Source: Pseudomonas helmanticensis
GTDB lineage: Bacteria; Pseudomonadota; Gammaproteobacteria; Pseudomonadales; Pseudomonadaceae
DNA length: 64,000 nt
Assembly: GCF_900182985.1 (NCBI RefSeq)
Contig: NZ_FXUY01000001.1
Location: forward strand, 3,100,001-3,164,000
Reading direction: 5' to 3'
The notes under the pieces are model-generated. The model made no database searches. It worked only from the letters and a program-made list of their open reading frames with translations, and was not told the origin of the DNA. A program made the translations under genes and the position numbers. Positions 1 through 64,000 of the stretch are shown here, in pieces; position 1 is the first letter of the stretch, and each line of letters opens with the position of its first letter.

Positions 1-85
1 ACCGCGTGCTCGCGGCTCTCTATTGATGGCCCGGCGATGTCGCTGCCGGACCATGATCGTCAAAGGCTGACCGTGACGATGCGAA

Positions 86-817
86 TTACTTGGCGCCCAG
101 CGCCAGTTTGGCGACTTGTGGCGCAGGCTGGTAGCCCGGAATGACCTGTCCGTCGGCCAAAACGATGGCCGGTGTACCGTTCACGCCGATCGACTGACCG
201 AGGGCGAACTGTTTGGAAACCGGGTTATCGCACTTGGCGGCCTTGATTTCCTTGCCGTCGACCATTTTGTCCATGGCAGCTTTCTTGTCTTTCGAGCACC
301 ACACGGCCTGCAGTTGCTCGTCACCCGGCGAGCCGAGGCCCTGACGCGGGAACGCGACATAGCGTACTTCGATGCCGCGCTTGTTCAGCTCGGGCACTTC
401 GGCGTGCAGTTTGTGGCAGTAAGGGCAGGTGGTGTCGGTGAACACGGTGATGTGCGACTTGGTCTCGCCCACAGCCGGGTAAACCACGGTCTCGGCAACC
501 GGAATGTCGTTGATCAGTTTGGAGATGCCCAGGCGCTCGGTCTTCTCGGTCAGGTTGACCGGTTTACCGTCCTTGAGCTGGAACAGGTAGCCCTGAACCA
601 CGTACTGGCCATCGGCACTGGCGTACAGCACACGGCTGCCCTTGAGCTTGACTTCGTACATGCCCGGCAACGGGCTGGCGGAAATGCTCTCTACCGGTAC
701 ATCGAGCTGGAGGTTTTCCAGGCTTTTACGAATGGCTTTGTCGGCCGCGTCATCGGCGACGGCAAAGGTGCTGACCAACGCAATGGCTGCGGCGGCGAAA
801 ATCTGGGTCAGACGCAT
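86..817 (-). CDS. dsbC: Periplasmic thiol:disulfide interchange protein DsbC
   Basis: Disulfide isomerase of the periplasm, kept reduced by DsbD in the known pathway. The 243-residue product has a signal peptide (about residues 1-21, ending AVA), an N-terminal dimerisation region, and a thioredoxin fold with the catalytic CPYC at C131-C134; a second cysteine pair is at C174 and C196, and the cis-Pro motif GTPAI follows. The frame is open upstream for another 29 codons, but the ATG at 817 is preceded by AGGAGTT and begins the signal peptide, so it is the start. It lies downstream of xerD on the same strand, separated by a REP doublet. The 85 bases left of it hold nothing I can identify. Confidence 0.95.
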   Translation of the reverse strand: MRLTQIFAAAAIALVSTFAVADDAADKAIRKSLENLQLDVPVESISASPLPGMYEVKLKGSRVLYASADGQYVVQGYLFQLKDGKPVNLTEKTERLGISKLINDIPVAETVVYPAVGETKSHITVFTDTTCPYCHKLHAEVPELNKRGIEVRYVAFPRQGLGSPGDEQLQAVWCSKDKKAAMDKMVDGKEIKAAKCDNPVSKQFALGQSIGVNGTPAIVLADGQVIPGYQPAPQVAKLALGAK

Positions 818-966
818 GAGAACTCCTGAAGGCGGACAAATGAAACGATCAGAACGCCCGTGCCGGAACACCGGGTCATAACCGTCCATCGTGCAAACCG
901 GCAAAGCCTAACACATAAGGCCACGGTGACCGAATGCGCCTGTTGCCACTCATTACTCCCACCTTA

Positions 967-1050
967 TGTAGGAGCTGCCGCAGGCTGCGATCTTTTGATC
1001 TTGATCTTAAAAACAGAATCAAAAGATCGCAGCCTTCGGCAGCTCCTACA
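967..1050. repeat. REP doublet (class 1)
   Basis: Two REP arms in inverted orientation (TGTAGGAGCTGCCGCAGG... and its complement) around a short AT-rich loop, between dsbC and xerD. The arms differ (CGCAGG in one, CGAAGG in the other). It could fold into a long hairpin in the xerD-dsbC transcript. Confidence 0.9.
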
Positions 1051-1065
1051 GGGGGAGATGTGTGG

Positions 1066-1962
1066 TTAGCCTCTTGGGTGGTGTTTGGCGTGCAGGTCTT
1101 GCAGGCGGGCGCGGGCGACGTGGGTGTAGATTTGCGTCGTCGAGAGGTCGCTGTGGCCGAGCAGCATCTGCACCACGCGCAGGTCGGCGCCATGGTTGAG
1201 CAGGTGCGTGGCAAACGCATGACGCAAGGTGTGTGGCGACAGCGACTTGCCGATCCCGGCAACCTTGGCCTGATGCTTGATGCGGTGCCAGAACGTCTGC
1301 CGGGTCATCTGCTCACCGCGCTGGCTGGGGAACAGCACATCACTGGGACGACCACCGAGCAACTCGCCGCGACCATCGCGCATGTAGCGTTCGATCCAGA
1401 CAATCGCTTCCTCGCCCATCGGCACCAGCCGCTCCTTGCTGCCTTTACCCATGACCCGTAATACGCCTTGGCGCAGATTGACCTGCTCCAGTGTCAGGCT
1501 GATCAGTTCGGTCACGCGCAGGCCGCAGGCATACAGCACTTCAAGCATGGCGCGATCGCGCTGGCCGATCGCTTCGCTCAGATCCGGCGCCTGCAGCAGC
1601 GCCTCGACGTCGGCTTCCGACAGGGATTTGGGCAGCGGTCGGCCCAGTTGCGGCATGTCGATGCGTAACGTCGGATCGACACTGATGAGCTTTTCCCGCA
1701 GCAGATAACGAAAAAAGCCACGCACACCGGAGAGAAATCTCGCCGTGGAGCGCGGTTTGTAGTTCTGCTCCAGACGCCAGGCCAGATGATCGAGGATCAA
1801 TTCGCGACCGGCGTTGATCAGCTCCAGGTTTTTTTCCTGCAGCCAGCCGTTGAACAGCGCGAGATCGCTGCGATAGGCGTCGCGGGTGTTATCGGACAGG
1901 CCCTTTTCCAGCCACAAGGCGTCGAGGAATTGATCAATCAGTGGATGGTCGATGGCAGGCAT
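1066..1962 (-). CDS. xerD: Site-specific tyrosine recombinase XerD
   Basis: With XerC it resolves chromosome dimers at dif under FtsK control (known for the family). The 298-residue protein has the N-terminal SAM-like core-binding domain (about 1-95) and the catalytic domain with the complete set R149, K173, H244, R247, H270 and nucleophile Y279 (HTLRH and LGHSDLSTTQIYTH motifs). Length matches XerD. Position next to dsbC is the standard Pseudomonas arrangement, which argues against a phage or integron integrase. It is divergent from the antiporter gene at 2071, the roughly 108-bp gap holding both promoters. Confidence 0.96.
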   Translation of the reverse strand: MPAIDHPLIDQFLDALWLEKGLSDNTRDAYRSDLALFNGWLQEKNLELINAGRELILDHLAWRLEQNYKPRSTARFLSGVRGFFRYLLREKLISVDPTLRIDMPQLGRPLPKSLSEADVEALLQAPDLSEAIGQRDRAMLEVLYACGLRVTELISLTLEQVNLRQGVLRVMGKGSKERLVPMGEEAIVWIERYMRDGRGELLGGRPSDVLFPSQRGEQMTRQTFWHRIKHQAKVAGIGKSLSPHTLRHAFATHLLNHGADLRVVQMLLGHSDLSTTQIYTHVARARLQDLHAKHHPRG

Positions 1963-2070
1963 GGGCGCTCAAGACACACAGCCTCAAGGACTGTGCGCAA
2001 ATGTAGAGTGAACTGTAGGAATGGGCGCTAGTCTTTCATAGCCCGCTATTTCAAGGAACAGGGAGCATCA

Positions 2071-3882
2071 ATGAACGAGCAGCAAATTCTATTGGCATTT
2101 GGCGGGATTGGCGCCGCGGCGCTGGGTTGCCAATGGCTGGCATGGCGCCTGAAGCTGCCAGCGATTCTGTTTCTGTTGTTGACCGGCATTCTGGTCGGCC
2201 CGGTGCTGGGCTGGCTCGACCCGCAGGAAATGTTTGGCCCGCTGCTGATGCCGCTGGTGTCGCTGGCGGTGGCGCTGATTCTGTTCGAAGGCAGCCTGAC
2301 CCTGCATCTGTCTGAATGGCGGGAGATCGGTAGCGTCGTCCATCGACTGGTGACCATCGGTGCGATTTCGACCTGGGTGGTCATCGCGGTGGCGACTCAC
2401 TTTCTACTGGGTTTCGACTGGATGCTGGCGATTCTCTTCGGCAGCCTGACGCTGGTCACCGGGCCAACAGTGATCGTGCCGATGCTGCGCGTGGTACGAC
2501 CGAAAGCCTCGATTGCCAACATTCTGCGCTGGGAAGGCATCGTCATCGATCCGATCGGCGCCCTCCTCGCCGTGGTGGTCTACAGCTTCATCATTGCCAG
2601 CGCTGAAGGTCATGGCCTCAAGCAAAGTCTGTTGACGTTTGGCGGGGTGATTGCCTGTGGCGCGGTGTTCGGCGTTGTCGGTGGCTGGCTGCTGGGTACG
2701 GTGATCCGCCGACAATGGCTGCCGGAATATCTGCATAACCTGGCGTCGCTGGCGGCGGTGCTGGGGATTTTCATTGCCTCCAACGAGGTCATGCACGAGT
2801 CCGGTCTGCTGGCCGTGACGCTGATGGGCATGTGGCTGGCGAACATGAAGGGCGTGGATGTGCGGCATATCCTGCACTTCAAGGAAAACCTCAGCGTGCT
2901 GCTGATTTCCGGGTTGTTCATATTGTTGGCGGCGCGTCTGGATTTGTATGCGCTGATCGGGCTAGGGCCGTTGGTGCTGATTCTGCTGCTGGTGATCCAG
3001 TTGATCGCCCGGCCGCTGAACGTGTTGCTCAGCACGGCCGGTTCCAGCCTGAGCTGGCGCGAGCGTGCGCTGCTGTGCTGGATCGCCCCACGCGGGATTG
3101 TTGCGGCCGCGGTGTCGGCGATTTTTGCGATTCGTTTGCATGAGGCCGGGCATGAAGGTGCACTGCTGCTGGTGCCGCTGACGTTTGCGGTGATCATCGG
3201 CACCGTGGTCCTGCAAAGCGCGACTGCACGACCGCTGGCGCGATTGCTGAAAGTCGCCGAGCCAGCGCCGAGTGGCTTCCTGATGGTCGGTGCCAACGCC
3301 CCGGCGCGCGAGTTGGCCAAGTCGCTGCAACAACTGGGCAGTCGGGTGCTGCTGACCGATTCGAGTTGGGAAAACATTCGTGCGGCGCGCATGGAGGGTT
3401 TGCCGACCTACTTCGGCAATCCGGCTTCGCAGCATGCCGATGCGCATCTGGATCTGGTCGGACTCGGGCATTTGCTGGCGCTGTCGCCTTCAGGCGAACT
3501 GAATACCTTGGCGGCAATGCGTTTTCGCCATGACTTCGGCCATCAACGCTTGTTTGGCCTGGCCAGTGGTCATGAGAGCCGCCGCAGCGACAAACATCGC
3601 GCGAGCCTGGAGCATCGGGGCAATCAGCTGGGCAGCGAGGCGTTTACCTACGCGAAACTGGCCAGCCAGATGGGTCAGGGCGCCGAGTTGTACAGCACGA
3701 CATTGACCGATGGATTCGGCTGGGAGGATTACCGCGCACTGCATGGGAATCGTGCGACGTTGCTGTTCATGCGCGATGACAGCGGCTGGGTGCATGTGGT
3801 GACGCCGGAGACGGCGGTTAAACCTGGGTCGGGGTGGACGTTGCTGGCGTTGATTCAGCCTGAGGTCAGCGGCGCCTCTTAA
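2071..3882 (+). CDS. Cation:proton antiporter (CPA1 type) with C-terminal nucleotide-binding-like domain
   Basis: Inner-membrane sodium/proton or potassium/proton exchanger. Residues 1 to about 395 are a chain of roughly 12-13 hydrophobic helices typical of the Na_H_Exchanger family (motif VALILFEGSLTL near residue 70; TGPTVIVPML near 130). Residues about 400-600 are soluble and resemble a TrkA-N/Rossmann domain (GFLMVGANAPARELAK start, then LLTDSS), so activity may be gated by a nucleotide or metabolite. The start ATG is preceded by a purine-rich AAGGAACAGGGAG stretch. The ion cannot be told from sequence. Followed by a REP doublet rather than by another gene on its strand. Confidence 0.88.
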   Translation: MNEQQILLAFGGIGAAALGCQWLAWRLKLPAILFLLLTGILVGPVLGWLDPQEMFGPLLMPLVSLAVALILFEGSLTLHLSEWREIGSVVHRLVTIGAISTWVVIAVATHFLLGFDWMLAILFGSLTLVTGPTVIVPMLRVVRPKASIANILRWEGIVIDPIGALLAVVVYSFIIASAEGHGLKQSLLTFGGVIACGAVFGVVGGWLLGTVIRRQWLPEYLHNLASLAAVLGIFIASNEVMHESGLLAVTLMGMWLANMKGVDVRHILHFKENLSVLLISGLFILLAARLDLYALIGLGPLVLILLLVIQLIARPLNVLLSTAGSSLSWRERALLCWIAPRGIVAAAVSAIFAIRLHEAGHEGALLLVPLTFAVIIGTVVLQSATARPLARLLKVAEPAPSGFLMVGANAPARELAKSLQQLGSRVLLTDSSWENIRAARMEGLPTYFGNPASQHADAHLDLVGLGHLLALSPSGELNTLAAMRFRHDFGHQRLFGLASGHESRRSDKHRASLEHRGNQLGSEAFTYAKLASQMGQGAELYSTTLTDGFGWEDYRALHGNRATLLFMRDDSGWVHVVTPETAVKPGSGWTLLALIQPEVSGAS

Positions 3883-3887
3883 ATCGA

Positions 3888-3952
3888 ATCGCGAGCAGGC
3901 TCACTCCTACAAGGGAACGCATTCCAAATGTAGGAGTGAGCCTGCTCGCGAT
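3888..3952. repeat. REP doublet (class 2, CTCGCGAT arms)
   Basis: Near-perfect inverted repeat: ATCGCGAGCAGGCTCACTCC and its complement around the loop GGGAACGCATTCCA. It lies between convergent genes (antiporter and thioesterase) and may act as a bidirectional terminator. Near-identical copy at 12028-12094. Confidence 0.9.
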
Positions 3953-3972
3953 GGCCGCAACGCGGTATCAGG

Positions 3973-4386
3973 TCACGCAGCAAACCCCGGCAGCACCGGC
4001 ACCGGCCGTTTGTCATCATCAATGGCGACAAAGCTGAACTGCCCATGGATCGCCTTCTCGCGACCATCACAGCTCATGCTTTCGACAAACACCTCCACCT
4101 CGACCTTGAGGCTGGTGTTGCCGACCTTGATCACCTTCCCCACCAACTCAACGATCGATCCCGCCGGGATCGCGTGGTTGAAGTCGATGCGGTCGGTGGA
4201 CACGGTCACCAGCGGCAAGCGGCAGAAGCGTGTGGCGGTGATGAAGGAGACTTCGTCCATCCATGCCAGCGCAGTGCCGCCGAACAGGGTGTTGTGGTGG
4301 TTGGTGGTCGGCGGGAAGACGGCTTTGGTGACGCGGGTTACCGAGAGTTCGGTGCGGCGTTCGATTTCCTGGTCGCGGGGGGTCAT
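3973..4386 (-). CDS. Acyl-CoA thioesterase, hotdog fold (YciA-like)
   Basis: Hydrolyses acyl-CoA esters to free acid and CoA; the natural chain-length preference is not visible. The 137-residue protein is a single hotdog domain with the cytosolic acyl-CoA thioesterase signature NTLFGGTALAWMDEVSFI around residues 32-49 (N and D are the catalytic positions in this family) and the strand VSTDRIDFNHAIPAGSIVE. The start ATG is the first in frame. It is transcribed toward the antiporter; a single REP and the rplS terminator lie upstream. Confidence 0.88.
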   Translation of the reverse strand: MTPRDQEIERRTELSVTRVTKAVFPPTTNHHNTLFGGTALAWMDEVSFITATRFCRLPLVTVSTDRIDFNHAIPAGSIVELVGKVIKVGNTSLKVEVEVFVESMSCDGREKAIHGQFSFVAIDDDKRPVPVLPGFAA

Positions 4387-4426
4387 GGCAATTGCTGCTC
4401 GTGTATACGGGTGCCAAGCAAAGCAA

Positions 4427-4460
4427 GATCAAAAGATCGCAGCCTTCGGCAGCTCCTACA
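4427..4460. repeat. Single REP (class 1)
   Basis: One unpaired arm, GATCAAAAGATCGCAGCC... to CTCCTACA, between the thioesterase start and the rplS terminator. No inverted partner nearby. Confidence 0.85.
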
Positions 4461-4488
4461 GGGGGGAATGGGAGGAATTTTGGGCAAC

Positions 4489-4516
4489 AAAAAAGCAGCC
4501 CGTAGGCTGCTTTTTT
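4489..4516 (-). terminator. Intrinsic terminator of the rpsP-rplS operon
   Basis: Perfect 12-bp stem AAAAAAGCAGCC / GGCTGCTTTTTT with loop CGTA, about 20 bases after the rplS stop. Reads as a T-tract terminator on the minus strand and could work in both directions. Confidence 0.9.
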
Positions 4517-4534
4517 CTGCATCGGAAGCTGGAC

Positions 4535-4885
4535 TTAAGCCAGTTTTTCCTTGATGCGAGCTGCTTTACCCGACAGGTCGCGCAGGTAGTACAGCTTGGC
4601 TTTACGTACGTCACCGCGACGTTTAACAGCCATGCTGTCGATCTGCGGGGAGTAGGTCTGGAAAGTACGTTCTACGCCAACACCGTTGGAGATTTTACGA
4701 ACGGTGAACGCACTGTTCACGCCGCGGTTACGCTTGGCGATTACAACGCCTTCGAACGCTTGCAGACGGGAACGATCGCCTTCCTTCACTTTCACCTGAA
4801 CGACAATAGTGTCGCCTGGGGCGAAGGTAGGGATTTCTTTGGTCATCTGCTCTGCTTCGAGTGCAAGGATGATTTTGTTGGTCAT
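4535..4885 (-). CDS. rplS: 50S ribosomal protein L19
   Basis: Component of the large subunit at the subunit interface. The 116-residue product has the L19 signature ([20 protein letters not shown], then [23 protein letters not shown]). Last gene of the rpsP-rimM-trmD-rplS operon; 45 bases after trmD and followed directly by a strong intrinsic terminator. Preceded by AGGAGCAC. Length and sequence are as usual for the genus. Confidence 0.98.
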
Positions 4886-4930
4886 GCTGTGCTCCTAAGG
4901 TAAATCGTTCGATCTACCATCGATACGTTG

Positions 4931-5683
4931 TTAACTATCGTCCCGCTCGCGGATGTATTCCTCGAGCAGCTTCTTCTCTTCTCCAGAAAGCGAGCGGCTT
5001 TCCAGAAGATCGGCGCGTCGTTCATAGGTCCTACCAAGGGACTGCTGTAAACGCCAACGCCGGATATGCGCGTGGTTGCCACTCAGCAACACGTCGGGTA
5101 CACGCTGATCCGCATACACCTCAGGTCGGGTGTAGTGCGGGCAATCCAGCAGACCATCCGTAAAGGAATCTTCCTCGGCGGAGTCCGCATGCCCTAAAGC
5201 TCCAGGCAGCAGTCGTGTAACCGCATCGATCAGGACCATGGCCGGCAGCTCGCCGCCAGACAGTACATAGTCGCCAATCGACCACTCTTCATCGACATGA
5301 GCTTCAATAAAACGCTCGTCAATGCCTTCATAGCGGCCGGCAATCAGGATTAATGCATCCGATTGTGCCAACTCGCGTACCGCCGACTGAGTCAGTTGAC
5401 GGCCTTGGGGGGACAGGTAAATCACCTTCGCCGCCTCCCCGGCTGCTGCCTTGGCCTGAGCCAGTGCATCTTCCAGGGGCTTGATCTTCATCACCATGCC
5501 CGGACCACCGCCAAACGGGCGATCATCCACAGTGTGATGCCGATCCGTCGTGTAATCCCGCGGGTTCCAACAGGTCAGCTGCAAGAGCCCCTGTTTGACC
5601 GCTCGACTGGTGATGCCGTAGTCGCCGATGGCGGAAAACATCTCGGGAAACAAACTGATCACTTCTACGCGCAAGTTAGCCAC
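4931..5683 (-). CDS. trmD: tRNA (guanine37-N1)-methyltransferase TrmD
   Basis: Transfers a methyl group from SAM to N1 of G37 in tRNAs, which prevents +1 frameshifting. The 250-residue protein has the SPOUT trefoil knot motifs ([47 protein letters not shown]). I start it at the GTG at 5683 ([16 protein letters not shown]), two bases after the rimM stop, which matches the conserved N terminus; the longer open frame overlaps rimM and encodes an unrelated extension. Translational coupling to rimM is likely. Confidence 0.96.
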
Positions 5684-5685
5684 GC

Positions 5686-6222
5686 TTAGAAGTCCGCGTC
5701 CCAATCCACCTTCATCTCGCCCGCGGCCAGATCGACTGCCAACACACATTGGCCCGTATAGGGCAACAAGCGTTCGCGATCATCCAGGCTGCCAGCGCAA
5801 GGCTTGACTACCATTACATCATTGGCGCCGGTTTCCAGAAGATGATCGACTTTCCCGAGCAATTGCCCCAGTTGATCGATGACCTTCAGACCTTCCAGCT
5901 GGTACCAGTAGTACTCGCCGTCGGTCAATTCAGGGAACAGGTTGCGCGGCACGCAGATCTCATAACCGGCCAGAAGACGAGCTTCTTCACGATCATCGAG
6001 ACCCTTGAGCTTTGCGACCAGGAACTTGTCGCTCCCGCGTCCACTGACCAGCTCGACCTGTTTGACATTGCCTTCGCGCTTGAGCGTCCAGGTTTTGTAC
6101 TGCAACAGGTTTTCAGTCGGATCAGTAAAGGAATAAACCTTCACTTCGCCGCGAACGCCATGAACAGAATAAATTTTGCCAATAACGATCAAATCATCGG
6201 CAACAGCAGGCGTCGCGTTCAT
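5686..6222 (-). CDS. rimM: Ribosome maturation factor RimM
   Basis: Assists late assembly of the 30S head, with S19 as its known partner. The 178-residue protein has the N-terminal beta-barrel domain ([21 protein letters not shown]) and the C-terminal PRC-barrel ([36 protein letters not shown]). Second gene of the operon, 5 bases after rpsP and 2 before the trmD GTG. Confidence 0.97.
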
Positions 6223-6227
6223 ATTGC

Positions 6228-6479
6228 TCAGGCCGCAGCCTTTGCAGATTCCTTCAGCAACTGAGCAACACGCTCAGAAGGCTGTGCACCAACGCTCAGC
6301 CAGTAGGCTACGCGCTCTTGGTTCACGGACAGACGAACTTCCTGACCACGTGCAACAGGGTTGAAGAAACCAACCTGTTCTTTGTGGGAGCCGTCACGCG
6401 GGTTACGCGAGTCGGTTACGGTCAGGTGGTAAAACGGGCGCTTTTTGGAGCCGCCAAGGGCAAGACGGATTGTTAGCAT
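6228..6479 (-). CDS. rpsP: 30S ribosomal protein S16
   Basis: Small-subunit assembly protein; 83 residues beginning [19 protein letters not shown], the diagnostic S16 N terminus. First gene of the operon; its promoter is upstream at 6552-6579. RBS AGGAACG is present. Confidence 0.98.
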
Positions 6480-6551
6480 GTGAACATCGTTCCTGTAGTC
6501 GGTGCTGCAAATCTAAATGCACAGCGGGCATAGGTGCCCGAAAGGCCGCAT

Positions 6552-6579
6552 ATTCTAAGGAATATCCGGACTTTTGCAA
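6552..6579 (-). promoter_or_regulatory. Sigma70-type promoter for rpsP operon
   Basis: On the minus strand TTGCAA (6574-6579) is followed after 16 bases by TAGAAT (6552-6557), about 70 bases before the rpsP start. The -10 lies in the small palindrome ATATTC-TAAG-GAATAT. Good match to consensus; inferred only from sequence. Confidence 0.55.
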
Positions 6580-6692
6580 ATGACTTTTTCCGGCGCCTAT
6601 GGCATGCCGTGCAGATCTGCATATAGAGCCGTCGATGAAAACGGCCGGTCAGCTCCCGCCAAGTGCGGGTTTGCTGTTGATCCTGCGTCCTT

Positions 6693-6730
6693 GCAGGGTC
6701 TGCGCCGGTGCGACGACCGGCGCGGATTCT
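6693..6730 (-). terminator. Stem-loop after ffh
   Basis: Just downstream of the ffh stop, GCGCCGGT / ACCGGCGC can form a perfect 8-bp GC-rich stem with a 6-base loop. There is no clear T-tract, so it is a candidate transcript end rather than a sure terminator. The rest of 6580-6692 has no gene I can identify. Confidence 0.4.
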
Positions 6731-8107
6731 TTACATTTTCGGCATGCCGCCGCCGGGCAGCATTCCGCCCATGCCGCGCATCATTTTCGCCATTCCGCCT
6801 TTGGCGGTGAATTTCTTCATCATCTTCTGCATCTGCTTGTGCTGCTTGATCAAGCGACCGATGTCCTGCACCTGAGTGCCGGAACCCATGGCGATCCGGC
6901 GTTTGCGCGAACCGCTGATCAGCTCAGGGTCGCGGCGCTCGGCCGGGGTCATGGAATTGATGATGGCTTCCATCTGCTTGAATTGTTTCTCTGCGGCGTT
7001 CTGGGCATTGCCCATTTGCGACAGGTTGACACCGCCGATGCTCGGCAGTTTGTCCATGAGGCCGCCGAGGCCGCCCATGTTCTTCATCTGTTGCAGCTGA
7101 TCGCGGAAGTCTTCAAGGTCGAAGCCCTTGCCCTTCTTCAGCTTCTTGGCCAGTTTGTCGGCCTTGTCTTTATCGAGGGTCGCTTCGGCCTGTTCGATCA
7201 GGCTGAGCACGTCGCCCATGCCGAGAATCCGCGAGGCGATACGCTCAGGGTGGAACGGATCGAGCGCTTCGCTCTTCTCGCCCATACCGATGAACTTGAT
7301 CGGCTTGCCAGTGATTGCGCGTACCGACAGTGCGGCACCGCCACGGGCGTCGCCGTCGACCTTGGTCAGGATCACACCGGTCAGCGGCAGGGCATCACCG
7401 AAGGCCTTGGCCGTGTTGGCGGCGTCCTGACCGGTCATGGCGTCGACCACGAACAAGGTTTCGACCGGGTTGATCGCGGCGTGCAGCGCCTTGATCTCGC
7501 CCATCATCTCTTCGTCGATGTGCAGACGACCGGCGGTATCGACGATGACCACGTCGATGAATTTCAGTTTTGCTTCTTTAATAGCGGCTTGCGCGATGTC
7601 GACCGGCTTCTGGCTCAGGTCGGATGGGAAGAAGGTCACGCCCACTTCACCGGCGAGCATTTCCAGCTGCTTGATCGCCGCAGGACGGTAAACGTCCGCC
7701 GATACGACCATGACCGACTTCTTCTTGCGCTCTTTAAGGAAGCGCGCCAGTTTGCCGGCGGTGGTGGTTTTACCCGCGCCCTGCAGACCGGCCATCAGAA
7801 TGACGGCTGGCGGGACGGCGCTCAGGTTCAGATCTTCGTTGGCCGCGCCCATCAGGCTTTCGAGTTCGGCCTGGACGATCTTCACGAATGCCTGGCCCGG
7901 CGTCAGACTGCGCGACACCTCGGTGCCGACAGCGCGCTCCTTGACCGAATTGACGAAGTCCTTGACCACCGGCAGGGCGACGTCGGCTTCGAGCAACGCC
8001 ATGCGCACTTCACGCAGGGTGTCTTTGATGTTGTCCTCGGTCAGCTTCGCCTTGCCGGTGACATGGCGCAGCGTCTGCGAGAGACGGTCGGTTAAGTTTT
8101 CAAACAT
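6731..8107 (-). CDS. ffh: Signal recognition particle protein Ffh
   Basis: SRP54 homologue; binds 4.5S RNA and signal sequences of membrane proteins and docks with FtsY. The 458-residue protein has the N domain (1-85), the G domain with GLQGAGKTTTAGKLARF (P-loop near residue 107), DTAGRLHIDEEM and the TKVDGDARGG motif, then the Met-rich M domain ending in the usual Gly/Met tail (GGMAKMMRGMGGMLPGGGMP). Divergent from the CcsA-like gene, which is the normal neighbour in Pseudomonas. No 4.5S RNA gene is in this window. Confidence 0.98.
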   Translation of the reverse strand: MFENLTDRLSQTLRHVTGKAKLTEDNIKDTLREVRMALLEADVALPVVKDFVNSVKERAVGTEVSRSLTPGQAFVKIVQAELESLMGAANEDLNLSAVPPAVILMAGLQGAGKTTTAGKLARFLKERKKKSVMVVSADVYRPAAIKQLEMLAGEVGVTFFPSDLSQKPVDIAQAAIKEAKLKFIDVVIVDTAGRLHIDEEMMGEIKALHAAINPVETLFVVDAMTGQDAANTAKAFGDALPLTGVILTKVDGDARGGAALSVRAITGKPIKFIGMGEKSEALDPFHPERIASRILGMGDVLSLIEQAEATLDKDKADKLAKKLKKGKGFDLEDFRDQLQQMKNMGGLGGLMDKLPSIGGVNLSQMGNAQNAAEKQFKQMEAIINSMTPAERRDPELISGSRKRRIAMGSGTQVQDIGRLIKQHKQMQKMMKKFTAKGGMAKMMRGMGGMLPGGGMPKM

Positions 8108-8317
8108 TGCGCGATCCTTTCAGGCCCTGTGTAGACCGGGATAATGGCGGCCCAGACCGGAATCAACATGTGCTCGGCGAGCCTGCGGCGTGGGCAGGTC
8201 GCGGATTATAGCGAAGACTGCGGCTGGCGGACACCTCGCTGTCAGCTTCCTGAGTCTTTCGTGTCATGGCGGTTCTATGCCAAACTCAGCCCCTTTCGGG
8301 CTTGCCTAACAGGATTT

Positions 8318-9130
8318 ATGCTCCCCTTGTCACCCAGTTTGCTGACCACCCTCGCCGCCGCCCTTCTATATGCCGCTGCGACCCTTTATCAGAGCACCCG
8401 CCTGGCCACCGGCGCCAAGGCGAACAAGCGCCTGCTGGTTAGCCTCGGCGCGCTCGCCGTCGTGGCCCACGCCGCCAGCCTGCTCACTCACCTGCTGACG
8501 CCAATCGGTCTGGGCCTGGACTTCTTCAGCGCCTCGAGCCTGATCGCCGCAGCGGTGATCGCGCTGACGTTGATCGCCTGTTCGCGCATTCCGGTGGAAA
8601 ACCTGCTGGTGCTGCTGTTCCCGCTGGGCGCGATCACCGTGCTGCTGGCGCAGTTCGCGCCAACCGGTACGGTGCAGATCATCGATGAAGAGCCGGGCAT
8701 CCTTGCGCACATTCTATTGTCGATCCTCGCCTACGGCATGTTCACCATTGCGGTGTTTCAGGCCTTGTTGCTGCTTGTGCAAGACCACCAGCTCAAGCAC
8801 AAGCATCCGTCCGGGCTGATCAAGAATTTCCCGCCGCTGCAAACCATGGAAAGCCTGTTGTTCGGTTTCCTCTGGGCCGGCTGGACCCTGCTGTCGCTGT
8901 CGCTGATCTCCGGCTGGCTGTTCGTCGAGAACCTGTTCGCACAGCACCTGGTGCACAAGACTTTGCTGGCCTGCCTGGCGTGGATCGTGTTCAGCGTGCT
9001 GCTGTGGGGCCGCAACCGTCTCGGCTGGCGCGGCCACAAGGCGATTCGCTGGACCCTCGCCGGTTTCTGCCTGCTGATGTTGGCGTATTTCGGCAGCAAA
9101 CTGGTTCGTGAATACATCCTGCACATCTGA
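8318..9130 (+). CDS. CcsA/YpjD-like inner-membrane protein
   Basis: Member of the cytochrome c assembly (CcsA/ResC) superfamily, the subgroup always found beside ffh and a CorB-type gene (YpjD-like). 270 residues with about eight membrane helices; the family WGG/WAG-type segment appears as LFGFLWAGWTLLSLSLISGW around residue 185-205, and a conserved His (HKTLLACLAW) follows. Whether it handles haem is unknown; the paralogue that does is elsewhere. I start it at ATG 8318 (MLPLSPSLL, preceded by AACAGGA), dropping a 57-codon upstream open stretch that overlaps the ffh promoter. Twelve bases before the next gene, so probably an operon. Confidence 0.82.
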   Translation: MLPLSPSLLTTLAAALLYAAATLYQSTRLATGAKANKRLLVSLGALAVVAHAASLLTHLLTPIGLGLDFFSASSLIAAAVIALTLIACSRIPVENLLVLLFPLGAITVLLAQFAPTGTVQIIDEEPGILAHILLSILAYGMFTIAVFQALLLLVQDHQLKHKHPSGLIKNFPPLQTMESLLFGFLWAGWTLLSLSLISGWLFVENLFAQHLVHKTLLACLAWIVFSVLLWGRNRLGWRGHKAIRWTLAGFCLLMLAYFGSKLVREYILHI

Positions 9131-9142
9131 CGGGCGGCATAA

Positions 9143-10384
9143 ATGGACGGTTTGCCCCTAGGGCCGATGCTCGCGGTATTTGTCCTGCTGATTTTATGGT
9201 CAGGGCTGTTTACCGCCGTCGAAATCGCGCAGCAGCACCTGCTCGCACAACGCACCGCCTCGCGCGCCAGCGACAAACCGCTGGCGAAGCTGAGCTTCCC
9301 GCTTGACAGCCTGATCCTCTGCAACACCTTGTGCCGCGCCCTCGCCGTGGTCATTGCGACCCTGCTGGCGATCTTCCTCTGCGAAGAAAACGGCCCTTGG
9401 GCGGCATGTCTGGGTGTCGGCGCGATCCTGCTGGTGTTCGCCGATTACTTCCCGCGCACCGTCGCCCGGCGTTATCCCGATGCCGTGCTGGCCTTCGGCA
9501 ATTCCCTGCTGGCCGTGCCACTGAAGATCATTTACCCGCTGGCCTGGCTGTTCAGCCGTATCAGCGGCCTGCTGATGCGTCCGTTCGTACGCAAGGCGCA
9601 AGTGGTGCAGCAAAGCGAAGACGACGCGCCCTCCGATCGCCACGATGATCCCGAACACCCGGTTCACGCCCACCCGGTTTCCGGCATCCACGCGCTGGAC
9701 AACATCACGGTCAACGACATTCTGGTACCACGCAGCGATGTCGATGGCATCAACCTCGACGACTCGATCGAAGAGATCATCGAACAACTGCGCCACAACA
9801 AACGCACGCGCCTGCCGGTGTTCCACAGCGACATCAACCAGGTCGAAGCCGTGCTCAACACCCGGCAGATCCGTCATCTGCTCAACCACGGTGATTTGAC
9901 TCGCGAAGCGCTGCTGGCAGCCAGTTACGAACCGTACTTCGTGCCGGAGAGCACGCCACTGCAACTGCAGTTGCTGAACTTCCACAAGCAACAGCGGCGG
10001 CTGGGCATGGTTGTCGACGAGTACGGCGAAGTGCTTGGCATCGTCACGCTGGAAGATATTCTTGAAGAAATCGTCGGTGAGTTCGAAAGCGAGCACAGCC
10101 TCGACAACCCGCATATTCATCCGCAGGCGGATGGGCGGATGGTGATTGATGGCACTGCTTCGATTCGTGAATTGAACAAGTGCCTGGGTTGGCATCTGCC
10201 AAGCGATGGGCCGAAAACCCTGAACGGGTTGGTGACCGAGGCGCTGGAGACGATTCCCGCGAGCGCGGTTTGTTTGAAGATCGGGCGTTATCGGCTGGAG
10301 ATTCTCGAGACTGAGGAGAACCGGGTGAGCAAGGTGTTGATCTGGCATACCTCCTCTGTGCCTGCTTTGGTGCCTGCCAGGTAA
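9143..10384 (+). CDS. CNNM/CorB-type membrane protein (DUF21-CBS-CorC_HlyC)
   Basis: Member of the HlyC/CorC family, linked to Mg2+/Co2+ efflux. The 413-residue product has an N-terminal DUF21 membrane domain with about four helices (1-150), a pair of CBS domains (NITVNDILVPRSDVDGINLDD near 190; RRLGMVVDEYGEVLGIVTLEDILEEIVGE near 285), and a CorC_HlyC domain at the end. CBS motifs are intact, so nucleotide binding is expected. Cotranscribed with the CcsA-like gene 12 bases upstream. Related to E. coli YfjD/CorB. Followed by a REP doublet. Confidence 0.88.
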   Translation: MDGLPLGPMLAVFVLLILWSGLFTAVEIAQQHLLAQRTASRASDKPLAKLSFPLDSLILCNTLCRALAVVIATLLAIFLCEENGPWAACLGVGAILLVFADYFPRTVARRYPDAVLAFGNSLLAVPLKIIYPLAWLFSRISGLLMRPFVRKAQVVQQSEDDAPSDRHDDPEHPVHAHPVSGIHALDNITVNDILVPRSDVDGINLDDSIEEIIEQLRHNKRTRLPVFHSDINQVEAVLNTRQIRHLLNHGDLTREALLAASYEPYFVPESTPLQLQLLNFHKQQRRLGMVVDEYGEVLGIVTLEDILEEIVGEFESEHSLDNPHIHPQADGRMVIDGTASIRELNKCLGWHLPSDGPKTLNGLVTEALETIPASAVCLKIGRYRLEILETEENRVSKVLIWHTSSVPALVPAR

Positions 10385-10401
10385 AAGATCAAAGATCAAA
10401 A

Positions 10402-10483
10402 AATCAAAAGATCGCAGCCTTCGGCAGCTCCTACATTTGAAATGCGTTCCCATGTAGGAGCTGCCGAAGGCTGCGATCTTTTT
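10402..10483. repeat. REP doublet (class 1) with class-2 loop
   Basis: Inverted class-1 arms (both with CTTCGG/CCGAAG) around a loop whose complement reads GGGAACGCATTTCA, the same core as in the class-2 doublets at 3888 and 12028. Sits just after the CorB-type stop. The 200 bases from 10484 to 10682 hold the leader of the next gene; I see no further element there. Confidence 0.88.
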
Positions 10484-10682
10484 GCTCTTGTTTGATCGTT
10501 AGCCCCCTTCCTATAATCGGATCAGCTTACCCAAGCGCCGCCGCGCCTCGTGCTTACCCCGCACACAACAGGTTTCGGCCATTTCCGCTGCACTCCGGCG
10601 ACTGTTCCTACCTGAAACAGCGACCGCGCCTCATCCCACATCCCTGGGTGTTCGACCATAATAATTCGCTCCAACGGAGCTC

Positions 10683-12020
10683 ATGACTGTCAGGGATCAC
10701 CGCATGACGACCAGTACCGCTTACAGCGACACCGCGCCTGCCCAACCGACCAACTCCGCCACACGGGTGGCGACGGCGAGTTTTATCGGCACCGCCATCG
10801 AGTTCTACGACTTCTATGTCTACGCCACTGCTGCGGCACTGGTGATCGGGCCAGTGTTCTTTCCGCAGACGTCTGGCACTGCGCAGATGCTCTCGGCGTT
10901 TCTTACTTTTGGTATCGCTTTTCTGGCCCGGCCCTTGGGCTCGGCACTGTTCGGCCACTTTGGTGACCGCATCGGGCGCAAGTCGACGCTGGTCGCCTCG
11001 CTACTGTTGATGGGCGTGTGCACAACGCTGATTGGCGTGCTGCCGGGTTACGCCAGCATTGGCGCCTGGGCGCCGATTCTGTTGTGCGTGCTGCGCTTCG
11101 GTCAGGGTTTGGGACTGGGCGGCGAATGGGGCGGTGCTGCCCTGCTGGCCACGGAAAACGCACCGAAAGGCAAACGCGCGTGGTTCGGCATGTTTCCGCA
11201 GCTCGGCCCTTCGATTGGTTTTCTCGCGGCCAACGGTTTGTTTCTGACCCTGGCCATGACCCTCGATGACGAGCAATTCCGCAGCTGGGGCTGGCGCATT
11301 CCGTTCCTGCTGAGCGCCGTGCTGGTGATGGTTGGCCTGTATGTGCGACTGAAACTGCATGAAACCCCGGTCTTCGCTAACGCCATCGCCCGTCAGGAGC
11401 GGGTAAAAATGCCGTTGATCGAGCTGTTCAGCCAGTACTGGGCGCCGACCTTGCTGGGCGCGGCGGCGATGGTGGTGTGTTACGCGCTGTTCTATATCTC
11501 GACGGTGTTCTCCCTCAGCTACGGGGTTTCCACGCTCGGTTATAGCCGCGAAACGTTCCTCGGCCTGCTGTGCTTTGCCGTGTTGTTCATGGCGGCCGCC
11601 ACGCCGTTGTCCGCATGGGCAAGCGACCGTTACGGGCGCAAACCGGTGCTGATCATCGGTGGCGTGCTGGCGATTCTTTCCGGATTTCTGATGGAGCCGT
11701 TGCTGACGCAAGGTTCGACGTGGGGCGTGGCGCTGTTTCTGTGCATCGAGCTGTTTTTGATGGGAGTGACGTTCGCGCCGATGGGGGCGCTGTTGCCAGA
11801 GCTGTTTCCGACCCACGTGCGTTATACCGGCGCTTCGGCGGCGTATAACCTGGGCGGGATTGTCGGGGCCTCGGCGGCGCCGTTCTTTGCGCAGAAACTG
11901 GTGGCGATGGGTGGTTTGAGTTATGTCGGCGGGTATGTGTCGGGGGCGGCGGTGCTGAGTTTGATTGCGGTGTTGTGCTTGAAGGAAACGCGCGATAACG
12001 ATCTGAATCGGGTGGCCTGA
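10683..12020 (+). CDS. MFS transporter, metabolite:H+ symporter (MHS) family
   Basis: Proton-coupled uptake of a small organic acid or betaine-like solute; the substrate cannot be assigned. 445 residues, 12 predicted helices. MHS-type landmarks: GTAIEFYDFYVYATAAALV in helix 1, GHFGDRIGRKSTLV in the 2-3 loop, FGQGLGLGGEWGGAALLATENAP in helix 4, and SDRYGRKPVLIIGG in the 8-9 loop. Two in-frame ATGs, at 10683 (ACGGAG six to eight bases ahead) and 10704; I keep the first. It stands alone between repeats, so it is probably monocistronic. Confidence 0.85.
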   Translation: MTVRDHRMTTSTAYSDTAPAQPTNSATRVATASFIGTAIEFYDFYVYATAAALVIGPVFFPQTSGTAQMLSAFLTFGIAFLARPLGSALFGHFGDRIGRKSTLVASLLLMGVCTTLIGVLPGYASIGAWAPILLCVLRFGQGLGLGGEWGGAALLATENAPKGKRAWFGMFPQLGPSIGFLAANGLFLTLAMTLDDEQFRSWGWRIPFLLSAVLVMVGLYVRLKLHETPVFANAIARQERVKMPLIELFSQYWAPTLLGAAAMVVCYALFYISTVFSLSYGVSTLGYSRETFLGLLCFAVLFMAAATPLSAWASDRYGRKPVLIIGGVLAILSGFLMEPLLTQGSTWGVALFLCIELFLMGVTFAPMGALLPELFPTHVRYTGASAAYNLGGIVGASAAPFFAQKLVAMGGLSYVGGYVSGAAVLSLIAVLCLKETRDNDLNRVA

Positions 12021-12027
12021 CAGACCC

Positions 12028-12094
12028 CATCGCGGGCAGGCTCACTCCTACAGGGGAACGCATTCCAACTGTAGGAGTGAGCCTGCTCGCGATG
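12028..12094. repeat. REP doublet (class 2)
   Basis: Inverted repeat with CTCGCGATGG arms and loop GGGAACGCATTCCA, between the convergent MHS transporter and purT genes; almost the same as 3888-3952 over its whole length. Confidence 0.9.
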
Positions 12095-12107
12095 GACGCG
12101 ACTCGGT

Positions 12108-13289
12108 TTAGAGTTCTACGACAACAGCCTGAGCAGCACGGGTCGCCTTGGCACGCGCAGCCTCGATCGACTCATCCCGCGCCAGCGCCACGCCCATGCG
12201 GCGCTGGCCATTCACTTCTGGCTTGCCGAACAAACGCAACGCCGTGTCCGGCTCGCTCAACGCAGCACCCAGATTGGCAAATGCGGTCTGGGTCGACTGC
12301 CCTTCCACCAGAATCACTGCCGAAGCCGATGGCCCGAATTGACGGATCAGCGGCACTGGCAGACCCAGAATCGCGCGAGCGTGCAAGGCGAACTGCGACA
12401 GATCCTGCGAAATCAGCGTCACCAGGCCGGTGTCATGCGGACGCGGCGAGACTTCGCTGAACCACACCTGATCACCTTTGATGAACAATTCGACGCCAAA
12501 CAGACCACGACCACCCAGCGCCTCGGTCACGGCTTTGGCAACGCGCTCGGATTCAGCCAGGGCAATCGGGCTCATGGCTTGTGGCTGCCACGATTCCTGA
12601 TAGTCGCCCTTCTCCTGACGGTGACCAACCGGCGCGCAGAACGTGGTGCCACCGATGTGGCGTACGGTCAGCAGAGTGATTTCGTAGTCGAAATCGATGA
12701 AGCCTTCGATGATCACCCGACCTTTGCCGGCGCGACCGCCCTCTTGCGCATAATCCCAGGCTTTCTGCACGTCATCGACGCTGCGCAGCAAGCTCTGGCC
12801 TTTGCCCGACGAGCTCATCACCGGTTTGACCACGCATGGGAAACCCAGGTCTTCAACGGCTTTGCTGTAGTCCTCGAAGGTGTCGGCAAAGTGGTACGGC
12901 GAGGTCGGCAGGTCCAGCTCTTCAGCGGCCAGACGACGGATGCCTTCGCGGTTCATGGTCAGTTGCGCAGCGCGCGCGGTCGGGATCACGGTGAAGCCTT
13001 CGGCTTCCAGTTCGACCAGGGTAGCGGTGGCGATGGCTTCGATTTCCGGCACGATGAAGTGCGGCTTCTCGGCTTCGATCACCGCACGCAGGGCGGCGCC
13101 GTCGAGCATGTTGATCACGTGGCTGCGATGTGCGACTTGCATGGCCGGCGCGTTGGCGTAGCGGTCAACGGCGATCACTTCAACGCCCAGGCGTTGCAAC
13201 TCGATCACCACTTCCTTGCCCAACTCACCACAGCCACACAGCAATACGCGGGTCGCGGTTGGCGACAACGGAGTTCCGATACGGGTCAT
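12108..13289 (-). CDS. purT: Formate-dependent phosphoribosylglycinamide formyltransferase PurT
   Basis: ATP-grasp enzyme that makes formyl-GAR from GAR, formate and ATP, the folate-independent alternative to PurN in purine synthesis. 393 residues; N-terminal preATP-grasp ([21 protein letters not shown]), ATP-grasp region with [17 protein letters not shown] near residue 150-170 and the metal-binding end [26 protein letters not shown]. Complete and of usual length. Monocistronic by layout. Confidence 0.97.
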
Positions 13290-13389
13290 CTCAGGTCCTC
13301 AAAGCAGCGGATCATCGAGGAAAGCAACGCCAGACGCGCTTTCCATGGGGAGAAAGCGCGGCATTTTACATGAACCCGAGGCTTTGGCT

Positions 13390-13857
13390 TCAGCCGGCGA
13401 CGGCCTGTTTGCGATCACGCCAGGCCATGATCAGCCAGACAGCGGTGACGCCGGCGAATTTCGACAGCAGCGCGGTGATGATCACCGGTGGTGTCAACAG
13501 GTCGATCATGCCGAAGAAGATGAAGGTATCGAGGGGAATGCTCAGTGCCGAACTGATCCACAAGCGGTCCCGCAATGGGCGTTTGGTGATACTGAACACC
13601 AGCCAATCGATGATTTCCGACACCGCGAACGCCGTGGCACTGGCCAAAGCAATGGAGGGATCGGAGGTGACGTAAGACAGCACCAGCGCCGCCAGCATCG
13701 CCACCAGCGCACCGTGACCGAAACGGGTCTGCACCATGTCGCGCAGTATGAAGACCAGACCGCCCCAGGCCGACCAGATGATGTCCAGGTGCGGCGCGGT
13801 GGAGAAGGCGAAGTTGATCAGCACGACGCTGCTGATATAGGCGATGAGGAAAATCAT
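13390..13857 (-). CDS. VUT-family integral membrane protein (YhhQ/queuosine-precursor-transporter-like)
   Basis: 155 residues and nearly all hydrophobic, with about five or six helices. The pattern (ASATAFAVSEIIDWLVFSITKRPLRDRLWISSALSIPLDTFIFFG) is that of the VUT family, whose larger members move preQ0 or other queuosine precursors. This is a short member, so the substrate is open. The 100 bases between it and purT contain no gene. Downstream lies a MITE-like element. Confidence 0.72.
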   Translation of the reverse strand: MIFLIAYISSVVLINFAFSTAPHLDIIWSAWGGLVFILRDMVQTRFGHGALVAMLAALVLSYVTSDPSIALASATAFAVSEIIDWLVFSITKRPLRDRLWISSALSIPLDTFIFFGMIDLLTPPVIITALLSKFAGVTAVWLIMAWRDRKQAVAG

Positions 13858-13914
13858 GGGGGCGACCTGGCTGATTGGCGCACAGATTACTGGACCCGCA
13901 GATCAAGAGCCACC

Positions 13915-14072
13915 CCCTCACCCCAGCCCTCTCCCCCATGGGGGCGAGGGGGAAGGGAGCAGATCTCCATGATGTTCATGACCTGAGTTCGACGCGGTAT
14001 TTTCAGGTCGGCGTGACTCGTCCAAACAACCCGGTCAGTCCCTCTCCCCCTGGGAGAGGGTTAGGGTGAGGG
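13915..14072. mobile_element. MITE-like element with terminal inverted repeats (single copy)
   Basis: About 158 bp bounded by inverted ends: CCCTCACCCCAGCCCTCTCC at the left and the complement of CCCTCACCCTAACCCTCTCC at the right. Inside each end is a small palindrome (CTCTCCC..GGGAGAG type). The inner segment, read on the minus strand (GACTGACCG, GTTTGG, ACGCCGAC, TGAAA.TACCG, GTCGAA.TCAGGTC), matches in order the 80-bp spacer of the tandem array at 25848-26336. It has no coding capacity. Lies between the VUT gene and DUF1289. Confidence 0.75.
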
Positions 14073-14086
14073 CAATCACATGCCGA

Positions 14087-14296
14087 TCACGACTTCGAAG
14101 GGATCATCCACACCAACCCACTCGCCTTCGCCCGCTCATGACACAACCCCAGCACTACCCGGCGCTCGTCATTGTTCATGCGGCTCCAGCGCGTGATCTC
14201 TTCCACCGTACGCTGGCAGCCGGTGCAGATATCATCCTCATCCAGCGCACAAATATTCACGCACGGCGAGGCGACCGGTCTTTCGGTGGTAGTCAT
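14087..14296 (-). CDS. DUF1289 small cysteine-rich protein
   Basis: 69 residues with the DUF1289 cysteine pattern [21 protein letters not shown] (four Cys at about 11, 15, 23, 26) followed by W.RM and a C-terminal helix. Probably binds a metal or Fe-S cluster; function is not known. Its start overlaps the stop of the gamma carbonic anhydrase-like gene by four bases, so the two are translationally coupled. Confidence 0.85.
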
Positions 14297-14817
14297 TCTT
14301 CCTGCTCAACCAGATCGCGCGCATAACGCTGGGAGTTATGCACATAGTGGGCGGCGCTGGCTTCGAGCATCTTCTTTTGCGGCTCGGTCAACTCACGCAC
14401 AACCTTGCCCGGCGAACCCATCACCAGCGAACCATCGGGAATTTCCTTACCTTCACCGATCAGCGAATTGGCGCCGATGATGCAGTTCTTGCCGATCTTC
14501 GCACCGTTGAGAATTACCGCGTTGATACCGATCAGGCTGTAATCACCGACCGTGCAGCCATGCAGCATGGCGTTGTGACCGATGGTCACGCCGGTGCCGA
14601 TGGTTAGCGGGTAGCCCATGTCGGTGTGCATCACGGTGCCGTCCTGCACGTTGCTGTTTTTGCCGATCAGGATCAGTTCGTTATCGCCGCGCAGCACGGC
14701 GTTGAACCAGACGTTGGCGCCCTCTTCCAGTTTGACCTTGCCCACCAGCACGGCATTGGGGGCGACCCAGCTCTGTGGATGGGTCTCGACACGGGCGTCG
14801 CCCAAGCGGTATTTCAT
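14293..14817 (-). CDS. Gamma carbonic anhydrase family protein (YrdA/PaaY-like)
   Basis: Left-handed beta-helix trimer with hexapeptide repeats ([38 protein letters not shown]). The three zinc-ligand histidines are present ([14 protein letters not shown]). 174 residues from ATG 14817, chosen because GAGGAAAACAAG precedes it and the N terminus [10 protein letters not shown] matches the family; the frame extends seven codons upstream. Carbonic anhydrase activity is not assured in this subgroup, some of which are thioesterase-associated. Confidence 0.85.
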
Positions 14818-14864
14818 CTTGTTTTCCTCGGGGCTCACGGGGATGGGCCGTTCGAACGACGGCT

Positions 14865-15464
14865 TCAGGTGTTGATAAAGCTTTTCGGCGGCTGGTGCAG
14901 ACTGATTTTCGCGTCATAGAGCAGGTTGATCAACTCGACGATCATGATCGCCGTCAGCCCCCAGATCTTGAAATCGCCGTAACGATAGCTCGGCACGTAC
15001 CAGCTGCGACCTTGATAGTCGATGCGATGGGTGTGTTCGCGGGGGTCCTCGCGGAAGAACTCCAGCGGCACAGTGAAGACCGCAGCAATTTCGGCATCGT
15101 TGGCGCGGTATTCGACAAAGTCAGGAATAACGCCGACATAAGGCGTGACCTTGATGCCGTGCAGGGAGATCAGCGGGCTGAGCGGGCCGATGATTTCGAC
15201 GAGGCCGGGCGGCAGGCCGATTTCCTCTTCCGCCTCACGCAGAGCGGTGAAGATCAGGTCCGGGTCTTCGGGGTCGCGACGGCCACCGGGGAAAGCCACT
15301 TCGCCACCGTGGGTCGAGAGTCCGCTGGCGCGCAGGGTCAGCACCAGCTCAGGCTCGTCACTGCGGGTGATCGGCACCAGAACGGCGGCCTCGGGGAAAC
15401 GTTTGTCGGTCTCCAGCGTGCGCGGTGTGTGGTTGCTTACCCTATGCAGTAGCTCGTCCAGCAT
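14865..15464 (-). CDS. Nudix hydrolase, CoA pyrophosphatase type
   Basis: 199 residues with the NudL/YeaB type signature: the Nudix box [20 protein letters not shown] followed by EEIGL, preceded by GGEVAFPGG, the extra motif of CoA pyrophosphatases (UPF0035). Expected to split CoA into phosphopantetheine and ADP. Upstream of the gamma-CA/DUF1289 pair on the same strand with a 47-base gap. Divergent from the second Nudix gene. Confidence 0.85.
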
Positions 15465-15611
15465 GAGTGTTCTCGATCTGTGCCTTACCCTGCATCATGC
15501 ACCAATCATTGCAGCCGCCCAAGCCCCCGAATCTCGCCATGTCGCGAAACGACAACTTGCCGACCGACACCGCTGCACGCCAAGATAGGCGCAGCATTCA
15601 GGAAGCCCAGC

Positions 15612-16166
15612 ATGAAATTTTGCAGCCACTGCGGTAACCCGGTCACCCAGCGCATTCCCGAAGGCGATTCGCGGCAGCGATTTGTCTGTGACAGCTGCCA
15701 GACCATTCACTATCAGAACCCCAATATCGTCGCCGGTTGTGTGCCGACCTGGGGCACGAAAGTCTTGCTCTGCCGTCGCGCCATCGAGCCGCGCCTCGGT
15801 TACTGGACGTTGCCCGCCGGGTTCATGGAGAACGGTGAGACCATCGAGCAGGCCGCCGTCCGTGAAACCGCCGAAGAGGCCTGCGCCCGCGTGCGTAACC
15901 TGAGCATCTATACGCTGATTGATGTGCCGCACATCAGTCAGGTGCATGTGTTTTTCCGCGCGGAGCTGGTTGATCTGGACTTTGCCGCCGGCCCCGAGAG
16001 CCTCGAAGTGCAACTATTCGACGAAGCCGACATTCCCTGGGACGAACTGGCTTTCCGCACGGTGGGGCGTACCTTAGAATGCTTCTTCGCTGATCGGCGG
16101 ATTGAGGTGTATCCGGTGCGTTCGGAATCGATTCCGCCGTTGGTGCAGCCGGTCATTGTTGGTTAG
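15612..16166 (+). CDS. Nudix hydrolase with N-terminal zinc ribbon
   Basis: 184 residues. N-terminal zinc ribbon (CSHCGNP at 4-10 and CDSCQTIHYQNP at about 28-39) followed by a Nudix domain with an intact box (GFMENGETIEQAAVRETAEE then ACARV). Architecture resembles NADH pyrophosphatase-like and ADP-ribose-type Nudix enzymes; substrate not assignable. ATG 15612 is chosen over an upstream open stretch since the zinc ribbon begins there. Confidence 0.82.
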   Translation: MKFCSHCGNPVTQRIPEGDSRQRFVCDSCQTIHYQNPNIVAGCVPTWGTKVLLCRRAIEPRLGYWTLPAGFMENGETIEQAAVRETAEEACARVRNLSIYTLIDVPHISQVHVFFRAELVDLDFAAGPESLEVQLFDEADIPWDELAFRTVGRTLECFFADRRIEVYPVRSESIPPLVQPVIVG

Positions 16167-16168
16167 AA

Positions 16169-16202
16169 GATCAAAAGATCGCAGCCTGCGGCAGCTCCTA
16201 CA
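16169..16202. repeat. Single REP (class 1)
   Basis: One arm GATCAAAAGATCGCAGCC... to CTCCTACA directly after the Nudix stop, without a partner. Confidence 0.85.
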
Positions 16203-16239
16203 CAAAACTTGTCTGCTTCATTCCTGGGGAATCGTTTCA

Positions 16240-16755
16240 ATGCGCTGGTTGCTTGCCCTGTTCTGCCTGTCGTTCGTTTCCGTCTCGCAAGCGTCATTCG
16301 TGACCACCGTGACGCCAGCGAATACCCCGCTTATCGAAAAAGTCCTGGTGCTCAAATCGGCTCATCAACTGCAGTTGATCGCCGATGGCAAGCCGCTGAA
16401 GAGCTATCGCATTTCCTTGGGCAAGGGCGCGAAAAAAGGTCCGAAGCTGATTGAAGGCGACAAGCGTACGCCGGAAGGTTTCTATTGGATCGACTGGCGC
16501 AAGACCAGCGACAAATTCAACCTGTCGATGCACATTTCCTATCCGAACATCGCGGATTCAGCGCGCGCCCGGCGTGAAGGCGTCGAGCCCGGCGGAATGA
16601 TCATGATCCACGGCACGCCGGATTCCGAAGAAACCCCGGAAGACCTGTTCCACACCCTGGACTGGACGGACGGCTGCGTCGCCATGCGCAACGTCGATAT
16701 GCGCGAAGTGTGGAGCCTGGTGCCGGACGGCACGATGGTTGAAATCCGCCCTTAA
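16240..16755 (+). CDS. L,D-transpeptidase family protein, exported
   Basis: 171 residues: signal peptide 1-19 (MRWLLALFCLSFVSVSQAS), then a YkuD catalytic domain with the signature histidine HGTPDS and the catalytic cysteine motif DGCVAMRN about 30 residues later. Family members form 3-3 peptidoglycan cross-links or attach lipoproteins. There is no LysM domain, so this is a minimal YkuD protein (ErfK/YafK-like). ATG 16240 starts the signal peptide; upstream frame overlaps a REP and is not used. Confidence 0.85.
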   Translation: MRWLLALFCLSFVSVSQASFVTTVTPANTPLIEKVLVLKSAHQLQLIADGKPLKSYRISLGKGAKKGPKLIEGDKRTPEGFYWIDWRKTSDKFNLSMHISYPNIADSARARREGVEPGGMIMIHGTPDSEETPEDLFHTLDWTDGCVAMRNVDMREVWSLVPDGTMVEIRP

Positions 16756-16807
16756 CCTGTGGCGACGGCTCATTCAGCCGTTACCGTCGGTCGGCGATAA
16801 AAAATAA

Positions 16808-16890
16808 ATCAAAAGATCGCAGCCTGCGGCAGCTCCTACAGAGGTGATACCACTTCCCACTGTAGGAGCTGCCGCAGGCTGCGATCTTTT
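16808..16890. repeat. REP doublet (class 1)
   Basis: Both arms carry GCCGCAGG/CCTGCGGC. The loop contains ATACCACTT (16847-16855), the complement of the AAGTGGTAT box seen in the nagR promoter, so the loop may hold an extra operator half-site. Confidence 0.9.
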
Positions 16891-16908
16891 GCTTTCTACA
16901 GCCCGCCT

Positions 16909-17002
16909 TTAATACCACTTCAAACCATACCCGCTACAACCCGCCATTTCATTGGGCTAACGGCCGATTACCCGCGTTGACATGGTATTCAAGTGGTATT
17001 AA
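16909..17002 (+). promoter_or_regulatory. nagR/nag operon promoter and candidate NagR operators
   Basis: TTGACA (16977-16982), 17-base spacer, TAATTT (17000-17005) make a strong sigma70 promoter about 45 bases before nagR. The spacer carries two direct TGGTATT boxes (16983-16989 and 16994-17000). A perfect inverted partner of AAGTGGTATTAA (16991-17002) lies at 16909-16920 (TTAATACCACTT). Placement between -35 and -10 fits repression by the adjacent GntR-family regulator, with a second site for looping. Operator role is inference. Confidence 0.65.
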
Positions 17003-17049
17003 TTTCCGTCTCACAAGCGAGCCACAACAATCCCATACTCGCGCCGGAA

Positions 17050-17790
17050 ATGACCTACATGAACGACCTCCACGCCCTACGTCCAGACGACTCCCAGCCG
17101 ACGCCGCTGTACCTGCAACTGGCGCGCAATCTGGAAGCGGCGATCCATGCCGGGCAGTGGAAGTCCGAACAGGCGATGCCGTCCGAACGCAATCTCAGTG
17201 AAATGCTCGGTATCTCCCGGGTCACCGCACGCAAGGCGCTGGAGGTCCTCCTCGATCAAGGCCTGATCCGTCGCCTGCAAGGTTCCGGCACCTTCATCAC
17301 GCCGCGTCTGGAACAACCGCTGTCGCGTCTCTCCGGTTTCAGCGAAATGCTGCGTTTGAAGGGTTTCGTGCCCAGTTCAAAGTGGCTGGAGCGCGAAATC
17401 ACCCTGCCGACCCACGAAGAACTGATCCGTCTCAGCCTGTCGCCGAACGACAAGGTCGCGCGCATGAAGCGTCTGCGCAAAGCCGATGACACCGTCATGG
17501 CGATCGAGATGAGCACCCTGCCCGCATCGATCATGCCCAAGCCGCAACTGGTCGGCGATTCGCTCTATGAATACCTCGACGGCATCGGCAAACCGATCGT
17601 GCGCGCCTTGCAGCACATTCAGGCGATCAACGCCTCGGACGAGTTCGCCGCGCTGGTCGGCATCGCCCCCGGCACCGCCATGTTGCTGATGACCCGGGTT
17701 GGCTACCTGGAAGACAACACACCGATCGAAGTCACCGACACCTATTGCCGCAACGACTACTACGACTTTGTTGCAGAGCTTCGCCGCTGA
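17050..17790 (+). CDS. nagR: GntR-family (HutC subfamily) regulator of GlcNAc catabolism
   Basis: Transcription repressor/activator of the downstream nag genes by context. About 246 residues: N-terminal winged helix (PLYLQLARNLEAAIHAGQWK, then LPSERNLSEMLGISRVTARK-like), C-terminal UTRA effector domain from about residue 95 (SRLSGFSEMLRLKGFVPSSKWLERE). Known family members respond to GlcNAc-6-phosphate or GlcN-6-phosphate. Start may be ATG 17050 or 17059; GGAA at 17046 fits the second better. First gene of the operon, 31 bases before nagA. Confidence 0.88.
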   Translation: MTYMNDLHALRPDDSQPTPLYLQLARNLEAAIHAGQWKSEQAMPSERNLSEMLGISRVTARKALEVLLDQGLIRRLQGSGTFITPRLEQPLSRLSGFSEMLRLKGFVPSSKWLEREITLPTHEELIRLSLSPNDKVARMKRLRKADDTVMAIEMSTLPASIMPKPQLVGDSLYEYLDGIGKPIVRALQHIQAINASDEFAALVGIAPGTAMLLMTRVGYLEDNTPIEVTDTYCRNDYYDFVAELRR

Positions 17791-17821
17791 TCAGCAGCCA
17801 AGCCCAAACGAGAGAAGCGAA

Positions 17822-18928
17822 ATGTCCGAAGACAACATCCTCACCGCCAGCGGCTGGGTTCGCGGCCGGCTGATCCACGAACACGGCAAAGTCGTGTCGA
17901 TCGAAGGCGTGCCTTGCGATCCGGCGAGCAATGAGCTGCCGTATCTGCTGCCGGGCTTCATCGATCTGCACGTCCACGGCGGTGGCGGCAAAGACATCAT
18001 GGAAGGCGCCAGCGCTTTCGAAACCATTACCAGAACCCACGTGCGTTTTGGTACCACCTCGTTGCTCGCCACCACGATGACCGCGCCGAGTGCCGAGATC
18101 TCCAGCGTCCTGAAGGAAGTCGGCGAGTTCTGCGAACAGCGTCCGCAAGGTGCCGCGCGCGTCCTCGGCGTCCACCTCGAAGGCCCGTACATCAATCCCG
18201 GCAAACTCGGTGCGCAACCGAACTTCGCGCACACCGCGTTGATGGCCGAAGTCGAAGAGTATCTGGCGCTGGCACCGATCCGCGTGATCACCATCGCCCC
18301 GGAAATCGCCGGTCACGACGCGTTGATTCGTGAATTGAGCAGCCGTGGCGTGCGCATGCAGATCGGCCACACCCTCGGCAGTTACGAGGAAGGCGTTGCC
18401 GCAATGGCGGCCGGCGCGACCAGTTTCACTCACCTCTACAACGCCATGAGCCCGCTGCATCACCGCGAGCCGGGCATCGTTGGCGCGGCATTGGCCCACG
18501 CCAAATTCGCCGAGCTGATCCCCGATTTGCTGCATGTGCATCCCGGCGCGATTCGCGTCGCCCTGCGCTCGATCCCGTGCCTGTATTGCGTGACCGATTC
18601 GACCGCTGCCGCCGGCATGCCTGACGGTGAATACAAATTGGGCAGCCACACCGTGACCAAATGCCTGGGCGGCGTACGCCTGCCCGACGGCACCTTGGCC
18701 GGCAGCACCCTGACCATGGATCAGGCCCTGCGCAATCTGGTGAAGATCGGTTTGCCGATCGCCGAGGCTTCACAGCGTCTGTCGCAATTTCCCGCCGATT
18801 ACCTCGGCATCAACGAACGCGGGCGCCTTGCACCAGGCGCCTGGGCCGACTGCGTGCGGTTGGATCGCTCACTCACACTGACCGCTGTCATGGTCGAAGG
18901 AGAAGACATTGACTTCAAAAATGCTTGA
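17822..18928 (+). CDS. nagA: N-acetylglucosamine-6-phosphate deacetylase
   Basis: Converts GlcNAc-6-P to GlcN-6-P and acetate, the first catabolic step after PTS import. 368 residues, amidohydrolase fold: LPGFIDLHVHGGGGKDIMEG carries the HxH pair, GVHLEGPYIN the metal Glu, IGHTLGSYEEG and THLYNAMSPLHHREPGIVG further ligands, and CVTDSTAAAGMPDGEY the catalytic Asp. Start ATG 17822 is preceded by GAGAAGCGA. Its 3' end overlaps the next gene by 20 bases. Confidence 0.96.
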   Translation: MSEDNILTASGWVRGRLIHEHGKVVSIEGVPCDPASNELPYLLPGFIDLHVHGGGGKDIMEGASAFETITRTHVRFGTTSLLATTMTAPSAEISSVLKEVGEFCEQRPQGAARVLGVHLEGPYINPGKLGAQPNFAHTALMAEVEEYLALAPIRVITIAPEIAGHDALIRELSSRGVRMQIGHTLGSYEEGVAAMAAGATSFTHLYNAMSPLHHREPGIVGAALAHAKFAELIPDLLHVHPGAIRVALRSIPCLYCVTDSTAAAGMPDGEYKLGSHTVTKCLGGVRLPDGTLAGSTLTMDQALRNLVKIGLPIAEASQRLSQFPADYLGINERGRLAPGAWADCVRLDRSLTLTAVMVEGEDIDFKNA

Positions 18929-19931
18929 GGAGGCGCTGTCCTCGTTCGAGGCCGTGCAAGCCCAACTGCAACAGCTCGACCCGCAAATGATCGAGATCGC
19001 CGGACGCCTGCGCCGCCAGCCACCGCAAGTGGCAATGACCGTTGCGCGCGGCAGCTCCGACCACGCGGCGAGCTATTTCGCCTATCTGACCATGCAGCAA
19101 TTGGGTGTGCCGGTGGCGTCGTTGCCGATGTCGGTGGTGACCATGCAGCAGGCGCCGTTGAAGGTCAGCGGTCAGGTCGCATTCGCCTTTTCGCAATCGG
19201 GGCAGAGCCCGGATCTGGTCAACAGCCTGCGTCTGTTGCGCAAACGTGGCGCCCTCAGTGTGTCGATGGTCAACGCTGCCGATTCGCCATTGGAAGCCGC
19301 CTGCGAATTCAGCGTGCCATTGCTCGCCGGGACGGAAAGCAGCGTCGCCGCGACCAAGAGCTTTATTGCCACCCTTAGCGCCAGCGCCCGTTTGATCGCG
19401 CACTGGAAAGAGGACAGCGAATTGCTCGAGGCCGGCAACGCCCTGCCTGCAGGTTTGCGCGAAGCGGCGAAACAGGACTGGAGCGTGGCCATCGAAGTGT
19501 TGCGTGATTGCGAGCGTTTGATGGTCATCGGCCGTGGCGCCGGTTTCGCCATCGCCCAAGAGGCCGCGCTGAAATTCAAGGAAACCTCGGCGATTCAGGC
19601 CGAGGCGTTCAGCAGCGCCGAAGTGCGTCACGGCCCGATGGCGCTGATCGATGAACACTATCCGTTGCTGGTCTTCGCCCCTCGCGGCGCCGAACAGGCT
19701 GGCCTGCTGAGCCTGGCGGCGGAAATGCGTCAACGCGGCGCCCGCGTGTTGCTGGCCGCGCCGGATGACATCGCCGAGCGCGACCTGACGCTGACCCGCG
19801 CCGAACATCCGGCCCTCGATCCGATTCTGGCGATCCAGAGTTTCTACGTGATGGCCGCAGGGCTGGCCGTGGCCCGTGGCATGGACCCGGATCAGCCGCG
19901 CCATCTGAGCAAAGTGACCCGAACGCACTAA
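18909..19931 (+). CDS. SIS-domain sugar isomerase, glucosamine-6-phosphate deaminase (NagB-II type)
   Basis: 340 residues with two SIS domains (ARGSSDHAASYFAYLTMQQ near 45; FAFSQSGQSPDLVNSLRLLRK near 95; VIGRGAGFAIAQEAALKFKE near 205). It looks like the isomerase half of GlmS without the glutaminase domain, the NagB-II class that turns GlcN-6-P into fructose-6-P and ammonia. No classical NagB is in the operon, which supports this role. The start is a TTG at 18909, six bases after AAGGAG and inside nagA; the next ATG (18921) is badly spaced from that RBS. Confidence 0.85.
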   Translation: MTSKMLEEALSSFEAVQAQLQQLDPQMIEIAGRLRRQPPQVAMTVARGSSDHAASYFAYLTMQQLGVPVASLPMSVVTMQQAPLKVSGQVAFAFSQSGQSPDLVNSLRLLRKRGALSVSMVNAADSPLEAACEFSVPLLAGTESSVAATKSFIATLSASARLIAHWKEDSELLEAGNALPAGLREAAKQDWSVAIEVLRDCERLMVIGRGAGFAIAQEAALKFKETSAIQAEAFSSAEVRHGPMALIDEHYPLLVFAPRGAEQAGLLSLAAEMRQRGARVLLAAPDDIAERDLTLTRAEHPALDPILAIQSFYVMAAGLAVARGMDPDQPRHLSKVTRTH

Positions 19932-19937
19932 CACCAG

Positions 19938-20071
19938 TTGATCGATGCCCGACCCGATCGGCGAACACAAAACCGCTGATTGATGCACAACCCTATCGGC
20001 GGACGCAAAAACCGCCGATGGATGCACAACCCCTGTCGGCGCACGCAAAACCGTCGATTGATGCACGACTC
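19938..20071 (+). repeat. Three tandem 39-bp hairpin repeats plus a partial fourth, inside the nag operon
   Basis: Units at 19938-19976, 19977-20015 and 20016-20054, then a partial unit running into a REP at 20072. Each has the form GAT-GATGCACAACCC-ATCGGCG-ACGCAAAA-CCGCCGAT. In the second unit ATCGGCGG / CCGCCGAT pair perfectly with a 9-base A-rich loop; the first and third keep a weaker version. No ORF with a plausible start is supported here. Confidence 0.85.
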
Positions 20072-20157
20072 TGTAGGAGCTGCCGCAGGCTGCGATCTTT
20101 TGATTTTGATTCACAAAAAACAGGATCAAAAGATCGCAGCCTGCGGCAGCTCCTACA
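20072..20157. repeat. REP doublet (class 1)
   Basis: Both arms carry GCCGCAGG/CCTGCGGC with an AT-rich loop. Lies within the nag operon between the isomerase gene and nagF, immediately after the 39-bp repeats. Confidence 0.9.
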
Positions 20158-20189
20158 GGGATCAGCGAAATTACTGATGAGACCGAGCC

Positions 20190-22703
20190 ATGCACAACAA
20201 CAATAAAGAGCTGACCCTCAGCGCCCCGCTCAGCGGCCCGGTGCTCACGCTCGCCAAAGTCCCGGACGCGGTGTTCGCCAGCGGCGCCATGGGCGACGGC
20301 ATTGCCATCGACCCGATCAACGACACCCTGTACTCGCCGTGCGCCGGGGTGATCATTCACGTCGCGCGCACCGGCCACGCACTCACTGTGCGCGCCGATA
20401 ACGGTGCGGAGATTCTTCTGCACTTGGGCCTGGATACCGTTGAACTGAACGGCGAAGGCTTCTCGATGCTGGTCAAGGAAGGTGGCCGCGTGACCAAGGG
20501 CCAGCCGTTGTTGCGCTACGACCTGGACAAGGTTGGCCAGCAGTGCAAAAGCCTCGTCAGCCTGTTGATCCTGACCAACAGCGAGGATTTTCAGGTACGC
20601 CCGATCACGCTGAAAGCGGTGAAGGTTGGCGAGCCGTTGTTGCACATTGTTGCGCGCAACAGCGTGGCGGCGAATGTCGCGGAAGTCGGCGGACCAGAGG
20701 TTCATGGTCATGTGTTGGTGGCGCATCGCGGCGGTTTGCACGCACGCCCGGCAGCGCTGATTCGGCAGACCGCGCAAGGTTTCAAGAGCCAGTCGCAACT
20801 GCACTTCGCCGGTAAATCGGCGCCGTGCAACAGCCTGATCGGTTTGATGGGCTTGGCGGTTGGCGAGCAGGATGAAGTGCAGGTCAGCTGTCAGGGCCCG
20901 GACGCTGAAGCGGCGCTGCAAGCGTTGCTCACGGCACTGGCCACGGCGTTGCCGGAGGATCATCACGCGGCGGCGCCGACCCACATTGCCCCTCTTAAGC
21001 GCCCGGCCGAAGCCGGTGTGCTGCACGGGGTATGCGCTGCGCCAGGTTTCGTCGGTGGGCCGCTGTTTCGCTTGAACGCGATCAGTTTGCCGGTGGATGC
21101 GGGCAATCACGATCCGCGGCAACAACAGCAGGTGCTTGAGGTTGCACTGCAACAGGTCAGCAGCGAAATCGACGGTACCCTCGCTCAAGCGAAAAAGCAC
21201 AAAAATGCCGATGAAGAAGCAATCTTTGCCGCGCATCTGGCGTTGCTTGAGGACCCGGCGCTGCTCGACGCCGCGCAGCAATCCATCGAGCAAGGCAGTG
21301 CGGCGACTCACGCCTGGAGCCAGTCGATTGATGTGCAGTGCGAAGTGCTGCAGCACACCGGCAGCGCGCTGCTGGCTGAGCGCGCCAATGATCTGCGCGA
21401 CCTCAAACAACGCGTGCTGCGTGCGTTGCTCGGCGAAGCATGGAATTACGACGTGCCGGCTGGCGCCATTGTTGCCGCACATGAACTGACGCCTTCGGAT
21501 CTGCTGCAACTCAGCGCGCAAGGTGTCGCCGGGTTGTGCATGGCCGAGGGTGGCGCGACTTCGCATGTGGCGATTCTCGCGCGCGGTAAAGGTCTGCCGT
21601 GCATGGTGGCGTTGGGTTCGGCATTGCTTGACCAGCCGCAAGGCCAATCGGTGGTGCTCGATGCCGATGGCGGTCGTCTGGAACTGACGCCAAACGCTGG
21701 GCGCTTGGCTGAAGTCAAGCAGGCGCAAATTGAACGCCAGCAACGTCGCGACGCGCAGCAGGCCAAAGCTCACTTACCGGCCGAAACGCGAAATGGCGTG
21801 CACATCGAAGTCGTCGCCAACGTCGCCTCCAGCAAAGAAGCGGCAGATGCCTTTACCAATGGTGCCGATGGCGTCGGCCTGCTGCGAACCGAGTTTTTGT
21901 TCGTAGATCGCCAGACCGCTCCGGACATCGAAGAACAGCGCAGCGCTTACCAGGCAGTGATCGATGCGATGGGCGACAAGTCGGTGATCATCCGCACCAT
22001 CGACGTCGGCGGCGACAAGCAACTCGACTATCTGCCGCTGCCGGCGGAAGCCAACCCGGTGCTCGGCCTGCGCGGTATTCGTCTGGCTCAGGCCCGCCCG
22101 GAAATCCTCGATCAGCAACTGCGTGCGCTGCTGCAAGTCAGCCCGCTGCGCCGCTGCCGGATCCTGCTGCCGATGGTCACCGAAGTCGACGAACTGCTGC
22201 ATATCCGCCAGCGCGTCGACGCCCTGTGTCTGGAACTCGGCATCAGCCAGCGCCCGGAAATCGGCGTGATGATCGAAGTCCCCGCCGCTGCGCTGCAAGC
22301 CGAACAACTGGCCGAACACGCCGACTTTCTCTCGATCGGCACCAACGATTTGTCGCAATACACCTTGGCCATGGATCGCGATCACGCAGGTCTGGCCGCC
22401 CGCGTCGACGCCCTGCACCCGGCGCTGCTGCGCCTGATCGCCATGACCTGCGAGGGTGCGGCGGTGCACAAGCGTTGGGTCGGCGTCTGCGGCGCCCTCG
22501 CCTCTGATCCGCTGGCAACACCCGTATTGATCGGTCTGGGCGTTACCGAACTGTCGGTCAGCCCGGTGCAGATCGGTGAAATCAAAGATCGCGTGCGCCA
22601 GGTGCACGAAGCCGAATGCCAGCGCCTCAGCCGCGACCTGCTCAAGCTGAGCAGCGCCGCTGCCGTGCGTCACGCCTGTCATCAACATTGGCCTCTGCGC
22701 TAA
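20190..22703 (+). CDS. nagF: PTS fusion protein EIIA(Glc-type)-HPr-EI for GlcNAc
   Basis: 837 residues combining three phosphotransfer domains in one chain, supplying PEP-derived phosphate to NagE. EIIA of the Crr type is at 1-150 (phospho-His H78 in ILLHLGLDTVEL), HPr at about 170-255 (H184 in GGLHARPAALI), and enzyme I from about 275 to the end (H459 in GGATSHVAILARGKGLPCM; PEP-binding LLRTEFLF and IGTNDLSQYTLAMDRDHAG). All three active histidines are present. ATG 20190 is the first plausible start after the REP. Twenty-three bases before nagE. Confidence 0.95.
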   Translation: MHNNNKELTLSAPLSGPVLTLAKVPDAVFASGAMGDGIAIDPINDTLYSPCAGVIIHVARTGHALTVRADNGAEILLHLGLDTVELNGEGFSMLVKEGGRVTKGQPLLRYDLDKVGQQCKSLVSLLILTNSEDFQVRPITLKAVKVGEPLLHIVARNSVAANVAEVGGPEVHGHVLVAHRGGLHARPAALIRQTAQGFKSQSQLHFAGKSAPCNSLIGLMGLAVGEQDEVQVSCQGPDAEAALQALLTALATALPEDHHAAAPTHIAPLKRPAEAGVLHGVCAAPGFVGGPLFRLNAISLPVDAGNHDPRQQQQVLEVALQQVSSEIDGTLAQAKKHKNADEEAIFAAHLALLEDPALLDAAQQSIEQGSAATHAWSQSIDVQCEVLQHTGSALLAERANDLRDLKQRVLRALLGEAWNYDVPAGAIVAAHELTPSDLLQLSAQGVAGLCMAEGGATSHVAILARGKGLPCMVALGSALLDQPQGQSVVLDADGGRLELTPNAGRLAEVKQAQIERQQRRDAQQAKAHLPAETRNGVHIEVVANVASSKEAADAFTNGADGVGLLRTEFLFVDRQTAPDIEEQRSAYQAVIDAMGDKSVIIRTIDVGGDKQLDYLPLPAEANPVLGLRGIRLAQARPEILDQQLRALLQVSPLRRCRILLPMVTEVDELLHIRQRVDALCLELGISQRPEIGVMIEVPAAALQAEQLAEHADFLSIGTNDLSQYTLAMDRDHAGLAARVDALHPALLRLIAMTCEGAAVHKRWVGVCGALASDPLATPVLIGLGVTELSVSPVQIGEIKDRVRQVHEAECQRLSRDLLKLSSAAAVRHACHQHWPLR

Positions 22704-22726
22704 CAAAAACAACAAGGACAAACGCC

Positions 22727-24442
22727 ATGTACCAACTCTTCATCGAAGGCCTGCAACGCCTCGGCCGCGCGCTGATGCTGCCGATCGCGATCCTGCCGAT
22801 TGCCGGCCTGCTGCTGCGTCTGGGTGACACCGACCTGCTGAACATCGCGATCATTCACGATGCCGGCCAGGTGATCTTCGCCAACCTGGCGATGATCTTC
22901 GCCATCGGCATCGCCGTCGGTTTCGCCAAAGACAACAACGGCACCGCCGGCCTCGCCGGGGTAATCGGTTATCTGGTGATGATCTCCACACTGAAGGTGC
23001 TCGACGCGAGCATCAACATGGGCATGCTCGCCGGGATCGTCAGCGGCCTGATGGCCGGCGCGCTGTACAACCGCTTCAAGGACATCAAGCTGCCGGAGTA
23101 TCTGGCGTTCTTTGGTGGCCGGCGCTTTGTGCCGATTGTCACCGGGTTCGCAGCGGTCGGTCTGGGCGTGGTGTTCGGCTACATCTGGCCGCCAATCCAG
23201 CACGGCATCAACAGCTTCGGCGCGCTGATGATGGAAAGCGGCAGCATCGGCGCGTTCGTGTTTGGCGTGTTCAACCGCCTGCTGATCGTCACCGGCCTGC
23301 ACCACATCCTCAACAACATGGCTTGGTTTGTGTTCGGCAACTTCACCGATCCAACCACAGGCGCTCTGGTGACCGGCGACCTGTCGCGCTACTTCGCCGG
23401 CGATCCGAAGGGCGGCCAGTTCATGACCGGCATGTTCCCCATGATGATCTTCGGCCTGCCGGCAGCATGCCTGGCGATGTACCGCAACGCCCTGCCGGAA
23501 CGCCGCAAGGTCATGGGCGGGATTTTCCTGTCGATGGCGCTGACTTCGTTCTTGACCGGGGTGACTGAGCCGATTGAATTCGCCTTCATGTTTTTGGCAC
23601 CGTTGTTGTACCTGCTGCATGCGCTACTGACTGGATTGTCGATGGCGATTACCAATGCCTTGAACATCCATTTGGGCTTCACCTTCTCGGGCGGTTTTAT
23701 CGACATGATTCTCGGCTGGGGCAAGTCCACCAATGGTTGGCTGGTGTTCCCGGTCGGTCTGGCTTATGCGGTGATCTACTACTTCGTTTTTGATTTCTGC
23801 ATTCGTCGCTTCAATCTGAAGACGCCGGGGCGTGAGGATGTGGCTGTCAGTGAAAAAGCCGTACTGACTGACAACGAACGGGCCAGTGCTTACATCAAGG
23901 CATTGGGCGGTGCGGATAATTTGGTCACCGTTGGCGCCTGCACTACGCGGTTGCGACTGGAGATGGTTGATCGCAACAAAGCGTCTGATGCTGATTTGAA
24001 AGCGCTGGGTGCGATGGCGGTGGTGCGTCCGGGAAAAGGTGGCAGTTTGCAGGTGGTTGTCGGGCCGATGGCGGACAGCATTGCCGATGAGATTCGTCTG
24101 GCGATGCCTGCATTGGGGCGTGCTGTTTTGGTTGAAACCGCTGCTGTCGCTGATGAGCCGAAAGTCGTGGCCGTTGCCGGTTCCGAGGCGCAGCAATGGC
24201 TGAATGCGCTGGGCGGTGGCGACAATGTGCTGCAACTGGATTGCATTGCGATGACGCGGATTCGCCTGCAATTGGCGGATGGCAAGGCGTTGTCCGAGGC
24301 GCAGTTGAAGGATCTGGGGTGTCACGGTGTCAGCCAGTTGGATGGCGGGGTCTGGCATTTGCTGGTGGGTGATAAAGCAGCGAGTTTGAGCGGGGCACTG
24401 GAAAGCCTGGTGAATCGTAGCGAAGTTAGCGTGAAGGTTTAA
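22727..24442 (+). CDS. nagE: PTS N-acetylglucosamine transporter subunit EIICB, with second EIIB-like domain
   Basis: Imports GlcNAc and phosphorylates it. 571 residues: membrane EIIC domain 1 to about 370 (LPIAILPIAGLLLRLGD at the start, TGLHHILNNMAWF and the conserved TEPIEFAFMFLAP loop), an EIIB domain about 385-465 with phospho-Cys C405 in GACTTRLRL, and a second EIIB-like domain about 485-565. In the second, the sequence is LDCIAMTRIRL: its Cys (506) is displaced by two and the canonical position is Ala508. The EIIA function is in NagF. Followed by a terminator, so it ends the operon. Confidence 0.94.
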   Translation: MYQLFIEGLQRLGRALMLPIAILPIAGLLLRLGDTDLLNIAIIHDAGQVIFANLAMIFAIGIAVGFAKDNNGTAGLAGVIGYLVMISTLKVLDASINMGMLAGIVSGLMAGALYNRFKDIKLPEYLAFFGGRRFVPIVTGFAAVGLGVVFGYIWPPIQHGINSFGALMMESGSIGAFVFGVFNRLLIVTGLHHILNNMAWFVFGNFTDPTTGALVTGDLSRYFAGDPKGGQFMTGMFPMMIFGLPAACLAMYRNALPERRKVMGGIFLSMALTSFLTGVTEPIEFAFMFLAPLLYLLHALLTGLSMAITNALNIHLGFTFSGGFIDMILGWGKSTNGWLVFPVGLAYAVIYYFVFDFCIRRFNLKTPGREDVAVSEKAVLTDNERASAYIKALGGADNLVTVGACTTRLRLEMVDRNKASDADLKALGAMAVVRPGKGGSLQVVVGPMADSIADEIRLAMPALGRAVLVETAAVADEPKVVAVAGSEAQQWLNALGGGDNVLQLDCIAMTRIRLQLADGKALSEAQLKDLGCHGVSQLDGGVWHLLVGDKAASLSGALESLVNRSEVSVKV

Positions 24443-24450
24443 TCGAAACA

Positions 24451-24474
24451 AAAAACCGGCTTAGGCCGGTTTTT
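24451..24474 (+). terminator. Intrinsic terminator of the nag operon
   Basis: AAAAACCGGC / GCCGGTTTTT perfect 10-bp stem with loop TTAG, nine bases after the nagE stop. The symmetric A and T tracts could serve the convergent hypothetical gene too. Confidence 0.93.
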
Positions 24475-24492
24475 GTTGCCGATGGATTCGGC

Positions 24493-24939
24493 TCAGGATG
24501 AATGCTGTTCCGCTTGGTAATGGCGGGTCTGAAATGGCATCAGCGTTTGAACCTTCAATCCAAGACTTTCTGCTAACCCCCAAGAGACCGCCAATTCATC
24601 TTTGCGATTGCGTAATGAAGCCTTTGTTTGAGGCGCGACATCCTGCTTCGGTGTCGAGTGTGCGAAAAGCTCCAGCGCATGAAGAGTTTCCAATACGCGG
24701 GTATCCGAGACACACGAGAAACGCGTAAATCGCTCCAACAGGTAGGCGGCGCGGCGACGTTCAATGTCATCGCTATGATGTTTCAGAAAGGCCTTCACCT
24801 CGCTTTCAACATTTGAATCCGAGTACCAGACTTCTTTCGCAGCATTCACCAGTGCAACGTCATCGGCCTGATTCAGAGGGCTTCTAACGAGGGTGTCCAA
24901 CGCGGATGAGAGGACGTGAGCGTCATTCACCTTCGGCAT
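24493..24939 (-). CDS. Hypothetical protein, orphan
   Basis: 148 residues, soluble and mostly helical by composition, with no membrane segment or signal peptide; two cysteines are not in a motif. I do not recognise the family. Codon use is less GC-biased than in the neighbouring nagE, which suggests acquired DNA. A second frame overlaps its start and ends with TGA at 24923-24925, reading ALLTKLQDYLEKADAEGE, like the tail of a small upstream partner gene; that gene is cut off by a REP. The pair layout would fit a two-gene stress or toxin-antitoxin cassette, but nothing more than layout supports it. Confidence 0.55.
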   Translation of the reverse strand: MPKVNDAHVLSSALDTLVRSPLNQADDVALVNAAKEVWYSDSNVESEVKAFLKHHSDDIERRRAAYLLERFTRFSCVSDTRVLETLHALELFAHSTPKQDVAPQTKASLRNRKDELAVSWGLAESLGLKVQTLMPFQTRHYQAEQHSS

Positions 24940-24979
24940 CTGCTTTCTCCAGATAGTCTTGCAGCTTAGTCAGAAGAGC
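24923..24979 (-). pseudogene. 3' remnant of a small gene overlapping the orphan hypothetical
   Basis: Frame reading LLTKLQDYLEKADAEGE then stop, overlapping the ATG at 24939 in the manner of coupled genes. Upstream the frame runs into a REP arm (from about 24979) and meets TAA at 25007-25009. Amphipathic charged tails like this end many ribbon-helix-helix proteins, but the fragment is too short to assign. Confidence 0.3.
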
Positions 24980-25137
24980 TTCGCGAGCAAGCTCGCTCCC
25001 ACAGTTTTAGTTGTGTTGAGGCTTCGAGAACCGGTTGACTTTCAGGCCGTCATCGCTGGCAAGTCAGGCTCCCACAGGTTCTTCACTGTTCTCAAAATCG
25101 TGCACGACCTTGTGGGAGCCGGCCTGCTGGCGATGAA
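24979..25137. repeat. REP cluster (class 3, GCTCCCACA arms)
   Basis: Three arms: CTTCGCGAGCAAGCTCGCTC at 24979, then an inverted pair (ATCGCTGGCAAGTCAGGCTC at about 25050 and the complement GAGCCGGCCTGCTGGCGATG near 25123). All share the GCTCCCACA or TGTGGGAGC core. Fills the space between the orphan gene and DUF6124. Confidence 0.8.
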
Positions 25138-25151
25138 CGATGACGCGGTCG

Positions 25152-25514
25152 TCAGGTTTGTGGATCGACTCGATCCAGTGCCCGGTTTACTGCGAGTTCG
25201 GCGAGCATGATGATTTGCTGGATGGCCAGTGCGGTGCTGCGTTGCAAGCCGCCTAGTTCGGTTGCGAAGTTGCTGGCCATGGCGTTTGCTGAGGCCAACG
25301 ATTCACAGGCGTGGGCGAGCAGGCTTTCGGTGTCGACGCTGGGGTGGACGAGGAACATCGTGCTCGGTTGTCGGGGTTTGGCGGGTTCGGGGCTGAGGTA
25401 GAAATCGAGAGCGCGTTTGATGGCTTCGCGGTTTTTTGCCAAGTCTTCGGCGCGGATGGCGGCTTCGAGTGGGGTGGTGGTTTCGGGGGGTGGATCGGGG
25501 ATCAGTTTTTCCAT
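25152..25514 (-). CDS. DUF6124 family protein
   Basis: 120 residues starting MEKLIPDPPPETT, then an acidic-basic helical stretch (EDLAKNREAIKRALDFYL) and MFLVHPSVDTESLLAHACESLASANAMASNFATELGG, ending in a helix. This is the DUF6124 pattern, a Pseudomonas-centred family of unknown function present in several copies per genome. ATG 25514 has AAAGGA upstream; a 42-codon in-frame extension lies in the structured leader and is not believed to be translated. The leader is described separately. Confidence 0.75.
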   Translation of the reverse strand: MEKLIPDPPPETTTPLEAAIRAEDLAKNREAIKRALDFYLSPEPAKPRQPSTMFLVHPSVDTESLLAHACESLASANAMASNFATELGGLQRSTALAIQQIIMLAELAVNRALDRVDPQT

Positions 25515-25800
25515 CGAACAAGTCCTTTGAGTGTTGCAGCCACTTGCTCTCGATCTCACTCGAAGAAGGGTGGCAGCCATGTACGGAGTGAGATTACCGG
25601 TAAGGACCCCAAATCCGGCCGGACCGAAGTCCGCCCGCACATAGCCGCCATAAGGACCTGCTGACAGCGTGAGCTGGCCGCAATTATGGGGGCACTTGTC
25701 TGGGGATCCAAATCGGGTATCTCACCTCCCGGTCGCTGAATTGGCAGCGACAGGCAAAGACTAGAGAGCGCACGTCCGACGGACAACCTGAAAACCTTGT
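25515..25800 (-). promoter_or_regulatory. Hairpin-rich 5' leader of the DUF6124 gene
   Basis: Four perfect inverted repeats on the minus strand before the RBS: 25774-25784 (GTCC/GGAC), 25733-25750 (TCGCTG/CAGCGA), 25621-25632 (GGAC/GTCC with a 4-base loop) and 25553-25594 (ATCTCACTC/GAGTGAGAT, 9 bp, 24-base loop). The last stops about 30 bases before the RBS. Could be a cis-regulatory RNA. The overlapping 96-codon frame at 25556-25846 is treated as spurious. Confidence 0.5.
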
Positions 25801-25847
25801 GGGAAGGTTCTGCTATTTCTACACATATCCAAACAGACCAAAGCAAA

Positions 25848-26336
25848 CCCTCACCCTAGCCCTCTCCCAGAGGGAGAGGGGACTGACCGAGGTGTTTGGT
25901 GGATGTACGCCGACGTGAAATACCGAGTCGAATTCAGGTCCTGAAACAGATCAAAAGCCCCTCACTCGCCCCTCCCCCAGAGGGAGAGGGAACTGACCGA
26001 GGTGTTTGGTGGATGTACGCCGACGTGAAATACCGAGTCGAATTCAGGTCCTGAAACAGATCAAAAGCCTTTCACTCGCCCCTCCCCCAGAGGGAGAGGG
26101 GACTGACCGAGGTGTTTGGTGGGTGTACGCCGACGTGAAATACCGAGTCGAATTCAGGTCCTGAAACAGATCAAAAGCCCCTCACTCTCCCCTCCCCCAG
26201 AGGGAGAGGACTGACCGAGGTGTTTGGTGGATGTACGCCGACGTGAAATACCGAGTCGAATTCAGATCCTGAAAAGCCCACAAATCGGCTCCCTCTCCCC
26301 TGGGAGAGGGCTGGGCGGGCGGCGTTCCGATGAGGG
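25848..26336 (+). mobile_element. Tandem array: four copies of the MITE-like element
   Basis: Period is 110, 110 and 108 bp (ACTGACCGAGG at 25882, 25992, 26102, 26210). Each unit starts with a CCCTCACTCGCCCC-like end and palindrome (CTCCC..GGGAG) and continues with GGTGTTTGGTGGATGTACGC, the GTGAAATACCGAGTCGAATT segment and the small palindrome TTCAGG-T-CCTGAA. The last unit ends in an inverted palindrome (26291-26310); the outer right end GATGAGGGG at 26329 is separated by about 15 inserted bases. Same element as 13915-14072. No coding function. Confidence 0.8.
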
Positions 26337-26439
26337 GCAGCTCCAACACAAATCAAAAGTCGAACCCCGGGCTCCTCACCACTCTAGGCCGAGTGTCAGC
26401 TCGCCTGCTCTTGATCTTGATCCACCGGCCCCGTCGGCA

Positions 26440-26670
26440 GGCTGAGTGGAGGGATTTATCCGGGGGTGGGAGCGCAGCGACCGTTTGGCGCAGCCAAATG
26501 CATCGAGAGGAGGTGCAGCGAAGCAAACCGTAGGCGATGCGCCCGGATGAATTCCGGAGCGAAGGAACCCCGAGCTTTAGCGAGTGGGCCGAACGTTGGG
26601 GCAAGCCTTTTTGGTTACTTTTGAGGCGTTTGTCAAAAGTGACCCGCCGTAAGGGCGGAACCCTGAGAAG
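26440..26670 (+). repeat. Structured intergenic repeat, non-coding
   Basis: Rich in inverted repeats: TTTGGC/GCCAAA (26484-26498), GCATCG/CGATGC (26500-26540, enclosing a loop), CCGGA/TCCGG (26543-26557), GGTTACTTTTG/CAAAAGTGACC (26613-26644, one G-U pair), CCGCC/GGCGG (26644-26658). AGCGA occurs at 26476, 26517, 26558 and 26579. From memory, very similar sequence is dispersed in Pseudomonas chromosomes and often mis-annotated as short ORFs. Flanking 26337-26439 and 26671-26732 show nothing identifiable. Confidence 0.6.
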
Positions 26671-26732
26671 CCGTTACCGCAGCAATGGATATGTACTCGA
26701 TCAGTCAGAACATTATTGCCTGAGCCGGCACC

Positions 26733-26757
26733 TTCGCGAGCAGGCTCGCTCCCACAT
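26733..26757. repeat. Single REP (class 3)
   Basis: CTTCGCGAGCAGGCTCGCTC followed by CCACA; same arm as at 24979. Lies between the structured repeat and the yqfO-like terminator. Confidence 0.8.
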
Positions 26758-26794
26758 TAAAAACACCATCGCGCAAAAAATCGGGGGCAACAAA

Positions 26795-26826
26795 AAACCC
26801 GCAGACAGTCACTCATCTGCGGGTTT
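26795..26826 (-). terminator. Intrinsic terminator after purL/yqfO-like
   Basis: AAACCCGCAGA / TCTGCGGGTTT, 11-bp stem with a 10-base loop, about 20 bases beyond the yqfO-like stop. A six-T run follows on the minus strand. Confidence 0.88.
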
Positions 26827-26847
26827 CCTGTTTCAGCAGCAAAAAGA

Positions 26848-27159
26848 TCAGAAATCTTCCAGCCGCCACACCTCATAAGCCGGTGTCTCGTAGGGATGAC
26901 TAAGCTTCAAAGCCGCCACAACAACAACGATCAACTCATCCGCCACCACAAGCTCAACCTTCCATTCCTCAACCCGCTCAACCTGCCCCGCCTCACCAAT
27001 AAACGGCTGACTGCCGTCCAAAGGTCGAAACTGACCCAGACCAAGCACCTGCCAAGCACAGTGGTCATAGTCACCGATCCGCCCACCACCCGCAGCGAAT
27101 ACAGCCCCTTTGACCACCTCGACATGACTGTCAGGAACAAAAAACGCCAGCTTGTACAC
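26848..27159 (-). CDS. YqfO/NIF3-insert-like small protein
   Basis: 103 residues beginning MYKLAFFVPDSHVEVVKGAVFAAGGGRIG and ending SHPYETPAYEVWRLEDF. This is the stand-alone form of the domain inserted in NIF3/YqfO proteins, related to the CutA/PII-like fold. Function not established. Five bases downstream of purL, so cotranscribed with it, the usual arrangement in Pseudomonas. Confidence 0.8.
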   Translation of the reverse strand: MYKLAFFVPDSHVEVVKGAVFAAGGGRIGDYDHCAWQVLGLGQFRPLDGSQPFIGEAGQVERVEEWKVELVVADELIVVVVAALKLSHPYETPAYEVWRLEDF

Positions 27160-27164
27160 AGGCC

Positions 27165-30100
27165 TTAGTTCACCCAGACGCGTGCATTACGGAACATACG
27201 CATCCAAGGTGCATCTTCGTTCCAGTCTTCCGAACGCCACGAGTTCTGCACGGCACGGAACACACGCTCCGGGTGCGGCATCATGATCGTCACGCGGCCG
27301 TCACGGCTGGTGAGACCGGTAATCCCGCGCGGCGAACCGTTCGGGTTGGCCGGATAACGCTCGGTGACCTTGCCGCTGTTGTCGACGAAACGCATCGCCA
27401 CGCAACCGGACAGATCGGCTTCCAGCAGTGCCTCTTCGCTGGAGAACTCGGCGTGACCTTCACCGTGAGCAATGGCGATCGGCATACGCGAACCGGCCAT
27501 GCCCTGCAGGAAGATCGAGTTCGATTCCTGGATCTGCACCATCGCCACACGCGCTTCGAACTGTTCGGAGCGGTTGCGCACAAAGTGCGGCCAGAACTCG
27601 CTGCCCGGGATCAGCTCGTGCAGGTTGGACATCATCTGGCAACCGTTGCACACGCCGAGGGTGAAGCTGTCGTTACGCTCGAAGAAACCCTGGAACGCAT
27701 CGCGGGCACGGCTGTTGAACAGTGCCGACTTGGCCCAGCCTTCACCGGCGCCGAGCACGTCGCCGTAGGAGAACCCACCGCACGCCACCAGACCTTTGAA
27801 CTCGTTCAGGTCGACACGGCCGGCGAGAATGTCGCTCATGTGCACGTCGATCGCGTTGAAACCGGCGCGGTCGAACGCCGCCGCCATTTCCACCTGACCG
27901 TTGACGCCCTGCTCACGCAGCACGGCAACCTGTGGACGAATGCCCTTCTTGATGTAAGGCGCGGCGATGTCCTGGTTGACGTCGTAGCTGAGCTTGACGC
28001 TCAGGCCCGGGTTGTCTTCTTCCAGCAGCACGTCGAACTCTTGCTCGGCGCAGTCGGCGTTGTCGCGCAGACGCTGGATCTGGTAGCTGGTTTCAGCCCA
28101 GGTACGTTGCAGCAGACGACGCTGGCCTTCGAACACGGTGTCACCGTTGAAGGTGATGTTGATCTGGCCATTGTTGATCGGCTGACCGATCACAGAAACG
28201 CAGTCGCCCAGACCGGCCGCGCTGAATTGCGCGAGGATGTCTGGCGTGGCGTCCTGGCGAACCTGGATCACTGCACCCAGTTCTTCGTTGAACAGGATGG
28301 CGGCGATGTCGGCGGTGGTTTCAGCCAGACCATCAAGGTTCAGGCTCAGACCGCAATGACCGGCGAAGGCCATTTCCACCACGGAGGTCAGCAGACCACC
28401 GTCGGAACGGTCGTGGTAAGCCAGCAGGTGACCGTCGGCGTTCAAGCCCTGGATCACCGCGAAGAAGGCTTTCAGGTCTTCGGCGTCGTCGACGTCCGGC
28501 GCGTGTTTGCCGAGCTTGCCGTGTGTCTGAGCAAGGATCGAAGCACCCATACGGTTCTGACCACGACCGAGGTCGATCAGGATCAGGTCGGTGGTGCCCT
28601 TGTCCATGCGCAGTTCCGGGGTCAGGGTCTGACGGATGTCAGCCACTGGCGCGAAACCGGTCACGATCAGCGACATCGGCGAGGTCACGGTTTTTTCTTC
28701 GCCGTTATCGTTCCAGCGAGTGGCCATGGACATCGAGTCCTTGCCCACCGGAATGGTGATGCCCAGCTCAGGGCACAATTCCATACCGACCGCTTTCACG
28801 GTGTCGTACAGACGCGCGTCTTCGCCCGGGTGGCCGGCAGCGGACATCCAGTTCGCCGACAGTTTGATGTCGGAGATCTTGTTGATGCGCGACGCGGCGA
28901 TGTTGGTCAGGGTTTCGCCGATGGCCATGCGGCCCGACGCCGGAGCGTCCAGCAGAGCCAGCGGAGTACGCTCGCCCATCGCCATCGCTTCACCGGTGTA
29001 AACGTCGAAGCTGGTGGCGGTGACGGCAACGTCGGCCACCGGAACCTGCCACGGGCCGACCATTTGGTCACGGGCCACGAGGCCGGTGATCGTGCGGTCG
29101 CCGATGGTGATCAGAAAGCTTTTGCTCGCCACGGCCGGGTGATGCAGCACGCGTTCGATGGACTCGCTGATGTCGAGGTTCGACGGATCGAAGTCATCGC
29201 CCATTTCAGCTTCGCGAACCACCGAGCGGTGCATGCGCGGGGCTTTGCCCAGCAACACTTCCAGTGGCATGTCCACCGGGTTGTTGCCGAAGTGGCTGTC
29301 GGTCACGGTAAGTTGCGGTTCAGCGGTGGCTTCACCGACAACGGCAAACGGGCAGCGCTCGCGTTCACAGATCGCCTGGAAGCGCGCGAAGTCTTCAGGG
29401 CCAACGGCCAGAACGTAACGTTCCTGGGATTCGTTGGACCAGATTTCGTGCGGGGCCATGCCCGGCTCGTCGTTAGGAATGTTGCGCAGTTCGAAACGGC
29501 CACCGCGGTCGCCGTCGTTGACCAGTTCCGGGAAGGCGTTGGACAGACCGCCCGCGCCAACGTCGTGGATGAAGCTGATCGGGTTCTTGTCACCCAGTTG
29601 CCAGCAACGGTCGATGACTTCCTGGCAACGACGCTCCATTTCAGGGTTTTCACGCTGTACGGAAGCGAAGTCGAGATCCGCCGAGCTGGTGCCGGTGGCC
29701 ATCGAGGAAGCGGCACCGCCGCCCAGACCGATGAGCATCGCCGGGCCGCCGAGGACGATCAGCTTGGAGCCGACCAGGATCTCGCCTTTCTTGACGTGTT
29801 CTTCGCGGATGTTGCCCATGCCGCCAGCGAGCATGATCGGCTTGTGGTAACCACGAACTTCGTCACCGTGCGGGGTGGTGATCGATTGTTCGAAGGTACG
29901 GAAGTAGCCAGTCAGGGCCGGACGACCGAATTCGTTGTTGAACGCGGCGCCGCCGAGCGGGCCTTCGATCATGATGTCCAGCGCGGTGACGATGCGCTCA
30001 GGCTTGCCGTACGGCACTTCCCACGGCTGTTCGAAGCCGGGGATCTGCAGGTTCGACACGGTGAAACCGGTGAGGCCAGCCTTTGGCTTGGCACCACGAC

Positions 30101-31061
30101 CGGTTGCACCTTCGTCACGGATCTCGCCGCCGGAACCGGTCGATGCGCCCGGGAACGGGGCGATCGCGGTCGGGTGGTTGTGGGTTTCAACCTTCATCAG
30201 GATGTGCACCGGCTCCTGCACCGCACCGTACTGGCGGGTTTCAGGGTTCGGGAAGAAACGGCCGGCAACGTTGCCGACGATCACCGAGGCGTTGTCCTTA
30301 TAAGCCGACAGAACGCCTTCGCTGTGCATCACGTAGGTGTTCTTGATCATGCCGAACAGGCTTTTTTCCTGGTTCTCACCATCAATATCCCAACTGGCGT
30401 TGAAGATCTTGTGGCGGCAGTGTTCGGAGTTGGCCTGGGCAAACATCATCAGTTCGATGTCGTGCGGGTTGCGCTTCAAACCGTTGAAGGCGTCGACCAG
30501 ATAATCGATTTCGTCTTCGGCCAGGGCCAGGCCCAGCTCGGTGTTGGCTTTTTCCAGCGCAGCGCGACCGCCACCGAGGATGTCGATGGCCGTCAGCGGC
30601 TTCGGCTCGGCGTGGCTGAACAGACCGGCGGCCTGTTCGAGGTTGGCCAGCACGATCTGCGTCATGCGGTCATGCAGCACGTCGGCGATCTGCTGGGCTT
30701 CGGCTTCACTGAACTGACCGGCCACGTAGAAGGCGATACCGCGCTCCAGACGCTGGATCTTGCTCAGGCCGCAGTTGCGGGCGATGTCGCTGGCCTTGCT
30801 CGACCATGGCGAGATGGTGCCGAAACGCGGCAACACCAGAAACAGACGACCGGTCGGCTCTTGTACCGGAACGCTTGGGCCGTACTTCAGAAGGCGCGCT
30901 AGCACCTGCTGTTCGTCGCCGGTCAGGACGCCGGTGACTTCGGCGAAGTGAGCGAATTCAGCATACAGGCCACTGACAGCTGGAACCTTCTGGCTCAGTT
31001 GCTCAAGGAGTTTGCTGTGGCGAAAGGCAGAAAGGGCAGGAGCGCCGCGCAGGATCAACAT
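27165..31061 (-). CDS. purL: Phosphoribosylformylglycinamidine synthase PurL
   Basis: Fourth step of purine synthesis: FGAR + glutamine + ATP to FGAM. 1298 residues, the large proteobacterial form. N-terminal PurS-like region (about 1-150), two AIR-synthase-like halves ([20 protein letters not shown] near 210; [30 protein letters not shown] near 300), and a C-terminal glutamine amidotransferase from about 1035 with the nucleophile in [12 protein letters not shown] and the His/Glu pair in MPHPERVFR. Complete. The 285 bases between it and mltF hold the two divergent promoters and no gene. Confidence 0.98.
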
Positions 31062-31280
31062 CTTCGGGACAGCCTCGGGAAGGGGTGTGCTTTGAGGCCG
31101 TGCATTCTAGCCTAAACCGCCCCCAACATCACCCGAAACGCTACGCACGGTTGCACTCGGGTATCAATCTGTGTTTCCGACTCCAAAGTCAGGTAAATCG
31201 GCGGTTTGAGACCTGCTTATTTTTACTGTAACAAAAACCCGCGAAGCCCCGTTCCTGCTGGGTTTCGTGCGGTTTTGTGA

Positions 31281-32807
<1,527 letters not shown>

Positions 32808-32811
32808 AAGT

Positions 32812-32887
32812 AAAAGATCGCAGCCTTCGGCAGCTCCTACAGGGTTATGCGTACACCTGTAGGAGCTGCCGAAGGCTGCGATCTTTT
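32812..32887. repeat. REP doublet (class 1)
   Basis: Fills the whole gap between the convergent mltF and pdxJ genes. Both arms carry the CTTCGG/CCGAAG variant. Confidence 0.9.
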
Positions 32888-32891
32888 GATC

Positions 32892-33638
32892 TTAGCCCTT
32901 GAGAGCAGCAGCCAGAATCAGCGCTTTCATCTCGGACACGGCAGACTTGAAGCCGACGAACAAGGCATGCGCCACCAGCGCATGGCCGATGTTCAGTTCA
33001 TTGATGCCTTTGATCGCCGCCACCGCTTCAACGTTGTGGTAATGCAAACCGTGACCCGCGTTAACGATCAAGCCTTGGGCCAGACCAAACGCCACGCCAT
33101 CCGCCACACGCTTCAATTCTTCAGCCACTTCAGTCGGGGTTTCGGCATCGGCGTAACGACCGGTGTGCAACTCGATGGCCGGCGCACCGACGCGCTTCGA
33201 CGCGGCGATCTGGCGCTCGTCGGCATCGATGAACAGCGACACTTCGCTGCCGATCTTCGACAGACGTTCAACCGCAGCCTTGATCCGTTCTTCCTGCCCC
33301 GCTACATCAAGGCCGCCTTCAGTGGTCAGCTCCTGACGGGTTTCCGGGACCAGACAGATATGCGCCGGGCGAATCCGCTCGGCGAACGCCATCATTTCTT
33401 CGGTGACGCCCATTTCGAAATTCATGCGGGTTTGCAGCACATCCTTGAGCAGCAGTACATCGCGCTCCTGAATGTGTCGGCGGTCTTCGCGCAGGTGCAC
33501 GGTGATGCCATCGGCGCCCGCCTCTTCCGCGTCCAGTGCAGCCTTGACCGGATCCGGGTAGCGCGTGCCACGGGCCTGACGCAGGGTGGCGACGTGGTCG
33601 ATGTTCACGCCAAGAAGAATGCGATTGCTGGTGGTCAC
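32892..33638 (-). CDS. pdxJ: Pyridoxine 5'-phosphate synthase PdxJ
   Basis: Condenses 3-amino-2-oxopropyl phosphate with deoxyxylulose 5-phosphate to pyridoxine 5'-phosphate. 248-residue TIM barrel; [37 protein letters not shown] and [15 protein letters not shown] are diagnostic. The start is GTG 33638 ([12 protein letters not shown]) with AGGAG nine bases ahead, rather than the upstream start that would add 11 unconserved residues. Last gene of the lepA-lepB-rnc-era-recO-pdxJ cluster. Confidence 0.97.
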
Positions 33639-33685
33639 GGATGCGCTCCTGAATTGAGAGATTCGGCGCACAGCATACGGGGTGA

Positions 33686-34375
33686 TCAGGGCTTGCGAAA
33701 CAATTCGCGACTGACGAGAGGACGACCGCCCAGATGAACGGCCAATGCCTGACGCATCAAGCGCTTGGCGGCGGACAGCGCGCCGGGGGCGGTCCAGTCG
33801 GCTTCGGCCATGGCCAGCAACTCAACACCGTTGAACAGGCCGGGCTGCAGCAGGAAAACCCGTTCCAGGCCCGCATCCACTTGCAAACGGTAGAGTCCAT
33901 CCGGAGCGATGGGCTCGCCGTGAACATCGGTATTCAGTGAAAAGCCGTAACCGAGATCGTCCAATAGTCGCCACTCGAAAGAGCGCAGCAATGGCTCCAG
34001 CGGACGGCCTTCAGCCAATGCCAGCAAGGTCGCGGCGTAGTGATCGAATACGCCCGGGTGCGGATCTTCTGCAGGCAGCAAGCGGATCAGCAGTTCATTG
34101 AGATAGAGACCGCTGAACAGCGCCTCACCGTTGAGCCACGCCGAAGTGCCGGCACTTTCCATGCGCCCGACATTCTTCAATTCGCCCTTGCCGCGAAACT
34201 CGACTTCCAGCGACACGAATGGCCGCGCCAACGTCCCGGCCTTGCCTCGCGCACTGCGCAACACCGCCCGCAGCCGACCTTGCGGCGTGAGGAAATCCAC
34301 CAGCGCACTGGTTTCACGGTAGGCGCGACTGTGCAGGACGTAGGCGGGTTGGGCGGGAGGCGGGTTTTGCGACAT
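33686..34375 (-). CDS. recO: DNA repair protein RecO
   Basis: Recombination mediator that loads RecA on SSB-coated DNA with RecR (RecFOR pathway). 229 residues: N-terminal OB fold ([34 protein letters not shown]) and helical C-terminal domain ([15 protein letters not shown]). The zinc-finger cysteines of some RecO proteins are absent, as usual in Pseudomonas. Between era and pdxJ; a REP doublet separates it from era. Confidence 0.93.
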
Positions 34376-34403
34376 GAACGTTGTTTCCCGATCAGGGATT
34401 GCA

Positions 34404-34476
34404 AAAAAGATCGCAGCCTTCGGCAGCTCCTACAGGCTTACGTCATGTAGGAGCTGCCGAAGGCTGCGATCTTTTG
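34404..34476. repeat. REP doublet (class 1)
   Basis: Inverted arms, both with the CTTCGG variant, between era and recO on the same transcript; short loop TACAGGCTTACGTCATGTA. Confidence 0.9.
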
Positions 34477-34489
34477 ATCTTCGAATCGC

Positions 34490-35392
34490 TTACAGGTCGC
34501 CGTAACCCAGCGAACGCAGTGCGCGCTCGTCGTCGGACCAGCCGCCCTTCACCTTTACCCACAGGTTGAGCATGATCTTGGAGTCGAACAGCAGCTCCAT
34601 GTCCTTGCGCGCTTCGGTGCCGATGCGCTTGATACGCTCGCCCTTGTCGCCAATGATGATCTTCTTCTGGCCGTCACGCTCAACGAGGATCAAGGCGTGG
34701 ATATGCAGGGTCTTGCCCTGCTGCTTGAACTCTTCGATTTCGACGGTGATCTGGTACGGCAGCTCGGCGCCCATCTGGCGCATGATTTTCTCGCGTACCA
34801 GTTCGGCGGCGAGGAAGCGGCTGCTGCGGTCGGTGATCTGGTCTTCCGGGAAGAAGTGATCGTTCTCCGGCAGGTGATCGGCAATGACCTTTTCCAGCGC
34901 TTCGAGGTTATGCCCGTGCTGTGCGGAAATCGGAATGATCTGCGCGTTCGGCAGTTGTTCCTGCAGCCAGCTCAGGTGCGGCATCAGCTCGGCTTTGTCT
35001 TCGATGCGATCGGTCTTGTTCAGCGCGACGATCAGCGGGCCGGTCACGTACTGCACGCGTTCCAGCACCATCTGGTCTTCATCGGTCCACTTGGTGCGGT
35101 CAACGACGAAGATCACCACGTCGACGTCTTTCAACGCGGCCGAAGCGGTTTTGTTCATGTAACGGTTCAGGGCCTTTTCGCCACCCTTGTGCATGCCCGG
35201 GGTGTCGACGTAGATCGCTTGCACGTCACCCTCGGTTTTGATCCCGAGCATATTGTGGCGAGTGGTCTGCGGCTTGCGCGAAGTGATCGCGAGCTTCTGG
35301 CCGAGGATGTGGTTCAACAACGTCGACTTGCCGACGTTGGGACGGCCGACGATGGCAACATAGCCACAGCGAGTTGCGTTTGTATCAGTCAT
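34490..35392 (-). CDS. era: GTPase Era
   Basis: Binds the 3' end of 16S rRNA and supports 30S maturation. 300 residues from ATG 35392: [10 protein letters not shown]-loop at 16-24, DTPG and NKTD motifs, then a C-terminal KH domain ([26 protein letters not shown]). The ATG at 35392 has GGAGA at good distance; the upstream ATG at 35398 is too close to it. Overlaps the rnc stop by eight bases. Confidence 0.97.
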
Positions 35393-36074
35393 TGCCATTC
35401 TCCACGCCCAGGGCAATCAGTGCTGCGGCGGCCGCTACCTGTTCGGCAATACGACGGCTCACACCCTGACCTCGGCTTTTTTCATTCAGTAAGACAACTT
35501 CGCACTCGACGAAGAAAATTCGGCAGTGCGGCTCGCCCTGGATATCCACCACTTCGTAGCGTGGCAGATCGCAACCGCGCGATTGCAGGTGTTCCTGCAG
35601 ACGGGTTTTCGGATCCTTGTTGGTATCGACCAGCGTCAGGCCTTCGAACTCGCCAGCCAGCCAGGCCAGGACGCGTTCGCGTGCCATGTCCATACCAGCA
35701 TCGAGATAGATGGCGCCGATCAACGCTTCGAGGGCATCGGCCAGAATCGATTCGCGACGGAAACCGCCGCTCTTCAGTTCACCGGAGCCCAATCGCAGGT
35801 AATCGCCCAGGTCGAAACCGCGTGCCAGGACGGCCAGCGTCTCACCTTTCACCAGACGTGCGCGCAAACGCGACAACTGGCCTTCGCGGGCCAGCGGGAA
35901 GCGGTCGAAGAGCGCCTCGCCAGCGACGAAGTTGAGGATGGCATCACCGAGGAATTCCAGGCGTTCGTTGTTGCGCCCGGCAAAACTGCGGTGCGTAAGG
36001 GCCAGCAGCATCAGCTCCTGATCCTTGAAGGTGTATCCGAGCTGACGCTCGAGACGGCTTAGAGAAACGCTCAC
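35385..36074 (-). CDS. rnc: Ribonuclease III
   Basis: Processes rRNA and structured mRNA. 229 residues: RNase III signature [15 protein letters not shown] (E40, D44), second acidic pair [15 protein letters not shown], and a C-terminal dsRNA-binding domain ([22 protein letters not shown]...). The start is GTG 36074, overlapping the TGA of the frame that I read as a DUF4845 remnant (CCGTGA), the coupling seen where that gene is intact. Confidence 0.97.
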
Positions 36075-36163
36075 GGTTTACCCACGCTGAGTTCGTGGCT
36101 GGATTCCACCGCCATCGCCGGGATACGGCGCAGGCCTGGGACAATTAACGCTGTGTTCAAAAA
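36071..36163 (-). pseudogene. Possible 3' remnant of DUF4845 gene
   Basis: In the frame ending TGA at 36071-36073, the last codons read [11 protein letters not shown], resembling the C terminus of the DUF4845 protein that sits between lepB and rnc in P. aeruginosa (PA0769). The frame is closed by TAA at 36164-36166, so only about 30 codons remain. The rest of 36167-36256 holds two stem-loops (GGCGCTG/CAGCGCC and GGAGCC/GGCTCC). Confidence 0.35.
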
Positions 36164-36256
36164 TTACATCCTGAATATCGTGGCTTCATGCCCCGGAGCC
36201 GATTGTGCTGGCTCCAGAAATGCATTCGGCGCTGTGGTCAACAGCGCCGTGTGTGA

Positions 36257-37111
36257 TTACTTGATCAGGCCAACCCGCGAGAAATTCGGCAGGTGACTGA
36301 GTTTCGGTTCCGGCCAGCTCATCCAGACCGCGAAGGCCTTGCCGACGATATTCTGGTCGGGAACCATGCCCAGCAGATCCTTGGGAATGTTCGGATCATC
36401 CCAGTAGCGACTGTCGTTCGAATTGTCGCGGTTGTCGCCCATCATGAAGTAGTGCCCGGCAGGCACTGTCCACGAACGGTCCGGTGTGGCGCGGTAGCGG
36501 CTCATTTCCTTGCGGATCAGGTGCTCTGCGGCGCCGAGTTTTTCTTTGTACAGTTCAGCGCTGCCCAGCGTGCCCGGCTCGGAGCCGACCAGCTGCTCGG
36601 CGATCGACTCGCCATTCACAAACAGGTGCTTGTCGGCGGTGTAGCGAATCGTGTCGCCCGGCAGGCCGACTACACGCTTGATGTAGTTGACGTTCGGGTC
36701 GCTCGGGTAGCGGAACACCATGACATCGCCGCGCTGCGGATCACCGACTTCGATGATTTTCTTGTCGATAACCGGCAAGCGGATACCGTAGGAAAACTTG
36801 TTCACCAGAATGAAGTCGCCAACATCCAGCGTAGGCTTCATCGAGCCGGACGGGATCTGGAACGGTTCCACCAGGAACGAACGCAGCACCAGCACGATGA
36901 ACAACACCGGAAAGAACGACTTGCCGTATTCAACCAGCAGCGGCTCTTTGTTGAGTTTCTCGACAACCACGACATCAGGCTGACCGACACTGCCCTGATA
37001 AGAGGCAATGGCGGCACGCCGACGCGGTGCCAGGATCAACAGATCAAGCAACGCCAACAGGCCGCAGACGAACACGGCGATGACCAGCAACAGCGGGAAA
37101 TTTAGTGACAT
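36257..37111 (-). CDS. lepB: Signal peptidase I
   Basis: Cleaves Sec and Tat signal peptides at the periplasmic face. 284 residues: two N-terminal membrane segments (about 4-28 and 66-80), catalytic Ser90 in IPSGSMKPTLDVGDFILV and Lys145 in YIKRVVGLPGD, then MMGDNRDNSNDSR. Five bases downstream of lepA, so cotranscribed. Confidence 0.97.
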   Translation of the reverse strand: MSLNFPLLLVIAVFVCGLLALLDLLILAPRRRAAIASYQGSVGQPDVVVVEKLNKEPLLVEYGKSFFPVLFIVLVLRSFLVEPFQIPSGSMKPTLDVGDFILVNKFSYGIRLPVIDKKIIEVGDPQRGDVMVFRYPSDPNVNYIKRVVGLPGDTIRYTADKHLFVNGESIAEQLVGSEPGTLGSAELYKEKLGAAEHLIRKEMSRYRATPDRSWTVPAGHYFMMGDNRDNSNDSRYWDDPNIPKDLLGMVPDQNIVGKAFAVWMSWPEPKLSHLPNFSRVGLIK

Positions 37112-37116
37112 AGGAC

Positions 37117-38916
37117 CTAACTATCCAACCTGAGCACTGCAAGGAAGGCTTCTTGTGGAATTTCCACGTTACCGACTTGCTTCATGCGTTTTTTACCGGC
37201 CTTTTGCTTCTCGAGCAGTTTCTTCTTACGGCTGACGTCACCACCGTAGCATTTGGCCAATACGTTCTTTCTGAGTGCCTTGACGGTTGTCCGTGCAACG
37301 ATCTGACCACCAATGGCAGCCTGGATAGCCACGTCGAACATCTGACGAGGAATCAGTTCTTTCATCTTCTCGGTCAACTGGCGACCTTTGTAGTGCGAGT
37401 TGTCACGGTGCACGATCAATGCGAGCGCATCGACCTTGTCGCCGTTGATCAGCACGTCCAGTTTCACCAGATTAGCCGATTGGTAGCGATCGAAGTGGTA
37501 GTCCAGCGAAGCATAGCCACGGCTGGTGGATTTGAGACGGTCGAAGAAGTCGAGGACCACTTCGTTCATCGGCAAGTCGTAAGTGACCTGTACCTGATTG
37601 CCGAGGAACAGCATGTCGACCTGGACGCCACGCTTCTCGATGCACAGGGTGATGACGTTGCCCAGATGCTCTTGCGGCACGAGGATGTTGGCCCGCACGA
37701 TCGGCTCGCGCATGTCTTCGACAGACGAGATATCCGGAAGCTTCGACGGGTTATCGACGTAAATCGTCTCACCGGTTTTCAGCACCAGCTCGAAGATTAC
37801 CGTCGGCGCCGTGGTGATCAGGTCCAGGTCGTACTCGCGTTCGAGGCGCTCCTGGATGATTTCCATGTGCAGCATGCCGAGGAACCCGCAACGGAAGCCG
37901 AAGCCCAGTGCGTCGGAGCTTTCCGGGGTGTATTGCAGCGACGAGTCGTTGAGGGTCAGCTTCTGCAGCGCTTCGCGGAAATCCTCGAAGTCGTCGGAGC
38001 TGACCGGGAACAGACCGGCGTATACCTGTGGCTGGATGCGTTTGAAGCCGGGCAGCACTTCAACGTCCGGGGTCGAGCTCAGGGTCAGGGTGTCACCGAC
38101 CGGTGCACCGTGAATGTCCTTGATGCTGGCGATGATGAAGCCCACTTCGCCGGCCTTGAGGTCAACGGTGGCGGTGTGTTTCGGGTTGAATACGCCAACG
38201 CTGTCGACCAGGTGGATCTTGCCGGTCGATTTGACGAGGATCTTGTCGCCCTTCTTCACGCGGCCATGACGCACGCGCACCAGGGAGACAACGCCCAGGT
38301 AGTTGTCGAACCAGGAGTCGATGATCAACGCTTGCAGCGGATCTTCGATGTTGCCGGTCGGCGCAGGAATGGTCTGCACCAGACGCTCGAGCACTTCGTC
38401 GACACCGAGGCCGGTCTTGGCGCTGCAGGTGACGGCGTCGGTGGCGTCGATGCCGATGATCTTCTCGATCTCGTCCTTGACGCGATCGGGATCGGCCTGC
38501 GGCAGGTCGATCTTGTTCAGCACCGGCATGACCTCGAGGCCCTGCTCGATGGCGGTGTAGCAGTTGGCCACGGACTGGGCTTCAACACCCTGACCGGCAT
38601 CGACCACCAGCAACGCACCTTCACACGCTGCCAGGGAACGGCTGACTTCATAGGTGAAGTCGACGTGGCCCGGGGTGTCAATGAAGTTCAGTTGGTACTT
38701 GATGCCATCTTTGGCCGTGTAATAAAGGGTGACGCTATGGGCCTTGATGGTGATCCCGCGTTCACGCTCCAGATCCATGGAATCCAGTACCTGGGCTTCC
38801 ATTTCACGTTCGGCCAGGCCGCCGCACATCTGGATGAAGCGATCGGCCAGCGTCGACTTGCCATGGTCAATGTGGGCGATGATGGAGAAATTGCGGATAT
38901 GACTCAAATCACTCAC
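37117..38916 (-). CDS. lepA: Elongation factor 4 (LepA)
   Basis: Ribosome-bound translational GTPase implicated in back-translocation and initiation. 599 residues, beginning at a [27 protein letters not shown]-loop, [17 protein letters not shown]-like domains II, III and V, and the LepA-specific C-terminal domain ([23 protein letters not shown]). First gene of this cluster here; mucD, the neighbour usually upstream, is absent. Confidence 0.98.
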
Positions 38917-39025
38917 GGATCAACACTCAAAAAGGCTGCAGGCATAGCCCGCCGAAAAATAGCCGGGAATTGTACCTGATACACGGCGCAAGCGTCACGT
39001 TCACCTGTCACCCGGATTGCATGCA

Positions 39026-39057
39026 AAAACGCCCCGATCTGTCGACCGAGGCGTTTT
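39026..39057 (-). terminator. Intrinsic terminator after lptG
   Basis: AAAACGCC / GGCGTTTT stem with inner partial pairing around GTCGAC, followed by T-tract on the minus strand. It separates lptFG from lepA. The remaining bases up to 38917 are the lepA leader. Confidence 0.85.
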
Positions 39058-39088
39058 CGAGATTACAGCGCAGGTAAAAATGCGCGCA

Positions 39089-40150
39089 TCAACCGGCTCT
39101 TCGCAGCAGCCAGACACCTGCCAGCGCACAGACACCGGCCGGGACCAGCACCGCAAACAGCGGCGAGAAACCGAACACCAGGCTGGAAGGGCCGAGCAAG
39201 TCCTGGACAATACGGAAGGTGAAGCCCACCAGTACGCCAGTGAATACGCGCTGCCCCAGCGTTACCGAGCGCAGCGGGCCGAAGATGAAAGAGATCGCCA
39301 TCAACACCAGCGCGGCCGTCACCAGCGGTTGCAACACCTTGACCCAAAATGCCAGCCAGTAGCGGCCGTTGCTCAGGCCTTGCTCAGCCAGATAGTGGAT
39401 ATATCCCCAAAGGCCGCTGATCGACAACGATTCCGGCGCCATGACCACAGTGCTGAGCAATTGCGGACTGAGCGACACGTCCCAACGCTCGGTCGGCGTG
39501 TTCACCACTTCGGTGCTGCGCTCGTGGAACATCGTGGTGGTCACGTCGGTCAGCTGCCAGTGATCGCCGTCGAACTCGGCTTTCTTCGAGAAGCTCGAAC
39601 TCAGCAGATGCCGTTCCTTGTCGAAGTGGTAGCGGGTCACGCCATACAGCAGGCCGTTCGGTTGCACGGCGTTGATGTGGATGAACTCCTCACCCTGACG
39701 GTGCCACATACCGTGCTTGGCACTTTGCGCATCACCGCTGCCTTGCGCCAGCGAACGATTGGCCTGAGCCATGCTTTCGGTGGCCGGGGCGACGTATTCG
39801 CCGATCAGCACGCCGGCCAGCATCAGTACCAGCATCGGCTTCATGACGGCCCAGACGATGCGGCCAATCGATACGCCAGCGGCACGCATGACCGTCAGCT
39901 CACTGCTGCTGGCCAGACTGCCGAGGCCGATCAGGCAGCCGATCAATGCCGCCATCGGCAGCATTTCATAGAGTCGACGTGGCGCGGTCAGCAGAACGAA
40001 GCTGAGCACATCGAGCAGCGTGTAGGTATCGCTGACATCGCCCATTTCATCGATAAAGGCAAACAACGTCGCCAGGCCCAGAATGATCGCCAGCACGGCG
40101 ATGATCGCCATGAACACGCTGCTGCCGATGTAGCGGTCGAGTTTAACCAC
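39089..40150 (-). CDS. lptG: LPS export ABC transporter permease LptG
   Basis: One of the two permeases that, with LptB2, extract LPS from the inner membrane and pass it to LptC/LptA. 353 residues: three helices at the N terminus (LDRYIGSSVFMAIIAVLAIILGLATLF), a periplasmic jellyroll domain (about 130-265), three helices at the C terminus. YjgP/YjgQ family. Its start overlaps the lptF stop by eight bases. Confidence 0.95.
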   Translation of the reverse strand: MVKLDRYIGSSVFMAIIAVLAIILGLATLFAFIDEMGDVSDTYTLLDVLSFVLLTAPRRLYEMLPMAALIGCLIGLGSLASSSELTVMRAAGVSIGRIVWAVMKPMLVLMLAGVLIGEYVAPATESMAQANRSLAQGSGDAQSAKHGMWHRQGEEFIHINAVQPNGLLYGVTRYHFDKERHLLSSSFSKKAEFDGDHWQLTDVTTTMFHERSTEVVNTPTERWDVSLSPQLLSTVVMAPESLSISGLWGYIHYLAEQGLSNGRYWLAFWVKVLQPLVTAALVLMAISFIFGPLRSVTLGQRVFTGVLVGFTFRIVQDLLGPSSLVFGFSPLFAVLVPAGVCALAGVWLLRRAG

Positions 40151-41261
40151 GAGCCACCTCCAGCGCTGCGCGACGACTGGCCATCTTCAGGCGCAGAGGT
40201 TCCCAATAAAGCAGGCCGATGCCGATGATCAGGAAGATCGCATGCACCCACCACAAGCCGAGGGCCGGCGGGATCTTGCCTTTTTCAAGGGCGCCGCGGG
40301 CGGCAATCAGGATGGTCAGGTAAGCCATATAAAGAAGAATCGCCGGCAGCAGCTTGAGGAAACGCCCTTGACGCGGGTTCACGCGCGACAGCGGCACCGC
40401 CATCAGGGTCACGATAAACACCAGCAGCGGCAGGGACAGACGCCATTGCAGTTCGGTTCTGGAGCGGATGTCGTCGCTGCTCAGCAGCGCCGACGTCGGC
40501 ATGGCGTCACGGTCGGTGACTTCTTCGCTGACATCCGGCTTGGGCAGCAGCACGCCATAGGTTTCGTAGTGAATGGCGCGGTAATCGGCCTGACCCGGGC
40601 TGCCGTCATAGCGATAGCCGTTATCGAGGATAAGGTAGCGATTGCCGTCGGGACGCACTTCCTGACGCCCCTTCTCGGCCACCAGTACGGAAATCCCGCG
40701 ATCCTTCTGATTGGCGCCGAGGTTTTTCTGCGAGATGAATACACTGCCCAGATTGACGCGATCGTCACTCAGGGTTTCGGTGTACGTCACCCGGGTGCCG
40801 TCGCGCAGTGCCTGGAAGCGGCCCGGCTCGAGGGTGTCGAATTCGGTCAGGGCATCCTGCTTGTTCAGCAGCAACTGAAACTGATTGGCGCCTTGCGGGG
40901 CCAGGCCGAGGCTCAGCCACGCCACCACCAGCGCCACCAGCGTTGCCGGAAACAGCGTCATGCGAAACAGCTTCTGCTGGCTCATGCCGGTCGCCGAAAG
41001 CACGGTCATTTCGCTTTCCAGGTACAGGCGACCGTAAGCCAGCAGGATCCCGAGGAACAGGCCCAGCGGCAGAATCAGTTGCAGGAAACCCGGCAGGCGA
41101 TAGCCCATGATCAGGAACAGCGAGCCCGGATCGAGCTGGCCGGCAGCGGCCTGAGCAAGGTATTTGATGAAGCGACCGCTCATGATGATGACCAGCAGCA
41201 CAGCACTCACTGCGCTGAGGGTCAGCAGGACTTCGCGGGACAGATAACGGAAGACGATCAA
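40143..41261 (-). CDS. lptF: LPS export ABC transporter permease LptF
   Basis: Partner of LptG in the LptB2FG complex. 372 residues with the same three-helix, periplasmic jellyroll, three-helix layout (IVFRYLSREVLLTLSAVSAV at the start; YLESEMTVLSATGMS coupling-helix region). I choose the TTG at 41261, because GGAG lies eight bases ahead; the GTG at 41270 overlaps that RBS. Its promoter is at 41354-41382. Confidence 0.94.
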   Translation of the reverse strand: MIVFRYLSREVLLTLSAVSAVLLVIIMSGRFIKYLAQAAAGQLDPGSLFLIMGYRLPGFLQLILPLGLFLGILLAYGRLYLESEMTVLSATGMSQQKLFRMTLFPATLVALVVAWLSLGLAPQGANQFQLLLNKQDALTEFDTLEPGRFQALRDGTRVTYTETLSDDRVNLGSVFISQKNLGANQKDRGISVLVAEKGRQEVRPDGNRYLILDNGYRYDGSPGQADYRAIHYETYGVLLPKPDVSEEVTDRDAMPTSALLSSDDIRSRTELQWRLSLPLLVFIVTLMAVPLSRVNPRQGRFLKLLPAILLYMAYLTILIAARGALEKGKIPPALGLWWVHAIFLIIGIGLLYWEPLRLKMASRRAALEVARG

Positions 41262-41353
41262 ACCAGACACTCCAGGGTTGTCAGGCTAAGGCGGCCAAAC
41301 AAGCAAACACATCGACCGGCCCGCAACGCAGAGCCGTCGGAAAAAGATGCGGC

Positions 41354-43060
<1,707 letters not shown>

Positions 43061-43120
43061 AACCGATGACTTGCGGCGGCGCCACTCTCCGGTGGCGCCG
43101 CTGGCAACTCAGGAACCGCA

Positions 43121-43549
43121 ATGACCAAAGTCGACTTCTATATCCTGCCCAGCGCCGATCCATCGGCTCGCCTGGATTTTGCCTGCAAGCTCACCGAGAA
43201 AGCCTGGCGCATGGGGCACCGTATCTACCTGCATTGCAGCGACGCGGCCCAGCGTGACGATCTCGATGCGCGCCTGTGGGCGTTCAAGGGTGAAACCTTC
43301 GTACCGCATGGTCCGGCTGACAGCGAACCTGATGGTTTGATCGTACTGGGCGTGGGCGATGACTGCGGCCAACACCAGGATTTGCTGGTCAACCTCGATT
43401 TGAAAGTACCGGCCTTCGCCAACAAATTCGCCCGCGTGGCGGAAGTGGTGGTCGAAGACCCGACGATTCGAGCCGCTGCGCGGGACAGTTTTCGCTTCTA
43501 CCGCGAACAGGGCTATCCTCTGCAAGATCACCGTTTACAGCGACTCTGA
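43121..43549 (+). CDS. holC: DNA polymerase III chi subunit
   Basis: Links the clamp loader to SSB. 142 residues beginning TKVDFYILPSADPSARLDFACKLTEKAWRMGHRIYLH, typical chi. In the usual pepA-holC-valS order; RBS region AGGAACCGCA. Confidence 0.94.
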   Translation: MTKVDFYILPSADPSARLDFACKLTEKAWRMGHRIYLHCSDAAQRDDLDARLWAFKGETFVPHGPADSEPDGLIVLGVGDDCGQHQDLLVNLDLKVPAFANKFARVAEVVVEDPTIRAAARDSFRFYREQGYPLQDHRLQRL

Positions 43550-43557
43550 GCATTCCA

Positions 43558-43953
43558 ATGGACACTCCGAAACCGCAGCAAAAGCCGACACACCTGCTGG
43601 ACGATCTCGAATCGATCCGCCAGTTGCTCGGCGACGATAACCTGCAACCACCGCTGTTGACCGACACGGTCGATGACGGCGAACAGGAACAGATTCCGAT
43701 GTTGTTCGATCCTGTCGGCAGCGAGCCGCCGGCCGTTGAACCATCACCTGCACCAGCGCCAAAAGCTGCCGCGCAACCTGCCGCACCCGTGGCTAAAGGC
43801 CCGGACGCCTTGCTTCACCTCGACAGCGAGCTGCGCGCCGCCGCGCAATTGATCATGCAAGACGTGATCGACGACTTCGCCCCGCACATCGAAACCGAGA
43901 TCAAACGCCGCCTCGATGCGCGCATGGAACGCCTCCTCAGCCAATACGAATAA
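43558..43953 (+). CDS. Conserved hypothetical protein between holC and valS
   Basis: 131 residues in three parts: an acidic N-terminal segment (HLLDDLESIRQLLGDD), a Pro/Ala-rich linker about 58-82, and a charged helical C terminus (HLDSELRAAAQLIMQDVIDDFAPHIETEIKRRLDARMERLL) that could form a coiled coil. Known in Pseudomonas only as a hypothetical in this position. Eight bases after holC, so in its operon; a role with chi is conceivable but unsupported. Confidence 0.8.
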   Translation: MDTPKPQQKPTHLLDDLESIRQLLGDDNLQPPLLTDTVDDGEQEQIPMLFDPVGSEPPAVEPSPAPAPKAAAQPAAPVAKGPDALLHLDSELRAAAQLIMQDVIDDFAPHIETEIKRRLDARMERLLSQYE

Positions 43954-43960
43954 AGCCCCC

Positions 43961-44046
43961 TGTAGGAGCTGCCGAAGGCTGCGATCTTTTGACTTTTGTT
44001 TTTTAAAGACAAGATCAAAAGATCGCAGCCTTCGGCAGCTCCTACA
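43961..44046. repeat. REP doublet (class 1)
   Basis: Both arms carry the GAAGG/CCTTC variant; AT-rich loop. Between the holC operon and valS. Confidence 0.9.
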
Positions 44047-44145
44047 ATTAGATCTTCATCCGGCCTGCCCCGCTCGCCCTCGGCCCCATGCCCCGCTATA
44101 CTCGTCGGCTTTTCCTGAATTAATGCCAATAGGGTCCCGCCGCGC

Positions 44146-46992
44146 ATGGATAAGACCTACCAGCCGCACGCCATTGAAACTTCCTGGTACAACACCTGGG
44201 AGTCCGAGAATTACTTCGCCCCGCAAGGCGCGGGCGACTCCTACACCATCATGATCCCGCCGCCGAACGTCACCGGCAGCCTGCACATGGGTCACGGTTT
44301 CAACAACGCGATCATGGACGCCCTGATCCGCTTCCGCCGCATGCAGGGTCGCAACACCCTGTGGCAGCCGGGCACCGACCACGCCGGTATCGCCACGCAG
44401 ATGCTGGTGGAGCGTCAACTCGAAGCCCAGGGCCAGAATCGCCACGATCTGGGCCGTGAAAAATTCCTTGAGAAAGTCTGGGAATGGAAGGATCAGTCCG
44501 GCGGCAACATCAGCCGTCAGATCCGCCGCCTCGGTTCGTCCGTCGACTGGAGCCGCGAGCGCTTCACCATGGACGATGGCCTCTCGGAAGCGGTTAAAGA
44601 AGCGTTTGTGCGCCTGCACGAAGACGGTCTGATCTATCGCGGCAAGCGTCTGGTCAACTGGGACACAAAACTGCACACGGCAATTTCCGACCTCGAAGTG
44701 GAAAACCACGACGACAAGGGTTTCCTGTGGAACCTGAAGTACCCGCTGGCCGACGGCGCGAAAACCGCTGAAGGCAACGACTTCCTGATCGTCGCGACCA
44801 CCCGTCCGGAAACCATGCTCGGCGATTCCGCCGTTGCGGTGAACCCGAACGATGAGCGCTACAAATCCTTGATCGGCAAATTTGTCGAGCTGCCGCTGGT
44901 TGGCCGCCGCATTCCGATCATCGCCGACGATTATTGCGATCCTGAATTCGGCACCGGCTGCGTGAAAATCACCCCGGCCCACGATTTCAACGACTACGAA
45001 GTCGGCAAGCGCCACAACCTGCCGCTGCTGAACATCTTCGACAAGAACGCCAACGTGCTGCCGGCAGCGCAGGTGTTCAACCTCGACGGTACGCTGAACG
45101 ACAGCATCGACGGCAAGATCCCGGCTGAATACGCCGGTCTTGAGCGTTTTGAAGCGCGCAAGCAGATCGTTGCCGCGTTCGACGCCGCCGGCCTGCTGGT
45201 CAGCGTCAACGACCACGCCCTGAAAGTGCCGAAGGGCGATCGCTCCGGCACCATCATCGAGCCGTGGCTGACCGACCAGTGGTACGTGTCGACCAAACCA
45301 TTGGCCGAGCCTGCGATTGCTGCCGTTGAAGACGGTCGCATCCAGTTCGTGCCAAAGCAGTACGAAAACATGTACTTCTCGTGGATGCGCGACATCCAGG
45401 ACTGGTGCATCAGCCGTCAGCTGTGGTGGGGCCACCGGATTCCGGCCTGGTACGACGAGTCGGGCAAAGTCTACGTCGGTCGCGACGAAGCCGAGGTGCG
45501 TGCCAAGCACAACCTCGGTCCGGACGTGGCGCTGCAACAGGACAACGACGTTCTCGACACCTGGTTCAGTTCGGGTCTGTGGACGTTCTCCACCCTGGGC
45601 TGGCCTGAGCAGACCGAGTTCCTGAAGAAATTCCACTCCACCGACGTGCTGGTGACGGGTTTCGACATCATTTTCTTCTGGGTTGCCCGGATGATCATGA
45701 TGACCATGCACTTGATGAAGAACGAGGACGGCACGCCGCAGGTTCCGTTCAAGACCGTTTATGTCCACGGTCTGGTACGCGATGGCCAGGGCCAGAAGAT
45801 GTCCAAGTCCAAGGGCAACGTCCTCGACCCGCTGGACATCATCGACGGTATCGAGCTGGAAGACCTGGTGCAGAAACGCACTTCCGGCCTGATGCAGCCG
45901 AAACTGGCGAAGAAGATCGAGAAGCAGACCCGCGACGAGTTCGCCGACGGCATCGCCAGCTACGGCACCGACGCCCTGCGCTTCACCTTCTGCTCGCTGG
46001 CCTCGACCGGTCGCGACATCAAGTTCGACATGGGTCGCGTTGAAGGCTATCGCAACTTCTGCAACAAGATCTGGAACGCCGCACGCTACGTTCTGGACAA
46101 GGGCGAAGACTGCGGTCAGAACGGCGAAGCCTACGAGCTGTCGCTGGCGGATCGCTGGATCATCTCGCAGTTGCAGCGCACCGAAGCCGAAGTGACCCGT
46201 CAACTCGACCAGTTCCGCTTCGACCTCGCCGCGCAAGCGCTGTACGAGTTCATCTGGAACCAGTATTGCGACTGGTACCTGGAACTGTCCAAGCCAGTGC
46301 TGTGGGACGAGAACGCGCCGGTTGAACGTCAGCGCGGCACCCGTCGCACACTGGTTCGCGTACTGGAAGTGGCATTGCGTCTGGCCCATCCGTTCATGCC
46401 GTTCATCACTGAAGAAATCTGGCAGCGCATCGCGCCGCTGGCCGGCATTCAGGGCAAGACGATCATGCTGCAACCTTGGCCGGTGGCCAATGAAGAGCGC
46501 ATCGATCCGGCCGCCGAGAACGACATCGAATGGCTCAAGGAACTGATGCTCGGCACGCGTAACATCCGTGGCGAAATGAACATCGGCCCGGGCAAGCCAC
46601 TGCCGATCTACCTGAAGAACGTCAGCGCTGAAGACCAGCGCCGTCTGACCGAGAACGAAGCGCTGCTGAAGAAGCTCGCGCGTCTGGAATCGATCACTGT
46701 TCTGGCGGCTGGCGAAGAAGCACCGTTGTCCGCCACCGCTCTGGTTGGCGAGATGGAAGTGCTGGTGCCGATGGCCGGTCTGATCGACAAGGACGCCGAG
46801 CTGGCGCGCCTGGACAAGGAAATCCTGCGTCTGCAGGGCGAAGTCCAGCGTGTTGGTGGCAAGCTGTCCAACGCCGGTTTCGTTGACAAGGCTCCGGCCG
46901 AAGTCATCGAGAAGGAACGCGCCAAGCTGGCCGAGGCTGAACAGGCCTTGGGCAAACTGGCCGAGCAGCACGCGCGGATTGCCAGCCTGTAA
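44146..46992 (+). CDS. valS: Valyl-tRNA synthetase
   Basis: Class I synthetase; 948 residues. HMGH (HIGH-type) at 47-50 after PPPNVTGSL, editing domain ([17 protein letters not shown] near 225), KMSKS at 551-555, anticodon-binding domain, and a C-terminal coiled-coil arm ([29 protein letters not shown]) that ValRS uses on tRNA. Full length. Ends in a strong terminator. Confidence 0.98.
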
Positions 46993-47007
46993 CGGCAAAT
47001 CGCAGTG

Positions 47008-47038
47008 AAAAAGGGAGGCCCAAGTGGCCTCCCTTTTT
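47008..47038 (+). terminator. Intrinsic terminator of valS
   Basis: AAAAAGGGAGGCC / GGCCTCCCTTTTT, 13-bp perfect stem with loop CAAGT, starting 16 bases after the stop. Confidence 0.94.
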
Positions 47039-47061
47039 CATTCCCGCCACACACTCCCCCC

Positions 47062-47158
47062 TGTAGGAGCTGCCGAAGGCTGCGATCTTTTGATGTTTTT
47101 TTAAATGCCAGATCAAAAGATCGTCCGATCGCGGCCCGAGCCTCCCGCAGCTCCTACA
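47062..47158. repeat. REP doublet with a variant right arm
   Basis: Left arm is ordinary class 1. Right arm carries an insert: GATCGTCCGATCGCGGCCCG then AGCCTCCCGCAGCTCCTACA. The same variant arm, inverted, occurs at 49074-49112. Confidence 0.85.
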
Positions 47159-47231
47159 TGGGATCGGCGCATAGCTCGTCAATGTGGGACAATACCCGCC
47201 ACTTTCAGCCATACCCGAATCGACCACGCCC

Positions 47232-48251
47232 ATGAACGCCCCCCGCACACCCAAACCTGCGCGCAAGAAGCCCGACTCCGCGACCCCGGCCAAGACCGTC
47301 GAACCGCGCGAAAAGGCCAGCCTGCACCCGCGCAATCGCCATCAGGGTCGTTACGACTTCCCGGCGCTGATCAAGACCACGCCGGAACTGGCGAAGTTCG
47401 TGATCATCAACCCGTACGGCAAGGAAAGCATCGACTTCGCCAGCCCCGATGCGGTGCGTGTGTTCAACCGGGCGCTGCTCAAGTCGTTTTATGGCATCCA
47501 GCATTGGGACATCCCGGCAGACTACCTCTGCCCGCCTGTTCCGGGCCGTGCCGATTACGTGCATTTCCTCGCTGACCTGCTGGCGAGCATGAACGACGGC
47601 AAAGTGCCGCGCGGCGCGATCGTCAACGTGCTCGATATCGGCATGGGCGCCAACTGCGTGTACCCGCTGATCGGCAACAGCGAATACCGCTGGCACTTCC
47701 TCGGTTCGGAGATCGACCCGACGGCCGTCGCTGCCGCCCGCGCCATCGTTCAGTCCAACGACCTGAACAAGGTTATCCAGCTGCGCCAGCAGGAAAACCG
47801 CAAGCACATCCTGATCGGCTTGCTGGAGCCGGGCGAGCGCTTTGACCTGACCATGTGCAACCCGCCGTTCCACGCCTCGATGGACGAAGCGACCAAGGGC
47901 AGCGAGCGCAAATGGCGCGCGCTAGGCCGTGCCGACCCGAAACGCAAACTGCCAGTGCTGAACTTCGGCGGCCAGTCCGCGGAGCTGTGGTGTGAAGGCG
48001 GCGAAGCGCGCTTCGTGACGCAATTGATCGCCGAGAGCGCAAACTTCCAGCACAAGGTGCTGTGGTTCAGCACGCTGGTGTCGAAAGCCTCGAACCTGCC
48101 AGCCATCGAAACCGCACTGAAAAAGGCCGGCGTGCTGGAAAGCCAGGTGGTGGAGATGTCCCAGGGGCAGAAGCAGAGCCGTTTCGTCGCCTGGACCTTC
48201 CAGACCAAGTCCGAACAGCAGATCTGGCGCCGCGAGCGCTGGACCCGCTAA
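47232..48251 (+). CDS. rlmF: 23S rRNA (adenine1618-N6)-methyltransferase RlmF
   Basis: SAM-dependent methylation of A1618 of 23S rRNA. 339 residues: a basic N-terminal tail (KPARKKPD) for RNA contact, [16 protein letters not shown], a SAM-binding Rossmann core ([17 protein letters not shown]) and the NPPF motif ([10 protein letters not shown]). ATG 47232 is the start that gives the family N terminus; the frame is open 16 codons upstream. Monocistronic. Confidence 0.94.
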
Positions 48252-48266
48252 CCCTGCTCGGCCCCG

Positions 48267-48355
48267 TGTAGGAGCTGCGGCACGCTGCGATCTTTTGATC
48301 TTGATTGATTTTTAAACACAAAATCAAAAGATCGCAGCGTGCCGCAGCTCCTACA
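48267..48355. repeat. REP doublet (class 1, GCACGC variant)
   Basis: Both arms share a variant core: GAGCTGCGGCACGCTGCGAT and its complement. Between convergent rlmF and HU genes. Confidence 0.9.
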
Positions 48356-48390
48356 CGGGGTAAGGGGGGAAGCTGCGAATCGCAGGCACA

Positions 48391-48429
48391 AAAAAACCGT
48401 GCCCGGATCACTCCGGTGCACGGTTTTTT
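48391..48429 (-). terminator. Intrinsic terminator of the HU gene
   Basis: AAAAAACCGTGC / GCACGGTTTTTT outer stem with a CCGG/CCGG inner pair, about 12 bases after the HU stop. Confidence 0.92.
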
Positions 48430-48440
48430 ATTGCTGCGTC

Positions 48441-48722
48441 TTACTTGTTCACAGCGTCGGTCAGGCCTTTGGCCACAACCAGCTTGATCACTTTCTTCGC
48501 AGGGATTTCGATGGCAGCGCCAGTCGAAGGGTTACGGCCAGTGCGGGCAGGACGCTCGGTCACTTTCAGCTTGCCGATACCTGGCAAGGTGATTTCGCCG
48601 CCGTTTTCCAGCTGATCGGCAACGATTTGGCCCAGTTGGTCCAGAGCGTTACGCGCGGTGGTTTTCGGCGCGTCGATAGCTTCAGCGATGTCGGCGATCA
48701 GTTGGTCTTTAGTAAGAGCCAT
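48441..48722 (-). CDS. hupN: HU family DNA-binding protein
   Basis: Histone-like dimer that bends DNA. 93 residues from ATG 48722 (MALTKDQLIADIAEAIDAP); the beta-arm carries the signature ITLPGIGKLKVTERPARTGRNP. The ATG is preceded by GAAGGAAC; the 27 in-frame codons upstream are leader. Position between rlmF and ndpA matches the gene called hupN in P. putida, distinct from hupA and hupB; that name is by context. The 350 bases upstream to the REP show no further gene. Confidence 0.92.
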   Translation of the reverse strand: MALTKDQLIADIAEAIDAPKTTARNALDQLGQIVADQLENGGEITLPGIGKLKVTERPARTGRNPSTGAAIEIPAKKVIKLVVAKGLTDAVNK

Positions 48723-49073
48723 GTAGTGTTCCTTCCCTATCAAATTCATATGGATTGCAGAGTGCAGTGTCAGCCATCGAGCCCGATCTTCTGGATCTGG
48801 CACCCTCGGCGATAACCACGACGAGTCGGGTTATAGATACCGAAATCAGGGTTTGGTTCGACCTGACAAATGCTGATTGCACGCTTAACGCAGTGACTTC
48901 GCGTAAGACCGGGCAAAACTAGCACAGAGACAAGGAAATATCCGCCTCTAGCTACCCATTTGGTCAGCTTTATTGCTCTAAATCGGTAAAAAACTGCATA
49001 AGCCCGCTCACACGCCCCGGTTTTGCCCTGCAACCCCCCGTTTACGCTGCCGCCAACGCAGTTTCCCGTTTAT

Positions 49074-49172
49074 GCAGGAGCTGCCGCAGGCTCGGGCCGC
49101 GATCGGACGATCTTTTGATCTTGTTTTTTAAAATTCCAGATCAAAAGATCGCAGCCTTCGGCAGCTCCTACA
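49074..49172. repeat. REP doublet with variant left arm
   Basis: Left arm GCAGGAGCTGCCGCAGGCTC then GGGCCGCGATCGGACGATCT, the inverted counterpart of the variant arm at 47123-47158; right arm is ordinary class 1 (CCTTCGG). Upstream of ndpA. Confidence 0.85.
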
Positions 49173-49254
49173 GGAGGCCCATACTGAGAATCGGGTACAC
49201 TTAGCGCTTTTTCGGGGGAGCCTGCCCTCCTCCCTTCCACCAGCCGAGAAGCCC

Positions 49255-50259
49255 ATGCCGATCCGTCATTGCATCGTCCACCTGATCGACAAAAAACCCG
49301 ACGGCACGCCCGCTGTTCTGCACGCCCGTGACACGGAACTGGCTGAGTCCGCAGCCATCGAGAACATGCTCGCCGATCTCAACGAGAGCTATAACGCCAA
49401 ACAGGGCAAGGCCTGGGGTCTGTTTCATCCGGAATCCGGTGCGTTCCCGTTCAGCGGCTGGCTGAAGGAATACATGGAGGGCGGCAAGGACTTCACCGCG
49501 TTCAGCAAAGTCGCGGTCGAGCACCTGCAAAAGCTGATGGAGGAGTCGAACCTGTCGGTCGGCGGCCACGTGCTGTTCGCCCACTATCAGCAAGGCATGA
49601 CCGATTACCTCGCTATCGCCCTGCTGCACCACAGCGAAGGCGTGGCGGTGACCGACGAGCTCGACGTGACCCCGTCGCGTCACCTCGACCTTGGCCAATT
49701 GCACCTGGCGGCGCGGATCAACGCCTCCGAGTGGCAGAACAACAAGCAGTCCAAGCAGTACATCTCGTTCATCAAGGGCAAGAACGGCAAAAAGGTTTCG
49801 GAGTACTTCCGCGACTTCATCGGCTGCCAGGAAGGCGTCGACGGCCCGGGCGAGACGCGCACACTGCTCAAGGCGTTCAGTGATTTCGTCGAGAGCGAAG
49901 ACCTGCCGGAAGAGTCCGCGCGCGAGAAGACCAAGACCCTGGTCGATTACGCCAGCAGCCAGGCCAAACTCGGCGAACCGATGGGCCTGGAAGAACTCTC
50001 CGAGCTGATCGACGAAGAGCGCCCGAAAGCCTTCTACGACCACATCCGCAACAAGGACTACGGCCTGTCGCCAGAGATTCCGGCGGACAAACGCACCCTG
50101 AACCAATTCCGCCGTTTCACCGGCCGCGCCGAAGGCCTGTCGATCAGCTTTGAAGCGCACCTGCTGGGCTCGAAGATCGAGTACGACGAAGAGGCTGGCA
50201 CGTTGGTGATCAAAGGCCTGCCGACATCGCTGACCGATCAGCTGAAGCGGCGCAACTGA
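49255..50259 (+). CDS. ndpA: Nucleoid-associated protein NdpA (YejK)
   Basis: Abundant protein found in nucleoid preparations; molecular role still vague. 334 residues with the NA37/YejK family pattern ([66 protein letters not shown] end). Stop and the next gene's ATG share one base (TGATG), so translation is coupled. Confidence 0.94.
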
Positions 50260-50609
50260 TGCTCGGCAATGTGCTGAAAAAGGTTGCTCTGGTTCTGCTG
50301 GTGGTCGTGGTCTATCAGAACTGGGGCAAGATCGAGCGGGTGTTCAATCCGTCGCAGATGGTTGCCGAGCAGACGCGCGCGCAGGCCAACGTCGTGCTCT
50401 ACGCCACCGACTGGTGCGGCTACTGCAAGCAGACCAAGCGCTTTCTCGACAGCAAGGGGATTCCATTCAAGGAATTCGATATCGAGAAGGATGCCCAAGC
50501 GCGCAAGGCGTATGAGGCATTGGGGGGACGCGGGATTCCGTTGATCGACGTCAACGGCACGTTGATTCGCGGATTTGACCCGGACGAGATTCTCGCCGCC
50601 CTGAAATAA
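50259..50609 (+). CDS. Membrane-anchored glutaredoxin-like protein
   Basis: 116 residues. An N-terminal hydrophobic helix (about 6-20, VALVLLVVVVYQNW) is followed by a glutaredoxin/thioredoxin fold: WCGYC active site (dithiol CxxC) around residue 52-56, the cis-Pro in RGIPLIDV, and a glutathione-site GFDPDE. The anchor means the domain is held at the membrane; which side it faces is not clear. Coupled to ndpA. Confidence 0.85.
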   Translation: MLGNVLKKVALVLLVVVVYQNWGKIERVFNPSQMVAEQTRAQANVVLYATDWCGYCKQTKRFLDSKGIPFKEFDIEKDAQARKAYEALGGRGIPLIDVNGTLIRGFDPDEILAALK

Positions 50610-50615
50610 CAGCAA

Positions 50616-50688
50616 GATCAAAAGATCGCAGCCTGCGGCAGCTCCTACATGAGACATGTGTAGGAGCTGCCGCAGGCTGCGATCTTTT
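50616..50688. repeat. REP doublet (class 1)
   Basis: Both arms carry GCCGCAGG/CCTGCGGC; loop CATGAGACATG. Between convergent glutaredoxin and GST genes. Confidence 0.9.
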
Positions 50689-50692
50689 GCTT

Positions 50693-51628
50693 TTAGCGAG
50701 CCTCGATGCGGAAACCGAAGCGTGGGAAGTGCACATGCACCACGCCGCCACGCTCGTCCTCGCGACGAACGATCAACTCTTCACTACCGGCAAACAGCAA
50801 CTCACCGACCACCGGATCAACCCCGTAATCCGTCGCGGCGATTGCCACTTGCTGACCTGCCTTGAAGCCGTTCGGGTCTATGAACTGCTCATCCGGCAAT
50901 GCCGAAGGTGTCGCGTTACGCGCCACTTCCAGCGCCTCTTCCGAAGTCATCGCACTCGCCGCGCCATGACCGAAACCCAGTACTCGACTCAACCACGCCG
51001 AAACCGCCGGATACTCGTCCACCAGCGGCGCAGTCACGTGCGTGGCCTTGAGGAACCACATTGGATGCGCCAGCGCGAAGTCGGCAATCGACGGCTCACC
51101 GAACAGGAAGTCACCCTGCTCGCGCTGCAATTGCTGCTCCAGACGCGCCATGATCGTCGGCCATTGGTGCTTGGCCTGTTCGGCGGACAAACGCGTGGCG
51201 CTGCCACCCGAGAACAGCCCGGCACGGTCGGCGATAAATGCCTTGATCGCTTCCGGCGGCAGCTTGGCGAAACGCACGGCGACCGACTCCGGCTGGAACA
51301 CCAGGCTCACCGCATGCTGGAACACCACCGAGTCAGCCCAAGTGGCAAAACTGGCGGTGGTGAATTCCTGGCCTTCGGGGAAGAACGCCGGCAGCGCTTT
51401 TTCTTGTTCCAGACGACGCGCGATCAAAGAAGTGTCGCAATAGATATCAGCGCCGATCTGCAGCACCGGCGTTTTGCGGTAGCCACCGGTCAGCGCAGTC
51501 AGATCCGGTTTGGGCATCACTGGCGAAATGTGCACCGAGCGCCAGGACAAGCCTTTGAAACCCAGCAGCAGGCGGGCCTTCTCGGCAAATGGGGAGGTCG
51601 GGTAATGATGCAGAATCAACTCGGACAT
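50693..51628 (-). CDS. Glutathione S-transferase family protein with C-terminal extension
   Basis: 311 residues, about 90 more than a usual GST. N-terminal thioredoxin-like domain (LILHHYPTSPFAEKARLLLGFKGLSW; YRKTPVLQIGADIYCDTSLIARRLE with the PVL/DTS glutathione motif), all-helical C domain to about 220, then an extra beta-rich segment (about 235-311: KAGQQVAIAATDYGVDPVVGELLF ... GGVVHVHFPRFGF). Substrate unknown. Single gene. Confidence 0.82.
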   Translation of the reverse strand: MSELILHHYPTSPFAEKARLLLGFKGLSWRSVHISPVMPKPDLTALTGGYRKTPVLQIGADIYCDTSLIARRLEQEKALPAFFPEGQEFTTASFATWADSVVFQHAVSLVFQPESVAVRFAKLPPEAIKAFIADRAGLFSGGSATRLSAEQAKHQWPTIMARLEQQLQREQGDFLFGEPSIADFALAHPMWFLKATHVTAPLVDEYPAVSAWLSRVLGFGHGAASAMTSEEALEVARNATPSALPDEQFIDPNGFKAGQQVAIAATDYGVDPVVGELLFAGSEELIVRREDERGGVVHVHFPRFGFRIEAR

Positions 51629-51712
51629 GCTCGGCTCCGCCGCTCAGTTAGTGTGCCGGCAGCTTAGCGTGCATTTGCTTAGCAGCCTACAGATCTGCCT
51701 GATGGGAACCCA

Positions 51713-52015
51713 TCAGTCAGATTGATAAGACGCAACCAGGCATTCCTTGGCGCTCTTGCGCAGTTTTTTGATCAGCCGTTCCTGTCGCAAGGCATCGCTC
51801 TTGTCGCGGCACAGCTCGGTATAGACCAGCGCCATGGCCGGGCTGGAGAGGAAGAACCGCGCGCCTTTACCGCTCTGGTGCTTGGCAAAACGGCGCACCG
51901 GATCGTCACTGATCCCGCAATACAAAGAGCCATTGGCCGCACGAACGAGGTAGACGAACCAGGATTTGCTCGCCGGCTCGGCAACATCGACGGATTTTTC
52001 GCTCAGGCTGGTCAC
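51713..52015 (-). CDS. GIY-YIG nuclease family protein
   Basis: 100 residues, one GIY-YIG domain in variant form: [28 protein letters not shown], the conserved Arg in VRRF, Glu in ALVYTELC, ending in a Lys-rich helix. UPF0213 (YhbQ-type) subgroup; its activity in vivo is unknown. The gene stands alone between the GST and the NTF2-like gene. Confidence 0.88.
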
Positions 52016-52054
52016 TTCGGAATCAGGACGTGTAGGAAACAGGCCGCGATCTTA

Positions 52055-52525
52055 TCAGCGACTGGCCTGAAATGCCTTCAGTCCCTTCAATGCCTGCGCC
52101 CGCACGGCATTGCGCACCAGCGGCGTCCAACCGAGCAACAGGCCTTTGAAACCCAGGGCCTGACGCGACCAGCGCCATAGATCGAAGTGGTCGTGGTGCT
52201 CGCAGATCTTGCCGTCGCGGAAGACGAAACGGGCCTGGATATCGTTGACCACGACATTGCCAGTCTGGCTGAACAGATAGGTCGCAACCCAATGCGCACC
52301 GCCGCTGCGCTCATCGGCGCGAACGTTGTCGAAGGTCAGCGAGAAGTCTTTGGCCCGGGTGGTGAGCATGCGCCACATGTCGCCGGCATCGCGCCCGCGC
52401 AGTTCGCCGAAGGCCGGATCGCTGAACACCACGTCCTCGGTGTAGCAGGCAGCCATCGCCTCGGCATCCAGACGCTTGAAGGCTTCGTAGAAGCGGGTGA
52501 TCAACGCGGTGTGGGCTTCACTCAT
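52055..52525 (-). CDS. Nuclear transport factor 2 (SnoaL)-like protein
   Basis: 156 residues with a cone-shaped SnoaL/NTF2 fold pattern: LITRFYEAFKRLDAEAMAACYTEDVVFSDPAFGELRG, then FVFRDGKICEHHDHFDLWRW. Ligand or reaction cannot be given. ATG preceded by GGAGATAGCCC. Confidence 0.82.
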   Translation of the reverse strand: MSEAHTALITRFYEAFKRLDAEAMAACYTEDVVFSDPAFGELRGRDAGDMWRMLTTRAKDFSLTFDNVRADERSGGAHWVATYLFSQTGNVVVNDIQARFVFRDGKICEHHDHFDLWRWSRQALGFKGLLLGWTPLVRNAVRAQALKGLKAFQASR

Positions 52526-52626
52526 GGGCTATCTCCAAAAGAGGTACAGATTGCCAGCACGATAATCTGCAAACCGCAGAAACACTATCGGCATTCGCCC
52601 ACCGAATACCAACAACACAAAAAACC

Positions 52627-52711
52627 CTGGAGCTGCGGAACGCTGCGATCTTTTGATGTTGATTTACCAAGGATCAAGATCAAAAGGTCGCAGCGTGCCG
52701 CAGCTCCTGCA
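52627..52711. repeat. REP doublet (class 1, imperfect)
   Basis: Arms CTGGAGCTGCGGAACGCTGC and the complement of GCAGGAGCTGCGGCACGCTG; close to the GCACGC variant at 48267 but with mismatches. Upstream of the CynX-type stop. Confidence 0.82.
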
Positions 52712-52715
52712 AGGA

Positions 52716-54020
52716 TCAGATTTTTTCGCTTTGCACTTGCACGTACAGTGCACGACCGGCGCCGAGGCCGGCGATGATCGCACCTGTGCCGATGACGCCA
52801 AAGATCCAGCCCACCGCATTCCAGCCGCCGGTCCAGTCATGCACCACGCCGACTGCGAACGGCCCCATCGACGCCAGCGTGTAGCCGAATCCCTGAGACA
52901 TGCTCGACAGGTTCGCCGCAACGTGCGAATCCCGCGAACGCAACACGATCAGGGTCAACGCCAGGCTGAACGTACCGCCCTGCCCCAGACCCAGCAGAAT
53001 CGCCCAGCCCCACAGCCCGTCGATTGGCGCATACAGGCAACCGAACAGTCCGCCGAGGGTCAGCGCCATCACCACGACGATGGCCAGACGCTGATCTTTG
53101 CCGCGAGTCGCCAGCCACGGTGCCGCGAGCGAACTGGCGAGCTGGATGATCACCGAACCGGACAGCACCAGACCCGCTTGAGTTGGCGTCAGGCCGCGAC
53201 CGATGAGGATCGACGGCAACCAGCCGAACACGATGTACGCCAGCGACGATTGCAGGCCCATGTACAAGGTCACCTGCCAGGCCAGCGGATCACGCAGCAG
53301 ACCGCGCACGCGATAGGCAACGTTATGTGCGCCATGTTTCTGCCCGACCTGCGGCAACCAGAACAGCGCCGCAATCAGCGCCGGGAGGACCCAGAAGCCC
53401 AGGCCGACTGCCCAGCTTCCGCCAAAATGCTCGCTCAATGGCACGCTTGATCCCGCGGCCATTGCCGCGCCCAGGCACAGTGCCATGGTGTAGACACCTG
53501 TCATGGTGCCGGCGTGTTTGGCGAAGTCGCGCTTGACGATGCCCGGCAGCAATACACCGACGATGCCGATACTGGCGCCGCCCAGCACGCTGCCGGCAAA
53601 CAGGCCGATTTCACCGAAGTTACTGCGCAGAATGATCCCGCCAGCCAGTGTCAGCAGAATGCCCAGTACCACGCGCTCGGCACCGAAACGCCGCGCGAGG
53701 ATTGGCGCCAGCGGGGCGAACAGCCCCAGGCAAAGCACTGGCAGCGTGGTCAGCAAACCGGCCTGAGCCGCCGACAAACCGAGGCTTTTCGAGACGTCGC
53801 TGAGCAACGGCGCCATGCTCGACAGCGCCGGACGCAGGTTCAGTGCCACCAGAATCAACCCCAGCAACAACAGCCATGGCCGGCGCACCAGCGGGTGGCT
53901 TTGCTGGACTTGCTCGTCATCGGCCTCGGCGTCGATCAGCAGTTCTTCTAGTTCTGCCGTGCGTTTCGGCGCTGTGGATATCTCGTTGCGGGACATGGAT
54001 TTCTCGGTTTCAAGGTTCAT
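52716..54020 (-). CDS. MFS transporter, CynX/NimT family
   Basis: 434 residues, 12 helices after a roughly 45-residue acidic N-terminal tail. LILVALNLRPALSSMAPLL in helix 1 and GLLTTLPVLCLGLFAPLAPILARRFGAERV in 2-3 are typical for CynX-type proteins (cyanate, 2-nitroimidazole). Substrate not assignable. ATG 54020 lies within the end of the regulator gene (11-base overlap); an internal ATG at 53996 is an alternative start. The overlap makes control by that regulator likely. Confidence 0.85.
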   Translation of the reverse strand: MNLETEKSMSRNEISTAPKRTAELEELLIDAEADDEQVQQSHPLVRRPWLLLLGLILVALNLRPALSSMAPLLSDVSKSLGLSAAQAGLLTTLPVLCLGLFAPLAPILARRFGAERVVLGILLTLAGGIILRSNFGEIGLFAGSVLGGASIGIVGVLLPGIVKRDFAKHAGTMTGVYTMALCLGAAMAAGSSVPLSEHFGGSWAVGLGFWVLPALIAALFWLPQVGQKHGAHNVAYRVRGLLRDPLAWQVTLYMGLQSSLAYIVFGWLPSILIGRGLTPTQAGLVLSGSVIIQLASSLAAPWLATRGKDQRLAIVVVMALTLGGLFGCLYAPIDGLWGWAILLGLGQGGTFSLALTLIVLRSRDSHVAANLSSMSQGFGYTLASMGPFAVGVVHDWTGGWNAVGWIFGVIGTGAIIAGLGAGRALYVQVQSEKI

Positions 54021-54669
54021 TGATCAATTGCCTCGACAAAGCTTTGGCCCGTTCCGGGTCGCGTTGTTCGACCGCTTCGAGCAACTCGATGTGCAGGTCG
54101 AACACTTCCTGTCGGCGCGGGACGATGTTCAGGGTCTGGCGCAATTGCGCACCGACGACGCTGGAAAAATAGCCATACAGCTCGCTGAGCGTCGGGTTGT
54201 GTGCGGCATCGACCAAGCGGCGATGGAACACCAGATCGCAGGCGATGAAGGTATCGAGATCGCCGTGATAGTGGCTGCCGCTGGTACCGAGCGCTTCACG
54301 CAATGCCGCGAGGTCTGCGTCGGTACGGCGTAATGCCGCTAGGCCGATCGCCTCGACTTCGAGGATATGCCGGGTTTCCCGCGCTTGATCGAGCGAGCAA
54401 CGCGACAGCGCTTTCAGCGCGTCGAGCGGATCGACCACCGCGCGCAAGTAACTGCCATCGCCCTGGCGAATTTCGATCAATCCGGAAAACGCCAGCACGC
54501 GCATGGCTTCACGCACGGTGTTGCGGCTGATGCCCAGCTCGGCGCACAGCTCGGGTTCGGTCGGCAACCGCTCGCCAACCTGCCAGGCGCCGCTGTTGAT
54601 GCGCTGGCGAAGCTGATCCAGGGCCTGATCGACCAAGGATCGCTTAATGAGTGGAGAAATGTCTGACAT
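54010..54669 (-). CDS. FadR-type GntR transcriptional regulator
   Basis: 219 residues: winged helix (DQLRQRINSGAWQVGERLPTEPELCAELGISRNTVREAMRVLAFSGLIEIRQGDGSYL) and an FCD effector domain from about 90 (ETRHILEVEAIGLAALRRTD) with the metal-type His pattern. Upstream of and overlapping the CynX-type gene, so probably its regulator. ATG 54669 is the start; the TTG seven codons upstream is less likely. A candidate operator is at 54682-54702. Confidence 0.87.
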   Translation of the reverse strand: MSDISPLIKRSLVDQALDQLRQRINSGAWQVGERLPTEPELCAELGISRNTVREAMRVLAFSGLIEIRQGDGSYLRAVVDPLDALKALSRCSLDQARETRHILEVEAIGLAALRRTDADLAALREALGTSGSHYHGDLDTFIACDLVFHRRLVDAAHNPTLSELYGYFSSVVGAQLRQTLNIVPRRQEVFDLHIELLEAVEQRDPERAKALSRQLINEP

Positions 54670-54681
54670 AGGATTCGCCCT

Positions 54682-54702
54682 TTCATCCAATCATAGGATG
54701 AA
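54682..54702. promoter_or_regulatory. Inverted repeat before the FadR-type regulator
   Basis: TTCATCC-N7-GGATGAA just ahead of the regulator start. Size and symmetry fit autoregulation by a FadR-type dimer; role inferred. Confidence 0.45.
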
Positions 54703-54782
54703 TTTTCCGACATGTTAGTCAGACCCATGTAGGACGGCAACCACCTAGGGTCAAAAGGCGACACATGGAGCGGCATTTTCGA

Positions 54783-54812
54783 TTGGTCAAAATTACCCTT
54801 TAAGGGTAATTT
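54783..54812 (+). promoter_or_regulatory. mqsRA promoter and candidate MqsA operator
   Basis: A perfect 23-bp palindrome (54790-54812; half-site AAATTACCCTT, centre T) spans the spacer and -10 of a promoter TTGGTC (54783-54788), 18 bases, TAATTT (54807-54812). MqsA in E. coli binds AACCT-N-AGGTT palindromes, which TACCCT/AGGGTA resembles. Negative autoregulation is the likely role. Confidence 0.65.
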
Positions 54813-54835
54813 CAGGGACAGGGTTTTGGTTTCTT

Positions 54836-55147
54836 ATGGAAAAGAACACGCCCCATTACGACTTGGCGGTTATCAAGGCGGAAGTCAGACGACTTGGCAG
54901 ACAAGCTTTCACCAAGAGCGCGGAAAAAACCGGTCTCGATCTCGGTTTTAGCTTCGCAGAAATGCAGGAGATCGTTTTCGAGTTGCAGAACAGGATGTTG
55001 TACAAATCGATGACCACCTATGACGATCATCGAGTCTGGCAGGACGTGTATCACATCAACTCAAAAGGCCTGGAGATTTACATCAAGGTGACATACCGCC
55101 CTGCCGGCGGCGCACCGGTAATCTCCTTCAAGGAGAAAAACCCATGA
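54836..55147 (+). CDS. mqsR: Toxin MqsR (mRNA interferase)
   Basis: RelE-fold endoribonuclease that cuts at GCU (known for E. coli MqsR). 103 residues: HYDLAVIKAEVRRLGRQAFTKSAEKTG, MTTYDDHRVWQDVYHI and EIYIKVTYRPAGGAPVISFKEK, matching the family; the Lys, Tyr and Arg positions implicated in activity appear kept. The next gene's ATG overlaps its end by four bases (ATGA). Confidence 0.92.
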   Translation: MEKNTPHYDLAVIKAEVRRLGRQAFTKSAEKTGLDLGFSFAEMQEIVFELQNRMLYKSMTTYDDHRVWQDVYHINSKGLEIYIKVTYRPAGGAPVISFKEKNP

Positions 55148-55635
55148 AAACCCGGCAATGTTTCAGCTGTGGTGCCCGTGAGGGAATGAGGCATTTCGAG
55201 GGTCGCGGTGAGACCCTGAGTGTCAAAGGCATGGAGCGCCGCGTAGATGATCTTGCTGGCTGGGAATGCCGGCAGTGCGGGGAAGTCGAGTGGGATGACG
55301 GCACCGATAGCGCTGATCGTTACACGCAAGCAGGCGATGAGCTGGTTATCGCTGCCCGGCAAATGATCGGTTCCGAAATGAAGCGCATCCGGCGCAAATT
55401 GCACCTGACGCAAAAAGAGACGGTGCAACTGCTGTCAGGTGGAGGCCACAACGCATTTTCCAGGTACGAACGAGGCGAATTGCTGCCCCCAAAGGCGTTG
55501 ATGCTTTTGATGCGGCTGCTGGATCGTTACCCGCACTTGCTTGCCGATGCGAAAGTGTTGGCCGAAGGGGCTGACTTGAGAGGTGCGTTCAATTACACCG
55601 TGCACAAGGAACACGAAACCCTCACCGTTTCCTGA
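55144..55635 (+). CDS. mqsA: Antitoxin MqsA
   Basis: Binds MqsR through its zinc N domain and DNA through a C-terminal HTH. 163 residues: Cys pairs CFSCG and CRQCG (zinc site), DELVIAARQMIGSEMK linker, HTH about 82-115 (LHLTQKETVQLLSGGGHNAFSRYERGE). It is about 30 residues longer than E. coli MqsA (131), the extra lying after the HTH (DRYPHLLADAKVLAEGADLRGAFNYTVHKEHETL). Follows mqsR, the order opposite to most TA pairs and normal for this family. Confidence 0.92.
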   Translation: MKTRQCFSCGAREGMRHFEGRGETLSVKGMERRVDDLAGWECRQCGEVEWDDGTDSADRYTQAGDELVIAARQMIGSEMKRIRRKLHLTQKETVQLLSGGGHNAFSRYERGELLPPKALMLLMRLLDRYPHLLADAKVLAEGADLRGAFNYTVHKEHETLTVS

Positions 55636-55647
55636 CCCATAAAAAAC

Positions 55648-55670
55648 AAACCCGGCACAAGGCCGGGTTT
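55648..55670. terminator. Bidirectional terminator between mqsA and aapP
   Basis: AAACCCGGC / GCCGGGTTT stem, loop ACAAG, with A-tract on the left and T on the right; serves both convergent genes. Confidence 0.88.
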
Positions 55671-55688
55671 GATTTACGCAAAAAATCA

Positions 55689-56453
55689 TCAATGCAAAAT
55701 CTGACTCAAGAACAACTTCGTCCGCTCATTCTGCGGATTATCGAAGAAGTCATTCGGCGCTGCCTGCTCAACGATTTCGCCCTTGTCCATGAAGATCACG
55801 CGGTTCGCCACGGTACGGGCGAAGCCCATTTCGTGAGTCACGCAGAGCATGGTCATGCCGTCTTCAGCCAAGCCGATCATGGTGTCCAGAACCTCTTTCA
55901 CCATCTCCGGATCGAGCGCTGAAGTCGGTTCATCGAACAGCATGATTTTCGGTTTCATGCACAGGGCGCGGGCAATCGCCACACGCTGCTGCTGACCACC
56001 GGACAGTTGCCCCGGGAATTTATGCGCCTGCTCCGGAATGCGTACGCGCTCCAGATAATGCATGGCGATTTCCTCGGCCTTGCGCTTGGGCATCTTGCGT
56101 ACCCACATCGGCGCCAGGGTGCAGTTCTGCAAAATGGTCAGGTGCGGGAACAGGTTGAAGTGCTGGAAGACCATGCCGACTTCACGGCGGATCGCTTCGA
56201 TCTGCTTGAGGTCGTTGGTCAGTTCCACGCCATCGACAACGATGCGGCCCTGCTGGTGTTCTTCCAGGCGATTGAGGCAACGAATCGTTGTCGATTTGCC
56301 GGAACCCGACGGCCCGCACAGGACGATACGCTCGCCTTGTTTGACGTTGAGGTTGATGTCTTTCAGCACGTGGAACTGGCCGTACCACTTGTTGACGCCC
56401 TGCATCTGAATAATGCCTTCAGGACCCACAGGCTTTTTGATTGCTTCACTCAT
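55689..56453 (-). CDS. aapP: General L-amino acid ABC transporter, ATP-binding protein
   Basis: 254 residues. Walker [10 protein letters not shown] at 47-55, Q-loop, signature [15 protein letters not shown], Walker [17 protein letters not shown], switch His in VTHEMGFAR. Type of the polar/general amino-acid uptake (PAAT) family. Last gene of aapJ-aapQ-aapM-aapP; 11 bases after aapM. Confidence 0.95.
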
Positions 56454-56464
56454 TTACAGAACTC

Positions 56465-57559
56465 CTAACGCTTGTGGCCAGTGTCGAGCTTGCGTTCCAG
56501 ATGCATGGAATAGCGCGACATACCAAAACAGAAAATCCAGAACACTAGGGCGGCGAACACGTAGCCTTCGGTGGCCATGCCCAGCCATTTCGGATCGGCA
56601 GCGGCTTGCTTGACGCTGTTGAGCAGGTCAAAGAGGCCGATGATGATCACAAGGCTGGTGTCCTTGAACAGCGCAATGAAGGTGTTGACGATGCCGGGGA
56701 TCACCAGCTTCAGGGCTTGCGGCAGAATCACCAGGCCCATCGAACGCCAGTAACCGAGGCCCATCGCTGCAGCCGCTTCGTATTGACCTTTGGGGATCGC
56801 TTGCAGACCGCCGCGCACCACTTCGGCGACATAGGCCGACTGGAACAGGATCACCCCGATCAACGCCCGCAGCAGCTTGTCGAAGTTCATGCCTTCAGGC
56901 AGGAACAGCGGCAGCATCACCGAAGACATGAACAGCACAGTGATCAACGGCACGCCGCGCCAGAACTCGATGAAGGTCACGCAGACCACACGAATCGCCG
57001 GCATGTTTGAACGACGCCCCAGCGCCAGGACAATCCCCAACGGCAACGCACCGGCGATGCCGACAGTGGCGATTACCAGGGTCAGCATCAGGCCGCCCCA
57101 CTGGCTGGTCGCCACTTGGGTCAGGCCGAAACCACCGTGCAACAGGGTGAAGGCGATGATCGGGTACAGCACCAGAAAGCTCAGCCCGTAGATCGCTTTA
57201 TGCGGTACGCGCGAGATGAACAATGGCGCCGCACCGAGGACCGCCAGCCACACGGTCAGGTCGACGCGCCAGCGCAGTTCCGGCGGGTAGTAGCCGTACA
57301 TGAACTGGCCGAAACGCTGCTGAATGAACACCCAGCAGGCGCCGTCCTTGGTGCAGTCGGCGCGGGTGGTGCCGACCCAGTTGGCGTCGAGAATGGCCCA
57401 ACTGAGGATCGGTGGCACAACGAGATAAATCAGATAGAACGCAAACAGTGTCAGCAAGGTGTTGAGCCAGCTGGAGAACATGTTCGCGCGCATCCACGCC
57501 ACCACGCCGATACTGCTGTTCGGTGGGGGCATGTCGGGTTTGAAAGTATGAGTACTCAT
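56465..57559 (-). CDS. aapM: General L-amino acid ABC transporter, permease
   Basis: 364 residues with a long N-terminal region including two helices and a periplasmic loop (WVGTTRADCTKDGACWVFIQQRFGQFMYGYYPPELRWRVD, the PAAT-GltK/AapM hallmark), then the BPD_transp_1 domain with the EAA loop (FIEFWRGVPLITVLFMSSVMLPLF). Ten bases after aapQ. Confidence 0.95.
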   Translation of the reverse strand: MSTHTFKPDMPPPNSSIGVVAWMRANMFSSWLNTLLTLFAFYLIYLVVPPILSWAILDANWVGTTRADCTKDGACWVFIQQRFGQFMYGYYPPELRWRVDLTVWLAVLGAAPLFISRVPHKAIYGLSFLVLYPIIAFTLLHGGFGLTQVATSQWGGLMLTLVIATVGIAGALPLGIVLALGRRSNMPAIRVVCVTFIEFWRGVPLITVLFMSSVMLPLFLPEGMNFDKLLRALIGVILFQSAYVAEVVRGGLQAIPKGQYEAAAAMGLGYWRSMGLVILPQALKLVIPGIVNTFIALFKDTSLVIIIGLFDLLNSVKQAAADPKWLGMATEGYVFAALVFWIFCFGMSRYSMHLERKLDTGHKR

Positions 57560-57569
57560 GCGCTTTTCC

Positions 57570-58751
57570 TTACCGCTCGATCAGCGCAATGCGCTTGTTG
57601 TACCAGTTCATCAGCAGGGAAATGCTGATACTGATCGCCAGGTACACGCTCATGGTGATGGCTATGACTTCGATGGCCTGACCGGTCTGGTTGAGCACGG
57701 TGCCGGCGAACAGCGAAACCATTTCCGGATAACCGATACCGGCCGCCAGCGAGGAGTTCTTCGCCAGGTTGAGGTATTGGCTGGTCAGCGGTGGAATGAT
57801 CACGCGCAGGGCTTGCGGAATGATCACCTTGCGCAGGGTCGGGCCGTTGCGCAGGCCGAGCGAACGCGCCGCTTCGGTCTGGCCATGGCTGACCGACTTG
57901 ATCCCCGAACGTACGATCTCGGCGATAAACGCTGCGGTGTACACGGTCAGGGCCAGGGTCAAGGCAAGCAGTTCCGGGATCAGCACCCAGCCGCCGACGA
58001 AGTTGAAGCCCTGCAACTTGGGCATTTCCCAGTGCAGCGGAGCGCCGAAGATCAGTGCGCACAAGCTTGGAATCACCAGCAGAATTGCCAGCCCCACCCA
58101 GAACTTGTGGAACGGCACACCGGTTTCTTCAAAGCGCTTGGTTGCCCAGCGGTTCATCAGCACGATGCCGATGATCGCCACCACAACACTGATCGCGAAC
58201 GCCCAGAAACCATCGGCCATCAGCGCGGCCGGCATGTTCAGGCCACGGCTGCTGACGAAGAAGGTGTCGCCGAAGTTGTGACTGTTGCGCGGCCCCGGCA
58301 TGGTCAGGAACACCGCGAAGTACCAGAACAGGATTTGCAGCAGCGGCGGAATGTTGCGGAAGACTTCCACATACACCGTCGCCAGCTTGCTGATGATCCA
58401 GTTCTGCGACAGCCGGGCAACACCGATGATGAAGCCGAGGATTGTCGCCAGGATCACGCCGATGACCGTCACCAGCAAGGTGTTGAGCAGACCGATGACA
58501 AAGACGCGGGCATAACTGTCCGCTTCGGTGTAGTCGATCAGGTGTTGAGCGATGCCGAAGCCGGCACTGCGCTCGAGAAAACTGAAGCCGGAAGTGATGC
58601 CCCGGTGCTGCAGGTTGGTTTGGGTGTTGTCGAACAGGTACCAGCCCATCGAGACCACCGCGACAACGGTGATGATCTGGAATAGCCACGCACGCACTCG
58701 TGGATCGCTGAGGCTGAGCCTCTGCTTTGGTGCGCCGATTGAATTTTGCAT
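57570..58751 (-). CDS. aapQ: General L-amino acid ABC transporter, permease
   Basis: 393 residues; N-terminal helix, large inserted periplasmic part (RGITSGFSFLERSAGFGIAQHLIDYTEADSYARVF), BPD_transp_1 domain with EAA-type motif (VEVFRNIPPLLQILFWYFAVF) and the C-terminal SAIKSVSHGQTEAARSLGL-like coupling segment. Pairs with AapM to form the channel. About 65 bases after aapJ. Confidence 0.95.
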   Translation of the reverse strand: MQNSIGAPKQRLSLSDPRVRAWLFQIITVVAVVSMGWYLFDNTQTNLQHRGITSGFSFLERSAGFGIAQHLIDYTEADSYARVFVIGLLNTLLVTVIGVILATILGFIIGVARLSQNWIISKLATVYVEVFRNIPPLLQILFWYFAVFLTMPGPRNSHNFGDTFFVSSRGLNMPAALMADGFWAFAISVVVAIIGIVLMNRWATKRFEETGVPFHKFWVGLAILLVIPSLCALIFGAPLHWEMPKLQGFNFVGGWVLIPELLALTLALTVYTAAFIAEIVRSGIKSVSHGQTEAARSLGLRNGPTLRKVIIPQALRVIIPPLTSQYLNLAKNSSLAAGIGYPEMVSLFAGTVLNQTGQAIEVIAITMSVYLAISISISLLMNWYNKRIALIER

Positions 58752-58816
58752 GAAGTGCCCCGCAAGAAATGGAACAGAACATCACCCGGCGGTTGGCCCG
58801 CCGGGCGATAGAACCA

Positions 58817-59848
58817 TTAGCGCACTGGTGGTGCGTACTGAATGCCGCCGTTGTTCCACAGGGCGTTCAGGCCACGGTCGATTTCCAGCGGAGTGCTCTT
58901 GCCGAGGTTTTTCTCGAAGATTTCACCGTAGTTGCCGACTTGCTTGACGATCTGTACGACCCAGTCCTTCGGCAGTTTCAGGTCCTTGCCATATTCACCG
59001 TCGCCGCCCAGCAGACGCGCAACGTCCGGGTTCTTGGTGGACTTGGCTTCGGCTTCAACGTTTTTCGAGGTGATGCCGGCTTCTTCAGCGTTGAGCATGG
59101 CGTAGCCAACCCAGCGAATGATGGCCAGCCACTCGTCATCGCCGTTACGTACGACCGGGCCCAGTGGTTCCTTGGAAATGGTTTCCGGCAGAACCACGTA
59201 GTCCTTCGGCGAGGCCAGCTTGCTGCGCTGGGCGAACAGTTGGGACTTGTCGGAGGTCAGCACGTCGCAACGACCAGATTCCAGCGACTTGGCGCTTTCA
59301 TCGGAGGTGTCGAAAGTGATCGGGGTGTATTTCAGACCGTTGCCACGGAAGTAGTCGGAAACGTTCAGCTCGGTGGTGGTACCGGCCTGGATGCAGATGG
59401 TTGCACCGTCCAGCTCTTTGGCACTCTTCACGCCCAGCTTGTTGTTAACCAGGAAGCCGATGCCGTCGTAGTAGGTAATGAAGCCCGGGAACTTCAGGCC
59501 CATGCCCGCATCGCGGGAACTGGTCATGGTGGTGTTGCGCGACAGGATGTCGATCTCGCCGGATTGCAGCGCGGTGAAGCGCTCCTTGGCGTTCAACTGA
59601 CTGAACTTGACCTTGGTCGCGTCGCCGAAAACAGCGGCGGCCACAGCGCGGCAGACGTCAGCGTCGATCCCGAGGATCTTGCCGGTAGCGTCCGGTACCG
59701 AGAAGCCCGGCAGACCGTCGCTCACGCCACACTGCACGAAACCTTTCTTCTGCACTGCATCCAGGGTTGCACCCGCCTGAGCGAACCCGCTGACACCGAG
59801 TACTGTTGCTGCAGTCACGATTGCCAGAGTGGATTTCAACATCTTCAT
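58817..59848 (-). CDS. aapJ: General L-amino acid ABC transporter, periplasmic binding protein
   Basis: 343 residues; signal peptide 1-25 (ending AQA), SBP_bac_3 fold: LDAVQKKGFVQCGVSDGLPGFSVPDATGKILGIDADVCRAVAAAVFGD at the start, TTMTSSRDAGMGLKF, then hinge strands. AapJ-type proteins bind many L-amino acids. First gene of the operon, hence highest expression is expected. Confidence 0.95.
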   Translation of the reverse strand: MKMLKSTLAIVTAATVLGVSGFAQAGATLDAVQKKGFVQCGVSDGLPGFSVPDATGKILGIDADVCRAVAAAVFGDATKVKFSQLNAKERFTALQSGEIDILSRNTTMTSSRDAGMGLKFPGFITYYDGIGFLVNNKLGVKSAKELDGATICIQAGTTTELNVSDYFRGNGLKYTPITFDTSDESAKSLESGRCDVLTSDKSQLFAQRSKLASPKDYVVLPETISKEPLGPVVRNGDDEWLAIIRWVGYAMLNAEEAGITSKNVEAEAKSTKNPDVARLLGGDGEYGKDLKLPKDWVVQIVKQVGNYGEIFEKNLGKSTPLEIDRGLNALWNNGGIQYAPPVR

Positions 59849-59913
59849 TCAAACCTCCAGTTTTGCTCTTGTTGTGTCGGAGCTTGAGTCCAGTCGCACC
59901 CTTTTGAGGCGGT

Positions 59914-59945
59914 GTTGACCCTAGTTGGCTTTTTATTGGGTCAAC
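59914..59945. promoter_or_regulatory. Inverted repeat upstream of aapJ
   Basis: GTTGACCC (59914-59921) and GGGTCAAC (59938-59945), perfect 8-bp arms, 16-base AT-rich spacer, about 65 bases before aapJ. Possible operator. The remaining 59946-60315 contains the estB leader and short ORFs I do not believe. Confidence 0.4.
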
Positions 59946-60288
59946 CGACGTAAGACCTTCGCTATGAGTCTAGTAGGAGAAAATCCACATCATGGACCAC
60001 TCACTTCTCACCAATCGGCCGAACGGGCTGTAGCCCTTTCACGTTCGCTGCGCCCGTAACGGCCATTGGCGAACATCCATCACCGGATTCTTTGCAATCC
60101 CGTCGCCAGCCGTACACTGATAGTGTTACCGCCGGACGTAGGATCTTTCGTACATTTCCCTCATAGCAAAGCCCGTACCACACCGCTTGCGGAAACGATT
60201 CGGCGACAGGTCAATAGCAAAACTTGTAACCTTGCGACATCTTCTTAACGGATCAACCGGACGCGCACGCAAACCACGCACTCAATGA

Positions 60289-60972
<684 letters not shown>

Positions 60973-61068
60973 TTTGCCGGTCAATTCCCGCCCTTTGATC
61001 ATCCCACTACGCCGCGCCCGTTTCTTGCATTACACTGGCCGGCGTACATTCCTTAACCAATTGATGAG

Positions 61069-62556
61069 ATGACCGTGCTCGAAGCACTCAAGAAGATGTT
61101 CGGTAAAAGCGAGGCTGAGCAGCTCGCGCCAGTTCCCAGTGCGCCGTCGCACGCCCCCGGTCATCGCCACGATGCACCCCAGGCCGACCGCCCCGCTGCC
61201 GTAGCAGCACCGAAGCAAGACCCGCAACCCGCTCCGGCCGCTCCGGCCGCGCCAATCGCCGCCGAGCCTGCGCGCAGCGAAGAGCCGAAACCGGCCAGAC
61301 CGCGTCGCGAACCGAAGCCCAAGGCACCGGTCATTGCGTGGAAACTCGAAGATTTCGTCGTCGAGCCACAGGAAGGCAAAACCCGCTTCCACGATTTCAA
61401 GCTTTCACCAGAACTGATGCACGCCATCCAGGACCTGGGCTTCCCGTATTGCACGCCGATCCAGGCGCAGGTGCTGGGTTTCACCCTCGCCGGCAAAGAC
61501 GCCATTGGCCGCGCGCAGACCGGTACCGGTAAAACCGCCGCGTTCCTGATCTCTATCATCACCCAGCTGCTGCAAACGCCGCCGCCGAAAGAGCGCTACA
61601 TGGGCGAACCCCGTGCGCTGATCATCGCGCCGACTCGTGAGCTGGTGGTGCAGATCGCCAAGGACGCTGCCGACCTGACCAAGTACACCGGCCTCAACGT
61701 CATGACGTTTGTCGGCGGCATGGACTTCGACAAACAGCTCAAGCACCTCGAAGCGCGCCACTGCGACATTCTCGTCGCCACCCCGGGCCGCCTGCTCGAC
61801 TTCAACCAGCGCGGCGACGTGCACCTGGACATGGTCGAAGTGATGGTGCTGGACGAAGCCGACCGCATGCTCGACATGGGTTTCATCCCGCAAGTACGCC
61901 AGATCATTCGCCAGACCCCGCCGAAGTCCGAGCGGCAGACCCTGCTGTTCTCCGCGACCTTCACCGAAGACGTGATGAACCTGGCCAAGCAGTGGACGAC
62001 CGATCCGTCCATCGTCGAAATCGAAATCACCAACGTCGCCAACGAAAACGTCGAGCAGCACATCTACGCCGTGGCCGCTGCCGACAAGTACAAATTGCTC
62101 TATAACCTGGTCAACGATAATGGCTGGGAGCGGGTGATGGTCTTCGCCAACCGCAAGGACGAAGTCCGTCGCATCGAAGAGCGTCTGGTGCGCGATGGCG
62201 TGAATGCTGCGCAGTTGTCCGGCGACGTGCCGCAACACAAACGCATCAAGACCCTCGAGGGTTTCCGCGAAGGCAAGATTCGCGTACTGGTCGCTACCGA
62301 TGTTGCCGGTCGCGGCATTCACATCGACGGCATCAGCCACGTGATCAACTTCACCTTGCCGGAAGTGCCGGACGACTACGTGCACCGCATCGGCCGTACC
62401 GGTCGCGCGGGCGCTGATGGCGTGTCGATCAGCTTCGCCGGGGAAGACGACTCCTACCAGTTGCCGTCCATCGAAGAAAAGCTCGGTCGCAAGATCAGCT
62501 GTGAAACGCCGCCAACGCATCTGTTGCGCGCAGTCGAGCGCAAGCGTCCGCAATAA
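61069..62556 (+). CDS. rhlB: ATP-dependent RNA helicase RhlB (DEAD-box)
   Basis: RNA unwinding, in many gamma-proteobacteria as a degradosome part. 495 residues: an N-terminal low-complexity Ala/Pro/Lys-rich tail (about 1-95), Q motif [11 protein letters not shown], motif [10 protein letters not shown], Ia [12 protein letters not shown] box (VLDEADRML), SAT (FSATFTE), and C-terminal motifs [23 protein letters not shown]. The tail is longer than that of E. coli RhlB (421 aa), as in other pseudomonads. Confidence 0.94.
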
Positions 62557-62570
62557 GCGACGCTTAAAAG

Positions 62571-62606
62571 AAAAGCGCAGCCGGCAACGGACTGCGCTTT
62601 TTTTTC
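62571..62606 (+). terminator. Intrinsic terminator of rhlB
   Basis: AAAAGCGCAG / CTGCGCTTTT, 10-bp stem, followed by a run of T. Confidence 0.93.
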
Positions 62607-62627
62607 GTCCGGCCTTTCATCAGGCGC

Positions 62628-62659
62628 TTGCGAGAGATAACTAAAAGTCCATAATGGAC
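62628..62659 (+). promoter_or_regulatory. Promoter with palindrome over the -10, ornithine-cyclodeaminase-like gene
   Basis: TTGCGA (62628-62633), 16 bases, CATAAT (62650-62655). The 13-bp perfect palindrome GTCCAT-A-ATGGAC (62647-62659) covers the -10 and is probably an operator for an unlinked repressor. Confidence 0.55.
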
Positions 62660-62692
62660 AAATTAGTTTAGATCTAGACTCCGGAGCCTGAC

Positions 62693-63637
62693 ATGTCCAG
62701 TACACCCTACGTGATCGACCCACTTCAGGCCCGAGAGCTTCTGGCGCGCATCGACGTGCCGCAGATCCTGCGCAAGCTGTTTCGCGACCTCGCCAACGGG
62801 AAAGCCGTGCAACCCGCGCAACAACTGGTGGAATTTCCACAGGGTGACGGCGACTTCATCAATTATCTGGGTGTGCTGGCTGAAGACGGCGTTTACGGTG
62901 TGAAGACCTCGCCGTATATCGTTCGCGAGCAAGGCCCGTTGGTGACGGCGTGGACATTGTTGATGTCGATGAAAACCGGCCAGCCATTGCTGCTTTGTGA
63001 TGCCGGAGAACTGACCATCGCGCGCACGGCGGCGACCACCGCCGTGGCGGTCGACGCCTTGGCTCCGTCGAACGCTAGCCGACTGGCGATCATCGGCAGC
63101 GGCAAGGTTGCTCAGGCGCATCTTCATTACGTGAAATCGCTGCGTGACTGGCAGAGCATCAGCGTGTATTCGCCGTCCCTGTTCGAAGACGCTGATACAC
63201 AGGCACGGTTGAAAACCATCGCTGCCGATCTGAACATCGCCGACAGCCGCGAAGCCGCCCTCGCCGAGGCCGACGTGATCATGCTCTGCACCTCGTCCGC
63301 CGGGCCGGTGATCGATCCCGCCGCATTGAACAAACCGGCCCTGATCACCTCGATCAGCACCAACGCCCCCCGTGCCCACGAAGTACCGCCGCAGAGCCTT
63401 AACGACATGCAGGTGTTCTGCGACTATCGTCTGACCACGCCGGGTTCGGCGGGTGAAATGTTGATCGCGACAGAACAGCATGGCTGGAGCAAGGATTCGA
63501 TTGTCGGCGACCTCGCCGATCTGCTCAGCGAAAAAGTCCAGCGCCCGGGTTACGACCGTCACGTGTTCTTCCGTTCAATCGGCCTGGGCCTGGAAGACAT
63601 CGCCCTCGCCAATGCCGTTTATCACTTGACCCACTAA
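62693..63637 (+). CDS. Ornithine cyclodeaminase / mu-crystallin family protein (likely ketimine reductase)
   Basis: 314 residues: catalytic region (QQLVEFPQGDGDFINYLGV, VYGVKTSPYIVREQGPLVTAW with the Lys-Arg pattern) and a Rossmann domain (ASRLAIIGSGKVAQAHLHYVKSL, GxGxxA form). Members reduce cyclic imines such as 1-pyrroline-2-carboxylate with NAD(P)H, or cyclise ornithine. The amino-acid oxidase-like gene downstream favours an imino-acid reducing role, such as in D-amino acid or hydroxyproline use; this is inference. Confidence 0.84.
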   Translation: MSSTPYVIDPLQARELLARIDVPQILRKLFRDLANGKAVQPAQQLVEFPQGDGDFINYLGVLAEDGVYGVKTSPYIVREQGPLVTAWTLLMSMKTGQPLLLCDAGELTIARTAATTAVAVDALAPSNASRLAIIGSGKVAQAHLHYVKSLRDWQSISVYSPSLFEDADTQARLKTIAADLNIADSREAALAEADVIMLCTSSAGPVIDPAALNKPALITSISTNAPRAHEVPPQSLNDMQVFCDYRLTTPGSAGEMLIATEQHGWSKDSIVGDLADLLSEKVQRPGYDRHVFFRSIGLGLEDIALANAVYHLTH

Positions 63638-63651
63638 CACCACAAATCCCC

Positions 63652-64000
<349 letters not shown>

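Follow-up and report, generated by a model that had tools for sequence, protein, structure and literature searches.

The window analysed here, a stretch of 64,000 nucleotides (nts) from the genome of Pseudomonas helmanticensis (the home genome), contains a tandem array at 25848-26337 of the plus strand, which is built of an outer left end, four units and a single right end, all read on that strand. The outer left end (25848-25881) reads CCCTCACCCTAGCCCTCTCCC at 25848; it consists of CCCTCACCC and the hairpin CCCTCTCCC..GGGAGAGGG, and 25848-25880, read on the minus strand, agrees with the BoxC/TM consensus. It is followed by the spacer of unit 1 (25882-25957), which closes with the junction sequence CAGATCAAAAG, by unit 2 (25958-26067) and unit 3 (26068-26177), each with a repeated left end (CCCCTCACTCGCCCCTCCCCC.. 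in unit 2), a spacer and a junction, and by unit 4 (26178-26289), where the left end leads into a complete, diverged spacer. The only right end (26290-26337) is made of the hairpin CCCTCTCCC-CTG-GGGAGAGGG, CTGGG, an insert of approximately 15 bp (26316-26330) and TGAGGGG; according to the site comparison the insert, present in relative G097 and absent from G111, interrupts this end.

The sequence-only reading had described units spaced by 110, 110 and 108 bp, with a left outer end and a single inverted right end. Both ends are present, the right one with its insert, and the spacing was borne out by direct reading (ACTGACCGAGG at 25882, 25992, 26102 and 26210), by a repeat search of the window, which gave one family of four 130-nt copies at spacings of 110, 110 and 108, and by TRF (25860-26274; period 110, 3.8 copies, 95% matches, score 767). 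TRF also listed a 39-bp tandem repeat elsewhere in the window, at 19940-20066 (3.3 copies, 83% matches). At the internal junctions approximately 11 bp (CAGATCAAAAG) precede each repeated left end, so that they read CCTGAAACAGATCAAAAGCC and then the repeated left end, the third one with two changes. Compared with the first 130-nt copy, the second was 97% and the third 98% identical, and the fourth only 76%, because it continues into the differing right end. When the units themselves were compared, units 1-3 were 97.5-98.7% identical to each other, and unit 4 was a diverged relative of them, at 86-87% over the 80-column core. The description of the units as nearly identical is therefore valid for the first three and not for the last.

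To the left of the array, on the minus strand, is a DUF6124 gene of approximately 120 aa (25152-25514), which is directed away from the array and whose domain has the array's left end 514 bp upstream of it. Its leader contains a C4 antisense RNA (25566-25655; RF01695, 66.4 bits), and the a1/b1 targets of this RNA (25710-25764; RF03163, 50.8 bits) lie between the array and the C4 RNA, also on the minus strand. On the right is a dispersed repeat of approximately 365 bp on the plus strand (26331-26695), termed r26, which is found behind the right end in most window-type arrays. Its far end is sharp (GGATAT...), with copies at L102, L116, L132, L201 and other loci, and it is possibly R26 (352 bp) of Silby. 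No match to r26 was found in Rfam at the gathering threshold. By eye, the arms of its hairpins change together; two-sided changes were found in 17 of 56 predicted pairs on the given strand and 10 of 47 on the other, as counted in a gappy alignment with no shuffled control. Next comes purL (FGAR amidotransferase; 27165-31061, minus strand), which was used as an anchor for comparing the site between species. A single full-length copy of the element is located at 13912-14075 on the minus strand; direct reading bore out the first description of it (13915-14072), in the opposite orientation to the array and with both ends complete.

The element is dispersed. Using the single copy as a query, at least 61 matches were obtained in the home genome, which has 6.53 Mb in two contigs, a lower bound since 40 of 133 first-look candidates were scored, and the possibility named beforehand, that the element occurs at these two sites only, is thus false. 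The end motif CCCTCACCCYRRCCCTC was found 108 + 105 = 213 times as exact matches in the home genome, and its reversed control 0 + 0 times. When five candidates were scored per genome, 49 of 149 same-genus genomes, the home genome included, matched the single copy at E <= 0.001; the best E was below 1e-25, corresponding to full-length copies, in 20 of these 49, and many others match one end only. An exact 28-base pattern combining end and spacer was found in 116 stretches of genome contigs, all from Pseudomonas. No full-length copy was found in the E. coli genomes; among 5,426 of them a single genome gave a match, over 19% of the query. Carriage by plasmids was rejected, as eight plasmid records each covered 22% of the query or less, and carriage by phages was rejected because none of the phage records searched matched.

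Alignment of 30 copies gave a consensus of 160 bp with complementary ends, in which the spacer is variable and the ends are almost invariant. The ends match a known motif exactly. BoxC/PIT/TM(ECO) is described as an intrastrand-triplex motif with the consensus 5'-CCCTCNCCCN3-6GGGNGAGGGN3GGGNGAGGG, for which a block of polymerase in vitro, no effect in vivo and more rearranged loci are reported (PMC4666352); the same source lists inverted BoxC pairs in E. coli and ties the motif to instability (PMC4666352). Three matches to this consensus were found in the window, at both ends of the single copy and at the outer left end of the array, compared with 0.00 in 100 shuffles, which excludes chance for the ends. 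In the home genome there are 71 + 80 = 151 exact motifs, and 0 + 0 for the reversed control. The likeness lies in the sequence; the difference is that in the present family the motif forms the ends of a defined element of approximately 160 bp, with a family-specific spacer and tandem arrays.

Computational folding of the ends gave hairpins, so the element can be drawn as two inverted hairpin repeats around a spacer. Two-sided change was found in one of 35 predicted pairs in the 30-copy alignment, and, with scarcely any compensatory change, the constraint on the ends looks as if it acts on the DNA letters. An RNA function of the element was rejected because the paired columns scarcely covary and Rfam gave nothing beyond a chance-level match at 25780-26750. 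Borne out by the home-genome, same-genus and exact-end searches is the earlier description of a dispersed, non-coding family with inverted ends, that is, a MITE-like one. We consider it likely that this is a high-copy, non-autonomous, MITE-like family in which inverted BoxC/TM hairpin ends enclose a spacer of approximately 80 bp. The left flank of single copies is enriched for AAAAGC, with 45 of 91 ending in A[AG]AGC. Several copies in several genomes carry an insert of approximately 17 bp, CGGTCCGACGTTTCGGG or its complement, inside the hairpin of either end (L024, L028, L034, L035, L038, L056 and L058; L189, L204, L213, L221 and L237). The insert of approximately 15 bp inside the outermost end at 26316-26330 is a different one, seen also at L040, L016 and L102 and absent at that site in G111 and G098.

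Arrays recur outside the window. When the spacer core was used as a profile, 434 matches in 204 loci were obtained, and these were joined into 277 chains, of which 189 were single copies, 59 were arrays of class II and 29 were arrays of class I; the classes were assigned automatically, some places appear under two locus identifiers, and some class II arrays are partial spacer duplications. In class I arrays (L032, L181, L215 and L221) all units are complete and are joined by hybrid palindromes with a period of approximately 100-114, the junction consisting of the inner half of a right end and the inner half of a left end. In class II arrays, which are of the window type, the units other than the last are cut at approximately core position 74-82 and a new left end follows, and the layout read in the window, left end plus spacer repeated before one right end, is found at many other loci. 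The main class II junction is TGAA[AT]CAGATCAAAAGCCCC. Clearly different junctions are found at L109; at L121, L146, L201 and L237; at L161 and L196; at L178; and at L190, indicating that tandem duplication arose more than once. The class II arrays have 16 left-flank groups. Larger arrays are also present, one of about eight 142-bp units of a related spacer subfamily in the home genome (L054) and one of 11 units in G097. Mean identity between units was 0.893 within arrays and 0.794 between arrays, and the nearest relative was in the same array for just 75 of 180 units, which indicates that homogenisation is partial. At L132, L152, L173, L180 and L201 a minisatellite of a 12-bp repeat, AGATCAAAAGCC, adjoins the left end, and r26 is found on either side.

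The sequence-only reading had proposed comparing array copy number, and between species the purL site was found to carry from 0 to 5 units. Among 14 relatives with the orthologous site, six had one unit and seven none, and in one the site was truncated by a contig end and unreadable. Unit counts at the purL site were five in Pseudomonas sp. DTU12.3 (L142), two in P. rustica, two in P. crudilactis and one in P. iridis, the compared locus including 91 bp of purL for DTU12.3 and 151 bp for P. crudilactis. The units of DTU12.3 are up to 98.7% identical to window units 1-3, and window unit 1 is equally close, at 98.7%, to unit 1 of DTU12.3 and to a unit of HKI0770. Window unit 4, which is 86-87% identical to its own neighbours, has its nearest relatives in the final units of P. 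rustica (91.1%) and DTU12.3 (89.9%). From this relationship of units between species it follows that first-like and last-like units, and hence a multi-unit array, are older than these species. The proposed recent expansion is accordingly not supported in that form, although the present unit number of the window array may nonetheless be recent.

The single copy had been taken as the founder of the array. Its identity to the array's four units is 72.5-78.7%, and among 68 home-genome copies it comes 11th, 11th, 11th and 21st in likeness to them, so it belongs with the less similar copies and was rejected as founder; a history of a founder and a recent burst was rejected as well, since units of DTU12.3 and P. 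rustica match window units at the purL site. The site of the single copy could be anchored in 18 of 20 loci of relatives, counting the home genome. The element is present in three of the 18 (one unit in the home genome, G000, one in G029 and two in G019) and missing in 15, with a short spacer of 88 bp in G016. A counterpart in G097 is 95% identical and lies approximately 12 kb from the purL site of that genome, as in the window. Occupancy of this site thus differs between species, with no relative near enough to give a clean empty site. By eye, 12 of the 15 element-free relatives carry unrelated inverted palindromic repeats at the site corresponding to 13857-14075 (L075-L091). This intergenic site appears as if it were a repeat hot spot.

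The window-type arrays are linked to the C4/DUF6124 genes and to r26. Among 116 pattern-selected loci, which represent a restricted set of genomes and are not independent of one another, a DUF6124 gene was found within 700 bp of 24 of 45 class II arrays, one of 18 class I arrays and 22 of 87 single copies, and r26 adjoined 37 of 45, 4 of 18 and 32 of 87, respectively. With loci selected solely by the dominant junction, there were 81 matches in 7 of 149 genomes, and among the 18 distinct places obtained from 30 of these 81 matches, two of them ended by contig ends, DUF6124 was present at 11 and r26 at 15. The 24 class II arrays near DUF6124 (within 700 bp) all have their left end toward the gene; 17 are upstream, 14 of them at 509-541 bp from the domain, and seven are downstream, at 61-66 bp. 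In the window, 84 bp separate the array from the a1/b1 element.

This constant placement is what would be expected if the array were a selected, working regulatory part of the C4/DUF6124 cassette, its hairpin units, placed ahead of the C4 leader promoter or directly behind the gene, acting as an insulator, as a protein-binding site or as a tuner by unit number. We regard this as unlikely. Homologous leaders share their insertion point through descent, so a constant distance requires no selection. In addition, seven of the 14 relatives have no unit at the purL site, a search of the region gave no promoter-like match, and 19 of the 25 DUF6124 copies above the cut-off in the home genome are without an element match within approximately 1.5 kb (L244 and L260 being counted as two with one). 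The C4 RNA, in turn, was found in 19 of the 20 home DUF6124 loci scanned (L238-L257), with a1/b1 above threshold in nine. DUF6124 is present in 118 of 149 same-genus genomes, compared with 7 of 149 for the dominant junction, indicating that the arrays are, on this distribution, a late and clade-restricted addition to an old gene family. As for conservation of position across species as part of a gene, which had been named beforehand as a refuting finding, it holds in part: arrays of this type often lie at a fixed distance from C4/DUF6124 genes, but the array is part of no gene. The predicted fold of the DUF6124 protein had a mean pLDDT of 74.5 and a pTM of 0.45; Foldseek returned 44 matches with it, none at E <= 0.001, and no paper on DUF6124 was found in the open-access literature searched.

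A second alternative, which we consider improbable, is that the element is of the REPIN type, moved by RAYT. Both have two inverted hairpin repeats around a spacer and occur in the same host group, and head-to-tail clusters of nearly identical REPINs, flank included, are described, with 16 in P. fluorescens SBW25 (PMC3116915). REPINs are, however, tied to RAYT genes, whereas CCCTCACCC was absent from both strands of the 3.2-3.3 kb around each of the three Y1-transposase matches in the home genome, and mobilisation by a RAYT gene flanked with family ends was rejected on this ground. Window-type arrays keep one right end per whole array, and the same sites also carry genuine REPIN-like palindromes as separate features. 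The search for an enzyme in the loci examined was likewise negative, as no longer, transposase-bearing copy was found there (maximum left-to-right distance 642 bp, longest open frame 122 codons); the trans-acting enzyme implied by the sequence-only reading is unproven. Target duplications, which that reading had suggested looking for, were not detected in 91 single copies, where the longest word shared between 14-nt flanks averaged 3.39, compared with 3.44 for shuffled pairings, and 386 of 500 shuffles were as high as or higher than the observed value. The family is similar to MITEs in being short and non-coding with terminal inverted repeats and many dispersed copies, and differs in that a parent insertion sequence was absent from the loci examined, as were target duplications from the 91 copies. 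It is very improbable that the arrays represent repeated self-insertion of a transposable element, by tandem transposition or circle integration. The class I junctions of inner half-ends (L032, L181, L215 and L221) do resemble a possible circle junction, but class II junctions, which include approximately 11 bp of left flank and lack a right end, are not expected of tandem insertion, and the negative results on target duplications and on an enzyme speak against it as well.

For the growth of the arrays of this MITE-like family we infer slippage or unequal exchange. One tandem duplication would have fused a spacer to a second left end and approximately 11 bp of its flank, the probable route being slippage or template switching where a hairpin end stalls replication; this route is proposed because the two C-rich hairpin ends repeat each other in direct as well as in inverted orientation. 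Unequal exchange among the 110-bp units could then have altered their number, from 0 to 5 at the purL site, and kept the units alike. Finally, duplication or recombination of an r26-array block, or ectopic gene conversion between copies, may have taken the array elsewhere, and such carriage between sites would account for one identical internal junction in many unrelated flanks. A bolder extension, which we consider unlikely, is that the C4-leader/DUF6124 gene, the BoxC-ended array with its amplification and r26 together make up a composite module, which spreads and re-assorts as a unit within one Pseudomonas clade. The fixed orientation and position of the array in it would allow the number of units to tune a gene family that is kept under the control of a phage-type C4 RNA.

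Parts of this picture have precedents. Among the intergenic R families of P. fluorescens, R6 of strain Pf0-1, with 177 bp, 34-bp inverted repeats and 50 copies, is described as a complex repeat in which inverted ends enclose a core, and other families have been termed MITE-like (PMC2718517). R6 was compared with the present family by size, inverted-repeat length and copy number only, and it is reported from Pf0-1 only (PMC2718517). Flank-including tandem REPIN clusters (PMC3116915) and MITE-like R families of P. fluorescens (PMC2718517) are thus already known. When letters were searched in the open-access literature, GGGTGAGGG gave a relevant match and the full end motif gave no paper. The two junction types, the array of 0-5 units at an orthologous site, and the linkage with r26 and C4/DUF6124 are new as far as the literature was searched.

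The tight placement of one array type next to DUF6124 genes under C4 control directs attention to an unstudied gene family with 25 copies in the home genome, and also to a composite repeat that is undescribed in the open-access literature searched. BoxC motifs have been known since the 1990s, to our knowledge with neither a carrier nor a mode of spread. In the present family they form the termini of a defined element, and arrays of variable length are found at orthologous sites in named species, so that the role of BoxC in instability becomes testable.
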